A stretch of DNA of 64,000 nucleotides from Phaeobacter piscinae (GTDB taxonomy: Bacteria > Pseudomonadota > Alphaproteobacteria > Rhodobacterales > Rhodobacteraceae): the NCBI RefSeq assembly GCF_002407245.1, contig NZ_CP010685.1, forward strand, positions 4,466 through 68,465, given 5' to 3'. This document shows, piece after piece, positions 1 through 64,000 of this stretch. Made by a program: the position numbers and the translations under genes. A model generated the notes under the pieces. The model saw nothing but the letters and a program-made list of their open reading frames with translations, was not told the origin of the DNA and made no database searches. Every line of letters starts with the position of its first letter. Positions within the stretch are counted from its first letter, which is position 1.

Positions 1-1083
1 GCGCCCCTCGGCCTCGCCCTGCGGGTCCACCACCCGCACCTTGGCGCCGCCGCCAATGAGGGCCGGCACGATGGTGAGGCTCGGCGCCTCGCGCATGTCA
101 TCGGTATTGGGTTTGAAGGTGACGCCCAGCACCGCGATGGTCTTGCCGTTGAAATTGCCGTCACAGGCGTCGCGCAGCTTCTCCAGCATCCGCGCCTTGA
201 CCTCCTGATTGACCCGCATCACGGTTTCGGTGATCTGCATCGGATAGGCATGGTCCTGACCGATGCGCGCCAGCGCGGCAGTGTCCTTGGGAAAACACGA
301 CCCGCCATAGCCGGGACCGGCATGCAGGAACTTATTGCCGATGCGCCCGTCCAGCCCGATGCCACGGGCGACTTCCTTGACGTCGGATCCCACCCGCTCA
401 CAGAGGCCGGCGATTTCATTCATGAAGGTGATCTTGGTCGCCAGAAACGCATTGGCGGCATATTTGATCATCTCGGCACTTTCGAGATCGGTGGTGAGGA
501 TCGGGAAATCGCGCAGATATAATGGCCGGTAGATCTCGGCCATGACCTCAGCGGCGCGGTCGTTCTGCACGCCCACAACCACCCGGTCGGGGCGCATGAA
601 ATCATCAATCGCCGCCCCTTCGCGCAGGAACTCCGGGTTGGAGGCCACATCAAACTCCGCCGCCGGATTGGATTTGGCGATCACCTGTTTCACCTGCCGG
701 TTGGTGCCGAGGGGAACGGTGGATTTGGTGACCACCACGGTATAGCCCTGCAGGGCGGCGGCAATTTCCTCGCTGGCGGCCATCACATAGGTGAGATCGG
801 CATGACCATCGCCGCGCCGTGTTGGCGTGCCAACGGCGATGAACACCGCTTCGGCCTCGGCGACGGCGGCGGCCAGATCATCGGTAAAGGAGAGCCGGCC
901 CGCCGCCACATTGCGCGCCATCAGATCCTCCAGCCCCGGCTCATAGATCGGCACCTCACCGGCTTGTAGCCGGGCGATCTTGGCAGCGTCCTTGTCGACG
1001 CAGACCACGTCATGGCCAAAGTCGGAAAAACAGACGCCGGAGACCAATCCGACATATCCGGTGCCAATCATTGCAATGCGCAT
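1..1083 (-). CDS. ugd: UDP-glucose 6-dehydrogenase (partial, C-terminus beyond left edge)
   Basis: Oxidises UDP-glucose to UDP-glucuronate with NAD+, supplying acidic sugar for the polysaccharide. The reading frame starts at the ATG complementary to 1081-1083 and stays open to the left edge, giving 361 visible residues of an enzyme usually near 430-450. The N-terminus reads MRIAMIGTGYVGLVSG, the Rossmann NAD-binding motif of the family. The catalytic-cysteine motif GPGYGGSCFPKD is present with the cysteine at residue 263 (codon at 297-295). The epimerase that would use its product (1385-2395) lies upstream on the same strand. A large palindromic element (1207-1266) sits 124 bp upstream of the start and may control it. 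Family assignment is firm; the missing end cannot be judged. Confidence 0.95.
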   Translation of the reverse strand, partial: MRIAMIGTGYVGLVSGVCFSDFGHDVVCVDKDAAKIARLQAGEVPIYEPGLEDLMARNVAAGRLSFTDDLAAAVAEAEAVFIAVGTPTRRGDGHADLTYVMAASEEIAAALQGYTVVVTKSTVPLGTNRQVKQVIAKSNPAAEFDVASNPEFLREGAAIDDFMRPDRVVVGVQNDRAAEVMAEIYRPLYLRDFPILTTDLESAEMIKYAANAFLATKITFMNEIAGLCERVGSDVKEVARGIGLDGRIGNKFLHAGPGYGGSCFPKDTAALARIGQDHAYPMQITETVMRVNQEVKARMLEKLRDACDGNFNGKTIAVLGVTFKPNTDDMREAPSLTIVPALIGGGAKVRVVDPQGEAEGR

Positions 1084-1384
1084 GGGGGTGGTCCTTTGCT
1101 GTTGCCTCATGGCCCTCGCTTGGGGGAGGGCTTTGGATATCAGACATATACGGGCGCGCGGGGGGCGGGAACCGGAATTTTGGGCCGCTGACGGGGGTGG
1201 GCAAAATAGGTCCGGTTCGGACCAAATGTTTCGCACGCGAAACATTTGGTCAATCATGCTGACCTAATTGAAGGGGAGAGTCTTGCTGCCAATTTCACAG
1301 AAATCGGCAGGCCTGCGGCGCGCGTCTTTAGGGAAAGGTGACAGGTCAGAGATGCCTGTCGCCCCGGATTAGCCCTGCCCCGGA
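1084..1384. other. Intergenic region between lspL-like gene and ugd
   Basis: No credible coding frame. It holds the palindromic element at 1207-1266. The remaining sequence, 1267-1384 and 1084-1206, shows no clear terminator or other repeat. As both flanking genes are on the minus strand, it should carry the end of the epimerase transcript and a ugd promoter. Confidence 0.5.
1207..1266. promoter_or_regulatory. 60-bp palindromic element, copy 1 (upstream of ugd)
   Basis: The element is bounded by TAGGTC (1207-1212) and GACCTA (1261-1266). Inside is a perfect 14-bp inverted repeat, arms 1220-1233 and 1238-1251, around the four bases CACG. A smaller inverted repeat GGTCCG-GTT-CGGACC lies at 1209-1223. 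Bases 1208-1247 are identical to 63891-63930, and the 60-bp length is the same in both copies. On the minus strand TTGACC (1253-1248) is followed 17 bases later by AACATT (1230-1225), a possible promoter for ugd that the palindrome would overlap. An operator for a dimeric regulator is the simplest reading; a partition site or other protein-binding site is also possible. Confidence 0.7.
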
Positions 1385-2395
1385 TCAGCCTTCCGCGTCG
1401 CTGTAATACGCCCGGTACCAGGCAACAAACCGCGCCACGCCCTCTGCGACGCTGACTTGCGGTTCATAGCCGGTGAGCTGGCTCAGCAAGCTGGTGTCGG
1501 CCCAGGTGGCCGGCACATCCCCGGCCTGCATCTCCATCAGGTTTTTCTCGGCCGGAAGTCCCAGCGCGGTTTCCAGCGCCGCGATATACTCCATCAGCGG
1601 TGTCGGCTTGGAGGCGCCGATATTGACCACCCGGAACGGGGCGACAGGGCTGAGATTGTCCTGTTCCGAGACCGGCTGATCCCCCGGCACCGCGTCGATC
1701 AGCCCGGTGATGCCGGTCACCAGATCGTCGATATAGGTGAAGTCCCGGCTCATCCTGCCGTGGTTATAGACGTCGATCGGCTGACCGGCCTGCATCGCCT
1801 TGGTGAATTTGAACAGCGCCATATCGGGCCGGCCCCAGGGGCCGTAGACGGTGAAGAAGCGGAACATGGTGGTGGGCAGCCCATAGAGATGGGCATAGGA
1901 ATGCGCCATCGTCTCGCCTGCCTTTTTGGTGGCGGCATAAAAGGACATCTGATGATCGGCCTGCTGACGCTCATCAAAGGGCATCTGGGTATTGGCGCCA
2001 TAAGCCGAGGAGGTGGAGGCGATCAGCATATGGGCGGGCGGATGGGCGCGGGCGGCCTCCAGCAGTTCAAAGGTGCCAATGAGATTGGCCTCAAGATAAT
2101 CGCGCGGCGCATCAATCGAATGGCGCACCCCGGCCTGGGCGGCCAGATGGATCACCGCATCGGGCTTATGGGTGTCAAACAGTGCCATCAGGCGGCCGGG
2201 ATCTTCCAGCTTGCCAATGATTGGCGTGAAGCCGGCGTGCGCTGCCAGCATGGCGTGGCGGCGTTCTTTCAGGCGGACATCATAATAAGGCGAGAGGCAA
2301 TCCAGCCCAATGACACGCCAGCCTGCGGCCAGCAGCCGGTCTGCCAGGTGATAGCCGATAAAGCCGGCCGATCCGGTGATAAGAGCGGTTTTCAT
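1385..2395 (-). CDS. UDP-glucuronate 4-epimerase-like SDR enzyme
   Basis: A 336-residue extended short-chain dehydrogenase/reductase. The N-terminus ITGSAGFIGYHLADRL is the NAD-binding glycine motif, the catalytic serine/threonine lies in ASTSSAYG, and YAATK gives the catalytic tyrosine and lysine. The early SPYYDVRLKERR region resembles LpsL/CapI-type UDP-glucuronate 4-epimerases, which convert UDP-GlcA to UDP-GalA. Placement upstream of ugd on the same strand supports that substrate. A UDP-glucose 4-epimerase role is less likely but cannot be excluded. It is divergent from the glycosyltransferase at 2548. Confidence 0.85.
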   Translation of the reverse strand: MKTALITGSAGFIGYHLADRLLAAGWRVIGLDCLSPYYDVRLKERRHAMLAAHAGFTPIIGKLEDPGRLMALFDTHKPDAVIHLAAQAGVRHSIDAPRDYLEANLIGTFELLEAARAHPPAHMLIASTSSAYGANTQMPFDERQQADHQMSFYAATKKAGETMAHSYAHLYGLPTTMFRFFTVYGPWGRPDMALFKFTKAMQAGQPIDVYNHGRMSRDFTYIDDLVTGITGLIDAVPGDQPVSEQDNLSPVAPFRVVNIGASKPTPLMEYIAALETALGLPAEKNLMEMQAGDVPATWADTSLLSQLTGYEPQVSVAEGVARFVAWYRAYYSDAEG

Positions 2396-2547
2396 GCCCC
2401 TTAGGTGGCGGCTTGGGCGCGGGGTGTCAATGCGTCCTGCGGCGGGGAAACCAATCTGTCACCGGCAGGTGAATTGACAGCCCGGTCTATTTATGAGTTT
2501 TGCGCTCTGAACCAAACCCGCCGCTGCCCGCAGGAGCCCTTGTCGCT

Positions 2548-3594
2548 GTGAACGAAACCTTGATCCCCGAGCCTGCGCCTCAGGCTGATATGCAGCAGGC
2601 CAATATGCAGCAAGCCGGTGCCGGACGTCTGGTGGCGGTGGTGGTCACCTACAATCGGCTGGAGAAGCTGAAGGTGACGCTGGCGCGGCTGCTGGAGAGC
2701 CCCGCTGAGGACCTGGCGGCGCTGGTGGTGGTGGACAATGCCTCCAACGATGGGACTGGTGACTGGCTGGCCGGCTGGGCGGCGGAGCATCCGCGGGTTG
2801 ATGTGATCACAAGTGCCACCAATCAAGGCGGGGCCGGGGGCTTTGCCCTGGGAATGCGCCGTGCGATGGAGGCCCATAGACCCGACTGGCTGGTGGTGAT
2901 GGATGATGATGGCCGCCCGGAACCCGGTGGGCTGGCGGCGTTTCACGCCATGGGGCAGAGCGGCGCGCTGGCCCATTGGGACGCGGTGGCGGCGGCGGTC
3001 TATTTCCCGAGCGGCGAGATCTGCGAGATGAACCGCCCTTCGCGCAATCCGTTCTGGAGCTTCGGGCATTTCCTCTCCACCGCGCGCAAAGGGCGCGATG
3101 GGTTCCATATTCCGCGCCGCGCCTATGAGGGCGGGCTGAGTGCGATTGATGTGACCTCTTTTGTGGGGTTCTTCATTTCAGCAGCGGCGGTGCGGCGGGT
3201 GGGCTACCCGGATCCCAAGCTGTTCATCTACGGCGATGATGCGCTTTATACGCTGGGGCTGAGTGCGGCGGGCGGGCGCATCTGCTTTGCCGCCGATGTG
3301 CGGTTTGAGCATGATTTCTCCACCTTCAGCAATGGCGACAGCGGCCAGCGGTTCCGGCCGCTGTGGAAGGTCTATTACCATCACCGCAATCTGCTGCTGC
3401 TGTACCGGCAGGCGGCGGGCTGGCTGTTCTGGCCGGTGCTGTTGCTGATCCTGCCCAAATGGGTGCTGAAAGTGCGCCACCACCCCGGCGTGCGCCGGGC
3501 CTATCTACGCCTGACCTGGCTGGCGGTGCGGGACGGGCTGTTGCGCCGGCTGGGGCGCAGCCACGGCGAGGTGCTGGCAGAAGCCCGCGAATAG
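2548..3594 (+). CDS. Family 2 glycosyltransferase, galactofuranosyltransferase-like
   Basis: A cytoplasmic GT-A glycosyltransferase of about 348 residues. The start chosen is GTG 2548, preceded by AGGAG at 2532-2536; an upstream TTG at 2500 in the same frame is possible. The fold begins with VAVVVTYNRLEKL, the nucleotide-sugar metal site is the DDD triplet at residues 119-121, and a second acidic pair lies in YGDDALY (residues 230-231). This DDD plus late DD layout, with NQGGAGGFALG between, is typical of GlfT-type galactofuranosyltransferases. A UDP-galactopyranose mutase at 6868 would make the donor, and a related enzyme lies at 9446. A rhamnosyltransferase role is the main alternative. Confidence 0.8.
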   Translation: MNETLIPEPAPQADMQQANMQQAGAGRLVAVVVTYNRLEKLKVTLARLLESPAEDLAALVVVDNASNDGTGDWLAGWAAEHPRVDVITSATNQGGAGGFALGMRRAMEAHRPDWLVVMDDDGRPEPGGLAAFHAMGQSGALAHWDAVAAAVYFPSGEICEMNRPSRNPFWSFGHFLSTARKGRDGFHIPRRAYEGGLSAIDVTSFVGFFISAAAVRRVGYPDPKLFIYGDDALYTLGLSAAGGRICFAADVRFEHDFSTFSNGDSGQRFRPLWKVYYHHRNLLLLYRQAAGWLFWPVLLLILPKWVLKVRHHPGVRRAYLRLTWLAVRDGLLRRLGRSHGEVLAEARE

Positions 3595-3601
3595 GGGCCG
3601 A

Positions 3602-4498
3602 TCAGCGGTTCAGGATCACCCGGTGATAGCGGCGCATCAGGATCAGGCCGAGGGCGGTCAGCGCCAGGCCGATCAGCAGCACATAAGAATGGCTGACGTA
3701 ATCGGCATTATAGGTGGGGTAGAACCCGGTGCGCATCAACCCGGTGATATGCAGCAGCGGATTATACCACAGCACGTCCTGCGCCACCGGCGGCAGATCC
3801 TCATAGATATAGATCACGCCGGAGGCCAGAAACAGCGGTCGGGTGATGATCGACCAGGCCACATCCCACAAGGGAAACAACCCCATCAGCACCGCATTGA
3901 TGCAGCCCACGCCCAGTCCCAGCACCATGGCGAGGGTGATGGCTTCGACCAGCGGCGGCAGGTCGATGGCAGTGCGGCTGTCGATCACCGCAAGGATGCC
4001 GGTGATCAGCAGGGTGGTGATGACAATGCCGGTCAGGCTGTTCAGCACAAACCGCGCCAGGATCGCATCCAGCCAGGTGACCGCGGGGTAGCGCAGCAAG
4101 GGGCGGGAATAGGCCAGCGCCCGCGCAACGGTGCCGGAAAGAGTCTGATACAGGTTAAATGGCAGAAACCCGGTGGCGTAGAACAATAGGAAGCTGGTGC
4201 CGAGCGAGGGCGTGCGGATCACCAGCGAGAAGCCCAGCGACAGAAACAGGATTGCGGCGAGCGGTTCCAGAATGCCCCAGAGGTAGCCGCCGGGGGTGCG
4301 CCCGTAGCGGGTCGACATCTCGCGCAGCACCAGTGCCGCCACGGTGCGCAGTGTCGCCATGCTGCGGCGGTGCCGCTGGTGCGGATTGGCGGCGGGGCTG
4401 GTGGGGATCTGAGCGGGGATCTGTGCCGCGCCTTGTGTCTTTGGCGGGCTTAACGGGCGGGGCTGAGCCGGGGGCGCAGAAGAAGACAGGCTGGCCAT
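3602..4498 (-). CDS. Capsule-type polysaccharide ABC transporter permease (KpsM-like)
   Basis: Membrane subunit of an ABC-2 exporter that would move lipid-linked polysaccharide across the inner membrane. The core from REMSTRYGRTPGGYLWGILEP is the KpsM/Wzm family signature, followed by about six hydrophobic segments. The start chosen is ATG 4498, which has GGGG just upstream; ATG 4519 and ATG 4360 are alternatives. Starting at 4498 leaves a Pro/Ala/Gln-rich tail of about 45 residues before the conserved core. It is divergent from the co-polymerase gene at 4615, while the matching ATPase gene follows at 6063. Split transcription of permease and ATPase is unusual for this exporter. Confidence 0.88.
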   Translation of the reverse strand: MASLSSSAPPAQPRPLSPPKTQGAAQIPAQIPTSPAANPHQRHRRSMATLRTVAALVLREMSTRYGRTPGGYLWGILEPLAAILFLSLGFSLVIRTPSLGTSFLLFYATGFLPFNLYQTLSGTVARALAYSRPLLRYPAVTWLDAILARFVLNSLTGIVITTLLITGILAVIDSRTAIDLPPLVEAITLAMVLGLGVGCINAVLMGLFPLWDVAWSIITRPLFLASGVIYIYEDLPPVAQDVLWYNPLLHITGLMRTGFYPTYNADYVSHSYVLLIGLALTALGLILMRRYHRVILNR

Positions 4499-4614
4499 GA
4501 ACACCCCATGAATACCCATTGTGAAACGCGGATCGCGAACGGTATTATGAGAGAAACAAAAGACAATGACAAACGGCTTGGGGCAGGGTGCTTTTGGGCC
4601 AGGACAGGTTGATC

Positions 4615-6045
4615 ATGACACAGACGCCCCCGTCGGCCCTGACCGGACGCCCCGCTTCAGATGAGGCGACCTCAGAGGAGGTGGCTGCGGCAGAGACTGC
4701 CGCCAGCCCAGCGACCGGCACCCCCGCGGCCTCTCCTGCTGCCACAGCATCAGACAGCGCCCCGAATACGGCAGAGGCCGCCGCCCCCGCCCAGCGGGTG
4801 CCGGATCCCGTCAAACAGCTGAAACGGGTGCGCCGCAAGGCGCGCAAGGCTGAGGCCGCGGTGGCCGAGCTGGAAGCGCGCATTGCCGAGGCCGAGCAGC
4901 GCCCGGCCTATCCGCTGGCGCGCCCCGCCAGTATGAAAAAACGCCACTGGGGGCTGGTGATCAGCTTTGTGGCGCTGGTGCTGGCGCCGCTTCTGGCGGT
5001 GATGATCTACCTCTGGACCTTTGCCGAGGATCAATATGCCTCCACCGCCGGCTTTACCGTGCGCAGCCAGGAAAGCAGCGGCGCCAATGATCTGCTTGGC
5101 GGTCTGGCGCAGTTTGCAGGCACCAGCAGCGCCTCGGACAGTGATATTCTCTATGAATTCATCCAGAGCCAGGAAATGGTGGCGGCGGTCGACAAAGCCG
5201 TGGATCTGCAGGGGCATTACAGCGCGCTCTGGCCGCGGGACTGGGCTTTTGCGCTCTGGCCGGAGGCCTCGCTGGAGGATCTGACCTGGTATTGGCAGCG
5301 CATTGTCGGCATCTCCTTTGACAGCGGCTCGGGGCTGATCGAGGTGCAGGCGCTGGCCTTTGATGCGGCGACTGCGCAGGCGATCACAAAAGCCATCGTG
5401 GCGGAGAGCCAGACCCGGATCAATGCGCTGAACGAACAGGCGCGCGCCGATGCGATGCGCTATGCCCGCGCCGATCTGGACGAGGCGCTGGAGCGGCTGA
5501 AGGAAGCCCGTCAGTCGCTGACCCAATTCCGCACCCGCACCCGGATTGTGGATCCCGAGGCCGATATCCAGGGCCGTATGGGGGTAATGAACAACCTCCA
5601 GCAGCAGCTGGCCGAGGCGCTGATTGAACAGGATCTGTTGCTGGTTTCTGTCAGCCCGTCAGATCCCCGGATCAAGAAAGCGCAGCAGCATATTGATGTG
5701 ATCCGCGACCGGATCAATATCGAACGGCAGACCTTTACCTCCAACAACACCGACACCGGGGGCGTCGGGGAGGATTACCCGTCGCTGATTTCCGAGTTTG
5801 AACGGCTGACGGTGGACCGCGAATATGCCGAGGAAAGCTATCGTGCGGCGCTGACGGCGCTGGAGGTGGCGCGCGATGATGCCGCCCGTCAGAGCCGCTA
5901 TCTGGCGACCTATATCAACCCCACCCGTGCCACCGAGGCGGAATATCCCCGCCGCGCGGTGCTGGCCGCCCTGGCCGGGCTGTTCCTGCTGCTGACCTGG
6001 TCGATCCTGACGCTGATCTACTATTCGATCCGCGATCGCAGTTAA
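4615..6045 (+). CDS. Capsule export inner-membrane co-polymerase protein (KpsE-like)
   Basis: A 476-residue membrane protein of the polysaccharide co-polymerase/KpsE type, which links the ABC exporter to the outer-membrane channel. An Ala/Thr/Pro-rich cytoplasmic N-terminus and a short charged helix precede the first membrane segment at about residues 111-134. A periplasmic region containing DQYASTAGFTVRSQE and a long coiled coil (roughly residues 280-390) follows, and a second membrane segment lies near the C-terminus. The start is ATG 4615 with AGGACAGG upstream; an in-frame GTG at 4588 has no better site. The ATPase gene begins 17 bp after the stop. Confidence 0.87.
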   Translation: MTQTPPSALTGRPASDEATSEEVAAAETAASPATGTPAASPAATASDSAPNTAEAAAPAQRVPDPVKQLKRVRRKARKAEAAVAELEARIAEAEQRPAYPLARPASMKKRHWGLVISFVALVLAPLLAVMIYLWTFAEDQYASTAGFTVRSQESSGANDLLGGLAQFAGTSSASDSDILYEFIQSQEMVAAVDKAVDLQGHYSALWPRDWAFALWPEASLEDLTWYWQRIVGISFDSGSGLIEVQALAFDAATAQAITKAIVAESQTRINALNEQARADAMRYARADLDEALERLKEARQSLTQFRTRTRIVDPEADIQGRMGVMNNLQQQLAEALIEQDLLLVSVSPSDPRIKKAQQHIDVIRDRINIERQTFTSNNTDTGGVGEDYPSLISEFERLTVDREYAEESYRAALTALEVARDDAARQSRYLATYINPTRATEAEYPRRAVLAALAGLFLLLTWSILTLIYYSIRDRS

Positions 6046-6062
6046 GTCGAGGGGGCAGGGCG

Positions 6063-6719
6063 GTGATCCGGTTTGAAAATCTGACCAAGAGCTTCTGGCT
6101 CAAGGGCGAGCGGCGGGTTGTCATCGACAATCTGAACCTGACCCTGCCGACGGGGCGGTCGCTGGCGCTTCTGGGGCGCAATGGCGCGGGCAAATCCACC
6201 CTGCTGCAGCTGGTGGCGGGCACCATGCGCCCCGATCATGGTGAGATCATCTCCGACGGGTCGATCTCCTGGCCGGTGGGGCTGGCGGCGTCGTTTCACG
6301 GCGATCTGAGCGGCGCGGAAAACGTCCGCTTCATCGCGCGGATTTACGGCGTGGATACCGATGATCTGGTGGGGTTTGTGGAAGATTTTGCCGAGTTGGG
6401 CAAATTCTACCACATGCCGATGCGCAGCTATTCTTCCGGCATGCGGGCGCGGCTGACATTCGGCGCCTCCATGGGGATCAAGTTTGACACCTATCTGGTG
6501 GATGAGGTGACGGCGGTGGGCGATGCCGCCTTCAAGCGCAAAAGCCGCGATATCTTCACCGACCGGATGCGCCATTCCAGCGCCATTCTGGTCAATCATT
6601 CGATGCGCCAGCTGCGCCAGTTCTGCAATGCCGGCCTGGTGCTGGATAATGGCCGGCTGCGCTATTTCAGCGATCTGGATGAGGCCATTGCCGAGCATCA
6701 CCGCCTGATGGCGGTCTGA
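6063..6719 (+). CDS. Polysaccharide export ABC transporter ATP-binding protein (KpsT-like)
   Basis: A 218-residue nucleotide-binding subunit that powers the exporter with the permease at 3602. Walker A is GRNGAGKST (residues 38-46), the signature region is SYSSGMRARL, and Walker B is TYLVDE. The short length without the extra C-terminal domain fits KpsT (capsule type) better than Wzt of O-antigen exporters. The start is GTG 6063, which gives MIRFENLTKSFW, the usual KpsT N-terminus. It follows the KpsE-like gene by 17 bp and is probably co-transcribed. Confidence 0.92.
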   Translation: MIRFENLTKSFWLKGERRVVIDNLNLTLPTGRSLALLGRNGAGKSTLLQLVAGTMRPDHGEIISDGSISWPVGLAASFHGDLSGAENVRFIARIYGVDTDDLVGFVEDFAELGKFYHMPMRSYSSGMRARLTFGASMGIKFDTYLVDEVTAVGDAAFKRKSRDIFTDRMRHSSAILVNHSMRQLRQFCNAGLVLDNGRLRYFSDLDEAIAEHHRLMAV

Positions 6720-8031
<1,312 letters not shown>

Positions 8032-8129
8032 GCGGATCGGCGGGCTGTGGCAGGTGGCTTGGTCTGGACCCGTACCGGATGTTAGAGTAGGGCTTGGGCG
8101 CCGGAAAATAAGGCTGATGAAGTAACGAG

Positions 8130-9449
8130 ATGGAGCCGATGAGCGACAAGACCGGAGCCAGACCCAAGACGCTTGTGATTCACATCGGCGACCACAAGAC
8201 CGGGACCACCACCATCCAGAACGCGCTGGCTGTGGGCAGCATTCAGCTGCATGACGCCAAGCTGCTCTACCCGGCCAAGATGAACCACAATTATCTGACC
8301 GGGTTTATCACCAGCTATCGCAAGGGCACGCCCCTGCCCAAACATCTGGAGGATCGCGACGGTCTGACAGAGGTGGCCGCCCAGATCGCGGCCTCGGATG
8401 CGGATTATGCGGTGCTGTCTGCCGAGGCGTTTGAGAATATCCCGGCGCCGGAATTTCACGATCTGGTCGAGACCTTCTTTCGCGGCTGCGCCGATCGCAT
8501 TCATATCGTGGCCTATGTGCGCCCCCATGCGCAGCGGATCCTGTCGAGCTATGCCGAGCAGATCAAGATCGGCTGGTACCGGGGCAGCATGCAGGAGTTC
8601 TTTGACCACAATCTGCAAAACGGCCGCTTTCACTACGCGCCACGTTTTGCCCAGTGGCGCCAGCTGTTCGGCGAGGATTTCACCCTGCGCCCGATGATCC
8701 GCAAGGAGCTGAAAAACGGCTCGGTGCTGGATGATTTTGCCGAGGTGGCCTTTGACGGGCGGCCCTGCACGGTGGAGGAATTCGAGCCGGAAAACCAGGC
8801 CATGACCGTGCGCGAGCTGGCGTTGATGTATTTCCTGCAAGGTAAGTTTCAGGAACAGGACCCCTGGCTGCGCCATACGCTGGGCTGGGAAGTGTCGCGC
8901 CAGCTGGACCGCTCGCGCGGCGACAGCGAGGCCAAGGTGCGCAAACTGGTGATGGCACGCGATCTGGCCGAGGCCGCCACCGCCGCCTATCGCTGCGATG
9001 CCGAGGTTATGGATGCCGAATTCTTCGGCGGCCGGCCGCTGTTGCGCAATGCGCTGCGCGACATGGAAAAACAATCCGCCCCGCGCGCCCCCTCACTGGA
9101 TCCGAGCCAGTTTTTCAGCCCCGAACATCTGCGCAACCTGACCGTCATGGCCAAGATCATCGAAGGCATGCTGGAGCGGCAGGGCAAATGGCCCTCCTAT
9201 TTCCACAGTCACCGGATCAAGGATATTGAACGGCACAAGAACGCGCGTCTGGGGCTGGATGAAAACGGCGATCCGCTGGAGCCGGAGGTGGATGCAGAGA
9301 TGCCTGCCGGATCCGAGACCGCAGCCTCTCCCGCCACCCAGAGCGCCACACCCACATCTGACACGCCGGCCCAGACACCACCGTCACCGCCCGCGCGCGT
9401 CCTCGCAGATGCCGCCGCAGGCGCTGCGCCACAGAAGGATCAGCCATGA
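8130..9449 (+). CDS. Sulfotransferase-like protein 1
   Basis: A 439-residue protein with the PAPS-binding P-loop-like motif HIGDHKTGTTTIQ near residues 18-30, as in bacterial carbohydrate sulfotransferases. The probable 3'-phosphate binding region follows around VAYVRPHAQRILSSY. The last 60 residues are rich in Ala, Pro, Thr and Ser and look disordered. It lies between glf and a glycosyltransferase and overlaps the latter by four bases (ATGA), so translation is probably coupled. It probably adds sulfate to the polysaccharide or an intermediate; the acceptor is unknown. No PAPS-synthesis genes are in the window. Confidence 0.78.
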   Translation: MEPMSDKTGARPKTLVIHIGDHKTGTTTIQNALAVGSIQLHDAKLLYPAKMNHNYLTGFITSYRKGTPLPKHLEDRDGLTEVAAQIAASDADYAVLSAEAFENIPAPEFHDLVETFFRGCADRIHIVAYVRPHAQRILSSYAEQIKIGWYRGSMQEFFDHNLQNGRFHYAPRFAQWRQLFGEDFTLRPMIRKELKNGSVLDDFAEVAFDGRPCTVEEFEPENQAMTVRELALMYFLQGKFQEQDPWLRHTLGWEVSRQLDRSRGDSEAKVRKLVMARDLAEAATAAYRCDAEVMDAEFFGGRPLLRNALRDMEKQSAPRAPSLDPSQFFSPEHLRNLTVMAKIIEGMLERQGKWPSYFHSHRIKDIERHKNARLGLDENGDPLEPEVDAEMPAGSETAASPATQSATPTSDTPAQTPPSPPARVLADAAAGAAPQKDQP

Positions 9450-10363
9450 ATATCCGTTCCTCCCTCGCCGCGGTCATCGTGACCTATAACCGGCTGGACA
9501 AGCTGAAGCGCGTGATCGCGGCCCTGCAGGCGCAGACCTGCCTGCCGGAGCGGGTTTTTGTGATCGACAATGCCTCCACCGATGAGACCGGCAGCTGGTT
9601 GACCCAACTGCAACAGGACGACCCGCGGTTTCAGCATGTGCGGCTGCCGGAGAACATCGGCGGCGCTGGCGGCTTTTACGAGGGCGCGCGGGTGGCCTAT
9701 GAGGAAGGCTATGATTACATCTGGTTCAGCGATGATGATGCCTACCCAGAGCCCAATGCCATCGAGCTGCTGCTGACCGGCATCAAGGATTTCGAGGCGC
9801 GGTTCACCTGGCGGCCGTCTTTTGCCTGTTCGGCGGTAAAATGGACCAATGGCGATCTCTGCGAGATGAACACGCCTTCGACGGTCTGGGACTGGCCGCG
9901 GTTCTACAGCCCCGAGACGCCTTATTTCCTGGTCGGATCCTGTTCCTTTGTCTCGGTGCTGGTGCCGCGTTGGGCGATCCAGAAACACGGTTTTCCGATC
10001 AAGGAATATTTCATCTGGTACGATGATGCCGAATACACCCAGCGGATCGCCAAATCCTACCCTGGCATCTATTGCCCCAACAGTGTGGTGGTTCATGATG
10101 TGCCGGAAAACAAGGGCGTGAACTATTCGCTGGTGAACCAGGCCAATATCTGGAAATTCCGCTATGGCGCGCGCAATGAGGCGTCGTTCCGCCGCCGTGA
10201 ACAGGGCTGGGCCGGGGTGGCTGTCTTTGCCCGCGGGGTGCGCCGGCAGATGCGCCAGGGCAATGTGGAAAAATCCCTGCGCCGGGAGGTCTATAAGGCG
10301 ATCTGGCAGGGCTGTTCCTTTAATCCGCCCATCGTGCGCCCCGATCCCGACACCGGCGTCTGA
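9446..10363 (+). CDS. Family 2 glycosyltransferase, galactofuranosyltransferase-like
   Basis: A 305-residue GT-A enzyme. AVIVTYNRLDKL opens the fold, NIGGAGGFYEGA follows, the metal-binding triplet DDD is at residues 96-98, and FIWYDDAEYTQR has the second acidic pair at residues 193-194. This arrangement closely matches GlfT-type galactofuranosyltransferases and the enzyme at 2548. The start overlaps the sulfotransferase stop by four bases. Proximity to glf makes UDP-Galf the likely donor; linkage and acceptor cannot be read from the sequence. Confidence 0.87.
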   Translation: MNIRSSLAAVIVTYNRLDKLKRVIAALQAQTCLPERVFVIDNASTDETGSWLTQLQQDDPRFQHVRLPENIGGAGGFYEGARVAYEEGYDYIWFSDDDAYPEPNAIELLLTGIKDFEARFTWRPSFACSAVKWTNGDLCEMNTPSTVWDWPRFYSPETPYFLVGSCSFVSVLVPRWAIQKHGFPIKEYFIWYDDAEYTQRIAKSYPGIYCPNSVVVHDVPENKGVNYSLVNQANIWKFRYGARNEASFRRREQGWAGVAVFARGVRRQMRQGNVEKSLRREVYKAIWQGCSFNPPIVRPDPDTGV

Positions 10364-10472
10364 AACAGGACGTCTGAAACCCAGCATCTGAAAACGGCGT
10401 CTATATAGGCCCGTTCCCCACAGATCGCACAAGCCGACAGGCAGGCAGACAGAGCACGAGGCAGGAGCCCCC

Positions 10473-12149
10473 ATGTCCCAGGACAGAGAGTATATCGATC
10501 AGGAGATCGCGCAGATCCGTTTCATCTATGAAACGCTCTATCCCGAGACCCCGGTCGAGACCCATATGTGGTGGGAAAAGGCCAAGCTGCCGACCCCGGC
10601 GGTGCAGCCGCAGGAGATGGCCTATGGCGCCGAGATGATGGCGCTGACCTATATCGGCAACCTGCGCACCGGACCGCAGGAGACCCCGGCGCTGCCGGGC
10701 AAACGGGTGTTTGTCACCATTCCCTCGCCGCGCCAGGTGGCGGTGCGCGAAAGTGCTGGCGGCGTGCCCTGGCACAAACGGCCGCGCAAATACCGGGCCA
10801 TTCATGCGCTCTCGCCGATATTGGCGGAACAGATGAAATATCAGATCGAGGCGCGGCGGTTCCGCAAACTGCCCAGTCGGCATAAATTCTCCCGGCTGGC
10901 CTGTTCACGCGGCATCTTTGAAACCCAGAAAATGGCCCCTGAGGGGCGCCATGGCGGCAAGGATCCGGCGATCCTGATCGGGCTGCACTGGCTGGATGTG
11001 GGCGGTGCCGAGAGCCTTGGCATCGACAGCATTCAATGGGCGCTGGATGCCGGGTTGCGGGTGTTTGTCATGGTGGGTCAGCAGGGGCCCGAACGGCTGC
11101 TGGCGAAACTGCCCGATGATCCGCGCCTGCAGTTGATCCGCACCGACCGTTACCTGCCGCGCAGCCAGACCAGCGGTTTTGTCAGCCAGCTGATCGCGCA
11201 GGAAAACATCATCCTCACCCACAATCATCACTGCGTGCCGCTCTATGATGCCTTGCCCACGATCAAGCTGCGCCATCCGCATGTGGTCAATATCGACAGC
11301 ACCCATATCGTGGAATACGCCGATGGCGGCTATCCGCGGATCTCGGGCGTCTGGAGCAATTACATCGATCATCACCATGTGATCAGCGGCGATCTGGAAC
11401 GCTTCTACAAGGAGCGGTTCCGGGTCTATGGCAGCAAGCTGGTGCTGGGGCGTCTGCTGGATGACAGCCGCCGCGGGGCGGAGGTGGCGCCGGTGCGCAT
11501 CAAGGCCGGGCAGAGCCGCTGCCGGGTCGCCTTTGTCGGGCGGATGGTGCATCAGAAACGCCCGGTGGTGGCGCTGTCGATCATCCGGCGGCTGCGTGCC
11601 TGGGGCAAGCGCAACGGTGTGGAATTCCGCTTTGATATGGTGGGCGAGGGGCCCTATCGCGGCGCGGTGGAACATCTTTTGACCCGCTACCGGCTGACGG
11701 ATGTGGTGCATCTGCATCCTGCGGGCACCGATGTGCCGGCCCTCCTGGGCGAGAGCGATATCCTTCTGGTGCCGTCGTCGAACGAAGGGCTGGCGCTGGT
11801 CTGTTATGAGGCGATCGAGGCCGGCTGCGTGCCGATCTGCTCCGAGGTGGGGGCGCAGGCGGAGATCTGCCCGCCGGAAACGCTGGTGGCCTGGTCGCCG
11901 CTGCAGGCGGTGCGCGACAGCGTCGCGGTGGTGCAGCGGCTGTTGCGCGAGGAAGGCTTTGCCGAGGCGGTGGAGACCGGCCAGCGCGCCCGGATGCAGG
12001 CCTTGCAGGATGAGCCTTCGGCGCGCGAGGTGCTGGACCGGCTCTATCGCGATACGCTGGCGGCGGCGCAAGCCGGACCTGAGAGCCAGAGCGAGACACC
12101 CCAGCCTGCTGCCGCCAAACGCAAGACAAAAGGCAAGGCCCCGGCATGA
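10473..12149 (+). CDS. Family 4 glycosyltransferase with long N-terminal extension
   Basis: A 558-residue GT-B glycosyltransferase. The first 160 residues do not match the GT4 core and include a basic stretch (KRPRKYRA). The core begins near ILIGLHWLDVGGAES. The C-terminal donor domain starts at RVAFVGRMVHQKRP and carries the E-x7-E motif with E438 and E446 in NEGLALVCYEA. The tail is Gln/Ala/Lys-rich. It overlaps the following sulfotransferase by four bases. Donor sugar is unknown. The extension may be a separate domain or an acceptor-binding part. Confidence 0.82.
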   Translation: MSQDREYIDQEIAQIRFIYETLYPETPVETHMWWEKAKLPTPAVQPQEMAYGAEMMALTYIGNLRTGPQETPALPGKRVFVTIPSPRQVAVRESAGGVPWHKRPRKYRAIHALSPILAEQMKYQIEARRFRKLPSRHKFSRLACSRGIFETQKMAPEGRHGGKDPAILIGLHWLDVGGAESLGIDSIQWALDAGLRVFVMVGQQGPERLLAKLPDDPRLQLIRTDRYLPRSQTSGFVSQLIAQENIILTHNHHCVPLYDALPTIKLRHPHVVNIDSTHIVEYADGGYPRISGVWSNYIDHHHVISGDLERFYKERFRVYGSKLVLGRLLDDSRRGAEVAPVRIKAGQSRCRVAFVGRMVHQKRPVVALSIIRRLRAWGKRNGVEFRFDMVGEGPYRGAVEHLLTRYRLTDVVHLHPAGTDVPALLGESDILLVPSSNEGLALVCYEAIEAGCVPICSEVGAQAEICPPETLVAWSPLQAVRDSVAVVQRLLREEGFAEAVETGQRARMQALQDEPSAREVLDRLYRDTLAAAQAGPESQSETPQPAAAKRKTKGKAPA

Positions 12150-13165
12150 CCCGTCGGCTGTGGCTGCATATCGGCTCGCATAAGACCGGGTCGACCTCGC
12201 TGCAGACCGCGCTGCGACAGGGGCAGAGCGACAAGACCCTGGGTCGCTGGAGCTATCTGCATGCCCGCCCGCGGGTGGATTTCAACCCGCTGGTGCGCTG
12301 CCATGGCATGGGCGCGGGGATGCACACCGAATTGCGTTGGCCGTTTCTGGAGCGGCGCATGGCGGATGCCGATCATCGTGGCCATGGTGACTGTATCCTG
12401 TCGAGCGAAATGCTGTTCTGGCTGATGGATGTCGCGGATCTGGAGGCGCTGCGCCAGCAGCTGCTGACCCATTTTGACGAGATCAGCGTGGTGGCCTATC
12501 TGCGGCGTCAGGACGCGCTGGCGCTGTCGCACCGCAAACAGGTGGTGATGGGGCGGGCGGCCTATCAGTTTTACGGCGCGCAGATCCAGGGGCTGCCGGA
12601 ATTTCAGCCGCATATGATGCGCTATTTCGACTATGCCACCAAACTGGCGCGCTGGGAGCAGGTGTTCGGGGCCGAGAATGTCACCGTGCGCCGGTTCCAG
12701 CGTGGCGATCTGGTGGGCGGCGATACGGTGCTGGATTTCTACCATCTGGTGGGGCTGACGCCACCGCCGGAGCTGCCGCAGGAAAACGCGGCCTGGTCGC
12801 GCAGCCAGTTGCTGGCGGGGCTGTGGCTGCGCCAGCGTGGCTATCCGCGCCAAAGCTTTGCCGAGGCGGTGCAGGAGCTGCCGGATGATGGCCGTCTGAT
12901 GCCCGCGCGGGCAGAGGCGGCGGCGTTTCTGGCGCGATTTGACGCGATCAACCGGGCCTTAGCGGCGCGTTATGATCCCGAGGGGCCGGAGATGTTTTTT
13001 GACTGTGATCTCAGCCGTTATCCCGAAGCGGGCAATGGCGAGGGGCTGGAAGGCGACGCGGTGGTGACGCCTGAGGTGCTGGCGGGGTTGGAGGCGCGGG
13101 CGCGGGCGGAAATGGCGGCGCGGGAGCTGCCGCTGGATCCGCTGAACCCGGAGGATCGGCTTTAG
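12146..13165 (+). CDS. Sulfotransferase-like protein 2
   Basis: A 339-residue protein with LHIGSHKTGSTSLQ at residues 7-20, the PAPS-binding loop pattern shared with the protein at 8130. VVAYLRRQDALALSHRKQ is the likely 3'-phosphate binding segment. It is the last gene of the glf run and is followed by a strong terminator at 13194-13228. Two related sulfotransferases in one operon suggest sulfation at two positions or on two residues. The acceptor is inferred from context only. Confidence 0.78.
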   Translation: MTRRLWLHIGSHKTGSTSLQTALRQGQSDKTLGRWSYLHARPRVDFNPLVRCHGMGAGMHTELRWPFLERRMADADHRGHGDCILSSEMLFWLMDVADLEALRQQLLTHFDEISVVAYLRRQDALALSHRKQVVMGRAAYQFYGAQIQGLPEFQPHMMRYFDYATKLARWEQVFGAENVTVRRFQRGDLVGGDTVLDFYHLVGLTPPPELPQENAAWSRSQLLAGLWLRQRGYPRQSFAEAVQELPDDGRLMPARAEAAAFLARFDAINRALAARYDPEGPEMFFDCDLSRYPEAGNGEGLEGDAVVTPEVLAGLEARARAEMAARELPLDPLNPEDRL

Positions 13166-13193
13166 GCTGCCGCAGACCGATTATTGATCTGGC

Positions 13194-13228
13194 ATCCCCC
13201 TCCGCAAGAGATTGCGGGGGGATTTTTT
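13194..13228 (+). terminator. Rho-independent terminator of the glf operon
   Basis: A GC-rich stem pairs CCCCC-TCCGCAA with TTGCGGGGGG around a GAGA loop and is followed by six T residues on the plus strand. It lies about 30 bp after the sulfotransferase stop at 13165. Confidence 0.9.
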
Positions 13229-13257
13229 ATGCGCGCGCGGGTCATCAGATCCGCGCA

Positions 13258-13287
13258 AAAGAAAAGGCCCCGCAAAGCGGGGCCTTT
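13258..13287 (-). terminator. Terminator of the RTX gene at 13311
   Basis: A perfect 11-bp stem (13263-13273 with 13277-13287) has an AAA/TTT loop. Read on the minus strand it is followed by TTTTCTTTT. It lies 24 bp after the RTX stop codon. The plus-strand side ends in only three T residues, so it should act mainly on the minus strand. Confidence 0.88.
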
Positions 13288-13310
13288 CCGAAGACATGTG
13301 ACAGCGCCAA

Positions 13311-14909
13311 TTAGACGATGAAGTCGCCTGCGTCCAAGCTTGCGAGTGTCACATCTGTAGTGTTTTGCAGAGCTACAGAGGTATCAGCGTCAATTTGCAG
13401 CACAACGTAGGTACCATTTGCAGCACCGGGAGTCCCATCAACTTCATATGCATTGGCGAGCAGATCTGCCAGCGTCATGCCTCCATCAACCAGTTCGGAG
13501 ATGTCAAGCAAGTCGGTCCCATCGGTGAAATCTTCGATGGTGGTTGCGCCTGTGCCCGCTTTCAGGACAAAGGTGTCCGCACCAGCGCCACCGAGCAGAT
13601 CGTCACCGCCGAGGCTGGTGTAGATCACATCGTCGCCAGCACCGCCGTCAACGTCATCTTTGCCCGCACCGCCGCGCAGTTCGTCGTTATTGTTTCCACC
13701 GTTAAGGACGTCGTTGCCGTCGCCACCTTTCAGGGTGTCATTACCGTCGCCACCGTTCAGCTGGTCTGCACCTGCACCACCGTTGATGACGTCGTTGCCC
13801 GCACCGCCGTCGAGGCCGTTGTTAGCTGCATCGTCGCCGTTGCCGCCGAAGATGGTGTCGTTGCCGTCGCCGCCGGTGATTTCATCGTTACCTGCGCCGC
13901 CACCAAGAAGGTTGTCATCGGACGCGCCACCAGTTGCTGCGGTGATGACATCATTGCCGTTACCGCCGCGGATGATGTTGTCGCCGGTGCCGCCATTGAT
14001 CTGGTCGTTGCCGTTTTCACCGAGAATCAGGTCATCACCATCGCCACCGGCGAGGATGTCATTATCATCGCCACCGGACAGGCTGTCATTGCCGTCACCT
14101 GCAGTGATGTTGTCAACGCCTTCGTGACCGGTGAAGGTGTCATTGCCGTCATCTTCGCTACCGGTTTCGTCGACAGTTGCATTCGATGTCGATGCTACCC
14201 AAGTGTCGTCACCGGTGGTGAAGGGGATGGTTTCAGTAAAGGTGACCGGAATGGTCGACTGAACGCCATTGGCATCTTCTACGACGATGTCATAGGTGAA
14301 GGATGCGGTGCCACCAACATTGCCTGCTGCGCGCAGGGCTGCGTCGCTTGCAGTGAATGCAACGGAAGTTGCGCCTGCGCCATCAACGATGCTGAATTGG
14401 CCATCGTCGTTGTTGAAAGCAGTGCCCGCGTCGGCGATTACAGAACCATCAACACTGATGATGGTGTGCCCGTTTGTCAGAGCTGCGTCTGCGGTCAGGT
14501 TTGACCCGTCCCAGCGATATGTCAGTTCAGAACCGGCTGCGCCAGTAAAGGTCCCATCAGAAACAATCGGATTGTGGACCGAAGCGACGCCGGATTCCAA
14601 AACTGCACCGTCAGCAAATTGAACTTTGGTGAAGCCGTTGGTCAGAGTGATGACATCTGCCGCGGTACCACCTGCCGTATTATCGTCGAGAGTTCATTCC
14701 TTGGTGCTGCCGCCGACATAAGAAACACGGTCAAGCTCGGTGCCGACAAATGCGGCGAGGCCCTGGCCCAGCACCAGAGTATCGGAACCACCATTGCCGT
14801 CGTGAGTCAGCTGATCTGTGCCGTCGATGGTACCAGTCAGGGTGACGACGTCATCGCCAGTTGTGCCTTTGACCAGCTGATCGTCGGCGGGAAGTGTAAT
14901 ATTAGCCAT
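13311..14909 (-). pseudogene. RTX calcium-binding secreted protein interrupted by an in-frame UGA
   Basis: Translation from ATG 14909 (CGGAG six bases upstream) gives 71 residues and meets TGA at 14696-14694. The same frame then stays open to 13311 without further stops, for 532 codons in total. The part after the stop has a cadherin-like region, about a dozen GGxGxDxxx calcium-binding nonapeptides, and a C-terminus (LASLDAGDFIV) typical of type I secretion signals. Absence of other damage suggests a recent nonsense change, a sequencing error, or read-through; the base after TGA is A, a leaky context in E. coli. If read through, the product would be an exported matrix or adhesion protein. The nearest exporter pair starts at 17026. 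An internal start after the stop would yield a product without the first 100 residues that could still be exported. Confidence 0.7.
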
Positions 14910-15819
14910 TTTCTACTCCGTAGTAATGCTCGTCGATTTCTGCGAACAAACGCGCCTGCCTTATGCCCGCAAAGGTTTTACCGCTCTCTGTCTCTCTGGA
15001 TGGGCATCTGTTGTCAAGGAAACTTGCGCAGGCGGGCTCAGGAATTGCGGGGATGTCGAAATCGTGCCCTGCGTGCCACGCTGCCCCATTGTGGGAAACG
15101 GGCGGCTTGCAGCTAATTTAACCATTTTAGGGGTTGAAAAGACGGGATCTTTTTGCAAATTTCTTGCCCGACTGAGGTGCGTTGCGGCGCGCCTGCGGGA
15201 GCTATGGCGGATTTATGTATGATTTCGCCGGTAAACTTGACGTTTTGCGAAGCGCCTGCGCATTTTGTTAACTCTTTTTTAATACATCTTATAAGGGTAG
15301 GGAATACCTGACCTGTGGCTCATCCTCTCCCTGTAGGTGTGTGGTTTTTGCCACCCCGATCAAAACGGGTTTTCATTTTTCAACATTCCGCCCCGGCGTT
15401 TTAAAAGAGCGGTGCGATTTCTTTCACTTCCTATTCGCGGGAATAAAGGTTCGATTTAAATTAATCTGCTTTTTTGGTGGCTTCAGGTGGCTTTTGAGGG
15501 GATAAGTTTCACTTTCTCCACACTACCTCTTTCGACGTAGGAAGGTGGTAGTGCCCCGAAGCGGCGAAAACCCTGCCGCAACCGGCCAGATTTGCCCTTG
15601 CGGCGGGGAGCTGCGGGAGAATCTCCCCGCCGCAGCGCAGGGCTGTGCCCGCCCGCAGCGGGCGGGTGGAATCGGGGCAGACTCGGGGTGGATTCGGGGT
15701 GAATACGGGGCTGCAGGGGGGCTCTGGCATGGGCAGCCCGGCCCCAAAGCGGGGGCAGGATCGGGCCGGTCAGATAAGCCCGGCGCGTTCAGCTGGTGCC
15801 ATCAAACCGTGACGGCGGC
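14910..15819. other. Long intergenic region upstream of the RTX gene
   Basis: About 910 bp without a convincing gene. The part from 15220 to 15500 is clearly AT-richer than the locus and should contain the promoter and leader of the minus-strand RTX gene. It contains a CtrA-type site at 15268-15282. A short inverted repeat (CACTACC near 15520, GGTAGTG near 15548) lies further upstream. From about 15560 to 15800 the sequence is GC-rich with no detected feature. A small plus-strand frame at 15545-15829 has no recognisable protein character. Confidence 0.5.
15268..15282. promoter_or_regulatory. Possible CtrA-binding site
   Basis: The sequence TTAA-N7-TTAA matches the alphaproteobacterial CtrA consensus, with the preferred C after the first half. 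It lies about 360 bp upstream of the RTX start, in an AT-rich stretch. CtrA controls motility and surface traits in roseobacters, which suits the locus. Such a short AT-rich motif can occur by chance. Confidence 0.35.
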
Positions 15820-16596
15820 TCAGCTGTAGCAGCGGCTCACCAGCTGATGCAGCCGGGTGTCGTTGCGGCTTTTCTCGCCCACCAGATTGCGCACCGCATC
15901 GGGGATGTCTTCGGCGGCTTTGGTCTTGGTGCCGGTGTTCTCGCGGTGCTCGGTCAGCTCCGCCAGACCATGGCTGCGGCGCAAATGCTGCAGCGAGGCG
16001 CCCAGATGTTCGGTGACACCAATAAAGCTGTAGGCGGCGTTCAGTTTCTCCAGCGCGTGATCAAAGGAGTAGAAAGCCCCGGTCATCAGCGACAGCTGGT
16101 AATCATAAGGCAGCACGCGGGCATAGGATTCCAGCGTCGGAAAGCGCGCGGCGAAGGTTTTGTGCTGGGGGTGTTTGTCGGAGGTGTTGTAACGGTAGTT
16201 CGACACGAAGCGAGCCAGCGGGTCGCGGATGATGGTGGCGCATTTGAGCGGCAGCTCCTGATGGCGCCAATACATCACGTCAGACCAGGCGAAATGCCCC
16301 ATCAGCACCTGACGGCAGGGGTTGGCCTCATCGCTGCGCCGGTAGAGCGCCTTGCGCGTCTTGTTGCGGAAGGACTGGTTGGTGTTCTCCCAGGAGACCG
16401 GGTGAAAGATGTCAAAGGCCGCCTGCAGCGCCTTGCCCACCGACATGCCTGCGGTCTTGGGAATATGCATGAACAGGATCACGTCATTGGGATCGTGATA
16501 GGTCTCTGCCGCCACCAGCCGGGGGGAAAACCGGGCCTCGAACGCGGTCTCGGCAACGGTTTTGCTGCCGGAGGTCTGAGAGGAAACCTGTGACAT
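15820..16596 (-). CDS. Sulfotransferase-like protein 3 (Sulfotransfer_2 type)
   Basis: A 258-residue protein. FMHIPKTAGMSVGKAL (about residues 42-57) is the PAPS 5'-phosphosulfate-binding loop of the carbohydrate 2-O-sulfotransferase family, and TIIRDPLARFVSNYRY is the 3'-phosphate-binding segment with its Arg and Ser. ATG 16596 is chosen since the frame continues upstream to 17814 only through sequence with no protein character that lies opposite the exporter gene. It differs from the two sulfotransferases in the glf operon and is transcribed separately. It probably acts on the polysaccharide. Confidence 0.8.
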   Translation of the reverse strand: MSQVSSQTSGSKTVAETAFEARFSPRLVAAETYHDPNDVILFMHIPKTAGMSVGKALQAAFDIFHPVSWENTNQSFRNKTRKALYRRSDEANPCRQVLMGHFAWSDVMYWRHQELPLKCATIIRDPLARFVSNYRYNTSDKHPQHKTFAARFPTLESYARVLPYDYQLSLMTGAFYSFDHALEKLNAAYSFIGVTEHLGASLQHLRRSHGLAELTEHRENTGTKTKAAEDIPDAVRNLVGEKSRNDTRLHQLVSRCYS

Positions 16597-17025
16597 GATA
16601 AGGGCTTGCTCCAGTTTGGTCGGCAGGTGCCGGATGCGCTGTCGGGCTTTAGCGAAGGGGGGGGCGGATGTCAATCTGAGCAAGGCGGAGCGGCGGGGTT
16701 TGGACGGGTCTGTGGCGGCGGGGCTGCCCCCGTTTTGAGTGCGCGACTGCGCCTGGCGGGTGATGCGGCGCCGCCGCGCCTGTCGGCTATTGTTGCGGGG
16801 GCGGAGGGAGCTGTTTGACAAGCCTTGGACGGCTGTGCTTTTGACCCTGTTAAAGATGTCCGGACGTCGGTGCCGCAGGGAGCCATTGTGCATCCGGGCC
16901 TGTCCGGGCATATCCGCCCCTGACCCCGGTCCAGCCTGTCCAGATCTCTGTTGCGGGTGGCCGGGTCTTTTGGTCCTCTTACTTTCGGGCGCCCCTCCGG
17001 GCGCCCCCGACAAAGGCAATATGTC
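16597..17025. other. Divergent intergenic region between sulfotransferase 3 and secretion ATPase
   Basis: Some 430 bp without a recognisable gene. Just upstream of the exporter start is a strong hairpin in which two copies of GGGCGCCC (16987-16994 and 16999-17006) flank CTCC. It could act on the leader of the exporter mRNA. Promoters for both flanking genes should be here but no hexamers stand out. Confidence 0.45.
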
Positions 17026-18915
17026 ATGGCACGCACCTCTGCACAGCATTCCGGATCCGGGCATAAGTCCGGCCTGGGTGAGATCCGCAAGGCCCGCAGG
17101 GGCAATCGCGGTGCTTTCTGGCTGATTGGCGTGTTCAGCTTCTTTGCCAATCTGCTGATGCTGACCAGCCCGCTCTATATGATGCAGGTCTATGACCGGG
17201 TGCTGGGCAGCCGCTCGCTGGAGACGCTGGTGGCGCTGACGGTGCTGGCGGGGTTCCTGTTCCTGATCATGGGGGTGCTGGACTATGTGCGCGGCCGGAT
17301 CCTGGCGCGGGTCGGGGCGCGGTTCCATGACCAGCTGGAAACCCGGGTGTTCAACGCGGTGCAGGACAAATCGGCGGCGGGGTTTAATGACGACATCGCC
17401 AAAGTGGGGCTGCGGGATCTGGAAGCGATGCAGAAGGCGCTGTCCTCGCCCATCGTGTCGGCGTTCTTTGATCTGCCCTGGACGCCGCTGTTTCTGGGGC
17501 TGATTGCGGTGTTCCATCCGCTGCTGGGGCTTTTGGCGCTGATCGGGGGGGCGGTGCTGGTGGTTTTTGCGCTGGCCAATCAGATGATCTCCAAGGCGGC
17601 GGTGGAAAACGCCAGCATGATGGCGGCTTCGGCGCATCAGGTTTCCGACGGGATGCGCAACAATGCGGAGCTGATCCAGGGGCTGGGGATGCGCCGCGCG
17701 GCCTTTGCCAAATGGCGGATGCTGCGCAGCCAGGCGGTGGGGTCCGAGCTGAGTGCGGCGGATATGACCGGCGGCTTCAGCACCGCCACCCGCACCTTCC
17801 GGCTGGCGCTGCAATCAGCGATGCTGGGCACGGGTGCCTATCTGGTGCTGACCGAAGGGCTGACGCCGGGGGTGATGATTGCCTCGTCGATCATCATGGG
17901 GCGGGCGCTGGCCCCGATCGAGACGCTGATCGGCCAATGGGCGCTGGTGCAGCGGGCCATGCAGGCGCAGGAGCGTCTGGCACAGATGCTGACCGAAACC
18001 CCGGAACGCCCGGCGCCGATGAAACTGGCCCGCCCGGCGGCCAAACTGGAGGTGCAGGGCGTGGCTCTGGTGCCGCCGGTGGCGCCGGGGCAGGTGGCCA
18101 AGCCGGCCTTGCAGGGGCTGAATTTCAATCTCCAGCCCGGTCAGGCGCTGGGGGTGATCGGTGCCTCTGGGGCGGGGAAATCTTCGCTGGCACGGGCGCT
18201 GATCGGGGTCTGGCATCCGGTCTCGGGCAAGATCCGGCTCGATGGGGCGGCGCTCAATCAATATGACATGGATGATCTGGGCAGCTATATCGGCTATCTG
18301 CCGCAGCAGGTGACGCTGTTTGACGGCACCATTGCCGAAAACATTGCCCGCCTGTCGATGATGCCGGATCCCGATCAGGTGGTGGCGGCGGCGCGCAAGG
18401 CGGCGGTGCATGATATGATCCTGACCCTGCCGCAGGGTTATGACACGCCGGTGCGGGTGGCCAGCAACCGGCTGTCGGGTGGGCAGGTGCAGCGTATCGG
18501 GCTGGCGCGTGCGCTTTATGGCGATCCGGTGCTGCTGGTGCTGGATGAGCCGAATTCAAATCTCGACAATGAGGGCAGCCAGGCGCTGAACCTGGCGGTC
18601 TCCCATGCCAAGAAGGACGGGCGCGCGGTGATCATCATGGCGCATCGCCCGGCGGCGATCCAGCTCTGTGATCTGATCCTGATCCTGGACAATGGCACCC
18701 AGCGCGCCTTTGGTCCCAAGGATGCGGTTCTGGGAGAGCATCTGCAGAACCCGCAGGTGGCGCAGAAGAAACCGGCCCAGCAGCAGGCCTCGAAACCGGC
18801 GGCCCAGCAACAGGCTGCCGCCCCGTCCGCAACGACACCGTCCCCGTCTACACCGGCGCAATCCACGCCCCCCCAGAAACAGCCAGCCCCAAAGCAGGCA
18901 GAGGCAAAATCATGA
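17026..18915 (+). CDS. Type I secretion ABC transporter permease/ATPase 1 (PrtD-like)
   Basis: Inner-membrane exporter of 629 residues for RTX-type proteins. An N-terminal membrane domain (FSFFANLLMLTSPLYMMQVYDRVL, typical of PrtD/LapB-like proteins) precedes an ATPase domain with Walker A GASGAGKSS (residues 379-387), signature LSGGQVQRIGLARAL and Walker B VLLVLDEPNSNLD. There is no C39 peptidase-like N-terminal domain. The last 55 residues are a Gln/Pro/Ala-rich tail, uncommon for the family. The start is ATG 17026; the upstream extension to 16951 looks non-coding. The adaptor gene overlaps its end by four bases. Likely substrates are the RTX proteins encoded at 13311, 25624 and 27901. Confidence 0.93.
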   Translation: MARTSAQHSGSGHKSGLGEIRKARRGNRGAFWLIGVFSFFANLLMLTSPLYMMQVYDRVLGSRSLETLVALTVLAGFLFLIMGVLDYVRGRILARVGARFHDQLETRVFNAVQDKSAAGFNDDIAKVGLRDLEAMQKALSSPIVSAFFDLPWTPLFLGLIAVFHPLLGLLALIGGAVLVVFALANQMISKAAVENASMMAASAHQVSDGMRNNAELIQGLGMRRAAFAKWRMLRSQAVGSELSAADMTGGFSTATRTFRLALQSAMLGTGAYLVLTEGLTPGVMIASSIIMGRALAPIETLIGQWALVQRAMQAQERLAQMLTETPERPAPMKLARPAAKLEVQGVALVPPVAPGQVAKPALQGLNFNLQPGQALGVIGASGAGKSSLARALIGVWHPVSGKIRLDGAALNQYDMDDLGSYIGYLPQQVTLFDGTIAENIARLSMMPDPDQVVAAARKAAVHDMILTLPQGYDTPVRVASNRLSGGQVQRIGLARALYGDPVLLVLDEPNSNLDNEGSQALNLAVSHAKKDGRAVIIMAHRPAAIQLCDLILILDNGTQRAFGPKDAVLGEHLQNPQVAQKKPAQQQASKPAAQQQAAAPSATTPSPSTPAQSTPPQKQPAPKQAEAKS

Positions 18916-20219
18916 GCGATACATCCAAATCCTACCCGATCCGGGGGCTGACCATTGCCGGGTTGCTGGCCATGGGGCTGCTGGTCGGCGGCCTTGGCCA
19001 ATGGGCCGCCACGGCAGAAATCTCCGGCGCGGTGATTGCCTCCGGTTCCATCAAGGTGGAGCAGAACCGGCAGGTGGTGCAGCACCCCTATGGCGGTGTT
19101 GTCGATGAGGTGCTGGTGAGCGAGGGCGATCTGGTTGAGGAAGACGCGCTGCTGCTGCGGCTGGAGCCGTCGGAGCTGCTGGCCGACCGTCAGATCGTCG
19201 AAGGCCAGCTGGCCGAAACCCTGGCCCGGCGCAGCCGCTATAGCGCCGAACGGGACGAGGCCGAAGAGATCACTTTTGCCGAGCTGCTGTTTGAGCTGAA
19301 GGGCACCCATGTGCAGACCGAAGAGCTGATCAACGGGCAGAAACGCCTGTTTGAGGCGCGCCTGGTCAATCTGCGGGCCCGCATCAGCCGCCTGCAGGAA
19401 CGTATCGGCCAGATCCAGAGCCAGATCGACGGGATCGAGGCGCAGCAATCGGCTCTGCAGGAACAATTGGTGCTGATCGGCAAGGAGCTGGAAAACCAGC
19501 AGAGCCTGCTGTCGCAGGGGCTGGCGCAGTCCAGCCGGGTGCTGTCCCTGCAGCGTGAACAGTCGCGGCTGCGCGGTCAGGCCGGGGCGCTGACCGCCCA
19601 GAAGGCCCAGGCCGAAGGGCAGGTCACCGAATTGGGTCTGGAGATCCTCAACCAGAAAAGCGCGCGGCGCGAAGAGGCGATCACCACCCTGCGTGACCTG
19701 CAGGTGCGTGAGCTGGAGCTGATCGAGCGGCGCAATGTGATCCTGCAGCGGCTGTCCCGGCTGGAGGTGCGCGCGCCGGTGGCGGGGGTGGTTTATGACC
19801 TCAATGTCTTTGCCCGCAAATCGGTGATCCGGGCGGCGGATCCGCTGATGTATCTGATCCCGCAGAGCCAGCCTCTGGTGATCTCGGCGCAGGTGGCACC
19901 CTCAGATATTGATCAGGTCTATCTCAATCAGAAGGTCAGCCTGAATTTCTCCAGCTTCAACCAGCGCACCACGCCGACGCTGTTTGGCTCGGTGAGCACA
20001 ATCTCGGCAGATTCCTTTATCGATCCGCAGACCGGGCGCAGCTACTACGTGGTGGAGGTGCGGCTGAACAAAGGCGAGGCCGCCCGCCTGCCCGAGGGCA
20101 ATGTGCTGGTGCCGGGGATGCCGGTGGAGACCTTTATCCAGACCAACAGCCGCACGCCTTTTGCCTATCTGGTGCAGCCCTTCACCGATTATCTCAACCG
20201 GGCCTTCCGCGAAAGCTGA
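18912..20219 (+). CDS. Type I secretion periplasmic adaptor 1 (HlyD family)
   Basis: Membrane fusion protein of 435 residues that bridges the exporter and an outer-membrane TolC channel. One N-terminal membrane segment (about residues 13-33) is followed by the lipoyl half-motif VVQHPYGGVVDEVLVSEGD, a long coiled coil (roughly residues 95-280), and the second half LEVRAPVAGVVYDL. The ATGA overlap with the ATPase gene implies coupled translation. No TolC-like outer-membrane protein is encoded in the window. Confidence 0.93.
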   Translation: MSDTSKSYPIRGLTIAGLLAMGLLVGGLGQWAATAEISGAVIASGSIKVEQNRQVVQHPYGGVVDEVLVSEGDLVEEDALLLRLEPSELLADRQIVEGQLAETLARRSRYSAERDEAEEITFAELLFELKGTHVQTEELINGQKRLFEARLVNLRARISRLQERIGQIQSQIDGIEAQQSALQEQLVLIGKELENQQSLLSQGLAQSSRVLSLQREQSRLRGQAGALTAQKAQAEGQVTELGLEILNQKSARREEAITTLRDLQVRELELIERRNVILQRLSRLEVRAPVAGVVYDLNVFARKSVIRAADPLMYLIPQSQPLVISAQVAPSDIDQVYLNQKVSLNFSSFNQRTTPTLFGSVSTISADSFIDPQTGRSYYVVEVRLNKGEAARLPEGNVLVPGMPVETFIQTNSRTPFAYLVQPFTDYLNRAFRES

Positions 20220-20390
20220 GCCTGCCGGCCTGGATCTCGCACCCCGCCTGCCGATCCGGACAGGGGGGGATGCCGGGGGGGTATTGGGGCGAAAACCGGC
20301 TGCCACTCCGCCGCAACATGTTTTAAGCTGAGACCACCCCGCGCCCAGGTGCCAAACCGCGGCCGACCGCATAAGATTTAAGGATAGCAG

Positions 20391-21509
20391 ATGAAAAAAG
20401 CCCTCATCACCGGTGTAACGGGTCAGGATGGGTCCTACCTTGCGGAGTTTCTTCTGGAGAAGGGCTATGAGGTGCATGGGCTGAAGCGGCGGGCGTCGTC
20501 GTTCAACACGGCGCGGGTGGATCATATCTATCAGGATCCGCATGTGGATCATGCCCGGTTCAAACTGCATTACGGCGATCTGACCGACACGTCGAACCTG
20601 ACCCGGCTGCTGAGCGAGATTGAACCGGATGAGGTCTATAACCTCGGCGCGCAGTCCCATGTGGCGGTCAGCTTTGAGGCGCCGGAATATACCGCCGATG
20701 TGGATGGCATCGGCACCCTGCGCCTGCTGGAGGCGATCCGCTTTCTGGGGCTGGAGAAGAAGACCCGGTTTTATCAGGCCTCCACGTCTGAGCTTTATGG
20801 TCTGGTGCAGGAAACCCCGCAGCGCGAGACCACGCCGTTTTACCCGCGCTCGCCCTATGCGGTGGCCAAGCTGTATTCCTACTGGATCACGGTCAACTAC
20901 CGCGAGGCCTATGGCATCTATGCCTGCAACGGCATCCTGTTCAACCACGAGAGCCCGCGCCGGGGCGAGACCTTTGTGACGCGCAAGATCACCCGCGGTC
21001 TGGCCAATATCGCCCAAGGCCTCGAGGAGTGTCTTTATATGGGCAATATCGACGCGTTGCGCGACTGGGGCCATGCCAAGGATTACGTGCGCATGCAGTG
21101 GATGATGCTGCAGCAGGAGACGCCTGAGGATTTTGTGATTGCCACCGGCAAGCAATATTCGGTGCGCCAGTTCATCACCTGGTCGGCGCAGGAACTGGGG
21201 CTGACGCTGGCGTTTTCAGGCGCAGGTGTCGAGGAAATTGCCACGGTGACCGCGATTGCGGGCGATATGGCCCCGGCGCTGAAAGTGGGCGATGTGGTGC
21301 TGCGCATTGACCCGCGTTATTTCCGCCCCGCCGAGGTGGAGACGCTGCTGGGTGATCCGTCAAAGGCGAAGGAGCAACTGGGCTGGGAGCCGGAAATCAC
21401 CACCCAGGAGATGTGCGCCGAAATGGTGCGCGAAGACCTCAAGACCGCCCGCCGCCACGCCCTGCTGAAAGAGCACGGCATGGATCTGCCGGTCAGCACA
21501 GAGGGCTGA
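20391..21509 (+). CDS. gmd: GDP-mannose 4,6-dehydratase
   Basis: Converts GDP-D-mannose to GDP-4-keto-6-deoxymannose, first step to GDP-L-fucose. The 372-residue protein starts [19 protein letters not shown] with the NADP-binding motif, then [18 protein letters not shown]. It has YAVAK as the catalytic Tyr/Lys pair and [16 protein letters not shown], a signature of Gmd. A short gap of four bases separates it from fcl. A fresh promoter is expected in 20220-20390. Confidence 0.97.
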
Positions 21510-21513
21510 GAGC

Positions 21514-22503
21514 ATGGGCACCAGCGCTGTGAAAATCTATGTGGCCGGCCATCGTGGCATGGTGGGCGGCGCCATCCTGCGCCGCTTGCAGGCGCGTCAG
21601 GATGCGGGGGCAGACATTCAGCTGATCACCCGCACCAGCGCCGAGCTGGATCTGACCAATCAGGCGGCGGTACAGGCGTTTTTCGCCGCAGAACGCCCCG
21701 ATCAGGTGGTGCTGGCGGCGGCCAAAGTGGGTGGCATTCATGCCAACAACGCCTATCCGGCGGCGTTCATCTATGAAAACCTGATGATGGAATGCAATGT
21801 GATCCATGCCGCCCATCAACAGGGCGTTGAGCGGCTGTTGCAGCTGGGATCCAGTTGCATCTATCCCAAACACGCCCCCCAACCGATGGCCGAAGCCGCC
21901 CTGCTGAGCGATGTGCTGGAGGCCACCAATGAGCCTTATGCGATTGCCAAGATCGCCGGCATCAAGCTCTGCGAGAGTTACAACCGCCAATATGGCCGCG
22001 ATTACCGCTCGGTGCTGCCGACCAATCTCTATGGGCCGGGGGATAATTTTCACCCCGAAAACAGCCATGTTCTGCCGGCGCTTATCCGTCGGTTTGATGC
22101 GGCGGCGCGGGCCGGCGAGGATCATGTGACGATCTGGGGCACCGGCACGCCCCGGCGCGAATTCCTGCACGTCGATGACATGGCGGCGGCCTCGCTGTTT
22201 GTGCTGGACCTGGATCCGGCGATCTACCGGCGTGAAACCAGCCCGATGCTGAGCCATATCAACGTCGGCTGCGGGCAGGATATCTCGATCCTGGAGCTGG
22301 CCCGAATGGTGGCCGATGTGGTGGGCTTTGACGGTGAGATCCGCACCAATCCCGATCAGCCCGACGGCACCCCGCGCAAACTGATGGATGTCTCGCGGCT
22401 GGCGCGCCTGGGCTGGCAGGCGGAAATTGCCCTGCGCGACGGGATCGCCCAGACCTATGCGTGGTACCGCGCGCAGGACCAGGCCAGCCTGCGCAGCAAA
22501 TAA
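21514..22503 (+). CDS. fcl: GDP-L-fucose synthase
   Basis: Bifunctional epimerase/reductase of 329 residues making GDP-L-fucose from the Gmd product. [15 protein letters not shown] is the cofactor motif, [15 protein letters not shown] and YAIAK supply the active site, and [23 protein letters not shown] is a family signature. It lies immediately after gmd in one operon. The sugar is likely to be a component of the polysaccharide. Confidence 0.96.
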
Positions 22504-22629
22504 CCTGCCTGCTGGCCATCGCCGCAAAAAAGGTCCAGAAAAGACAGGGAGATGGCCCAGAAATTGGGCAGACATTTGCCTCAAACGGGTCAGACTAGGA
22601 CTCAGAGACCGGTCGGAAAGGGACAGCTC

Positions 22630-24051
22630 ATGATCACCCCCATTCTCCTGTGCGGCGGCTCCGGCACACGGCTGTGGCCGCTCTCGCGCAAGAGCTATCC
22701 AAAGCAATTTGTCCCCCTGGTGGGGGAGACCACGCTGTTTCAGGCCTCCGCCCTGCGCTTGTCGGGCGCGGGATTTGCCGCCCCGATGGTGCTGACCAAT
22801 TCGGATTTCCGTTTCATCGTCACCGAACAGCTGGCGGAGGTGGGCATTGATCCGGGCGCCATTCTGATCGAACCGGCCGGGCGCAACACCGCCCCTGCGG
22901 TGTTGGCGGCGGCGCTTTGGCTGCGGGCGCGCGATCCGGAGGGGCTGATGCTGGTGGCGCCCTCGGATCATGTGGTGCCCGATGCGGCGGCCTTTCGCGC
23001 AGCTGTTGCGGCGGCGGAGCCGGCGGCGCGCGCAGGCCAGCTGGTCACCTTCGGGATCAAACCGGACCGGGCTGAAACCGGTTATGGCTATCTTGAACTG
23101 GATGGCGATCCGGGTGATTTCACACCGCAGGTGATCGGGCTCAAACGGTTTGTCGAAAAACCGGATCTCGCCACCGCCGAGGATATGCTGGCCTCCGGGC
23201 AGTTCCTGTGGAATGCCGGCATCTTCCTGTTTTCGGTCAAAGCCATCATCGCCGCCTTTGAGGCCCATGCGCCGGATCTGATGGCGCCGGTGCAGGGCGC
23301 GGTGGACAAGGGCGAACCTGATCTCGGCTTTCTGCGACTGGACCCGGACGCCTGGGACGGGGCGGCGGATATCTCCATCGACTATGCGGTGATGGAACGG
23401 GCCGATAATCTCGCGGTGGTGCCCTATGCGGGCGGCTGGTCCGATCTCGGTGGCTGGGATGCGGTCTGGCGTGAAAGCGGCCCCGATGGCGATGGCATCG
23501 TCACCCAGGGGCGCGCGACGGCCATTGAGTGTCGCAACAGCCTGCTGCGCTCGGAGGATGATGGGTTGGAGGTTGTCGGCATCGGGCTGAAGGATGTGAT
23601 CGCCGTGGCGATGCCGGATGCGGTGCTGGTGGCGGATGCCTCCCGCGCGCAGGACGTCAAACAGGCGGTCAGCGCACTGAAGGCACAATCCGCCCGCCAG
23701 GCCGAGGCCTTCCCCAAGGATCACCGCCCCTGGGGCTGGTTTGAGAGCCTGGTGGTGGGCGAGCGGTTTCAGGTGAAACGTATCCATGTGCATCCCGGGG
23801 CAGCGCTCAGCCTGCAGAGCCATCACCACCGGTCGGAACATTGGATCGTGGTGGAAGGCACCGCCAAGGTGACGGTGGATGACAGCATCCAGCTGGTGAG
23901 CGAAAACCAGTCGGTCTACATCCCCCTTGGCGCGGTGCACCGGATGGAGAACCCCGGCAAAGTGCCGATGGTCCTCATCGAAGTGCAGACCGGCAGCTAT
24001 CTCGGCGAGGATGACATCATCCGCTACGAGGACATCTACGCCCGCAAGTGA
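22630..24051 (+). CDS. manC: Mannose-1-phosphate guanylyltransferase / mannose-6-phosphate isomerase
   Basis: Makes GDP-mannose from mannose-1-phosphate and, through its C-terminal cupin domain, isomerises fructose-6-phosphate to mannose-6-phosphate. The 473-residue protein has the pyrophosphorylase motif CGGSGTRLWPLSRKSYPKQF at the N-terminus and the isomerase metal site in SLQSHHHRSEHWIVV. ATG 22630 is preceded by AAGGGA; the frame upstream to 22552 lacks protein character. It feeds gmd and fcl. No phosphomannomutase gene is in the window, so that step must be encoded elsewhere. Confidence 0.95.
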   Translation: MITPILLCGGSGTRLWPLSRKSYPKQFVPLVGETTLFQASALRLSGAGFAAPMVLTNSDFRFIVTEQLAEVGIDPGAILIEPAGRNTAPAVLAAALWLRARDPEGLMLVAPSDHVVPDAAAFRAAVAAAEPAARAGQLVTFGIKPDRAETGYGYLELDGDPGDFTPQVIGLKRFVEKPDLATAEDMLASGQFLWNAGIFLFSVKAIIAAFEAHAPDLMAPVQGAVDKGEPDLGFLRLDPDAWDGAADISIDYAVMERADNLAVVPYAGGWSDLGGWDAVWRESGPDGDGIVTQGRATAIECRNSLLRSEDDGLEVVGIGLKDVIAVAMPDAVLVADASRAQDVKQAVSALKAQSARQAEAFPKDHRPWGWFESLVVGERFQVKRIHVHPGAALSLQSHHHRSEHWIVVEGTAKVTVDDSIQLVSENQSVYIPLGAVHRMENPGKVPMVLIEVQTGSYLGEDDIIRYEDIYARK

Positions 24052-24082
24052 CGGTTGGGTCTATCCCCCTCACGCCCTGATC

Positions 24083-25351
24083 CTAGCGGATCAGCCAGTC
24101 TTCCAGACCTTCGGGCGGGGTGGTTTTGCCGGGCGGCAGCGCGCGCAGGCGGATCCAGCGGGGATCGGTGGGCTGGCCTGCGCGCAGGCGCAACCGGCCC
24201 AGAAGCCCGACCATATCCCATTCCACCCGCTCAGCCCGGCTGCGGTAGGGGCGGGTGGGGTCATAGGCCGGATTGAGACAGGGCGCGCCACCGGCATCGC
24301 GCAGGATGGCGCCAAAGCCATCGCGCAGGCTGCGGCCCTGCCATCGCCCGCCATCATCATTGCCCAGAATGGACGGGGTGGTGGAGATCACCCCCATTGG
24401 TGTCTCGCCGGGCTGGGCGGCGCGGATCCGGTCGCCCTCCAGCACCACGGAGATCCCGCGCCGGTCCTCCCCGTCCGGGTTGCCATCCAGCCATTCGAAA
24501 AACTCGGCATAATCTGCGCCGCCGCCGCTCCAGGCACCATCGCAATAGCCATTGCCATTCTGGCTCAGTCGGAACATCGCGCCGCTGCCATCGCCGGCGG
24601 TCAGGTAATCCTGCCCGCTGCCCGTCGCGGTGAGCGCCAGAAGCGTGTTGTCATCGCCCTGCACTTCCAGACGGGCGCCGGGATCATAGGTGCCAAAGCC
24701 GGCCCGCCCGCTGGCGGATTTCAGCACCATGGCGGCCTCCCAACTGCTGCCATCGGGGGAGAGTTTCACGGTGAAATCGGTATTGCCCGCCAGCCCCATC
24801 TCGGCATGGCCCGCCCAGTTGGATTGAAACAGCAGGCTGGCGGTGTCACCACCTGAGGCCTTGTTGATCTTCAGCTGGTGGCCGCCGCCATCATGGCTGA
24901 GCAGGCTGGCGGGGCTGCGCAGGGACAGGCGGTTGCTGGCATCGGCATCGGTGGCAATGCCCAGGCGTTCCAGCCGGTCGCCGGTGAGAGGCGGCAGCAC
25001 CCAGGCGGTGCCATCCCAGATCCGCAGCGCCTGATCCGTCGGCACCCAGGCGCGCCAGCCCGGCTGCGGTGTCAGGAACTGCCAGGCGGCCTCCTGCCAG
25101 ATCGCCAGACGGCCACCCTGACCGGCCCAGGCATCCGCCGGGCTGTCGGCCAGCCCATAGGTGGCGCCCGCGGCCGGGGTTGCGGGCGGGGTGGTGGCGT
25201 CAAACGCTTCAAGGCGCAGCTGCACCAGCGCATCCAGCATGCGCAGCGCCTCGTTATGGGTCACATGTTTCTGCGCCTGCGCGGGCATCAGATAGGGCAG
25301 GGCAAGGCGGGGTGAGGTTTCGGGCAGGGTCTCTGGCAGACTTTCTGACAT
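24083..25351 (-). CDS. DUF2793 protein with peptidase-G2-like C-terminus
   Basis: A 422-residue protein. The N-terminal part LPYLMPAQAQKHVTHNEALRMLD, with its tryptophan-rich continuation, matches the DUF2793 family found on alphaproteobacterial phage and gene-transfer-agent tail proteins. The C-terminal part around GGADYAEFFEWLDGN and PMGVISTTPSILGND resembles the peptidase G2 autoproteolytic domain of phage tail fibres. Such domains act as chaperones that cut themselves off after the trimer folds. No other phage gene is nearby and the neighbours are polysaccharide and RTX genes, so a surface or polysaccharide-binding role is possible. Function is not established. Confidence 0.7.
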   Translation of the reverse strand: MSESLPETLPETSPRLALPYLMPAQAQKHVTHNEALRMLDALVQLRLEAFDATTPPATPAAGATYGLADSPADAWAGQGGRLAIWQEAAWQFLTPQPGWRAWVPTDQALRIWDGTAWVLPPLTGDRLERLGIATDADASNRLSLRSPASLLSHDGGGHQLKINKASGGDTASLLFQSNWAGHAEMGLAGNTDFTVKLSPDGSSWEAAMVLKSASGRAGFGTYDPGARLEVQGDDNTLLALTATGSGQDYLTAGDGSGAMFRLSQNGNGYCDGAWSGGGADYAEFFEWLDGNPDGEDRRGISVVLEGDRIRAAQPGETPMGVISTTPSILGNDDGGRWQGRSLRDGFGAILRDAGGAPCLNPAYDPTRPYRSRAERVEWDMVGLLGRLRLRAGQPTDPRWIRLRALPPGKTTPPEGLEDWLIR

Positions 25352-25623
25352 TCTGGCGGCTCCTGATCACGGGGGGATGGCGCCATCCTGCCGCAACCAC
25401 ATCACCCACCCCCTAAGAGCGCGCGCGCCGCCTGCGCAACACCTGCGCGGGGATTGTTTCTCTCATGCCGGAACCACAGGGATTGTCTTCAATATGTAAA
25501 CAATCTCCGCGTTTCTGCCCCATTCCCGTCCGCTCTACCGCCGCGACCACCCGTGAGGGTTGATTTCGACCCCGGGCAATCGCCCCGACGGGTCGGGTGA
25601 TGACACAGCGCGGGAGCAGCAGG
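25352..25623. promoter_or_regulatory. Divergent promoter region with repeated GATTGT motif
   Basis: Between the DUF2793 gene (minus) and the large RTX gene (plus). The motif GATTGT occurs at 25452-25457 and 25481-25486, 29 bp apart, and inverted as ACAATC at 25500-25505. Such spacing could be an operator array. Promoters for both genes must be here; specific hexamers were not assigned. Confidence 0.35.
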
Positions 25624-27819
25624 ATGGATCTACAGTTTGCAGGACGGTTCGGGGCCAATGATCACCTGCTGGACAGCGATCTGCGCGATCTGGAACTCCA
25701 TCAGGCGGCCAATGGCGCGGTGCAATTATTTGCGGTGAGCGGGCTCAATGGCGGCATTGCCAGCTACAGTCTGGGTGGCGGTGCGCCGGTGCTGCGCGAC
25801 AGCCTGTACCACCGCGCGCTGGGGCTGGCGGGGGGCGAGGCGACCTTGGCCGAGATCGGCGGCGAGACGCGTCTGCTGGTGGAGGGCAGCACCCGCAGCG
25901 CGCTGGCGTTTCACCAGATCGGCGGCAATGGTCAGCTGTCGGCGCAGCAGCAGGCCAGCCTGCCGGGCGCGGGTTCTGCCGGGCTGACAGCGACGGTGGC
26001 GGGGGATCTGAGCGGTGGCGGATCGGTGATCTACGGTCTGGCCAAGGGCCAGCTGAGCGGCTGGCAGCTGGGCGCGGGCGGCACCCCCGGCGCAGAGGTC
26101 GCCACCCTTGGCGCGGCGGCGGCCTACGCCCGCCCCGGCGCGGTGGCGCTGGAGCTGGTGGATCTGGGCGGTGGCGCGCAGCTGCTTTTGCTGGCGGACC
26201 GGGTTGAGCAGGGGGTGCAGAGCTACCGGGTGGATGCTGCCACTGGCGCGCTGAGCGTCGCGGACAGTCTGGGGGCGGCGGATGGGCTGGGGCTGGCGGA
26301 ACCCACCGCGCTGGAGAGCTTCACCGCCTTTGGCAGCAGCTGGGTGGTGGTTGCGGCGGCGGGCAGCGGCTCGCTCAGCCTGATTGCGCTGGCGGCCAAT
26401 GGTCAGATGAGCCTGCGCGATCATGTGCTGGACACGGCCGCGACCCGTTTTGGCGGGATCACCGCGCTGGAGGTGGTGGAGGTCGCAGGCGAGGTGCTGG
26501 TGCTGGCGGCAGGCAGCGACGACGGGCTGGCGCTGTTTCGGATCCTGCCCGAGGGGCAGCTGGTGCATGTTACAAGCCTGGCCCAGGCCAGTGGCACGGA
26601 GGATGCCGGGCTGGGGCTGGAGAATGTCACTGCGCTGGCGGCGGCAGTGGTCGGAGAGGATTTGCAGATCTTTGCCAGCTCCGGCAGTGCCGAGGGGCTG
26701 TCGCAGTTCACCCTGTCGCTGGCAGAGCTGGGCGATGTGATCACCACCGCAGGCGGCCGGATCAGCGGCACTGGCGGCGCGGATGTGCTGGCCGGCGGCA
26801 TCGGCGCGGTGCTGAGCGGGGGGGCGGGGGCGGATGTCTTTGTGCTCCGCCCCGCCGAGGAGGGGCGCAGTGGCAGCCTGCGCATTACGGATTTCGAGGC
26901 GGGTCAGGACAGTCTGGATCTGTCGGGGTTTGACGGGCTGCGCAGTCTTGAGGGGCTGCAGATCCGCAGCCGCAGCGATGGCGCCACGCTCACCCATCAG
27001 GCGGCGGATGGCAGCCGCACCGAGGTTGTGGTGCAAAGCCGCGATGGCGACAGTCTGGATGCGGCGGATCTCTTTGCGGATGGCTTTATCTTTGCCGATC
27101 GCATGCTGCCCCCGGCGGAGGCGCCGGATCCGATGCGCTATGGCAGCGGCGGCGCCGACCGGATCACCGCGCGCAGTGCTGGCGATCAGATCAACGGTCT
27201 GGGCGGCAATGACACGCTGCTGGGCGGTGACGGGCGCGACAGCCTCTGGGGGGATGCGGGGCATGACCGGCTGATTGGCGGCAAGGGCGTCGACCGGCTG
27301 CGCGGGCAGGCAGGCAATGATGTGCTGCTGGGGCAGGAGGCGCGCGATCTGCTGGTGGGGGGGCTCGGGCGTGACACGCTGGATGGCGGGCGCGGCGGGG
27401 ATCGCTTATTGGGCGGGGCAGATGCGGATCTGCTGCGCGGCGGCGGGGAGAATGACCTGTTGCGCGGCGGCGCCCAAGGTGATCGCCTGCTGGGGCAGAG
27501 CGGCCGGGACAAGCTGTTTGGCCAGAAGGGCAATGACCTGCTGGATGGCGGCGGCGGGCATGACACGCTGACCGGCGGCGCAGGCGCGGATGTTTTTGTC
27601 TTCGGGGCGGGTCATGGCAGTGACCGGATCCGTGATTTCACCCAAGGCGAGGATGTGATCCATTTGGGGCGTCTGGCGCGGGCGGGCATCTCTGAGGATA
27701 TGAGCGATCTGATCCTGCAGCAGCAGGGCGATCACACGCGGATCCAGACCGGGGCCGGGGACATCCTGCTGCTCAATCAGAGTGCGGCAGAGCTGAGTGC
27801 GGATGATTTTATCTTCTGA
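25624..27819 (+). CDS. Large secreted protein: beta-propeller-like repeats plus RTX domain
   Basis: A 731-residue Ala/Gly/Leu-rich protein without a Sec signal. The first 380 residues consist of repeated blocks such as LALFRILPEGQLVHVTSLAQA, spaced about 45-50 residues, suggesting a beta-propeller. Residues from about 506 to 665 are RTX nonapeptides (GGNDTLLGGDGRD and similar). The C-terminus ends SAAELSADDFIF, a usual type I secretion signal. ATG 25624 follows GGGAGCAGCAGG. Its likely exporter is the pair at 17026-20219. An adhesin or matrix protein is the best guess; an enzyme on the propeller cannot be ruled out. Confidence 0.8.
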   Translation: MDLQFAGRFGANDHLLDSDLRDLELHQAANGAVQLFAVSGLNGGIASYSLGGGAPVLRDSLYHRALGLAGGEATLAEIGGETRLLVEGSTRSALAFHQIGGNGQLSAQQQASLPGAGSAGLTATVAGDLSGGGSVIYGLAKGQLSGWQLGAGGTPGAEVATLGAAAAYARPGAVALELVDLGGGAQLLLLADRVEQGVQSYRVDAATGALSVADSLGAADGLGLAEPTALESFTAFGSSWVVVAAAGSGSLSLIALAANGQMSLRDHVLDTAATRFGGITALEVVEVAGEVLVLAAGSDDGLALFRILPEGQLVHVTSLAQASGTEDAGLGLENVTALAAAVVGEDLQIFASSGSAEGLSQFTLSLAELGDVITTAGGRISGTGGADVLAGGIGAVLSGGAGADVFVLRPAEEGRSGSLRITDFEAGQDSLDLSGFDGLRSLEGLQIRSRSDGATLTHQAADGSRTEVVVQSRDGDSLDAADLFADGFIFADRMLPPAEAPDPMRYGSGGADRITARSAGDQINGLGGNDTLLGGDGRDSLWGDAGHDRLIGGKGVDRLRGQAGNDVLLGQEARDLLVGGLGRDTLDGGRGGDRLLGGADADLLRGGGENDLLRGGAQGDRLLGQSGRDKLFGQKGNDLLDGGGGHDTLTGGAGADVFVFGAGHGSDRIRDFTQGEDVIHLGRLARAGISEDMSDLILQQQGDHTRIQTGAGDILLLNQSAAELSADDFIF

Positions 27820-27900
27820 TCCCGGCCCATCTTCCGGGGCCAATCCGAAAGGCGTGTCGGGATCAGATCAGACCAATAAGGCCGCGAGGCTCAGGCGCCT

Positions 27901-29352
27901 TCAAAACAGAAAGTCATCCGCCCTGAGAGCGTCCAGCGCAATGTCCTGCAGGGTCAGGGACCAGCCGTTGTCATCCCGGATCACCAGATCTGTGCCCCGG
28001 ACCTCAAGGTGATCATCGCGCAGATCGGCAAAATCCGAGATCCCGGTGGTGGCGCGCATATCAAGGCGGTCGTCGCGCTGAAAATCAATCACCACATCGG
28101 CCCCTTGCGAGAACACAAAGACATCCGCACCGCGCCCGCCGGCCATCCGGTCATTGCCGTCGCCGCCGTCCAGCCTGTCTTGTCCGGCGCCACCTTTCAG
28201 CGTGTCGCGTCCGCGCCCGCCCTCCAGCGCGTCATGGCCCTTGCCGCCTTGCAGCCGGTCGCTGCCCTGACCGCCGCTCAACTCATCCCCGCCGCGCGCC
28301 CCGGCCAGCGTGTCGCGCCCGGCGTTGCCCAGCAGTTCATTGGGAGCGCCATTGCCGATCAGATGGTCGTTGCCGGCCCCGCCCCAGGCGTCTTCGATCA
28401 GATTGAGGGTGCGGCCATCCACCCGCACGGCGGCGGCCATGGCCACATTGTTCTCCAGCGCTCCGATGCTGGAATATTGCCCGGGCCGCAGATCGATCCG
28501 GCTGTTGGTCTCAATATCGGAGGCATCCATCAGATCCTGCCCGCCGGCATCCCAGATCGTCAGGCTGACATTGCGCGCCACCCCGTCGCCGCCCTGCACG
28601 GTCATGCCATCCGCGCCATATTGATAAGCCAGGGTGCCGCGCCCGTCGCCGGCGCCCAGATAGACCGTGGCATCGGTGCGGGTCTCCGTATTGGCGCCAT
28701 AAAGCGCCTGCAATGCCTGAATGTCCCATAGCATCGGCGTCAACGCCCAGCCCTGGAGGTCATACGCCACGTCTTCTTCGCCCGGGTGCGCCACATAAGA
28801 CATCACTGTGAACTGGCCGTTGGTGGCCGTGTTATCAGGCATCTCATTGGGGTGGTGCAGCCCCAGCGCATGGCCCAGCTCATGCAGATAGGTGTTCCAG
28901 CTGGTGTGGCCCAGCATTGGTCCAATCCCCGGCACATATTGATCGGGGTTGTTGCTGTTGATCCAGAGATCCCCCGCAGCCGACGGGTTGGTGCCGAGGT
29001 CGGAAGGGTCGGGGAAATCGGCAACGAAGCCAAACAACCCGTCTTCCGAAAAATGGGCGCTGGCAAAGGTCAGATCCGCGATCCCGTCCTGAGCCGGGAT
29101 CAGGTTCAGATTGGCCACCTCATTCCAGGCCGCAACCGCCTGCAGCATCATCTGCTGCTCAGCGGGATCCATATTCACGCTGGCGCCTTCGGGAAGATAA
29201 CTGCCGCCGATGTCATAATCGCCAAAAACCGGATCATAATCGTAATACGCCGGGATCGAGGTGAGAAACTGATAGCGAATGACGTCGCTGCCCTCATGCC
29301 AGCCTTCGGCACCCCCAACCAGAAGCGCCCGGTAATCTTGATAGGTTGGCAT
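27901..29352 (-). CDS. Serralysin-type M10 metalloprotease with RTX repeats
   Basis: A secreted zinc protease of 483 residues. The zinc motif HELGHALGLHH is at residues 157-167 and fits HExxHxxGxxH exactly. The Met-turn FTVMSY follows at 181-186, as in serralysins. A block of RTX nonapeptides lies at about residues 330-420 and the protein ends in ALRADDFLF, a type I secretion signal. ATG 29352 has GGGGGA upstream; a start at 29397 lacks one. It is divergent from rfbC and convergent with the propeller RTX gene. It may process matrix or host proteins. No serralysin inhibitor gene is visible nearby. Confidence 0.92.
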   Translation of the reverse strand: MPTYQDYRALLVGGAEGWHEGSDVIRYQFLTSIPAYYDYDPVFGDYDIGGSYLPEGASVNMDPAEQQMMLQAVAAWNEVANLNLIPAQDGIADLTFASAHFSEDGLFGFVADFPDPSDLGTNPSAAGDLWINSNNPDQYVPGIGPMLGHTSWNTYLHELGHALGLHHPNEMPDNTATNGQFTVMSYVAHPGEEDVAYDLQGWALTPMLWDIQALQALYGANTETRTDATVYLGAGDGRGTLAYQYGADGMTVQGGDGVARNVSLTIWDAGGQDLMDASDIETNSRIDLRPGQYSSIGALENNVAMAAAVRVDGRTLNLIEDAWGGAGNDHLIGNGAPNELLGNAGRDTLAGARGGDELSGGQGSDRLQGGKGHDALEGGRGRDTLKGGAGQDRLDGGDGNDRMAGGRGADVFVFSQGADVVIDFQRDDRLDMRATTGISDFADLRDDHLEVRGTDLVIRDDNGWSLTLQDIALDALRADDFLF

Positions 29353-29562
29353 CTTTATATCCCCCGTTTTGATCTGTGGCTCCGGCCAGCCTATCAAGGC
29401 ATTGCGGAGATATATTTAATTTCCCATGAAATCATATGTGCTCTCACTGTTTAGCCCACACAGGGCGCAGCGGCAGGCAAAATGTGCCTTTCCCGTGGCG
29501 TCACGCGCGTCTGCGCGTTAGGACAGAAGACAGGACCACGGCAGCAGATCGGGGGAGAGGGC

Positions 29563-30117
29563 ATGCAGATTGAAGACACGGACCTGCCAGGGGTGAAGAT
29601 CCTGACACCGGCGCGGTTTGGCGATGCGCGGGGGTTTTTCTCCGAATGCTGGAACAAGGCGCGGATGGCTGAGGCGGGGCTGGATGTCGATTTCGTACAG
29701 GACAATCATTCGCTGTCGATGGAGGTTGGCACCCTGCGCGGGCTGCATTTTCAGGCGCCGCCCCAGGCTCAGGCCAAGCTGGTGCGCTGTGGTCAGGGGG
29801 CGCTGTTTGATGTGGCGGTGGATATCCGCAAAGGCTCGCCCACCTATGGGCGCTGGACCGGGGTGGAGCTGTCGGCGACAAACGGCCGCCAGCTGCTGAT
29901 CCCGGCGGGGTTCCTGCATGGGTTCATCACCCGCAGCCCTGGCACCGAAGTTCTGTATAAATGCGATGCGTATTACGCGCCGGACTGTGATGGCGCGGTG
30001 GCCTGGGACAGCTGCGGCATTGACTGGGGCTTTGAGGGCACACCGGTGCTTTCTGAAAAGGATGCTGCGGCGCCGCGGTTTGAAGACTTCGACAGCCCCT
30101 TCGTGTGGGAAGGATAA
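29563..30117 (+). CDS. rfbC: dTDP-4-dehydrorhamnose 3,5-epimerase
   Basis: Third enzyme of dTDP-L-rhamnose synthesis, 184 residues. GDARGFFSECWNKARM and DNHSLSMEVGTLRGLHFQAPPQAQ are characteristic of RmlC, with the catalytic histidine in GLHFQ. IPAGFLHGF is the second core motif. ATG 29563 is preceded by GGGGGAGAGG; earlier in-frame sequence lacks protein character. It opens the rfbCBDA operon and lies three bases from rfbB. Confidence 0.96.
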   Translation: MQIEDTDLPGVKILTPARFGDARGFFSECWNKARMAEAGLDVDFVQDNHSLSMEVGTLRGLHFQAPPQAQAKLVRCGQGALFDVAVDIRKGSPTYGRWTGVELSATNGRQLLIPAGFLHGFITRSPGTEVLYKCDAYYAPDCDGAVAWDSCGIDWGFEGTPVLSEKDAAAPRFEDFDSPFVWEG

Positions 30118-30120
30118 GAG

Positions 30121-31173
30121 ATGAAGATTTTGGTGACAGGTGGCGCTGGGTTCATCGGCTCGGCCGTCGTCCGACTGGCCGTGGCGCGGGGCCATCAGGT
30201 GGTCAATCTGGATGCGCTGACCTATGCGGCCTGTCTGGACAATGTGGCGGCTGTGGCGGACAGCCCGCTCTATGCCTTTGAGCAGGTCGATATCCGCGAT
30301 CGCGCCGCATTAGACACTGTTTTTACCCGCCACCGCCCGGATGTGGTGATGCATCTGGCCGCCGAGAGCCACGTGGACCGCTCCATCGACGGGCCGGGGG
30401 ATTTCATCGAGACCAATATCACCGGCACCTATCAGATGCTGGAGGCGGCGCGCAAATACTGGGCCGAGGCGGGGCGTCCCGAGGGGTTCCGCTTCCATCA
30501 TATCTCCACCGATGAGGTCTATGGCAGCCTGCCTGCGGACCCGAGCGTGATGTTCACCGAAGAGACAGGCTATGATCCGCGCTCGCCCTATTCCGCCAGC
30601 AAGGCCGCCAGCGACCATCTGGTGCGTGCCTGGGGCGAGACCTATGGGCTGCCGGTGGTGCTGACCAATTGTTCCAACAACTACGGCCCCTATCATTTCC
30701 CGGAAAAGCTGATCCCGGTGGTGATCCTCAATGCGCTGGCAGGAAAACCGCTGCCGATCTACGGCGATGGCTCCAATGTGCGCGACTGGCTTTATGTGGA
30801 GGATCACGCCGATGCGCTGCTGTTGGTGGTGGCCAAGGGGCGCGTTGGGCGCAGCTACAATATCGGCGGCGAGAATGAGCGCAGCAATCTGGAGCTGGTC
30901 GAGACGCTCTGTGCGATCCTTGACGAGAAACGGCCGCGGGAGGACGGGGGGTCTTACAAGGATCAGATCACATTTGTCACCGACCGCCCGGGCCATGATG
31001 CGCGCTATGCCATTGATCCCAGCCGCATCCGCGACGAACTCGGCTGGCGGCCCAGCGTCACCGTTGAGGAAGGTCTGGCGCGCACGGTGCAATGGTATCT
31101 GGACAATGAGGCCTGGTGGCAGGCCTTGCAAAACCGCGACGGCGTCGGCCAGCGGCTGGGGGTCAAGGCGTGA
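30121..31173 (+). CDS. rfbB: dTDP-glucose 4,6-dehydratase
   Basis: Second enzyme of the rhamnose pathway, 350 residues. [13 protein letters not shown] binds [18 protein letters not shown] and STDEVYGSL hold active-site residues, and YSASK gives the catalytic Tyr and Lys. [17 protein letters not shown] is a strong RmlB signature. The next gene rfbD starts 151 bp after its stop. Confidence 0.97.
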
Positions 31174-31324
31174 TCTGCAACCGGCTACATAGGGCGCGCC
31201 TGGCCTTGGGAAGATGCAGGGCGCCTGCCGGGCAGCGGGACGGGCAGCAGGACGGGGATATTGTGGGCCAGCAGAGAAATGCCCCTGCCCGTGGGCAGAC
31301 CAAGGAACCTAAAGGGAGCCGCAT
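31174..31324. other. 151-bp gap within the rfb operon
   Basis: No coding frame with protein character. It contains GGAACCTAAAGGGAG (31306-31320), the ribosome binding site for rfbD. No clear terminator hairpin was seen, so rfbC-B and rfbD-A are probably one transcript. Confidence 0.4.
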
Positions 31325-32173
31325 ATGATCCTTGTTTTTGGCAAAACCGGTCAGGTGGCGCGGGAACTGGCGGCGGAGGAAACCGTCACCTGCCTGAGCC
31401 GCGATCAGGCGGATCTCACGGATCCTGCGGCCTGCGCCGAGGTGATCCGCGCCCATGCGCCTGTGGTGGTGATCAATGCCGCCGCCTATACGGTTGTGGA
31501 CCGGGCCGAGGCGGAGGAGGATCTGGCGACACTGATCAATGGCACCACCCCCGGGGTCATGGCCGAAACCTGTGCCACGCTGGGCATTCCCTTTGTCACC
31601 CTCTCCACCGATTATGTTTTTGACGGCAAGGGCAGCAGTCCCTGGCATCCGGATGAACCGGTGGCGCCGCTCAATGCCTATGGGCGTTCCAAACAGGTGG
31701 GCGAGGCGGCCGTGCGCCTGGCGGGGGGGACGCATGTGATCCTGCGCACCTCCTGGGTGGTGTCGGCCCATGGCAGCAATTTCGTCAAGACCATGCTGCG
31801 TCTGGGCAGGGCGCGCGAGCGGATGCGCGTGGTGGCCGATCAGATCGGCGCGCCGACCCCGGCGCGCGCCATCGCCGCCGCCTGTATCGAGATTGCCCGC
31901 CAGCTGATCGCAGACCCTGAAAAATCCGGCACCTATCATTTTGCAGGCGAGCCGGAGACCAGCTGGGCCGGGGTCGCGACCGAGATTTTCACCGCGGCGG
32001 CCATCCCCTGTGCGGTGGCGGAAATCCCCAGTTCCGCCTATCCGACCCCGGCGCCACGGCCATTGAATTCGCGGTTGGATTGCAGCACGCTGGAGACGGT
32101 TTTTGGCATCACGCGCCCGGACTGGCAGGCCGGGCTAAAGGATATTCTGAAAGATCTGGGAGAGCGGGCATGA
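31325..32173 (+). CDS. rfbD: dTDP-4-dehydrorhamnose reductase
   Basis: Final step to dTDP-L-rhamnose, 282 residues. The N-terminus [15 protein letters not shown] is the NADPH-binding motif of Rml[17 protein letters not shown] is a family signature, and YGRSK supplies the catalytic Tyr and Lys. It has the substrate region [17 protein letters not shown]. The start has AAAGGGAG upstream. Its stop overlaps the rfbA start by four bases. Confidence 0.96.
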
Positions 32174-33060
32174 CCACAGGCACATCCGGCGCGGGCCGCA
32201 AAGGCATCATTCTGGCAGGCGGCTCCGGCACCCGGCTTTACCCGATCACCATGGCGGTCTCCAAACAGCTCTTGCCGCTCTATGACAAGCCGATGATCTA
32301 CTATCCCCTGTCGGTGCTGATGCTGGCGGGCATTCGCGAGATCTGCGTCATCACCACGCCGCAGGATCAGGATCAGTTCACCCGGCTTCTGGGCGATGGC
32401 AGCCAATGGGGCATCTCTCTCACCTATGTGGAGCAGCCCAGCCCCGACGGTCTGGCGCAGGCCTTTGTGCTGGCCGAAGAGTTTCTGGATGGCGCGCCCT
32501 CGGCGCTGGTGCTGGGGGACAATGTGTTCTTTGGCCATGGTCTGCCGAAACTCCTGGCGGCGGCGGATGCGCAGACCAGCGGCGGCACTGTTTTTGGCTA
32601 TCACGTGGCCGATCCCGAACGCTATGGCGTGGTGGATTTCGACGCCGAGGGCCGCGCCCGCGAGATCATCGAAAAACCCGCTGTGCCGCCGTCGAATTAT
32701 GCGGTGACGGGGCTGTATTTCCTGGATGGCAGCGCGCCGGAACGGGCGCGGCAGGTCACCCCCAGCCCCCGCGGCGAGCTGGAGATCACCGATCTGTTGC
32801 AGATGTATCTGGACCAAGGCGCCCTCCGGGTGGAGACCATGGGCCGCGGCTATGCCTGGCTGGACACCGGCACCCATGGATCGCTGCTGGATGCGGGCAA
32901 TTTCGTGCGCACCCTGCAGGAGCGTCAGGGGCTGCAGACCGGCTGCCCTGAGGAAATCGCCTATGAGGCGGGCTGGATTGATGCCGCCCAGCTGCGCACC
33001 CGCGCCGAGATGTTCGCCAAAAACGCTTATGGCGCCTATCTGGAACGGCTGCTGGACTGA
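32170..33060 (+). CDS. rfbA: Glucose-1-phosphate thymidylyltransferase
   Basis: First enzyme of the rhamnose pathway, making dTDP-glucose, 296 residues. [20 protein letters not shown] and [18 protein letters not shown] are diagnostic of RmlA. The start ATG 32170 overlaps rfbD (ATGA). The stop TGA at 33058-33060 directly abuts the stop of the minus-strand acyltransferase, so the two genes converge with no spacer. Confidence 0.97.
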
Positions 33061-33948
33061 TCAGGCCGAGCGCACAATGCGCGTCAGGCGGTCTGAAATA
33101 CGGCGGATTTGTTTGGACACCGGTCCCAGTCTGCGGCCTTCAGGCAGGGTGATTGCTCTGCTCAATGAGGCGCGCGCGACATCAACCGGAGCTGCCAGCG
33201 CCTGCAGGTCTGCGGCGGTGATCCAGCGTTCCTCCCGTTTGGCCAGGTTGGCTTTTTCCGGCTCGAAGGCTTTGCAGAACCGGCGCGGATGCCCCATCTT
33301 GAAGGCGGCCAGTGTTTCCAATGGATAGTCCCACCAAGCCGTGGCCTCCAGCCGAGCGATCAGCGGCGCTGCAAACCGGTATTTCAATACCCGGGCCGGC
33401 ACGCCGCCAACAACGGCATAGGGCGGCACATCCTTGGTGACGATGGCGCCTGCGGCCACCACTGCGCCATTGCCGATAGTGATTCCGCCGGCCATCTGCA
33501 CCCCGCGCCCGATCCAGACGTCATTGCCAATGCGCACGGGCGGGGTTTTGGTATTGAACCGGGCGTGTGGTTCATAGCTCTCGGCGCCCAGGTTGCGGGC
33601 GAGTTTGGCGTAGTAGGGCCCATAGCTGAACGGGTGGGAAGACACCCGCCGGATCGGGTGGCGATCCCCCAGGACCCGCAGCCCGGCCGCAATTGAACAG
33701 AAGGCTCCAGCGGACCAGTTGCGGGAGGGGGAGTGGCTGTAGCTCATGTAGCCAATACTGCTCAGCGGCAGCAGGCCACCTGCTTTCAGCCCGTGCCGGG
33801 TGACAACCGAGAGGTTCAGATCCGGTGGAAAGCTGAGCCGTTTGAGCGCGGTCAGATCCCGTTCGTCACGCCAGGGTTTCGGCATCACATGGCGGTCGGC
33901 CAGCAGTTTGCGCATGCTGTCGGTCACCCGAAGAGTTGTCGGTTTCAT
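33061..33948 (-). CDS. Hexapeptide-repeat acyltransferase (CatB-like)
   Basis: A 295-residue left-handed beta-helix acyltransferase. The hexapeptide region contains [24 protein letters not shown] and [21 protein letters not shown], ending in [20 protein letters not shown], which matches the CatB/xenobiotic acyltransferase group. An N-terminal part of about 75 residues precedes it. It probably O- or N-acetylates a sugar of the polysaccharide. It converges with rfbA and is followed on the 5' side by an AT-richer leader (33949-34000). Confidence 0.85.
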
Positions 33949-34176
33949 CGAAAAAGAAGGACTCTGAATAAAGGTTGTTGCGAAATAATAAGACGACCCG
34001 GAGTCAGGCGGGGTGGGTTTCGCGGTCAGAAATCAACCAGAAACCCAAGGCCAGAAACCGGGGTAAACAGGACAGGAGCAGACTAGCCTCCAAGAGCAGG
34101 GAGGGCCAGTATAAATTCTCTACCTGAGATTGATTTTCCACACCTGCGGCCTGAGGCGCAGGCGCTGTCTGGCTAC

Positions 34177-34210
34177 GCACATGCCCTTCCTAAAAGAGAG
34201 GGGCATGTGC
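34177..34210. repeat. Hairpin between acyltransferase and export lipoprotein genes
   Basis: A perfect 10-bp inverted repeat GCACATGCCC / GGGCATGTGC with a 14-base loop. It follows the export lipoprotein stop (minus strand) by 24 bp and may act as its terminator or as an mRNA 3'-end stabiliser, although no T tract follows on that strand. Confidence 0.5.
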
Positions 34211-34234
34211 CTGTCGTTTCCCAGCAGTGGCTGA

Positions 34235-35374
34235 TCAGAGCGCGCCTGCGCGGCTGAAGACGCCGAAGAAGTTGCCGATGATATTGGAGATGGTCAGCGC
34301 ATCATTCACTGGCGCCTCGGTGGCGATCAACAGATCCCCGGAGTTGATCTGAAACCGGCGCGCCGAGAACAGCCCGTCAGCTGAGGTGAGATCCAGCGTG
34401 AACACCACCCGGGGCTGGCGCGGACCACGCTGGCCCGGCGCGAGGGCGCTGTCGGGGTATTCGCGCAGCACCAAAAGCCCCTGCGGATCAGCGCGGCTGT
34501 CCTGAAAGCCGCCCGCCACCGACATGGCATCCATTGCCGACATCTGATCCTTGGTGAACGTGTGCAGATCCTCACGGCCGGTGGCCCCGAAAGACAGGAA
34601 ATAACGCGCGTCCTCTTCCACAAACACCCGGTCGCCGCCGCGCAGGAGCGTGTCGCGGCGCGGATCATTGAGCAGGGTCTCCACCGAGGTGCCATAGATG
34701 CTGCGCCCGCGCACCAGACGGATCTGCGGATTGTTGAGGCTGGCGCTGATGCCGCCGCCCGCTGCAATCAGCCCCATCACCGTGTAATTGCGATCCGGCA
34801 TCGGATAGGTGCCGGGGGTCTCAACGCCGCTGACCAGATCCACCGAATTGCCGCGCCCTTCGGTCATGTCCAGCTGCAGCTGGGCCGAGGGCACGATTTC
34901 TTCCATGGCAGTTTGCAGTTTTTCGCGCGCCAGATCCGGGGTCAGCCCGTTCACATTCACATTGCCCACATAGGGCATGAAGATGCTGCCATTGGCCGCC
35001 ACCGTCACATCCTGCAGCTGCACCATTTTCTCATCCGGGGTGGTCAGCAGGGAATTGTCGCTGCTGTCCCAGATCCGCAGGGTCAGAAGATCCCCGGGCT
35101 GGATGATCTGGGTCTTGGCGCCCTGGGTGGCGCCGATCCATTTCAGCGGACGTTTGCCGCTATGGGCCCCGCCGCTTTCAGGGCCGGTTTCAGGCCAATG
35201 GGCCACCGTCGGCAGAAAGGCGCGGGTGACGGGATAGAGCGCAAAATCGGCATCCGCATCATCGGCGGTTTTCAGGATCTCTTCGCTGGCGGGGGCGCCA
35301 CCGGGCAGGCGACCGCAGGCTGCCGGCAGCAGGGCAAGGCCAAGAGCGGCAAGTAGGAAGGTAAAGCGGCGCAT
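34235..35374 (-). CDS. Outer-membrane polysaccharide export lipoprotein (Wza/KpsD-like)
   Basis: A 379-residue protein that would form the outer-membrane channel for the polysaccharide. The signal peptide MRRFTFLLAALGLALLPAAC ends in a cysteine in a near-lipobox context. The polysaccharide export domain starts at IQPGDLLTLRIWD with VAANGSIFMPYVGNVNVNG, and SLBB-type regions follow (SGVETPGTYPM, VAGGFQDSRAD). It belongs functionally with the Kps-like genes at 3602-6719, although 28 kb away. It is divergent from the reductase at 35483. Confidence 0.9.
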   Translation of the reverse strand: MRRFTFLLAALGLALLPAACGRLPGGAPASEEILKTADDADADFALYPVTRAFLPTVAHWPETGPESGGAHSGKRPLKWIGATQGAKTQIIQPGDLLTLRIWDSSDNSLLTTPDEKMVQLQDVTVAANGSIFMPYVGNVNVNGLTPDLAREKLQTAMEEIVPSAQLQLDMTEGRGNSVDLVSGVETPGTYPMPDRNYTVMGLIAAGGGISASLNNPQIRLVRGRSIYGTSVETLLNDPRRDTLLRGGDRVFVEEDARYFLSFGATGREDLHTFTKDQMSAMDAMSVAGGFQDSRADPQGLLVLREYPDSALAPGQRGPRQPRVVFTLDLTSADGLFSARRFQINSGDLLIATEAPVNDALTISNIIGNFFGVFSRAGAL

Positions 35375-35482
35375 GAGGATCCTTGTCCGAAAACGGCCGA
35401 AAACGGCTTGATTTTTGTTCCCGGCAAGATACTGGGCATGCAGACTGCGTCAACCGCATGGGCAACGGTAACAGGGGGGCTG

Positions 35483-36457
35483 ATGCGTTTTCCACCCACA
35501 TTGAGACCCATATTGATTCTGGGCGCCTCCGGGCGGATCGGCGGGATCCTGCGCCACCAATGGGCCTCTGCCGGGGCGGACCTGCGCTGGCAGCGGCGGG
35601 CGCGGCCTGACGGGGCAGAGCCCGACGCAGCAGGCTGGCATGTCTTTGATCCGCTGGCGGATCCAGAGGCGCTGGCCGCGGCGGCGCGGGGCACGGCGGC
35701 GATCCTTTGTCTGGCGGGTCCGGTGCCCGGCGGCGCGGCGGGCCGGGATCTGAGTGCGCACCAGCTGATGCAACATCGTGATCTGGCGCTGGCCACACTT
35801 GAGGCGGCGGCGCGTGTGCGCGAGGCAGAGACAGGGGCAGGGACAGGCGCGCCGCGGCTGCTGCTGGCCTCTTCGGCGGCGGTCTATGGCGCGGCCCCCG
35901 GCCCCCTGAGCGAGGACATCCCGCTGGCCCCGATGGCCCCTTACGGGGTGGCCAAGGCCGAGATGGAACAGGCCGCACAGGCGCGTGCCGCTGAACTGGG
36001 GCTGGAGATCAGCCTGCTCAGGATCGGCAATATTGCCGGTATTGATGCGATCTTGGGCGGCTGGCGGGCGGGGTTCTGTCTGGATCAATTTGCCGATGGG
36101 CAGACCCCCCGGCGCAGCTATATCGGCCCCCGGACCCTAGCGGAGGTGCTGGCAAGCCTGATCCAATGTCCCGATCTGCCGCAGGTGCTGAACATCGCCC
36201 AGCCGGGCGCGGTGGCGATGGGCGATCTGTTGCAGGCGGCGGGGTTGGACTGTGCCCGCAAACCGGCGCCCGCGCAGGCCATCGCCGAGGTGCGGCTTGA
36301 CGTGACGCGGCTGATCGGGCTTTTGGCGGCACAGCCCGTGCCTGCCGCAGATCTGCCAGCTCGCCTGCCTGTTGCCACAGCCGCTGATCTGGTGGCGGAG
36401 GCGCGCGCGCTCACCCTGCTGCCCCAATCCGCCCCTGATAAGGACACCCGCATATGA
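35483..36457 (+). CDS. NAD(P)-dependent SDR epimerase/reductase
   Basis: A 324-residue extended SDR. ILILGASGRIGGILRHQW is the cofactor motif, ASSAAVYGAAPGPL has the catalytic serine, and YGVAK the Tyr and Lys. ATG 35483 has AGGGGGG just upstream; in-frame ATG 35438 and TTG 35408 are possible. It overlaps a phosphoglycosyltransferase gene by four bases, with a CapD/WbpM-like dehydratase next. By analogy to WbpV/WbpM or WreQ/WreV sets it would reduce a UDP-4-keto-6-deoxy-HexNAc to UDP-QuiNAc or UDP-FucNAc. The exact product is inference. Confidence 0.75.
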   Translation: MRFPPTLRPILILGASGRIGGILRHQWASAGADLRWQRRARPDGAEPDAAGWHVFDPLADPEALAAAARGTAAILCLAGPVPGGAAGRDLSAHQLMQHRDLALATLEAAARVREAETGAGTGAPRLLLASSAAVYGAAPGPLSEDIPLAPMAPYGVAKAEMEQAAQARAAELGLEISLLRIGNIAGIDAILGGWRAGFCLDQFADGQTPRRSYIGPRTLAEVLASLIQCPDLPQVLNIAQPGAVAMGDLLQAAGLDCARKPAPAQAIAEVRLDVTRLIGLLAAQPVPAADLPARLPVATAADLVAEARALTLLPQSAPDKDTRI

Positions 36458-37065
36458 CCTGGCGCAAACGCCTCTTTGATCTCTTCTTTGCCAGCCTTCT
36501 GGTGGTGGTGCTGGGGCCGGTGCTGCTGGGGCTGATGATCTGGCTGCTGCTGAAGGAAGGCCGCCCGCTGTTTTACGTGGCTGAACGGATGAAGGGGGTC
36601 GATCAGCCCTTTGCCCTGTGGAAACTGCGCACCATGCAGGTGGTGGCGCAGGACACCGGGGTCTCCGGCGGCGACAAATCGGCCCGCATCACCAAGACCG
36701 GCGCCTGGCTGCGCGCCAAGCGGCTGGATGAATTCCCGCAGCTGTGGAACATCCTGAAAGGGGATCTCTCCTTTGTCGGGCCGCGCCCGCCGCTGCGCCA
36801 ATATGTCGAGGCCAATCCCGAGCTCTATGCCCGGGTGCTGAAATCGCGCCCTGGGGTCACCGGGCTGGCCTCCATCACCTATCACAAACATGAGGCTGCC
36901 CTGTTGGCGCGCTGCACCACCTCCGCGGAAACCGATCAGGTCTATTCCCGCCTCTGCGTGCCGATGAAGGCGCGGCTGGATCTCATTTACCAGCGTCACC
37001 AGAGCATGTGTTACGACTTTGATCTGGTGTTTCAGACCATCGGCAACCTGTTCCGACGCGGCTGA
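36454..37065 (+). CDS. Undecaprenyl-phosphate sugar phosphotransferase (initiating enzyme)
   Basis: A 203-residue monotopic phosphoglycosyltransferase of the bacterial sugar transferase family. One N-terminal hydrophobic segment (RLFDLFFASLLVVVLGPVLL) precedes the core with LWKLRTMQ, TKTGAWLRAKRLDEFPQLWN and GDLSFVGPRPPL, the family hallmark. It transfers a sugar-1-phosphate onto undecaprenyl phosphate to start repeat-unit assembly. Small size fits the PglC/WbpL-like minimal type. The ATGA overlap with the SDR gene suggests that its donor is the product of that enzyme. Confidence 0.93.
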   Translation: MTWRKRLFDLFFASLLVVVLGPVLLGLMIWLLLKEGRPLFYVAERMKGVDQPFALWKLRTMQVVAQDTGVSGGDKSARITKTGAWLRAKRLDEFPQLWNILKGDLSFVGPRPPLRQYVEANPELYARVLKSRPGVTGLASITYHKHEAALLARCTTSAETDQVYSRLCVPMKARLDLIYQRHQSMCYDFDLVFQTIGNLFRRG

Positions 37066-37569
37066 GGGATGAGATTGCGGGGCGATTCGGCGATTCGCCC
37101 CGGTCCGGGCGGGTCCGGACGGGTGTGTCCTGCCCAAGCTGCCCCCTGGGGCGTGCCCGCGCGCAGAGGGATCGGCCAAACCCTGCGTCAGGCCTGCACA
37201 GACGCCGCCTGGGGGCGCCAAAACGGGCAAATCACCGTCAGACGGCGCTTTTTTGCTGCCCGTGGTTTTGTATTAGCCCCGAAATACGTCTAAAGTGATG
37301 CTCGGGGCGCCCATGAAACCCCCGGCGTAGGGCCTGTCACACCTGCTGCGGAGGGACCAGGGGCACCCGGAGGGATAGACGACGCGAAAGACATCCCGAT
37401 GCCAGAGAGAGCCGTCACATGCGGGTCCGGGGGTCTGGCGCGGGGAATTGATAAAAACGCATTTGAAACGATGCGCGCCAGAAAGACCTCGGCGCCACAT
37501 CGCGACATATAAACAGGCCGCCCGGACTGCGAGGCGGTCACCGGGGACTGGAAGTGGGGACGGCCAGGG
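37066..37569. other. Intergenic region between phosphoglycosyltransferase and dehydratase genes
   Basis: About 500 bp without a convincing gene. A hairpin (GGGGCGA at 37079-37085, TCGCCCC at 37095-37101) directly follows the stop at 37065 and may end the transcript, although no T run follows. A tract GCGCTTTTTT near 37240 follows a short hairpin (CCGT-CAG-ACGG) and could be a second weak terminator. A promoter for the dehydratase gene should lie near 37440-37550. Confidence 0.4.
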
Positions 37570-39444
37570 ATGTTCAATCTGATCAGTGCGCTGTCACGCA
37601 AACAGAAATCCTATATTTTTCTCACCATTGATCTGGCCCTGATCCCGCTGGCGCTGTTCCTGACCTTTCTGGTGCTGCCCTTGCCGGGATCCGCCCTGGC
37701 CACGCTGGCAGCGATGCTGCCGGTGCTGCCTTATGTGCTGGCGCTGGCGGCGGCGGTGGCACTGTGGCTCGGATTGCCCAAGGTGCAGCTCAATGCCTAT
37801 GAACGCCATGCGGTCGGGCTGACGGCGCTGCTGGCCTCAATCACCGCCGGGGCCACGGCCGGGCTGACGCTGCTGTTTGGTCCTGATCTGCCGCCTGGCA
37901 CCCATGTGGTCTTTGCCACCACCTATTTTCTCTGCCTGCTGGCGGCGCGTGCCCTGCTCTATCAGGTGGTGGTGGCGATTTACCGCCGCGCCCAGCCGCG
38001 CTGCCGGGTGCTGATCTATGGGGCCGGCACCACCGGCGCCCAGCTGGCGCAGGCGCTGAAGGCCCATGATGGCATCGATCCTGTTGCCTTTGTGGATGAC
38101 AATACCTCCTTGCAGGGGGTGACACTGGTCGGATTGCCGGTGTTCCCGCCCGCCCGCATCGCCGAGATCGCCGAGGCCCGCCAGATCAAGCGGGTGTTGC
38201 TGGCAATGCCGTCGCAGAGCCAGCCGAAACAGGCGCAGATCATCCAGCGACTGCAGCGGATGCAGCTGGAGGTGCAGGCGCTGCCCTCCTTTGCTCAGCT
38301 TATCGGGGAAGAGGCGCTGGTCGACAAGCTGACCCCGGTGGCGCCGCAGAATTTCCTGGGCCGCGCCACCCGCGATGTGCCCCTGCAGGAGGCCAGCGGA
38401 TCTTATCAGGACCGGGTGGTGCTGGTCTCCGGCGCCGGTGGCTCCATCGGCTCCGAGCTTTGCCGTCAGGTCTTGGCCTGCCGTCCGCGCAAACTGGTGC
38501 TGTATGAGCTGTCGGAACTGGCGCTTTACACCATTCATCAGGAGCTGGAGCAGCAGGTCGAAGGCACCGGGATCACCCTGGTGCCGGTGCTCGGCTCCGT
38601 GACAGATCCGCGTCAGGTGCGCATGGTGCTGGCCCATCACGGCGTCCAGGTGGTGCTGCATGCGGCAGCGTATAAACATGTGCCCTTGGTGGAGGCCAAC
38701 CCGCTGCCCGGTCTGGCCAACAATGTCTTTGGCACGCAGACGCTGGCCCGGGCCGCCGCGCGCAGCGGGGTGGAACGCTTCATCCTGATTTCCTCCGATA
38801 AGGCGGTGCGCCCGACCAATGTGATGGGCGCCTCCAAACGCATGGCGGAACTGGTGGTGCAGGATCTGGCCACCCGCAATCCCGGCACCGTTTTCACCAT
38901 GGTGCGTTTTGGCAATGTCTTGGGCTCCTCGGGCTCCGTGGTGCCGCTGTTTCAGGAGCAGATCAGCCGCGGCGGGCCGGTCACCGTCACCGATCCGCGC
39001 GTCAAACGCTATTTCATGACCATCCGCGAGGCGGTGCAGCTGGTGCTGCAGGCCGGCGCCGAGGCGCTGGGGGGCGAGGTGTTTGTGCTCGACATGGGCG
39101 AGCCGATCTCAATTCTGCAGCTGGCCCGTCAGGTCATCGAAAGTGCCGGTTATTCCGTGCGGGACGACGATCACCCCGACGGCGATATCGCCATCGATAT
39201 CATCGGCCTGCGGCCCGGGGAAAAAATGCAGGAAGAGCTGACCCTCAGCTCGGATCTGATCACCACCCGCCACCAGAAGATTTTCTGCGCCCGCGAAGCG
39301 GTGCTGTCGGAAATTGAGGTTGCAACCCTGATCCGGGGGCTGCGTCAGGCCGTGGCCGCCGGCGACGAACGGGTTGCGCGGGTCCTGATCAAACGCTGGG
39401 TCGAGGGCTACCGCGCCCCGGAAGAGGATCGCAAGACCTCCTGA
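37570..39444 (+). CDS. Membrane nucleotide-sugar 4,6-dehydratase (CapD/WbpM-like)
   Basis: A 624-residue protein. About four membrane segments occupy the first 130 residues. A first Rossmann-like domain (VLIYGAGTTGAQLAQAL) follows, then the catalytic SDR domain with LVSGAGGSIGSELCRQ. The active site reads SSDKAVRPTNVMGASKR: the usual Tyr of Y-x3-K is Met, as expected for WbpM/FlaA1-type dehydratases. It would convert UDP-GlcNAc to the 4-keto-6-deoxy intermediate for the reductase at 35483. Confidence 0.93.
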   Translation: MFNLISALSRKQKSYIFLTIDLALIPLALFLTFLVLPLPGSALATLAAMLPVLPYVLALAAAVALWLGLPKVQLNAYERHAVGLTALLASITAGATAGLTLLFGPDLPPGTHVVFATTYFLCLLAARALLYQVVVAIYRRAQPRCRVLIYGAGTTGAQLAQALKAHDGIDPVAFVDDNTSLQGVTLVGLPVFPPARIAEIAEARQIKRVLLAMPSQSQPKQAQIIQRLQRMQLEVQALPSFAQLIGEEALVDKLTPVAPQNFLGRATRDVPLQEASGSYQDRVVLVSGAGGSIGSELCRQVLACRPRKLVLYELSELALYTIHQELEQQVEGTGITLVPVLGSVTDPRQVRMVLAHHGVQVVLHAAAYKHVPLVEANPLPGLANNVFGTQTLARAAARSGVERFILISSDKAVRPTNVMGASKRMAELVVQDLATRNPGTVFTMVRFGNVLGSSGSVVPLFQEQISRGGPVTVTDPRVKRYFMTIREAVQLVLQAGAEALGGEVFVLDMGEPISILQLARQVIESAGYSVRDDDHPDGDIAIDIIGLRPGEKMQEELTLSSDLITTRHQKIFCAREAVLSEIEVATLIRGLRQAVAAGDERVARVLIKRWVEGYRAPEEDRKTS

Positions 39445-39703
39445 ACGCGCCTTTGATCCGCCTTGCTGGCAGGAGCAGGAGGAGCAGGGGACCTGCGACG
39501 GGGTCTTGCAGTCGGCACTATAGTTTACGGGTCACAGCCCAGCCGGCAGCGCGGGCCGGCATGGGCCGGATCGTTGATCCGCCTGCGGGTTTTGTGGTCT
39601 AACCGGGCCAACACCAGCCGCGGGGGCAGGGCGGCCGATCCGCCCTTCATTGCTCCGGCATTTCGACCAGACCACAAGCCAGACAACAAGGCAGTCCGAA
39701 CCC

Positions 39704-41962
39704 GTGATCCCCAGTCTTCGATCTCTTCATGTGGCGCGGCTTTTGCCAATGGCCCATATGCCGGCTGCCCATATGCCGGCCGCCCGTATCCTGGCAACCT
39801 CTGTGGTCATGGCCTCGGTGGCACTCTCTGCACAGGCGCAAGACGCGCTCACCACGCCCAAACCGGAGGCACCACGCTTCAAACCGCTGCCCGCCCCCAG
39901 CCTCAATTTCTACGGCTCCCCCGGTCTGGTGGATATGCCAAGCGCGGAGATGCTGCCGGACGGGCAGTTTGCCACCACCTATTCCTGGTTTGGCGGTCAG
40001 GCGCGTTACAATCTGACCTTTCAGGCCACCCCCTGGCTCAGCGCGTCCTTCCGCTACAATGGCATCCAGACCAATGGCGCCCAGATTGGTGGGTTCAGCA
40101 CCTATTACGACCGCGGCTTTGACGTGCGGCTGCGGCTCCTGCGCGAGGGGCGCTATCGCCCGGCCGTAACCCTGGGTCTGCAGGATTTTGCCGGCACCGG
40201 GATTTATGCCGGGGAATATATCGTTGCCACCAAGAATTTTGACACCCCGGCGCTCAGCCATCGCGGCGGCGCAGGACGGCTGAAGCTGACCGCAGGTCTG
40301 GGCTGGGGACGCCTGGGCTCCAACGGCTCCATCGGCAGTATCTCCGGCACCCGTCCGGGGTTTGTTGCTGGCAACACCGGGGGCAAGCTGTCCTATGATC
40401 AGTGGTTCCGCGGCGAGATGGCACCGTTTGCGGGGATCGAATGGCAGCCCAATGACCGCTGGGGGTTCAAGGCGGAATATTCCTCGGATGCTTATGTGCT
40501 GGAAACCGGCGCCCCAAATGTGTTTGCGCGCAAATCCTCCGTCAACTTTGGCGCCGAATATCAGGCCAGACCAGGCCTGCGGCTGGGGGCCTATTATCTT
40601 TATGGCTCGGAACTGGGCGTCACCGCGCAGATCCAGCTCAATCCCAAACACCCCACCCAGCCCATGCGGGTTCACGCACCGGTGCCGGTGGTGCCGCGCA
40701 GCAGCTGGGCCACCGACGAGGCCCATTGGAGTCGCGACTGGGCCACAAGCACCCGCGCCAAGACTACCCTGCGCGATGCGCTGGCCGAGGCCTTGCAGCA
40801 GGACGGGCTGATCCTGGAGGCGCTGAGCCTGCCTGCAGATGGCACCGAGGCTGAACTGCGCTATCGCAATCCGCGCTACCGCGCCCAGACCCTGGCCATT
40901 GGCCGCAGTGCACGCGCCATGGCGCGGCTGCTGCCGCCCTCCGTGGAAACGCTGAAAATCGTGCCGATGCGCGGCGGGCTGGCGCTGTCGCAGGTGGTGA
41001 TCCGGCGCAGCGATCTGGAGGCGCTGGAACATAACCCCGACGCCACCGAGGCGCTCTGGGCGGTGACCGGTCTGCAGGCCGCCGAACCGCTGGCTGAAGA
41101 GGCGCTGGTCTCAGGCGATCTCTACCCGGCGTTTTCCACCTCCCTCAGCCCCTATACCGCGCCCTCCTATTTCGATCCCGAGCTGCCGTTCCGGCTGGAT
41201 GTTGGCGTGGATCTGAAGGCCTCCTACGCACCGGCCCCCGGCTGGCGCATCGCGGGCGCCATCCGTCAGCGGATCTGGGGCAATGTGAAGGACGGGCGCG
41301 CCTCCAATTCGGTGCTGCCGCATGTGCGCACCGATGCGACGGAATATGCCCAGTTTGGCACCACCCTGGAAAATCTCTATGTCACGCGGCAATGGCAGAT
41401 GGGGCGCGATCTTTATGCCCGCAGCACCGTCGGCCTGTTTGAAAGCATGTTTGGCGGGGTCTCGGGCGAGGTGCTGTGGAAACCGGTCTCCAGCCGTCTG
41501 GCGCTGGGGGTCGAGGGCAATTACGTGGTGCAGCGCGATTATGATCAGCGGCTGTCGTTTCGCGATTACAAGACCTTCACCGGTCATGCCTCGGCTTATT
41601 ACCAGATGGACAAGGGCTATCATCTGCAGGTGGATGCCGGGCGCTATCTGGCCGGTGATTATGGCGCCACCTTTGCGCTGGACCGTGAATTTGCCAATGG
41701 CTGGCGGGTCGGCGGGTTCTTTACCCTCACCGATGTCTCCTCGGAGGATTTCGGCGAAGGCTCTTTTGACAAGGGCTTCCGCTTCAGCATTCCGCTGGAC
41801 TGGCTGCTGGGCAAACCCAGCCGCAATACATTCGGCATGACCGTGCGCCCGACCCAGCGCGACGGCGGCCAGCGGGTGCATGTGCCCGACCGGCTTTATG
41901 GACAAATCCGCGAAGCCCATCGCATACAGCTGACCCGACAGCGGGCAAGGATCTGGGAATGA
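39704..41962 (+). CDS. yjbH: YjbH-domain exopolysaccharide protein
   Basis: A protein of about 750 residues of the YjbH (DUF940) family, predicted outer-membrane beta-barrel proteins linked to exopolysaccharide production in enterics and other proteobacteria. It has a signal peptide ending near VALSAQAQDA, then PAPSLNFYGSPGLVDMPSAEMLPDGQF, the conserved YjbH N-terminus. The C-terminal half has the amphipathic strand pattern of a barrel. The start is uncertain: GTG 39704 (AAGG upstream) is chosen; ATG 39749 and an earlier TTG at 39650 are possible. yjbF follows with a four-base overlap. Confidence 0.87.
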   Translation: MIPSLRSLHVARLLPMAHMPAAHMPAARILATSVVMASVALSAQAQDALTTPKPEAPRFKPLPAPSLNFYGSPGLVDMPSAEMLPDGQFATTYSWFGGQARYNLTFQATPWLSASFRYNGIQTNGAQIGGFSTYYDRGFDVRLRLLREGRYRPAVTLGLQDFAGTGIYAGEYIVATKNFDTPALSHRGGAGRLKLTAGLGWGRLGSNGSIGSISGTRPGFVAGNTGGKLSYDQWFRGEMAPFAGIEWQPNDRWGFKAEYSSDAYVLETGAPNVFARKSSVNFGAEYQARPGLRLGAYYLYGSELGVTAQIQLNPKHPTQPMRVHAPVPVVPRSSWATDEAHWSRDWATSTRAKTTLRDALAEALQQDGLILEALSLPADGTEAELRYRNPRYRAQTLAIGRSARAMARLLPPSVETLKIVPMRGGLALSQVVIRRSDLEALEHNPDATEALWAVTGLQAAEPLAEEALVSGDLYPAFSTSLSPYTAPSYFDPELPFRLDVGVDLKASYAPAPGWRIAGAIRQRIWGNVKDGRASNSVLPHVRTDATEYAQFGTTLENLYVTRQWQMGRDLYARSTVGLFESMFGGVSGEVLWKPVSSRLALGVEGNYVVQRDYDQRLSFRDYKTFTGHASAYYQMDKGYHLQVDAGRYLAGDYGATFALDREFANGWRVGGFFTLTDVSSEDFGEGSFDKGFRFSIPLDWLLGKPSRNTFGMTVRPTQRDGGQRVHVPDRLYGQIREAHRIQLTRQRARIWE

Positions 41963-42684
41963 TGACGCCTGTAATCACACGCCTTGCCGGGCTGCTGCCG
42001 ATTCTGGGTCTGCTGGCGCTGACCGCCTGTAGCCGCGGGCCGGATCAAGCGCCCCTGCAGGTGGAACTGCTGCGCAGCCTTTCTGATAAAGTCAGCGCCC
42101 GGCTGTCTGGGGGCAAGGGAAAACAGGCGGCCCGCCCGCCGCTGACCCGCGCCGGTCTGGATGAAATCAAGGACCCCTATATCGAGGTCACCATCGAGAA
42201 AAACGATGTCTTTGCCTATCTGTCGCGCCAGCAGCTGCGCCGCGATGACAGCCCCGGCACCGTGGCGGTCTGGCGCACCGAGGACAATATCAGCTTGACC
42301 CTGCGCAACGGGGTTCTGGTGGCGACGCGCAATCTTGGCAATGACATCCTGTCCAGCTCAGCGCTGGTCGAAGGAGACACGGGTGGCCCTCTGCGCAGTG
42401 GCGCGCGGCGCTATCATATCCGCGGGCTCGACAATGGCGCCTGGCAGCTGGATCTGCTCTGCAGCCGCCGAGATCTGGGTGTTGATCCCATCGTGATCGT
42501 TGAATTGCGCTACCCCACCCGCCACATCGAGGAACGCTGCCATCCCAGCCAGCCGGGACGCAGCGGCGAAATCGTCAATGACTACTGGGTAGATTCGCGC
42601 AGTGGCCGGGTCTGGCAATCGCGCCAATGGGCTGGGCCAAATGTGGGCTATCTGCGCATCCGCCAGCTGACCACCGGTGGCTGA
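41959..42684 (+). CDS. yjbF: YjbF/GfcB-family lipoprotein
   Basis: A 241-residue predicted outer-membrane lipoprotein. The N-terminus GLLPILGLLALTACSRGP has a good lipobox (LTAC). The following region (YIEVTIEKNDVFAYLSRQQLRRD, TEDNISLTLRNGVLVATRNLG) matches the YjbF/GfcB family, which acts with YjbH in polysaccharide export. It overlaps yjbH by four bases. yjbG, which sits between these genes in enterics, is absent. Confidence 0.88.
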   Translation: MMTPVITRLAGLLPILGLLALTACSRGPDQAPLQVELLRSLSDKVSARLSGGKGKQAARPPLTRAGLDEIKDPYIEVTIEKNDVFAYLSRQQLRRDDSPGTVAVWRTEDNISLTLRNGVLVATRNLGNDILSSSALVEGDTGGPLRSGARRYHIRGLDNGAWQLDLLCSRRDLGVDPIVIVELRYPTRHIEERCHPSQPGRSGEIVNDYWVDSRSGRVWQSRQWAGPNVGYLRIRQLTTGG

Positions 42685-42866
42685 CCCCAGGTCTGACGCG
42701 TTAAAAAACAGGCGGTTTGGGGCCATATCCGCCCAAATGAGCGATATCTCGGCAACGGCAGAAAAAAAATTTCCAGCCGCCGGGATATTGCTGCTAAAAG
42801 CTGCGTTGAATTCACGAGGTAACTCACCTACTCTCGGCTCAACGGTCTCCAAAGGAGTTTTGGATT

Positions 42867-43073
42867 ATGAACAAGTTCTTCGCAGCATTCGCTCTGGCCA
42901 CCCTGGCCGCAACCACCACCGCTTCCGCTCAGGACCAAGGCACCCCGACCCTGCTCGGCGGCACCGGCCTTGAGCAAGGCACCCTGATCGCGGGCGGCGT
43001 TGCCGGTGCGGTCATTCTGGGTGTGATCCTGAACGACGACGACGAAACCAGCACCACCACCACAACCAACTGA
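42867..43073 (+). CDS. Small secreted YjbE-like protein
   Basis: A 68-residue protein with a signal peptide ending near ATTTASAQDQ, a Gly-rich hydrophobic segment (GGTGLEQGTLIAGGVAGAVILGVIL), and an Asp/Thr-rich tail. A short secreted protein with a poly-Thr end matches YjbE of the yjbEFGH operon in character, and the genomic position beside yjbF/yjbH supports this. AAAGGAG lies ten bases before the ATG. High expression is likely, as it has its own strong ribosome binding site and is followed by a strong terminator. Confidence 0.7.
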   Translation: MNKFFAAFALATLAATTTASAQDQGTPTLLGGTGLEQGTLIAGGVAGAVILGVILNDDDETSTTTTTN

Positions 43074-43151
43074 TCATTTGTGATCAGACCGGTGGGGCGG
43101 GATCGCAGATCCTGCGCTGACAGCGTCTTATGAATGACCATCCTTGGATGG

Positions 43152-43178
43152 AAAAAGCGGGCCACTGGCCCGCTTTTT
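43152..43178. terminator. Bidirectional rho-independent terminator
   Basis: A perfect 12-bp stem AAAAAGCGGGCC / GGCCCGCTTTTT with an ACT loop gives a T run on both strands. It lies between the plus-strand YjbE-like gene (stop 43073) and the end of the minus-strand ABC transporter operon (43213), and serves both. Confidence 0.92.
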
Positions 43179-43212
43179 GCATTTGGATATTCGGGGTACA
43201 GAAGAGGGCCGG

Positions 43213-43968
43213 TCACCCCACCCGGCGCAGGAAGGCCCGCGTGCGGGGATCCTGCGGCGCATCAAAGATCTGCGCCGGCGGGCCCTGTTCCACAATCCGC
43301 CCGCCTTCCATGAACACCACCCGATCGGCAATTTCGCGGGCAAACTGCATCTCATGGGTGACGATCAGCATGGTCTGGCGCTCTTCGGCGACCTTGTGCA
43401 TCAGCGCCAGCACCTCGCCCACCCATTCGGGGTCCAGCGCCGAGGTTGGCTCGTCAAAGAGCATCAGCTCGGCCCCCAGCGCCATCGCCCGGCCAATGCC
43501 GACGCGCTGCTGTTGCCCGCCGGACAGGCTGGCGGGATAGGCATCGGCCTTATCCGCCAGACCGGTCTCTGCCAGGATGTCCAGCGCGCGGGCACGGGCG
43601 GCGTCGCGGGGCTGTTTCTGCACGGTGACCAGCGCCTCCATGATGTTTTCCGCTGCCGTCTTATTGGCAAACAGCGCATAGTTCTGAAACACAAAGGCGG
43701 TGCGCCGGCGCAGGGCCAGGATCTCCGCCTTGCTGGCGCGGGCAGCCTCCACCTCCAGATCGCCGATGCGGATTTGCCCACCGTCCGGTGCATCCAGGAA
43801 ATTCAGACAGCGCAGCAGCGTCGATTTACCCGTGCCCGAAGGGCCGATAATGACAATGCGCTCGCCGGGCTTAATGGTCAGGTCGATGCCATCCAGCACC
43901 ACGCTGTCGCCAAAGGTCTTGCGCAGGCCGGTGATGGAAATGGCAGTGTCAGCTTGTGCGTCGTTCAT
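43213..43968 (-). CDS. Polar amino-acid ABC importer, ATP-binding protein
   Basis: A 251-residue ATPase of the GlnQ/HisP group. Walker A is [13 protein letters not shown], signature [15 protein letters not shown] and Walker [15 protein letters not shown]. It is the last gene of a three-gene importer operon and overlaps the permease gene by four bases. It powers uptake of a small polar amino acid or derivative. Confidence 0.95.
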
Positions 43969-44639
43969 CGTGCATAGGCCTTGTTCAGATGTGTCTCCAA
44001 CAGCCGCTGCACCAGCGACAGCGCCTCCACCAGAATCCAGTAGATCACCGCCACCACCAGGAAGGCCTCAAAATAAAGGAAACTGCCGGCCGCCTCTTTC
44101 TGGGTGGCACCCATCATTTCCGTGACCCCAAGGGTAAACGCCAGCGAGGTGCCCTTGATCATGTCGATGAAATAATTGACCAGCGTCGGCGCCGCGATCC
44201 GGGCCGCCTGCGGCAGCACGATACGGCGCATCATCTGGCCACGGGTCATGCCGATCGACTGCGCCGCCTCCCATTGGCTGCGATCCACCCCGAGGATGGC
44301 GGCGCGGATGCTTTCGGCCATATAGGCGGCAAAATGCAGGGTCAGCCCCATGATCGCCGCACTGACCCCATTGATCTGGGTCAGCACCGACAGCACCTGC
44401 GGCAGCCCGTAGTAGAACAGGAACAGCTGCACCAGCAGCGGCGTGCCGCGAAAGAAGCTGATGAACAGCACCACCAGCTGATCCAGCACCGGGATCCGCA
44501 GCACCCGCTCCACCGCCAGAAGCGACGCCAGCACCAAGGCCAGCGCCATCGCCACCACCGCCATGAACAGTGTCAGCGGCACATAGCTGAGCAGCACCGG
44601 CACCAGGCCCAGCATATAGGCGATGTCCAACCCCTGCAT
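43965..44639 (-). CDS. Polar amino-acid ABC importer, permease
   Basis: A 224-residue HisM/GlnP-type permease with about five membrane segments. The conserved loop [22 protein letters not shown] is the EAA motif that contacts the ATPase, and [12 protein letters not shown] is typical of the family. It follows the binding protein gene by eight bases. Confidence 0.95.
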
Positions 44640-44647
44640 TTACCGGC

Positions 44648-45424
44648 TCACTTCTCAGCCGGGGCGGAAACCGCCGTAATATCGGTGCCGAACCATTTTT
44701 GCGAGATGTCCGCCAGCTTGCCGGTCTCGCGCAGCGTGCTCAGCGCCGCATCCACCCGGTCGCGCAGCGCCAGGCTGTCTGCGTCCTGACGGAACGGCAG
44801 CGCATTGCGGATCTCGGAGAACGGCGCCCCCGCCAGCGCCAGCGGCAGCGGGCTTTCCTGGATCAGCTGGGCCGAGGACACCCGGTCCATCACAAAGGCA
44901 TCGACCCGCCCCAGAGCCGTATCCTGAGCGATATTGGCCTCATAGGTTTTGATCTCGATCTTGTCGGCCTGCGGCAGCTCCCGCAGCAGTTGTTCGAAAT
45001 TGGAGCCCAGATTCACCGCCACGGTCTTGCCCGCCAGATCATCCGGGCCTGCGATGCTGTCCTCATTGCCGCGTTTCACCACCACCTGCGCGCCGTCGAT
45101 GACATAGGCCTGGGTAAAGGCAAATTTGGCGCTGCGCTCCGGCGTGATGGTGATCTGGTTGGCGATGGTGTCGATGCGGTCGGATTCCAGCGCGCCAATC
45201 AGGCCGGAAAACGACATGGTGACAAATTCCACCTCCAGACCGGTTTCCTCGGCCACGGCGTTCATCACATCCACCTCAAACCCCTGCAGCACGTCCTGAC
45301 GCACAAAGGTGAAGGGAAAATAGCCACCCGACATGCCCACACGCAGCGTGTCAGAGGCAAAAGCGGACGATGCGGCAGTCAGGCTCGCAGCGGCGGCCGC
45401 GGCCCAGGCAAATGTTTTCATCAT
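44648..45424 (-). CDS. Polar amino-acid ABC importer, periplasmic binding protein
   Basis: A 258-residue extracellular solute-binding protein, family 3. A signal peptide ends near AASSAFASDTLR, then VGMSGGYFPFTF and GFEVDVMNAVAEETGLEVEFV give the ligand-binding fold. The sequence resembles cystine/polar amino-acid binders such as FliY, but the ligand is not certain. ATG 45424 has AAGGAA upstream. It lies 245 bp downstream of an NRPS gene on the same strand. Confidence 0.93.
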   Translation of the reverse strand: MMKTFAWAAAAAASLTAASSAFASDTLRVGMSGGYFPFTFVRQDVLQGFEVDVMNAVAEETGLEVEFVTMSFSGLIGALESDRIDTIANQITITPERSAKFAFTQAYVIDGAQVVVKRGNEDSIAGPDDLAGKTVAVNLGSNFEQLLRELPQADKIEIKTYEANIAQDTALGRVDAFVMDRVSSAQLIQESPLPLALAGAPFSEIRNALPFRQDADSLALRDRVDAALSTLRETGKLADISQKWFGTDITAVSAPAEK

Positions 45425-45669
45425 GTCAGAGATTCCTTTTCTTTTCCGCCCCGACCTAATCCCCCTGACGTCGGGGACCAAGATGTCGCGGCACTGACCA
45501 TGGCAAATAAGCCCGCCTGTTCGCAGGCAGGCCACGGGCGGGGGATCGGTTCACATGACAGACGCCGCAAAGCGGGAGTTTGTTCCCCCAGCGGGCGTGT
45601 TTTTGCGGATTTGTTCTGATCAGGGCAGAGAAAAATCCAGGATCCACGGCGGATCCGCTGCCGCCTTGG
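45425..45669. other. Gap between NRPS and amino-acid importer genes
   Basis: A 245-bp region without a gene. Hairpins GCCTG-TTCG-CAGGC (about 45514-45527) and GGATCC-ACGGC-GGATCC (about 45640-45656) are present, without a clear T run on the minus strand. It is open whether the NRPS and importer share a transcript. Confidence 0.4.
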
Positions 45670-48600
45670 TCAGGCCTGTCCTTTGATCCCTGATTCATGC
45701 GGATCCGGGCGCTGCATGATGCGGGCCATATGCCGGGCCATATCCTGCACATTCGGCTCCTGCAGGATCGACAGATGGGAGCCCGGCACCTCGATCAGCT
45801 CAAACCCTGCCGCCGCCACCGGCGCCCAGCCCAGCCCCTGACGCAGCCCCTCGGGACTGTCAAAGAGATCATCGCCGGCCCGGAACACGGTCAGCGGTGT
45901 GGCCAGCGGTTCCGGCGTGTAACGCTCCACCGATTGCTGGTTGGCCGCGATCAGCGCCTCGATCGACAGCGCGCCACCGCCGCCGGTCCATTCCAGCCGC
46001 CGCCGTTCAAAGGAGTTGCGCAAGGTCTCAATCCGGTGGCGGGCCACATGGCCCAGATAGGCCGGTCCCATGCGCCGGAGCAGCCCCAGATGGGCGCCCA
46101 GTCTGGCCCGCCCCTGCACCCGGCTGCGCCCGGCCGGGCCTTCGGCATCAAACAGCGCCACCAATCCCAAGTCGCGCCCCGCCGCCAGCAGCTGACGGGC
46201 CAGTTCAAAGGCAAAATAACTGCCCAGGGACACTGCCGCCAGATGCACAACTCCGCTGGGGTAATGGGTCTGGATTTCCTCCAGATACAGTTTTGCGGTG
46301 GCGCGCACCCCGGTGGGGGTGCGGCTGTCCAACAGGCCGATGCTCAGCCCATAGACCGGCTGGTCCGGGCCAAGCGCAGCAGCCAGCGGGCGATAGAATT
46401 CCTCGTTGCGACCCAGCACATGAACGCCAAACAACGGCGCGCGCGCGCCACCGTCCTGAATGATCACCAGGTGATCGGGCAGGGTGTGGCCCTCCGGTGT
46501 TTCCGGGCTGTCACCGTCCCCATCTCCCGGGCTCAGCGCGTCCGCCAGCGCCCGCGGGCTGGGGGTCAGATGCAGCGCCGCCAGGCTCAGCCGCTGGCCC
46601 AGTTCCGCCTCGATCCGGCCAATCAGCCGCATCGCCAGCAGCGAGTGGCCGCCGCGATCATAGAAACTGTCATCCACGCCCAGATCCGGCTGGCCCAGCA
46701 GATCCGCCATCATCGCCATCAGCTGCTGCGCCAGTGGCGAGGGCGGGGCGCTGGTGTCAAGCGCCGCGCCGCCGTTGCGGCGCAGGCGCAGGCCGCTTGA
46801 GGCCTGTGTCGGCGCGGGCAGGGCAGCCATGTCGATCTTGCCGCCGGCGGTGCGGGGAAATGCCGCCACCGGCACCAGCGCCGGGCGCATATGGGCGGGC
46901 AGATCGCGCTGCACCACCTGTTGCAGCGCCGCCAGATCCGGGCGGGTATCGCCAGCCCTTTCTTCGGTGCCAGCTTCTCCGGCCTCCCGAAGGCCCCGCA
47001 CCCAACAGCAGAGCTGCGCCGCCGGGCTGTCCTTGCCATGCACCGCCACCAGCGCCTGCAGCTGCGGATAGGCGCGCTCCAGCACCTGCTCCACATGGCG
47101 CAGATCAATGCGAAAGCCGCGCAGTTTCACCTGCCGGTCCTGCCGCCCGAGAAAGGCCAGCGTGCCATCCCCGCGCCAGGCCGCGCGATCACCGGTGCGA
47201 TAGATCCGGGCGGCGGGGCAGCTTGTGTGGTGCCCGCCGCCCGTATTCTGCGGCGCAAAGGGATCGGGTCGAAACGCCTTTGCGGTGTCCTCCGGGCGGC
47301 CGATATAGCCATCGCTCACCGCCGGGCCCCCAATCCACAGATCCCCCGCGACCCCCGCCGGGGCGAGACTGCCATCCGCCGCCAGCACATAGGCGCGGGC
47401 ATGGGCGGTGGGGCGGCCGATGGGGACATCTTCATGCGCCTTCACAGGGTAGCCCTGATCCAGACCCGGATCATGCAGCGTACAGGTGATGGTGGTTTCT
47501 GTCGGCCCATAGCCATTGAGCCAGCGCACCCCCGGCACCAGCTGCTGCCAGCGCGCCAGGGACTGCGGGTTGACCTGCTCGCCGCCGACGATCACCAGCC
47601 GCACCGAAGGTGGCAGGCTGCGGCCACTGTCGGCCATCACATCACAGAGCACATGCCAGAAGGCGGTCGGCAGATTGAGCACCGTCAGCTCCAGCGCCGC
47701 CACCCGGTCCAGAAACAGCCCCGGTGCCCCGATCATATCCGGCGCGCGCAGCACCACGCAGGCGCCAGCCAACAGGCTCGGCAGCACCTCCTCAATGGCC
47801 ACATCAAAGGACAGGCTGGCAAATTGCAGCATCCGGTCACTGCTCTGCAACTCAAAGGCGGCGGTGATGGCGCTGGCATGGGCCAGCAACGCCCGCATCG
47901 GCACCCGCACCCCCTTGGGTTTTCCCGTGGAGCCGGAGGTGTAGATCACATAGGCCAGCCGCCCCGGGTCCGGGGCAGGCCGCAGCGGCCTGTCCGGCTG
48001 TTCCGATAGCTCAGACCCCGCATCAGGCGCCACCCAGACCACCCCTTCCGGGGTCAGGGCAGCGTCGTGCCCATGTGCAGATTTCCCTTTATCAGAGCCT
48101 ATATCAGGCCCTGATACCGTGCCGTAATCCGGCCCGCCAATGCCCAGCCTGGTGCCGCTGTCCTGCAACATATGGGCAATCACCGCAGCCGGGTAGGTCG
48201 GGTCCACCGGCAGGAAGCCGGCGCCGACCTTCAGCACCGCCAGCATGGCAATGATGAACTCCGGGCTGCGCGGCAGGCAGATGGCGATGATATCCCCGGC
48301 CGTGGCCCCCCGCGCCTGCAGGACCACCGCCAGACGATCCGCGCGGGCCTGTAGATCGGCATGGCTCAGAACCGCGCCGTCGGGGGCCATCTGCAGCGCC
48401 GGGGCCTCCGGCATCCGCGCCGCCGTGGCCTCCAGCCGGGTTGCCATGCAGGGCGGGGCGGCCGCCATCTCCCGCGCCAGAACCTGCGCCAGCGCCGGAT
48501 CCGGACGGCCCTGTTGCAACAGCTGGGTCGCCTCGGCCTCCGGCAACATCTCCAGATCGCGCAGCGCCATATCCGCAGGGGCCGTGGCCAGGCTCTGCAG

Positions 48601-50061
48601 CAGCTGACACAGATGGTCCAGCATGTGCGCCACCTGGCTGGTCGGCAAAACTTCGGGGTCATATTCCAGCATCAAAAGCGGCTGCTCATCACCATAGACC
48701 GCCAGCGTCAGCGGCATCGCCCCCTCTTCGCGCAGCTCCACCCGGCGCTGGGTCCAGGGGCTGTCGTCCTTTCCCCCCAGGCTGCGCATCCGCGCATTCA
48801 GGCTGTCGCGTTCAAACATCACCATGGTGTCAAACAGCGGCACGCTGCCCGGCAGCCCGCACCAGCGGCGCATATCCGCCAGCGAGGCCTGTTCATGCGG
48901 GCGCAGCGCCACCGCATCGCGGCGCAGCGCCGACAACAGCCCGTCCACAGTTGTGGCCCCGGACAGATGCAGATGCAGGGGCACCGTATTGATCAGACAG
49001 CCCACCGTGCGCCCGCAGCCTTCCAAAAGATAGCGCCCCGACCGGGTGACCCCGAAGACAGCGCTTTCCCGGCCGCTCCAGCGCGCCACCAGCAGCCCCC
49101 AGGCGGCATGGATCATATTGGCCAGGGTGGCCGGTCCTGCGTCATTCTCTGTCGCAACCCCACCGGCCCGCTGCACCAGCGCGCGGCGCAACTCAGCCGG
49201 CAGCTGCCGCCGCAGGATCTGCTTGCGGCCATGGCCCGCCGCATCCGGTGCTGCCACAGCAGGCCGATCATCCGACCCGATCAGCCGGGCAATCTGGTTC
49301 GGGGTTTCAAACCCGTCCAGATGCGCCCGGAAAAACGCCTGGCTGGCCGGCTGTTCGGACACCTGCGCCACCGCCGGACTAAAGGCATCAAAGCCGGTCA
49401 CAGGCGCCGTGGCGGCAGGCAGCTCGCCCCCAATGAGCGCCGCAAAGACATCTTCCAGCACCACCGCCATACTGCGGCCATCGACCAGCACATGGTGAAT
49501 GGTCCAGACCATCACCGATCGGTTCGCCCCCAGCCGCGCCAGCATCACCCGCCAGGACACCGCCTGTTCCAGCGCGCAGCCCCGATTGCGATCCTCGCTG
49601 AGAAACTGCTCCAGCCGCTCCGCCTGATCCTCCGCCTCCAGCCCCTGCCAGTCCTGTGTCTCCACCCTGATCTGATCGGTGGCCGCATCCACATCCGCGA
49701 CCTGCAAGACCGGCAGCGGACGGCCCTGCCACAACACCGCACTGCGCAGCACCGGATGACGCGCGCAGACCTGCTGCCAGGCCAGCCGCAGCGCCCTTGG
49801 ATCTGGCGCTTCGGCGTCCAGATGCACCACGATCTGTTCCAGATTGACCCAAGGTCTGCCCGCGGCGGCGCTTTCATACAGCAGCCCCTGCTGCATCGGG
49901 GTCAGCGCGATTTCCTGACCGCTGCTGTGACCATGGTTGCGCTCTCTGGATCCTTCGGCGGGGGGGGCGGTGCCAGTCTCAAAGGACGCTTGCGTCGCGG
50001 CCCGGACGTCGGGTTGGGCCGAAGATGGCGCCTGTGGCTGGGCCTGCGAAAGATCACTCAT
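45670..50061 (-). CDS. Single-module nonribosomal peptide synthetase (C-A-T-TE)
   Basis: A 1463-residue multidomain enzyme. The condensation domain has HHVLVDG (codons near 49480-49500). The adenylation domain has YTSGSTGKPKG (about 47912-47944), NGYGPTETT and YRTGDRAAW. The carrier domain GGHSLLAMR has its phosphopantetheine serine at 46644-46642, and the thioesterase has AVSLGS with the serine at 46230-46228. The adenylation pocket starts FDVAIEE, so its substrate code begins D-V-E, which I cannot assign. ATG 50061 has AGGTAGGGGG upstream. A lone C-A-T-TE module could couple one amino acid to an acceptor and release it. No phosphopantetheinyl transferase or second module is in the window. 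Confidence 0.93.
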   Translation of the reverse strand: MSDLSQAQPQAPSSAQPDVRAATQASFETGTAPPAEGSRERNHGHSSGQEIALTPMQQGLLYESAAAGRPWVNLEQIVVHLDAEAPDPRALRLAWQQVCARHPVLRSAVLWQGRPLPVLQVADVDAATDQIRVETQDWQGLEAEDQAERLEQFLSEDRNRGCALEQAVSWRVMLARLGANRSVMVWTIHHVLVDGRSMAVVLEDVFAALIGGELPAATAPVTGFDAFSPAVAQVSEQPASQAFFRAHLDGFETPNQIARLIGSDDRPAVAAPDAAGHGRKQILRRQLPAELRRALVQRAGGVATENDAGPATLANMIHAAWGLLVARWSGRESAVFGVTRSGRYLLEGCGRTVGCLINTVPLHLHLSGATTVDGLLSALRRDAVALRPHEQASLADMRRWCGLPGSVPLFDTMVMFERDSLNARMRSLGGKDDSPWTQRRVELREEGAMPLTLAVYGDEQPLLMLEYDPEVLPTSQVAHMLDHLCQLLQSLATAPADMALRDLEMLPEAEATQLLQQGRPDPALAQVLAREMAAAPPCMATRLEATAARMPEAPALQMAPDGAVLSHADLQARADRLAVVLQARGATAGDIIAICLPRSPEFIIAMLAVLKVGAGFLPVDPTYPAAVIAHMLQDSGTRLGIGGPDYGTVSGPDIGSDKGKSAHGHDAALTPEGVVWVAPDAGSELSEQPDRPLRPAPDPGRLAYVIYTSGSTGKPKGVRVPMRALLAHASAITAAFELQSSDRMLQFASLSFDVAIEEVLPSLLAGACVVLRAPDMIGAPGLFLDRVAALELTVLNLPTAFWHVLCDVMADSGRSLPPSVRLVIVGGEQVNPQSLARWQQLVPGVRWLNGYGPTETTITCTLHDPGLDQGYPVKAHEDVPIGRPTAHARAYVLAADGSLAPAGVAGDLWIGGPAVSDGYIGRPEDTAKAFRPDPFAPQNTGGGHHTSCPAARIYRTGDRAAWRGDGTLAFLGRQDRQVKLRGFRIDLRHVEQVLERAYPQLQALVAVHGKDSPAAQLCCWVRGLREAGEAGTEERAGDTRPDLAALQQVVQRDLPAHMRPALVPVAAFPRTAGGKIDMAALPAPTQASSGLRLRRNGGAALDTSAPPSPLAQQLMAMMADLLGQPDLGVDDSFYDRGGHSLLAMRLIGRIEAELGQRLSLAALHLTPSPRALADALSPGDGDGDSPETPEGHTLPDHLVIIQDGGARAPLFGVHVLGRNEEFYRPLAAALGPDQPVYGLSIGLLDSRTPTGVRATAKLYLEEIQTHYPSGVVHLAAVSLGSYFAFELARQLLAAGRDLGLVALFDAEGPAGRSRVQGRARLGAHLGLLRRMGPAYLGHVARHRIETLRNSFERRRLEWTGGGGALSIEALIAANQQSVERYTPEPLATPLTVFRAGDDLFDSPEGLRQGLGWAPVAAAGFELIEVPGSHLSILQEPNVQDMARHMARIMQRPDPHESGIKGQA

Positions 50062-50463
50062 GATGCCCCCTACCTGACACCGGGCTTGGGCCAACCCGGG
50101 CCATACTTCTTCATGCTGTGCCGCCCCCGGATCACCCGGGTATCACGTCACTCTTAATATCCACTTTTTAGCGGTCCCCTCAGGCCAGGATCACCCCCAT
50201 GATCCCCGCCGCAGACCCAAGGATACCAGACCCGGGGACGGGCAAGCAACAAAACACCACCGGATTGCACTCACATCTCTGCCCGCCGCCTCATACCCGC
50301 AGCCATGCGGCCCGCGCCTGTGAATGGCTCAGAACCCCTTAATCCATCTTATGTTAAATAAAAACATATAGGCCTGATATCTGCAGAGAGCAGATGCACA
50401 ATAAAGGGCCGCTCGTGAGAGCGGCCCTTTATTGTTCACAGTTCCGGTCGGGCGGGGTGCGGA
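50062..50463. other. Region upstream of the NRPS gene
   Basis: About 400 bp with no gene. It contains ATGTT-N7-AACAT (50351-50367), a small palindrome in an AT-rich patch that may be an operator or promoter for the NRPS gene, and the terminator at 50398-50435. Confidence 0.4.
50398..50435. terminator. Strong bidirectional hairpin terminator
   Basis: A perfect 17-bp stem with a GTGA loop, A/T-rich at its base (ACAATAAAGGG / CCCTTTATTGT). It lies 29 bp after the stop of the minus-strand pyruvyltransferase-family gene (50464) and probably terminates it before the NRPS promoter. Confidence 0.88.
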
Positions 50464-52473
50464 TCACTCCGCCGGGGTTTTGTGCTGCACCAATGCGCCC
50501 AGCACCTCGTTCAGCGCCGCCGCGTCGCCGCCGCGCAGGCAGGTCAGCGCGGTCCGTGGCAGACGGCGTTTGGCGCGCAGCAACGGGGTCACCGGGCGCT
50601 TGCTGTCATGGGACAGCTCAGCACTGATCAGCCGCGCCCCGAAGGCATCGCGCAACCGCGTCACATGGGCCAGATCAAGCGGATGGTCGCCATGGATGGC
50701 ATAGATCCGCGCCGCCGTATCACAGCCCGCGCAGGCATCGCGATAAGCGCCGCTCCAGTCCAGCTTGCGCGCAGCCGGGAACCGGGTCTCGTCGGGGATC
50801 AGATCTTCGGCCAGCGTGGTGATCGGCTGCAGCGCCACCACGTTTTCCGCGCCGATCAGATCGGCAAAGGCCATGGCACCAAAAGCCCCCATGCCGGAGC
50901 CCAGCACATGCACCTTGTCAAACCCGGCCATCCAGGCGCGGGTGTCTGGTGCCTGGAAATACTGCTCCAGATCCAGCGGACGGTACCAGTTCTGCTGATG
51001 CGGCAAGACCGACAGCACCGCATAGCCGGATTTGATCAGGAAACGTTCACCAAAACCCGGACGCAGGGGATCCTTGCGGTCCAGCGCCTGGCCTGCCCCT
51101 TCAAAGGTGACCACCAGTTCCCGCGCGCCCTCCGGGTGCAGCCGCCGCATGGCATAAGACGGGGTCAGCGTGGTGGTGGGCCACAGCCCCTCCGGCAGCG
51201 TGGCTTCGGGATCTTGAGCCCTGCGAATCGCACCCATCTGGGTGCGACTGTCCACTGCGGGCACTGGCTGAGGCTCCTCCGGCACGATGGTATCGACCTC
51301 CAGGCCATGTTCGGCCAGGGCTGCCACATATTCGGCGTGGCGCTGGCGATAGGTCGCCTTCATCTTGTCCAGCATCTCGGGCGACAGATATTCATCCAGC
51401 ACCGCCTTCAGACCCTTGCGCATGAATTTCTGCGTGTTCAGCGCCGGCAGGCCGAAATGTTCGGTCAGCTCCGCCACCCGGTTGTCATGTTTGAGGAAAA
51501 TCGCCGGCTGGCCCGCCTGCAGGGCCGCCACGCCACCATGGAAACGGTCGCCGATATAGACATCATGCAGCATCGCCGCCTGTCGCCAGGCGCCAGCCTC
51601 AGAGAAGTAGTAATAGCGGTTGAAATCAACCTTATGACCGCATTTGCGGCTCAGCCAGCGATTGAGCATCTCCGGCTGAGCAATGTTATTGCCCTCATTA
51701 TAGCCAAACCGGTCCTTGATGAATTTGCCATAGGCAAAGATCTCATCCTGGAACACATAAGAGGCCTCGATCTTGTCGAACGCCTTGGCCAGTTCGGTGC
51801 CGCGTTCAACGATGGCCCCCTCCCGCATGGAGAAATGGCCAGCGGTCATCACATTGGCCCGACGCCCCTTGGCCTGGGCCGCGGTGCCGTCAATGGCCAT
51901 GATCGACTGCGGATAGACATAAAGACTGGGGCAGCCCAGCACGGTGGTGTTCTCCAGCCCGTTCTGCGCCAGCCACTCTGCCGTCTGGGTGCCACGCACC
52001 CCGAACAGATTGGCCCGCTCATTGAGCAGCGCCAGAAGATCGCGGTTGCCCGGCATCAGATCCTCAAACGCATGGCTGCCCTGCATCCCGGCGCCCAGCA
52101 CCACAAAAGGCACCCGCCCATCCAGCGCCTCAAGCGCGGAAAACAACCGAATGCCATCGTGGTTGGGGCGGATGAAATTGGCCAGCGACACCACGATCAT
52201 GTCGAAATGCGCGGCCATGACTTCGGCATAACCGTCGCCGAGGTTTTTCTGCAGATTGGCGATATTGCCCACCGCAGACCCCTCGGGATCCTTGCGCAGG
52301 CTGCGGGCCGGGGCTTCGGCATGAATGATATTGCCGCGATTCCCGGTCAGCTTATGCGCCGGTTTCAGGCCAAACAACGTGTCCGTCACGGTTGGTGGCA
52401 CGCCCAGGATACTGGACAGCGCCGGATCCGGACGATGGGCCGAAAGCACGGGAGCGTGGAAAAGGATTCTCAT
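50464..52473 (-). CDS. Polysaccharide pyruvyltransferase-family protein with extra C-terminal domain
   Basis: A 669-residue protein. Residues about 90-400 match the polysaccharide pyruvyl transferase family (DMIVVSLANFIRPNH, FVVLGAGMQGSHAF, FGVRGTQTAEWLAQNG, YIGDRFHGGVAALQAGQPAIFLKHD). The last 220 residues are a separate domain with VTFEGAGQALDRKDPL and VHVLGSGMGAFGAMAFADLI, which looks like an alpha/beta-hydrolase-type fold. Family members add ketal-linked pyruvate from phosphoenolpyruvate to sugars. Usual members are about 350-450 residues, so the fusion is notable. It is divergent from a GT4 gene. Confidence 0.82.
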   Translation of the reverse strand: MRILFHAPVLSAHRPDPALSSILGVPPTVTDTLFGLKPAHKLTGNRGNIIHAEAPARSLRKDPEGSAVGNIANLQKNLGDGYAEVMAAHFDMIVVSLANFIRPNHDGIRLFSALEALDGRVPFVVLGAGMQGSHAFEDLMPGNRDLLALLNERANLFGVRGTQTAEWLAQNGLENTTVLGCPSLYVYPQSIMAIDGTAAQAKGRRANVMTAGHFSMREGAIVERGTELAKAFDKIEASYVFQDEIFAYGKFIKDRFGYNEGNNIAQPEMLNRWLSRKCGHKVDFNRYYYFSEAGAWRQAAMLHDVYIGDRFHGGVAALQAGQPAIFLKHDNRVAELTEHFGLPALNTQKFMRKGLKAVLDEYLSPEMLDKMKATYRQRHAEYVAALAEHGLEVDTIVPEEPQPVPAVDSRTQMGAIRRAQDPEATLPEGLWPTTTLTPSYAMRRLHPEGARELVVTFEGAGQALDRKDPLRPGFGERFLIKSGYAVLSVLPHQQNWYRPLDLEQYFQAPDTRAWMAGFDKVHVLGSGMGAFGAMAFADLIGAENVVALQPITTLAEDLIPDETRFPAARKLDWSGAYRDACAGCDTAARIYAIHGDHPLDLAHVTRLRDAFGARLISAELSHDSKRPVTPLLRAKRRLPRTALTCLRGGDAAALNEVLGALVQHKTPAE

Positions 52474-52784
52474 ATATCACCAAATGTTACTCACCATGGG
52501 CCCCTGTAAAAACCGGGGTCATGGCCTGTTGGGAAAGGGGGTCGGCAACCACGCCAAGGCGTCTCCGGCAGCCGCAGCCCCCGGGATTGCTGCGTTGCGC
52601 GCATGTTAGCGCCGTGACCTCTGGGAACAAGCCCGGAAAACCGCGCCCAGAGCTCGGGTGGTGAAACCCTGCCCATGGTTTCGCCCTGGGTTTCGCCCTG
52701 ACGCGCCCCCTGCCCCGCGATCTGTGCCTGTGCCCACCTGTCGAAAGGGTTGCACCCGCAGCGCTCTCGCGGCATGGATAGATC
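52474..52784. other. Divergent intergenic region before the GT4 gene
   Basis: About 310 bp between the pyruvyltransferase-family gene (minus) and the GT4 gene (plus). No gene, no clear hairpin or operator was recognised. Promoters for both directions are expected here. Confidence 0.4.
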
Positions 52785-54029
52785 ATGAAATTTCTCTTTG
52801 TGCACCAGAACATGCCCGGCCAGTACCGGGAGATGATCCAGTGGCTGGCCGATCAGGGCGAGCATGAGATCGTGTTTTTGACCCAGCGGAACGATGTGAA
52901 GCTGCCCGGCGTCTCCACCGCGACCTACAAAAGCCACCACCAGCCCGCCGCCGATGCCTATGGGTTGTCCAAGGATTGGGAGGCCGCGGCCGGCAATGGC
53001 ATTGGCGCCGCCCTCGCCGCGCGCCAGCTGGAGGCCAGAGATGGTTTCAAACCCGATATCATCATCGGTCATACCGGCTGGGGGGAGTTGACCTTTATGA
53101 AAGAGGTCTGGCCGGATGTGCCGATTATTGGCTTCTTTGAATATTTCTACCGCACCACTGGCGGTCTGGTGGGTTTTGATCCGGAAAATCCCCCCGGCGA
53201 ACACGCCGGGTTTTTCGCTCATGCCCGCAACACCGTGCCCTTTGCCAATATCGATGTGGTCGATCTGGGCCACAGCCCAACCTATTGGCAGCGCGACCGC
53301 TTTCCCAAGAGTTTTCACGACAAGATCTATGTCAGCCATGACGGCATCCGCACCGACCGGCTGCAACCGGATGCCAAGGCCAGCATCGGTCTCGGCCGCC
53401 TGCCCAAGCCGCTCAGCCGCGACGATGAGGTGATCACCTATATCGCCCGCAATATGGAACGCGCCCGTGGTTTTCACGTGATGATGCGGGCCCTGCCCAA
53501 GATCCTGTCGGAACGCCCCAAGGCGCGGATCCTGATGATCGGCGGCAATGAGACATCTTACGGGCGCGAAAGCACCCATCCCGCAGGTCTGCGTGGCGAG
53601 ATGGAGGATGAGCTGGGCGACAGCGTCGACTGGAGCCGGGTGCATTTCCTCGGCCGGGTGCCTTACGGCGATCTGTGCAAGATCATCCGCATCAGCCGCT
53701 GCCATATCTATCTGACCATGCCTTTTGTGCTGAGCTGGTCGTTGCTGGAATCGATGTCGATGCAGGCCACGGTGGTCGCGGCTGATGTGGAACCGGTGCG
53801 CGAGGCGGTGACCCATAATGAAACCGGCATGCTGGTGGATTTCTTTGATCCCGGCGCGCTGGCCGATCAGGTGGTGGATGTGCTGGCCAATCCCGGCGCC
53901 TATGCCCATCTGGGCCCCAATGCCCGCGCCCATGTGGTGGAAACCTATGATTTCCTGACCCGCTGCATGCCCGAGCACGCCCGTCAGATCAACGCGCTCC
54001 TGCCCGCCAGCAAGCAGCTGAAGATCTGA
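52785..54029 (+). CDS. Family 4 glycosyltransferase
   Basis: A 414-residue GT-B glycosyltransferase. The acceptor domain starts KFLFVHQNMPGQYREM, a pattern seen in many polysaccharide GT4 enzymes. The donor domain begins ITYIARNMERARGFHVMMRALP, with LMIGGNETSYG, and the substrate-binding region is YLTMPFVLSWSLLESMS. The usual E-x7-E appears altered here: the segment reads VLSWSLLE with only the last Glu. It may sit in an operon alone. The donor is unknown. Confidence 0.87.
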   Translation: MKFLFVHQNMPGQYREMIQWLADQGEHEIVFLTQRNDVKLPGVSTATYKSHHQPAADAYGLSKDWEAAAGNGIGAALAARQLEARDGFKPDIIIGHTGWGELTFMKEVWPDVPIIGFFEYFYRTTGGLVGFDPENPPGEHAGFFAHARNTVPFANIDVVDLGHSPTYWQRDRFPKSFHDKIYVSHDGIRTDRLQPDAKASIGLGRLPKPLSRDDEVITYIARNMERARGFHVMMRALPKILSERPKARILMIGGNETSYGRESTHPAGLRGEMEDELGDSVDWSRVHFLGRVPYGDLCKIIRISRCHIYLTMPFVLSWSLLESMSMQATVVAADVEPVREAVTHNETGMLVDFFDPGALADQVVDVLANPGAYAHLGPNARAHVVETYDFLTRCMPEHARQINALLPASKQLKI

Positions 54030-54052
54030 TCCGCCGCAGCACCCGGGGGTGG

Positions 54053-54702
54053 TCAGGACAGGATTTGCTCCGACGCCCAGATCGCGGCCTGGGTGCGGTT
54101 TCTGGCGCCGATTTTGCGAAAACAGGTGCGCAGATGCACTTTCACCGTGGCCTCGCAGATGCCCAGCTCATTGGCGATGGATTTATTGGTGGCGCCGTCA
54201 ATCAGCTTGGTCAGGATCAGCCATTCGCGCCCCGAAAGACCGCAGGCCGCAGCCGTGGTCGGCATCCGGCGCAGGTCCTGCCCCGGGTATTCTGCCAGCG
54301 CCTCCTCTGCCGAGGCCGTGTTGGCCGCTCCGTTGAGTGTGCCGTTGAGTGTGCCGCTGACCGCTTCACCCGCAGCGCCGCAATCAGCGCCTCGGCGGAT
54401 TTGCGTTGCGGGATCACCGCCTCAGCATAGGCGCTGAGCGCAGTCTGCATGCTGGTGGAACATTCGCGCCCCATGATCAGGATCAGCAGAGAGGCGTCAT
54501 TGCCCTCTTTGAACTGGCGCAACTCCTCCACCAGCTCCGGCCCCGTTTCATGGCTGTAGTATAAAACCAGATCGTCGATCCCCAGCCCCGCGAGCGTTGA
54601 CAGCTCATCGCAGCAGGTCCCGATTTGATAGTCGTTGCTCTGACAAATGGCCAGGAACATGTCGCGTAACAAGCGACTTTCACCCACAATATGCACAGGC
54701 AT
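54053..54702 (-). pseudogene. LuxR/CsgD-type response regulator with frameshift
   Basis: The first frame from ATG 54702 encodes a receiver-like domain (HIVGESRLLRDMFLAICQSND, DDLVLYYSHETGPELVEELR, AEALIAALR). A second frame encodes a LuxR-type helix-turn-helix (CGLSGREWLILTKLIDGATNKSIANELGICEATVKVHLR) ending at 54053. The frames join if one base is added in the GGG run at 54371-54369, giving AALRGEAVSGTLNG. Without it the product ends after 161 residues with an Arg-rich tail and no DNA-binding domain. Two copies of a 12-bp repeat lie beside the site (54332-54355). Either a sequencing error, a real loss, or a phase-variable switch. Such regulators commonly control biofilm matrix genes. Confidence 0.75.
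54332..54355. repeat. 12-bp tandem repeat in the regulator linker
   Basis: Two perfect copies of GTTGAGTGTGCC side by side encode a repeated GTLN in the restored frame. A change in copy number would keep frame. It lies 14 bp from the suspected frameshift. Confidence 0.85.
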
Positions 54703-55669
54703 GATATACCCCCATACTCTTAAAAACCTGATCCAAACACGATCAGATGGTCTTAATGAATGATCTCCGGAACAGGGAGCTCACCGGGCTTTGGTGCGGG
54801 GTTGGAACCTCCCGCCCTGACCCTCGCGGCAACACTGCGACCCCCGTCACAGATGACACCCCGCTCTTGTCTTATATGTCTGTCCTGTCCTTTCGATCAG
54901 ATGATGGCCGGTCTCCGACCCGGCTTGCCAAGACAATGGCTCTGCGCCTGCCCGACCCCTGTCAAAGCCCCTGCTGAACAAGAACCCCGTGTCACTGGCC
55001 TGCTCTTCAAAATGACGGGGCCAAATACCGCGCCCCCCTGCCTTCAAATCGCAGCCCATATCGGCGCTGCGCCGCTCTGCGGCACTCCAAAATAGCCCAA
55101 ATTCATCCATTTTTGTTAAAAAACTTACCTCCTGGATAGATGTTGGCGCCACCATCCGCCCCTCCTAAAGTGTTGTTTTTGATATAGGCTTTTGTTTTAT
55201 CAACAGGAATATCCTCATGCGGCGCAGTTCCAAAGATGTGGCAATTCCTTAATTCTGTGCCGAATGACACGGATTTATGCAACCTAAGAGGGTATTTCCC
55301 AGGAGCCCCTTCACGCCAGAGATGGAATCACTCCCCCTTTGCTCCGATACAGACACCGTCGCTACCACTTCTGGGGTAGGTCTCCCTGAGACCCCTCCAA
55401 AGCAGGCAGCTCCTCGGAATAATTTAAACCTCTGAAATATATAAATATTACCGGGACCCCAAAATATGGCTCATACTGCGAGTTGTATGTGACCCTAGGT
55501 AAACATGCTAGATATTGATGGACCCCCAACGTCCGGTAGGTTCGCCCGCTGGTTGATCTCCAGACAGCCCCAAACCACCTCGTCCGAAGGGGTACCCCCT
55601 CTGCGCAATTTGACGGCGGCGGCAATATGCTAGGCTGGGCATATTCGTTTTGATATGCCGGGGGGCAAC
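54703..55669. other. Long intergenic region between the two regulators
   Basis: About 970 bp with no convincing gene on either strand. It is AT-richer from about 55100 to 55500, with TTGATA and TATCAA (about 55170-55200) as a spaced inverted repeat. It must hold promoters for both divergent regulators. Small frames at 54847-55155 and 55362-55745 (minus) have no protein character or good ribosome binding site. The length and low GC leave room for a regulatory RNA, which I cannot demonstrate. Confidence 0.45.
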
Positions 55670-56836
55670 ATGAATGAGTTCGGGGGCACCGTGATCCACA
55701 CGGGCGAGATCGCTTTTGCGCGATCGTTTCAAAGACAAGTTTCATCCATTACCACCACTGCCATAGCTGAGATCGACTGCACCGGACCCGCCTCTGCGGG
55801 GCCAAGCCGTTTGCTGGTGACCACCTGCGAGACCGGCGGTGCAAAACACGCCGATCTGGAGCAGGACAGCCGCAGCAAAGGCACGTTGCAGGCCCTTCTG
55901 CGCAGCGGATCGCTCTGCCATTGCACCCAACTGCATGATCCGCAGGAAAATCCCAACAGCTGGCCGGACTGGCTTGATCCTGCCGCCCTGCGCGCGGATG
56001 CTTCTGATCTTCGGTCGGGTCACAGATCTGGCCGCTGGATGGTGTTTTCCTGCCGTTTTGCCGATGGCAGCGAAGATCGGATCGCGCTGCATCTGGAGGG
56101 CAGCCAGCATGACGCCCATTGCATCGAAATCCTGCCTGCGATCTGGCCGCTGGCCCGCGAGGATGCGCTGCGCGAGATGCTGACCAGCGCAGCGGAACCC
56201 AAAACCGCGCGCGACACCACCGAGGCGATGCTCTGGACCATCTCCACCAAAAGCGACAGCGCGGTTCTGGTGCTGGATGGCGCCGGCCGATTGCTGGATT
56301 GCAATGAAGCGGGCTGTGACATGCTGGCGGCGGGCAACCTGCTGCGCAACAGCGACGGTGTGCTGCGCTGTGCCAACAGCCGTGAGACCCGCGCGTTTTA
56401 CACAGCGGTGCAAAGCTGCGCCAAAACACCCACCGAGGCCAGCGCCGGCGCCCACATGCCAGCCGGCCGCGCCAGCCAGGAGCTGATCCTGTTCCTGCAG
56501 GATGCCAGCACCGGCATGCGGCTGCCGGTCTCGCTCACCTGTTATCTCTGCGCTGACACCCGCCATACCCTGGTGGTCGCCATCCTGCCGCGCCAGCCCG
56601 ACCAGCAGCGGATCGAGATGCTGGCGCAGAAAATGGGCCTCTCCCCCTGCGAGGCCCGGGTGGCCGCACTGATCCAGCTCGGCCTCTCCAACCGCGAGGC
56701 GGCCCATATCGCGGGCATCAAGGAACAGACCTTCAACACCTATGCCAAGCGGGTGCTGTCCAAGCTTGAAGTCGCCGGGCGCACCGAAATGGCGCAACGG
56801 CTGACCTGGCAGGCCTCCCTGGGGAGAGCGTCATGA
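55670..56836 (+). CDS. LuxR-family transcriptional regulator with PAS-like region
   Basis: A 388-residue regulator. A central segment (STKSDSAVLVLDGAGRLLDCNEAGCDML) reads like a PAS sensor domain. The C-terminal helix-turn-helix is LSPCEARVAALIQLGLSNREAAHIAGIKEQTFNTYAKRVLSKL, a LuxR-type DNA-binding domain. ATG 55670 has GGGGGG five bases upstream; an ATG at 55655 is in frame. It overlaps the next gene by four bases. It is divergent from the regulator at 54053 and probably controls genes of this locus; targets are not known. Confidence 0.85.
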   Translation: MNEFGGTVIHTGEIAFARSFQRQVSSITTTAIAEIDCTGPASAGPSRLLVTTCETGGAKHADLEQDSRSKGTLQALLRSGSLCHCTQLHDPQENPNSWPDWLDPAALRADASDLRSGHRSGRWMVFSCRFADGSEDRIALHLEGSQHDAHCIEILPAIWPLAREDALREMLTSAAEPKTARDTTEAMLWTISTKSDSAVLVLDGAGRLLDCNEAGCDMLAAGNLLRNSDGVLRCANSRETRAFYTAVQSCAKTPTEASAGAHMPAGRASQELILFLQDASTGMRLPVSLTCYLCADTRHTLVVAILPRQPDQQRIEMLAQKMGLSPCEARVAALIQLGLSNREAAHIAGIKEQTFNTYAKRVLSKLEVAGRTEMAQRLTWQASLGRAS

Positions 56837-57735
56837 ACAAGGTGACCCATGAGAGCCTCACCCAGGGGCCACCCGCACCGGTCGCGCCGACCTCCGCCTC
56901 GATCGGCGCCGCAGCCCTGGCCGCTCAGACCCGCCGCACGGCCCAGGCCAATGGCCATTCCGATGATCTCACAGAGGACGGCACCGCGATTTCAGAGGCG
57001 GGCACTTCAGAGACGGGTGGGGACAAGCCCCCCCAGACAGCAGAGGCCCCATCAGACAGACATTCAGACAGACATATGGAGAGCGCCACGGACAGCACAG
57101 ACAAAAACGGCCCAGATCAACACCCAGATCAAAACCCGGCAGATCCGGGCCAGACGGAAGCAGATCAGACGGATACCAGTCCGACAGATACGGGATCCGC
57201 CGGGTCGGCTCTGGCTCCGGACGATCTGGAGCAGCTGGCTGCGCATCTGCGCGGCGGTCCCCAGCCGCTGGGCACCCGTGGCGATCTCATCGAACTGCAC
57301 AAGCGGATCACCGGGATGTTTGCCACCCTCAATGAGGGGCTGGGTGAGATGTACACCCGGAAGGCGGACGCCGACCGCAAGGTTCTGAGCGCCCGCATGG
57401 ACACGCTGGAAGAGGCGGTGAACCGGATGGAAGGCGCGCTGCGCATCGAACTGGAGCCGGTGCTGCGCGACAGCTTTGCCAAAGTGCTGGCCAAGGATCG
57501 TGCCACCCGCCGCCGCAGCCTGGGGCAACGGCTGAAGCGCGGCATCACCACAGGCAGCGGTCTGGCCCTGATCCTGGCCCTCGGACTGGCCGCGGGCACG
57601 CTCTATCACAGCCGGATCGCCACCACCTCCGATACCGCCTGGAGCGCAGCCCAGATCCACTGGGCCAGCTTTGTCGACTTTGTTGAAACCACAACGGCTG
57701 ACCCAGGCCAGTTACTGAATAACACATCTGAATAG
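56833..57735 (+). CDS. Hypothetical single-span membrane protein with disordered N-terminus
   Basis: A 300-residue protein of unknown function. The first 130 residues are rich in Asp, Thr, Gln, Pro and Ser and look disordered. A helical, partly coiled-coil region (residues about 135-225, e.g. LIELHKRITGMFATLNEGLGEMY) follows. One membrane segment lies at residues 241-260 (GLALILALGLAAGTLYHS) with a short C-terminal extracytoplasmic tail. Translational overlap with the LuxR gene suggests that the two act together. No catalytic motif was seen. Confidence 0.7.
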   Translation: MNKVTHESLTQGPPAPVAPTSASIGAAALAAQTRRTAQANGHSDDLTEDGTAISEAGTSETGGDKPPQTAEAPSDRHSDRHMESATDSTDKNGPDQHPDQNPADPGQTEADQTDTSPTDTGSAGSALAPDDLEQLAAHLRGGPQPLGTRGDLIELHKRITGMFATLNEGLGEMYTRKADADRKVLSARMDTLEEAVNRMEGALRIELEPVLRDSFAKVLAKDRATRRRSLGQRLKRGITTGSGLALILALGLAAGTLYHSRIATTSDTAWSAAQIHWASFVDFVETTTADPGQLLNNTSE

Positions 57736-58115
57736 ACTCTAACAAAGGCAAAAGAGTCTCCCTTTTTCGGGGGCGCCATATCTCTTTCAGGCAGGATCGC
57801 TGTCCCAAACCCCTGCCTGGCACAGAGACACGTAGAGAGGCCCCGTCTGGCTGCCGGCCTGTCCCACAGATCTCGCAGCGGAGCCAGCCATGCCTCTGAC
57901 ACAGCGCCCCCGAAAACCGACAATTTGACGAAAATTTGTCCCCATTTGGGGGCATCCGCCCCGCCCGATTTGCGGTGCAATCACCATCAGAGACCCAAGC
58001 GGTCTTGTGTCACTGGCCAGGTCCCACACCCAATTTTCCCTGGTCAGATTTCTAGAGGGGGTCGCGTCGGGGGGCGCATCAGACTTCCGGTATATTAATT
58101 AGGAGGATGTTTAAG
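57736..58115. promoter_or_regulatory. Promoter region of the RTX gene at 58116
   Basis: About 380 bp with no gene. The stretch near 57920 reads AATTTGACGAAAATTTG, an AT-rich patch with a TTGACG -35-like hexamer, followed by CCCCATTTGGGG, a small palindrome. TATATTAATT and AGGAGG lie just before the ATG. Assignment of hexamers is tentative. Confidence 0.4.
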
Positions 58116-60431
58116 ATGGGTAGACCAGACGAAGGTTCCGACTGGGAAGTCTGTAATCCTGAATGCGAAATCGAATTCAGCGATGACAAGTTCAATCCCA
58201 ATTACAACGATGGCACCACGGAACGTGGCGGTCGCGATGGCAATGTCATCAATCTGAACGACCATGATGCCGGCGACAACGCTGCCGCTGGCGGCGGCAA
58301 TGATGCGGTCTATGGCAACGCGCGCAACAACCGGCTCGAGGGTCAGTCCGGGCAGGACTATATCGAAGGCCGCGGTGGCAATGACGCCATCAGCGGCGAT
58401 GGCGGCAATGACACCCTTTATGGTGGCAATGGCACCAATGCGACCCGCGACGGCAATGACTGGATCGATGGCGGCGATGGCTGCGATTACATTGACGGTG
58501 AAAACGGCAATGACTCGCTGCTCGGTGGCAAGGATCAGGACACGGTCTTTGGCGGCAATGGCGACGACCAGATCTTTGGTGACGATGCTGACGGCGACGA
58601 GACCAACGGCGACGCCGGCGATTACCTTTATGGCGATCTGGGCGACGACTGCATGGACGGCGAAGGTGGCGATGACTGGATGTGGGGTGACCGCGGACAG
58701 TCCGGCGAGACCCGCTTTGACGGCGACGACACCATGTATGGCCGTGGCGGCAATGACCGGATGAACGGTCAGGGCGGTGATGACCGTATGGCCGGTGGTC
58801 TTGGTGACGACCTGGTGATTGGTGGCTCCGGCGATGACGAGATGTTCGGTGACGAACGTCAGGCGCAGGGCGACGATCTCGACTTTGGTGCTGACAGCGG
58901 TCCGGTTGGCAAAGGCCCCAATGAAGATGGCCATGACTGCATGCTGGGTGGCTCTGGCCATGACACCATGGATGGTCAGGGTGGCCGTGACACCATGTTC
59001 GGCGAGACCGGCGACGATCTGATGCAGGGCGGCCGTGGCCGTGACCTGATGGATGGTGGCGAAGGCCGTGACGACGTCAACGGGGATGCTGGCAAGGACA
59101 CGATCCGCGGCGGCAGCAACAATGATGTGCTCGAAGGCGGGGCCCAGGGGGACCTGATCTTTGGTGACCATGCCCGGGTCGACGGCTATGACATTGACTG
59201 GAGTTGCTGCGACGACGACGACGACCAAACAGCCGTTGAAGCCCTCCACACCAGCAATGAAAACGATCTGCGCGGCGTTGATTGCCCGGACTGCTACACG
59301 CCTTACGACTATGGCGAATCCGGCAATGACCGCATTCGCGGTGGCTCTGGCCATGACACCATGTACGGCGAAGCCGGCAATGATGTCATCATCGGTGGCC
59401 GTGGCTTCGACCTCGGCTTTGGCGGCACCGGTCGGGACCGTCTTTATGGCAACCAGGGCAATGACACGCTCTATGGCAACGAAGGCGATGACTGCGTCCA
59501 CGGCAATGTTGGCGACGATGTGCTGTTCGGCAACTCAGGCAACGACACCGTCAATGGCGGCGATGGCGATGACCTGATCTACGGCAACAACCAGGCCGAT
59601 ACACTGAACGGCGACGCCGGCAATGACACCATGTATGGCGGTCATGGCAATGACCTGATGAATGGTGGCACCGGCAATGACGTCATGAGCGGCGGCGACG
59701 GTGAAGACACTGTCAACGGCGATGATGGCGACGACCTGCTGATGGGGGATAAGCGCGCCGATGAGCTGAACGGCGGCAATGGCGATGACGTCCTTCTGGG
59801 CGGCAACGGCAAAGACGACCTGAACGGCGACGCCGGCAACGACTGCCTCTATGGCGAAGTTGGCGATGACAATCTGGATGGTGGCCGTGGCCATGACTTC
59901 CTGGACGGCGGTGAAGGCAATGACACGCTGCATGGCGGGGCCGGCAACTTCAACGACTACCTGAAAGGTGGCGCGGGAGATGACGATCTGACCGGTGGCA
60001 ACGGCAAGGATGTCTTCATCATCGATCTGGACTGGGATGGTGCAAGCTTCAGCTCCGGCGATGGCACCGACTGCATCAATGACTTTGACATTGATGAAGA
60101 CCACGATGTGCTGGCCTTCCGCGTCACCAATACCGGCGGTGGCACCGGCACCTCAGACGGGGCTGCGTTTACGGCTCTCGATGGCGCGGCCAGCGTGATG
60201 GATAATGGCACCGACACCACCATTTCCATTGGTGGCGCCACTGTGGTCATCAAAGGTCTGACCAATGTCAACGGCTTCACCTCCCTGGGACAGGACGCCC
60301 TGCCCTCCGGCGGTGTTGGCATCAATGCGATCACCACAGGTGATGCCGGCAGCTACGAAGCCATCCGCGTTGTCGCCAGCGATGACGGCTTTGATGACAG
60401 CTATGACAACATCTGGGGTCACACCATCTGA
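58116..60431 (+). CDS. Cysteine-containing RTX calcium-binding protein
   Basis: A 771-residue acidic, Gly/Asp/Asn-rich protein made largely of RTX nonapeptides (GGNDTLYGGNG, GDDQIFGDD, GGNGDDVLLGGNG) from about residue 50 to 640, with a non-repeat C-terminal domain of about 130 residues. It has no Sec signal. ATG 58116 is placed nine bases after AGGAGG; ATG 58107 touches that site. It has about twelve cysteines, some paired (NPEC, SCC, CPDC), rare in proteins secreted by this route. The exporter pair 60594-63751 follows and is likely its transporter. The C-terminus (DSYDNIWGHTI) lacks the usual DFxF-type ending of the other RTX proteins here. Confidence 0.9.
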   Translation: MGRPDEGSDWEVCNPECEIEFSDDKFNPNYNDGTTERGGRDGNVINLNDHDAGDNAAAGGGNDAVYGNARNNRLEGQSGQDYIEGRGGNDAISGDGGNDTLYGGNGTNATRDGNDWIDGGDGCDYIDGENGNDSLLGGKDQDTVFGGNGDDQIFGDDADGDETNGDAGDYLYGDLGDDCMDGEGGDDWMWGDRGQSGETRFDGDDTMYGRGGNDRMNGQGGDDRMAGGLGDDLVIGGSGDDEMFGDERQAQGDDLDFGADSGPVGKGPNEDGHDCMLGGSGHDTMDGQGGRDTMFGETGDDLMQGGRGRDLMDGGEGRDDVNGDAGKDTIRGGSNNDVLEGGAQGDLIFGDHARVDGYDIDWSCCDDDDDQTAVEALHTSNENDLRGVDCPDCYTPYDYGESGNDRIRGGSGHDTMYGEAGNDVIIGGRGFDLGFGGTGRDRLYGNQGNDTLYGNEGDDCVHGNVGDDVLFGNSGNDTVNGGDGDDLIYGNNQADTLNGDAGNDTMYGGHGNDLMNGGTGNDVMSGGDGEDTVNGDDGDDLLMGDKRADELNGGNGDDVLLGGNGKDDLNGDAGNDCLYGEVGDDNLDGGRGHDFLDGGEGNDTLHGGAGNFNDYLKGGAGDDDLTGGNGKDVFIIDLDWDGASFSSGDGTDCINDFDIDEDHDVLAFRVTNTGGGTGTSDGAAFTALDGAASVMDNGTDTTISIGGATVVIKGLTNVNGFTSLGQDALPSGGVGINAITTGDAGSYEAIRVVASDDGFDDSYDNIWGHTI

Positions 60432-60446
60432 GCCATAAGGAATGAT

Positions 60447-60478
60447 CCTCCCGGGTGGCGGCCGCCATCCGGGGGGGT
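60447..60478 (+). terminator. Hairpin between RTX gene and exporter genes
   Basis: CCCGGGTGGC and GCCATCCGGG pair around GGCC with one G-T pair. No T run follows, so it may attenuate rather than end transcription. Such a hairpin would allow more RTX protein than exporter from one transcript. Confidence 0.55.
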
Positions 60479-60593
60479 CTAGCCCTGGTTCAGGACAGCG
60501 ATTTGGTCCCCGGCCAAGGATTGCCACCTTGGACCAGGGCGCTGATCTGCCAGCTTCAGTAACTTCACATCGTGCAACCGGGGGGTCACGGGT

Positions 60594-62351
60594 ATGAAGA
60601 CGAAACGGGTCTTTGACGGACAACGGGGTGTCATCACCTCAATTTTTGTAGCGAGTATCTTTGTTAACCTGCTTGTCCTGACAGCGCCGCTGTACATGTT
60701 GCAATTGTTTGCCCGGGTCATGGCTTCGGGCAGCATGCCAACCTTGATTGCTTTGACCACCGGCGCGGCGATCGCGCTGGTGTTCTTTTTTCTCTTTGAT
60801 GTCATTCGCCAACGCCTCGTCGCCCGCCTCGGCTCGCGGCTGGAGGCGCGGCTGAGCCCGGCGGTGCTGCAGGGCATGATCAGCGGCAACCTGCCTGCAA
60901 AGCTGCGCACGGCGGAACCGATCCGCGACATTCAGGATCTGCGCGGCTTTGTCACCAGCCCGGTGTTCATCGCGCTTCTGGATGCGCCCTGGTCGCTGCT
61001 GTTCATCGCGCTGATCTTTGTGTTCAGCCCGGTTCTGGGGCTGGTCTCGGTGGCGGGGCTGCTGGTCCTGCTGGGGCTGGGGGTGATGAGTGAGCTGATG
61101 GGGCGGGCCCCGGGCAAGACCTCTGAGGAGGCCGCTCGCGAAACCAATGCCGCGGTTGAGGAAATGATGGTCAATGCCGAGATCATCCACGCCATGGGCA
61201 AGACCTCTGCCCAGATCGGCCGCTGGCGCGGACGCGCCTTTACCGCGATCCTCTTTGGCACCTTGGTCACCGACCGGGTTGCGCTGATGACCTCGCTGGC
61301 CAAGACCGTGCGCATGGGGCTGCAGATCGCGGTGCTGGGCGTGGGCGTGGTCCTGGTGATCAACAACCAGCTGACACCAGGTCTGATGATTGCCTCCTCG
61401 ATCCTTCTGGGCCGGGCGGCAGCGCCGGTGGAGCAATCCATCGCCGGCTGGCGCGCCCTGCTGAAGGCGCGCAGCGCCATGGAGCGGCTGAACCTGCTGC
61501 TGGCCCATGCCGAGGACACCAGCGACCGGATGGAACTGCCCGAACCCAGCGGGCGGCTGTCGGTGGAAAATGCCACCGTGGTGCTGCCGGGGCGGCAGGA
61601 TCCGCTGCTGCTGGATGTTACCCTGTCGCTGCAACCGGGTCATGCGCTGGGGCTGATCGGCCCGTCGGGGGCTGGCAAGACCACGCTGGCCCGCGCGCTG
61701 GTAGGGCTGCAACCGCTGGTGCGGGGCCATGTGCGCATTGATGATGCCGCCCTCACCGATTGGGACCCTGAACAGATCGGGCGCCACATCGGCTTTCTGC
61801 CGCAGCAGGTGGAGCTGTTCCGCGGCACCATTGCCGAAAACATCGCCATGATGGATCCGAGCGCCAAACCCTCGGATGTGGTGGCCGCTGCCAAACTGGC
61901 GCGGGTGCATGAGCTGATCCTGGCCCTGCCCGGTGGCTATAACGCCGAGGTCGGCCCGCGCGGCAGCTTCCTCTCCGCAGGCCAGCGCCAGCGGATCGGT
62001 CTGGCACGCGCCTTCTTTGGGGAGCGCAAGCTGATCGTGCTGGATGAACCCAATGCCAACCTCGATCCTGAAGGCGAAGAGGCGCTGGCCGCCGCCATTG
62101 AGGAGGCCTGCGCCCGTGGCGCCATCGTGGTGGTGGTGACCCATCGGCTCAACCTGTTGCGCCGGGTCAGCCATGCCGCGCTGGTGCAGGAGGGGCGCAT
62201 CGCCCGCTTTGGCGAGGCCCGCCAGATCATCGAGGCCGCCGCCCAGCCGATGAGCCGGACACAGAGCGATCCCAAAGTGACCAATTTGACGCCGCACCGT
62301 GAGGCCCGGACCGGGGCTGACGCCAGTGTCGCAGAAGGAGCCCAGTCATGA
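60594..62351 (+). CDS. Type I secretion ABC transporter permease/ATPase 2 (PrtD-like)
   Basis: A 585-residue exporter for the RTX protein encoded immediately upstream. The membrane domain starts IFVASIFVNLLVLTAPLYML, and the ATPase has Walker A GPSGAGKTT (residues 356-364), signature SAGQRQRIGLARAFF and Walker B LIVLDEPNANLD. No peptidase-like N-terminal domain. It lacks the Gln/Pro-rich tail of the first exporter. The signature has Ala for the first Gly of LSGGQ, seen in some family members. The adaptor gene overlaps by four bases. Confidence 0.93.
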   Translation: MKTKRVFDGQRGVITSIFVASIFVNLLVLTAPLYMLQLFARVMASGSMPTLIALTTGAAIALVFFFLFDVIRQRLVARLGSRLEARLSPAVLQGMISGNLPAKLRTAEPIRDIQDLRGFVTSPVFIALLDAPWSLLFIALIFVFSPVLGLVSVAGLLVLLGLGVMSELMGRAPGKTSEEAARETNAAVEEMMVNAEIIHAMGKTSAQIGRWRGRAFTAILFGTLVTDRVALMTSLAKTVRMGLQIAVLGVGVVLVINNQLTPGLMIASSILLGRAAAPVEQSIAGWRALLKARSAMERLNLLLAHAEDTSDRMELPEPSGRLSVENATVVLPGRQDPLLLDVTLSLQPGHALGLIGPSGAGKTTLARALVGLQPLVRGHVRIDDAALTDWDPEQIGRHIGFLPQQVELFRGTIAENIAMMDPSAKPSDVVAAAKLARVHELILALPGGYNAEVGPRGSFLSAGQRQRIGLARAFFGERKLIVLDEPNANLDPEGEEALAAAIEEACARGAIVVVVTHRLNLLRRVSHAALVQEGRIARFGEARQIIEAAAQPMSRTQSDPKVTNLTPHREARTGADASVAEGAQS

Positions 62352-63751
62352 GCCGCAGCGACAGCAGAGACCTGGTGCCCCGCAGGGGCAGCGAGATTGA
62401 CATGAGCCGGGGTTTTCAGGACCTGATGCCCGATGGCTTCACCCTGCCCCGCACCCCGCCCACCCGCGTGCGCCAGTTGGTGCTGTGGATGCTGGTCTGC
62501 GGCTTTGGCCTGTTTGGCGGTCTGGTGTTCTGGGCCACCAAAGCCGAGCTGACCAGCGCCGTGGTGGCTGCGGGGGAATTTACCGTGGCGGGCGACCGGC
62601 TCAGCGTGCAGCATCTGGAGGGCGGCATCGTCCGCGAGATCAATGTGGCCGAGGGCGACATGGTGGCCGAGGGTGAGGTGATCGCGGTGCTGGACGGGCG
62701 CCGGATGCGCGCCAGCCACGCCATTCTGACCAGCCAGATGGCCAGCCTTCTGGCCCAGCAGGCGCGGCTGCAGGCCGAACTGGCCGAGACCGATCAGATC
62801 GAGATCCCGGCAGAGCTGGACCAGCTGATGGCCGCAGATCCGCAGCTGATCTCCCTGTTTGAGGTGCAGCGCGATGTCTTTGCCAGCAACCGCGCGCTGT
62901 ATGAGGGGCAGGTGCAGATCCTGCGCGACCGGATTTCTCAGCTGGGCAAGCAGCTCGACGGGCGGCGGGCGCGGATCACCGCTATCGAGGATCAGCTGAC
63001 CCTGATCAAAGGCGAGGTCGCCGATCTGCACAAGCTCTATGAAAAAGGGCTGGTGCCCAAAACCCGGCTCAGCGACCGGCAGCTGCAGGAAACCGGGCTG
63101 ATGGGCACCTTTGGCGCGCTGGAAAGCGACAGCGAGAATATCCAGGTGCGCATCGCCGAGACCGAAGAACGCATCCTGCAGGTGCACCGCGATACGGTGA
63201 ACCGGATTTCCAGCGAAACCCAGCTGGTGCAGGAACGCATTCTGGATCTGCGCCAGCGGCTGGATGCGGCGGAGGATGTGCTGGAGCGCCAGACCATCCG
63301 CGCACCGCAGGCCGGCCGGGTGGTGGAACTCTCCATCAACACCCTGGGCCAGGTGCTGGACCCCGGCGAGAATGTGCTGGAGCTGGTGCCCTCGGGCAGC
63401 GATCTGATTGTCGAAACCCGCGTCTCGCCCACCGACATTGACGAGGTGGTGACCGGCGGGCAGGCCCGGGTGCAGCTCACCGCCTATAGTTTCCGCTCCA
63501 CCCCGCCGGTGAAAGGTGAGGTGGTGATGGTGGCCGCTGACAGTATCGCCGATCTCAACAGCGGCATTCCCTATTACCGCGTTCACATCCGCATTCCGCC
63601 CGAAGAGCTGGCGGCGCTGCCCAATGTCAAAACCCTGCCCGGCATGCCCGCGCAGGCGATGATCGAGACAGGCCGGCAGACATTGGCGGATTACCTGCTC
63701 AGCCCGGTGCTGCGCAGCATGTCGAACGCCTTGAGAGAGGGGAGTGGCTGA
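62348..63751 (+). CDS. Type I secretion periplasmic adaptor 2 (HlyD family)
   Basis: A 467-residue membrane fusion protein. One N-terminal membrane segment (about residues 39-57) is followed by the lipoyl half-motif LSVQHLEGGIVREINVAEGD, a long coiled coil, and RQTIRAPQAGRVVEL for the second half. It forms a secretion pair with the upstream ATPase. An outer-membrane TolC partner must come from elsewhere in the genome. A terminator follows at 63824-63853. Confidence 0.93.
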   Translation: MSRSDSRDLVPRRGSEIDMSRGFQDLMPDGFTLPRTPPTRVRQLVLWMLVCGFGLFGGLVFWATKAELTSAVVAAGEFTVAGDRLSVQHLEGGIVREINVAEGDMVAEGEVIAVLDGRRMRASHAILTSQMASLLAQQARLQAELAETDQIEIPAELDQLMAADPQLISLFEVQRDVFASNRALYEGQVQILRDRISQLGKQLDGRRARITAIEDQLTLIKGEVADLHKLYEKGLVPKTRLSDRQLQETGLMGTFGALESDSENIQVRIAETEERILQVHRDTVNRISSETQLVQERILDLRQRLDAAEDVLERQTIRAPQAGRVVELSINTLGQVLDPGENVLELVPSGSDLIVETRVSPTDIDEVVTGGQARVQLTAYSFRSTPPVKGEVVMVAADSIADLNSGIPYYRVHIRIPPEELAALPNVKTLPGMPAQAMIETGRQTLADYLLSPVLRSMSNALREGSG

Positions 63752-63823
63752 TCAGGGATGCGCGGCCGGTAAGACGTCTGGCGTTTCATACCTGGGGGGG
63801 GACCTGATCAGCCATCCTTTCGT

Positions 63824-63853
63824 CCCGCCTGGCCCCTGGCCGGGCGGGTCTTT
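63824..63853 (+). terminator. Terminator after the second secretion operon
   Basis: CCCGCC-T-GGCC pairs with GGCC-G-GGCGGG around CCT, with one T-G pair, and is followed by TCTTT. It lies 73 bp after the adaptor stop. Confidence 0.75.
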
Positions 63854-63889
63854 ATGTGGGCAAACACCCTCTGGCGGCGCGTTGAAAAT

Positions 63890-63949
63890 TAGGTCCGGTT
63901 CGGACCAAATGTTTCGCACGCGAAACATTTAGACAGGAATGCTGACCTA
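63890..63949. promoter_or_regulatory. 60-bp palindromic element, copy 2 (right end)
   Basis: It has the same architecture as 1207-1266: TAGGTC (63890-63895), the GGTCCG/CGGACC inverted repeat, the ATGTTTCG-CACG-CGAAACAT palindrome, and GACCTA (63944-63949). Bases 63891-63930 are identical to 1208-1247, while the 14 bases between the core and GACCTA differ at several places. The inner palindrome is shorter here, as AGAC replaces GGTC. Both copies read the same way on the plus strand. It follows a terminator, so it probably serves a gene or function beyond the right edge. Confidence 0.7.
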
Positions 63950-64000
63950 TATCTGAGGGCATATGTGGCTCTGACAAAGGAGGCAGCGGCCCGCCCTGCC

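Follow-up and report, generated by a model that had tools for sequence, protein, structure and literature searches.

Why does this locus carry the same 60-bp element near both of its ends, and which protein would recognise it? The window, i.e. the whole stretch of 64,000 nucleotides analysed here, corresponds to C5:4466-68465 of a 68,465-base contig and represents most of a Phaeobacter RepA-type plasmid, in a genome of eight contigs (4,129,511 bases) in which C1 (3.6 Mb) was treated as the chromosome. The named relatives of this plasmid, e.g. pPGA1_65 of P. inhibens DSM 17395, likewise belong to Phaeobacter and measure 65-71 kb. A sequence-only reading of the window had anticipated a circular plasmid of about 65 kb, which comes close in size and agrees with pPGA1_65 being recorded as circular; the circularity of C5 itself was assumed, and the spacing of the elements across the contig ends depends on this join. 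Our comparisons argue that the 18-bp core of the element is very probably a parS site and that further copies on the Phaeobacter chromosome are probably sites for the plasmid-encoded ParB, a reading to which we give a probability of about 0.8; ParB may be loaded there onto the nucleoid. The features involved are as follows.

1207..1266, + strand: 60-bp element copy 1, upstream of ugd
63890..63949, + strand: 60-bp element copy 2, between the HlyD-type gene and repA
1227..1244 (C5:5692-5709), + strand: predicted parS core 18-mer copy 1, TGTTTCGC-AC-GCGAAACA
63910..63927 (C5:68375-68392), + strand: predicted parS core 18-mer copy 2
1..1083, - strand: ugd (UDP-glucose dehydrogenase family), window part of the gene, name taken from the pPGA1_65 counterpart
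62348..63751, + strand: HlyD-family gene for a type I secretion adaptor, name taken from the corresponding neighbour in pPGA1_65
C5:1-1014, - strand: repA, RPA family PF10134 (E 8.6e-102), outside the window
C5:1511-2926, + strand: parA, ParA-type ATPase, outside the window
C5:3030-4157, + strand: parB, ParB-like protein of 375 aa, outside the window

Both 60-bp copies, with their TAGGTC/GACCTA ends, lie on the same strand and were recovered where the sequence-only reading had placed them. They agree at 55/60 positions, with unbroken identity over the first 41 and over the last 11; the run of 40 identical bases that had been claimed is thus borne out (41 in a row), and the 14 drifted bases shrink to 5 changes confined to 8 bases. 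The kernel of both copies is an 18-mer, TGTTTCGC-NN-GCGAAACA, with an AC centre in the window, around which stand smaller inverted repeats of the form GGTC(C/A)G...C(T/G)GACC. Copy 1, for example, consists of a left short inverted repeat, TAGGTCCG-GTT-CGGACCA, the central core and a right arm ending GCTGACCTA. The core occurs twice in the window without mismatch, and the core pattern, searched on both strands with up to 3 mismatches allowed, is matched four times, by both sites read on either strand, for a mean of 0.04 expected from dinucleotide shuffles. The AC-centred 18-mer had no exact match in viral contigs, a result that speaks against a phage origin of the core.

Copy 1 lies ~124 bp from the ugd start codon, and copy 2 is adjoined on the window side by the HlyD-family gene, with the repA stop ~50 bp further on, provided that the contig ends join. 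The repA, parA and parB genes occupy the 4.5 kb of C5 beyond the window, and across the contig ends (if joined) the cores are 5,782 bp apart with repA-parA-parB-ugd between them, so that the two copies do bracket the replication region that the sequence-only reading had supposed to be out of sight. In pPGA1_65, one site lies behind repA and the other between ugd and its other neighbour. As in ParABS systems, a gene for a ParA-type Walker ATPase adjoins that for ParB, parA being immediately upstream of parB; ParA matches the profiles AAA_31 (6.8e-30) and TIGR03453 (7e-60, below that model's cut-off), and, as regards the N-terminal ParB/Srx domain expected of a type I system, the plasmid ParB matches PF02195 (E 0.0069) and TIGR03454 (8.4e-17), both under the curated cut-offs. 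The stretches GLISGxRRxxA and MVEENExR are invariant in 17 aligned ParB homologs, and we take them to be akin to CTP motifs.

Homologs of the plasmid ParB were sought in 149 family genomes (one per genus, except two Phaeobacter), and the DNA around the best 30 was inspected. The motif TGTTTCGC-NN-GCGAAACA (at most one arm mismatch) is present within 1.5 kb in 26 of these 30 loci, at 200 bp or less in 23 of the 26, against a mean of 0.13 of 30 loci for control palindromes with shuffled arms (200 shuffles). Four loci gave no match: L182 and L183 are Phaeobacter itself, with the site just beyond the fetched flank, L192 is a cut contig, and L201 (G107:C5) harbors four copies of a 17-mer, TGTTTCGC-[A/T]-GCGAAACA, with a 1-bp spacer instead. 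The distance of 1.5 kb between core and parB on the Phaeobacter plasmid is greater than in most relatives. Eleven further ParB-homolog loci (L291 left out) comprise four with a site and seven without, the latter being four Phaeobacter loci whose site is 1.5-1.6 kb off and outside the flank, one locus with a site 2.9 kb away and two encoding ParBs of 40-41% identity. Within the source genome, three other contigs that encode a ParB recognised by Pfam (C2, C3 and C4) served as a control, and no core site was found on them; the ParB encoded on C4 (L179, G000:C4; 44% identical) has a nearby GGGTTTCGCGACGAAACCC with other spacing. Arms and spacer thus seem to vary between related ParBs, and the spacer of such site variants may act as a compatibility code. 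In four named plasmids that were chosen rather than sampled, Ruegeria pSD20, the Sulfitobacter W027 plasmid, Roseovarius pTHAF8_c and the Leisingera M527 plasmid, the site is within ~200 bp of parB. The motif therefore marks the replication/partition module of RepA-type plasmids across many genera, and the relatives have their palindromic site near parAB, as expected for ParABS. Because the motif lies beside 26/30 ParB homologs and shuffled palindromes beside 0.13/30, the 18-bp core is very probably the parS (centromere) of the plasmid's own ParABS system, and the suggestion of a partition site in the sequence-only reading finds strong support.

The reverse approach, in which at least 119 stretches were fetched from the genome collection for the exact 18-mer (the site being present by construction), gave a ParB homolog in 22 of the 119 listed stretches, with the site at most 400 bp from ParB in 21 of them and 875 bp away in the one exception (L060); L065 and L086, both among the 22, appear to be a single sequence represented twice. 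An exact 18-mer is present in 15 non-Phaeobacter genomes, in 8 of which the site is at most 400 bp from a ParB homolog. Exact 18-mers within coding sequence (L075, L084, L098, L111, L123 and L128) were set aside as probable coding coincidence; the conserved gene concerned is presumably prephenate dehydratase, with a reading frame over the 18-mer of FRVRNIPAALYKAMGGFATNGVNM in L075 and L128. These were found among the 80 of 119 listed stretches that were inspected, possibly with more elsewhere, and were retained in the count of 15 genomes and in that of 35/149 given below. The 18-mer was also seen in records labelled as unrelated, namely Vreelandella (L069, L115, L140), Burkholderiaceae (L083) and Campylobacteraceae (L102), and likewise in Bacteroidales (L133), Nocardioides (L158) and Selenomonas (L171) records; given the size of the collection, part of these matches in unrelated bacteria will be chance. 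Two of the exact Vreelandella matches (L069:4589-4606 and L115:7738-7755) have identical surroundings. Five cores are clustered within ~600 bp in each of two stretches, L210 (G015:C1) and L143, either at a ParB homolog or next to one. At L076:6790-6807, L121:7127-7144 and L138:592-609, the core is directly followed by TATTATGTTAAAT, the hosts being one Loktanella contig and, twice, a contig with a close ParB homolog; TATTATGTTAAAT resembles what we take to be the XerD arm of a dif site, and a parS-dif composite is possible.

Sites and ParB also co-occur at the level of genomes. Exact-arm sites are present in 35/149 family genomes, i.e. in 29 of the 41 with a strong ParB homolog against 6 of the 108 others (Fisher p ~1e-15, uncorrected for kinship; strong being at least 200 bits, a cut chosen after the table had been seen, at the gap from 203 to 170). 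Seven of the 12 strong-ParB genomes without an exact site have a one-mismatch site beside ParB. Of the site-bearing genomes without a strong ParB (G076, G091, G099, G106, G108 and G119), G091 has a ParB match of 166 bits, and no ParB is matched at E 1e-4 in G106 or G108, each of which has three sites; sites can therefore exist without a detected ParB, which may reflect a lost plasmid, a missing contig or another reader. The G108 sites (L310, L311, L312) are a candidate case of recent plasmid loss. In the genus of G035, ParB is found in 5/6 genomes and sites in exactly the same five, G179 (99% complete) having neither; G035 itself harbors 14 sites on a 3.79-Mb contig plus one beside parB on its C3. 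On the other hand, at least seven genomes (G025, G038, G043, G067, G086, G110 and G138) have a single exact site, beside ParB, indicating that chromosomal copies are dispensable for partition. ParB homologs in G038, G148 and G015 are encoded on contigs of 0.66-2.2 Mb, so the protein is not always small-plasmid-borne. Contig size served to assign sites to chromosome or plasmid in the genomes without named replicons. When the C5 ParB was used as a query in its own genome, matches were confined to C5, C4 and C2. A Pfam ParB_N search of C1 returned one protein, beside the canonical parS; because the same search also missed the C5 ParB, a divergent chromosomal reader may have escaped it.

Beyond the plasmid pair, the chromosome of the source genome carries 11 exact copies of the core, giving a genome total of 13, with none at exactly one mismatch; at 2-3 mismatches there are 3 places beyond the second strands of exact sites, and a reversed control pattern gives 2. 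The sequence-only reading had held that many copies scattered through the chromosome would point to a repeat family, and such copies are literally there, but they do not behave as neutral repeats. Core copies are present in 7/7 Phaeobacter genomes, with 9-13 per genome (NN pattern), and flank comparison sorts them into 11 chromosomal and 2 plasmid ortholog groups, leaving only L242 and L255 outside every group. Seven of the chromosomal groups are represented in all 7 genomes, two in six and two in five, each genome having 8-11 of the 11 chromosomal sites at orthologous positions. A close ParB homolog is encoded in 6/7 of these genomes; in G153, a 92% complete draft in which 8 of the 9 sites belong to chromosomal ortholog groups, the only ParB is 41% identical. 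Over the 71 chromosomal copies in the 7 genomes, with 16 arm positions each, there is one substitution in 1136 positions. Pairwise comparisons are identical at 3147/3152 arm positions (0.998), at 6565/7880 positions of the adjacent 20-bp flanks (0.83) and at 9352/15760 positions 21-60 bp away (0.59, a value lowered by indels because the comparison was gapless); parts of the nearer flank, namely the GGTC/GACC repeats, are likewise well conserved. The earlier claim that the element is more conserved than surrounding DNA accordingly holds between species. Groups common to 5-7 of 7 genomes, with frozen arms, do not fit a mobile element of the REP/MITE type, for which variable positions among close relatives and decaying copies would be expected.

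One chromosomal core falls inside pyrC (L014:1501-1518, within an ORF at 335-1645 on the - strand), where the element forms a 12-residue in-frame stretch in all 7 Phaeobacter genomes, at a gap in the two solved dihydroorotases aligned. The nine codons over the core are identical in 7/7 genomes although synonymous choices exist, and the surrounding codons vary. The 10 intergenic chromosomal sites are divided between convergent (4), divergent (3) and tandem (3) gene pairs, as read from open frames rather than from annotation. Neighbouring genes, named by reading, include pncB, pyrC, ruvB, aroC, an ABC-F gene, sulP-like and glpD-like genes and others, with no obvious common function, PyrC alone having been checked against solved homologs. 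Together, the codon freeze in pyrC and the mixed gene orientations indicate that it is the DNA that is conserved, apparently without a tie to promoters.

The flanks of the sites fall into several families that differ between lineages. In five genomes (G000, G035, G092, G181 and G182), chromosomal flanks resemble those of the resident plasmid site, with mean identities of 0.48-0.58 and 0.27-0.28 after shuffling, and the same chromosomal flanks score 0.22-0.38 against ParB-linked sites of other genomes, apart from two exceptions: G000, G181 and G182 share one common flank family (0.45-0.52), and G035 scores 0.49 against G092. These cross-genome scores make the plasmid-chromosome likeness one of families and not of single genomes. 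The likeness is absent or weak in G133 (0.36) and G131 (0.33), with G005 at 0.41. The centre dinucleotide of the chromosomal sites equals that of the ParB-linked site in 7/8 genomes compared, G035 being mixed, and six of the seven agreeing genomes share the common GC centre. In Phaeobacter, the centre is AC/GT in 79/82 grouped copies, and its orientation relative to the flanks flips in up to 7/13 ortholog groups, two of which rest on G153 alone, where flanks are far diverged; other genera have symmetric GC or AT centres. A replication-linked orientation of the asymmetric centre, suggested by 9/11 sites, was dropped in view of these flips between orthologs and of the symmetric centres elsewhere. 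In most sites of G035 and several of G092 (L257-L260, L269, L274, L278, L282, L297-L302 and L313-L320), a second box like GATCAAGGGCTT stands beside the core, unlike the TAGGTC/GACCTA hairpins of Phaeobacter. In five of the 119 listed stretches, none of them labelled Phaeobacter, the gene next to the site is one that also adjoins a Phaeobacter chromosomal site, as read from alignments (L068 and L110, assigned to the family only, L125 Roseobacter, L129 Sulfitobacter and L168 Tritonibacter), which suggests that some positions are older than the genus or have been hit repeatedly.

How, then, are the chromosomal copies to be explained? They are probably read by the plasmid ParB and under selection, to judge from their distribution and their frozen arms. 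That they are instead a passive dispersed repeat, made of parS-bearing elements once copied from the plasmid and now functionless, would account for the flanks that resemble the resident plasmid site in G000, G035, G092, G181 and G182 and for flank families that change from lineage to lineage, but such a repeat should decay and leave many cores with 1-3 changes, whereas the source genome has 13 exact cores and none with one mismatch. A single arm change in 1136 chromosomal positions while flanks diverge, pyrC codons frozen over the element and variable around it, and flanks hardly common in G133 and G131 make this account improbable. It is also unlikely that the chromosomal copies are operators or silencers at which bound plasmid ParB alters neighbouring transcription: the Pseudomonas aeruginosa ParB can repress promoters near parS, according to the portion of that study available (PMC5521831), and promoters could be affected from the three divergent and three tandem intergenic positions, but 4/10 intergenic sites are read as convergent, one more lies inside coding sequence, and the neighbouring genes lack an obvious common function.

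The same convergent sites weigh against the proposal of an operator through which a LuxR-type or another local regulator would control ugd and the secretion genes. The sequence-only reading had entertained a shared LuxR-type regulator, and copy 1 does stand ~124 bp upstream of the ugd start; however, the sites of relatives adjoin parB or repA while their other neighbours differ, which, with four of ten intergenic chromosomal sites convergent and a further one in pyrC, renders this proposal highly improbable. A crossover site for a serine recombinase, with palindromic arms around an asymmetric 2-bp centre, would be suggested by the AC/GT centre of 79/82 grouped copies and its flips in up to 7/13 groups, yet two transitions suffice for a flip without recombination, the centres of other genera are symmetric (GC or AT), a 1-bp spacer occurs at one locus, and the linkage seen, in searches directed at ParB genes, is to parB; we regard this as extremely improbable. 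Loading of ParB on the nucleoid is favoured over transcriptional effects and over passive repeats.

According to the favoured reading, a ParB dimer would read the arms TGTTTCGC and GCGAAACA across the 2-bp spacer and, with the ParA ATPase, place plasmid copies in both daughter cells. By analogy with known ParABS systems, ParB dimers would load at parS as CTP clamps and then spread, and the ParB-parS complex would be moved by ParA on the nucleoid. The chromosomal cores would most likely load ParB on the nucleoid as well, so that plasmid and chromosome would be physically or dynamically linked, which suggests that a plasmid segregation protein acts on the chromosome too. It is possible, at somewhat less than even odds, that the host has adopted the plasmid ParAB as a second system for organising its chromosome, ParB loading at ~11 dedicated, old parS sites on the Phaeobacter chromosome, and on those of several other Rhodobacteraceae, with a biofilm plasmid and the host chromosome segregated or positioned together. 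Anchoring or organising the nucleoid is a tentative and rather doubtful assignment for the role of these sites. The predicted parS of RepA-type plasmids of marine Rhodobacteraceae provides a handle on compatibility groups and, if the reading is true, plasmid centromeres kept by selection at fixed chromosomal places would imply that such segregation proteins naturally act on the chromosome of the host as well. P. inhibens DSM 17395 has reportedly been cured of its 65-kb plasmid (Frank et al. 2015), so chromosomal effects of ParB loss could be measured.

Among known systems, the canonical chromosomal parS is TGTTTCACGTGAAACA; the core shares its outer half-site (TGTTTC/GAAACA) but differs by one arm base, A to G, and by 2 bp inserted at the centre. 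The core is not this site, since the canonical motif occurs elsewhere on the chromosome, as two exact copies 1.9 kb apart beside the chromosomal parB. Noc (nucleoid-occlusion) sites resemble the arrangement predicted here in being short, scattered palindromes that a ParB-family protein recognises, whereas no Noc-like chromosomal gene was seen in the Pfam ParB_N search. The parS sites of Rhodobacterales repABC/ParABS plasmids are, in the parts of the sources available, short inverted repeats beside replication/partition genes, specific to ParB/RepB compatibility groups and with a few distant copies on the same replicon (PMC5613091, PMC9040568). The core is alike in form and placement but has TGTTTCGC/GCGAAACA arms, a 2-bp spacer and chromosomal copies, its replicon has an RPA-family initiator (PF10134) in place of a repC replicase, and it differs from the RepABC-1 and -2 palindromes, given in the available part of one source as 14-bp repeats such as TTAACAG/CTGTTAA (PMC5613091). 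In Pseudomonas aeruginosa, scattered parS and half-parS sites of ParB are described in the accessible sections of two reports (PMC10419367, PMC4368675), one of which raises as a question whether half-parS sites retain ParB on the nucleoid (PMC10419367). Many extra ParB sites over the chromosome are common to both cases, but that ParB is chromosomal, whereas the only candidate reader found here is plasmid-encoded. The core motif had no match in published text, a search beyond which most subscription papers lie, and the literature on roseobacter plasmid palindromes and plasmid ParB, in the portions available, yielded no report of a plasmid ParB with sites dispersed over a chromosome. Of the precedents seen, SGI1 comes closest: its parS-like sites, in the portion of the report available, hijack the IncC plasmid ParABS by binding the plasmid ParB, with two copies on one integrative element destabilising the plasmid (PMC10954446). 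In both cases non-plasmid DNA carries copies of a plasmid's parS, binding by the plasmid ParB being predicted here; unlike the SGI1 mimics, however, the Phaeobacter sites number ~11, lie at conserved chromosome positions and are accompanied by a close ParB homolog in 6/7 genomes.
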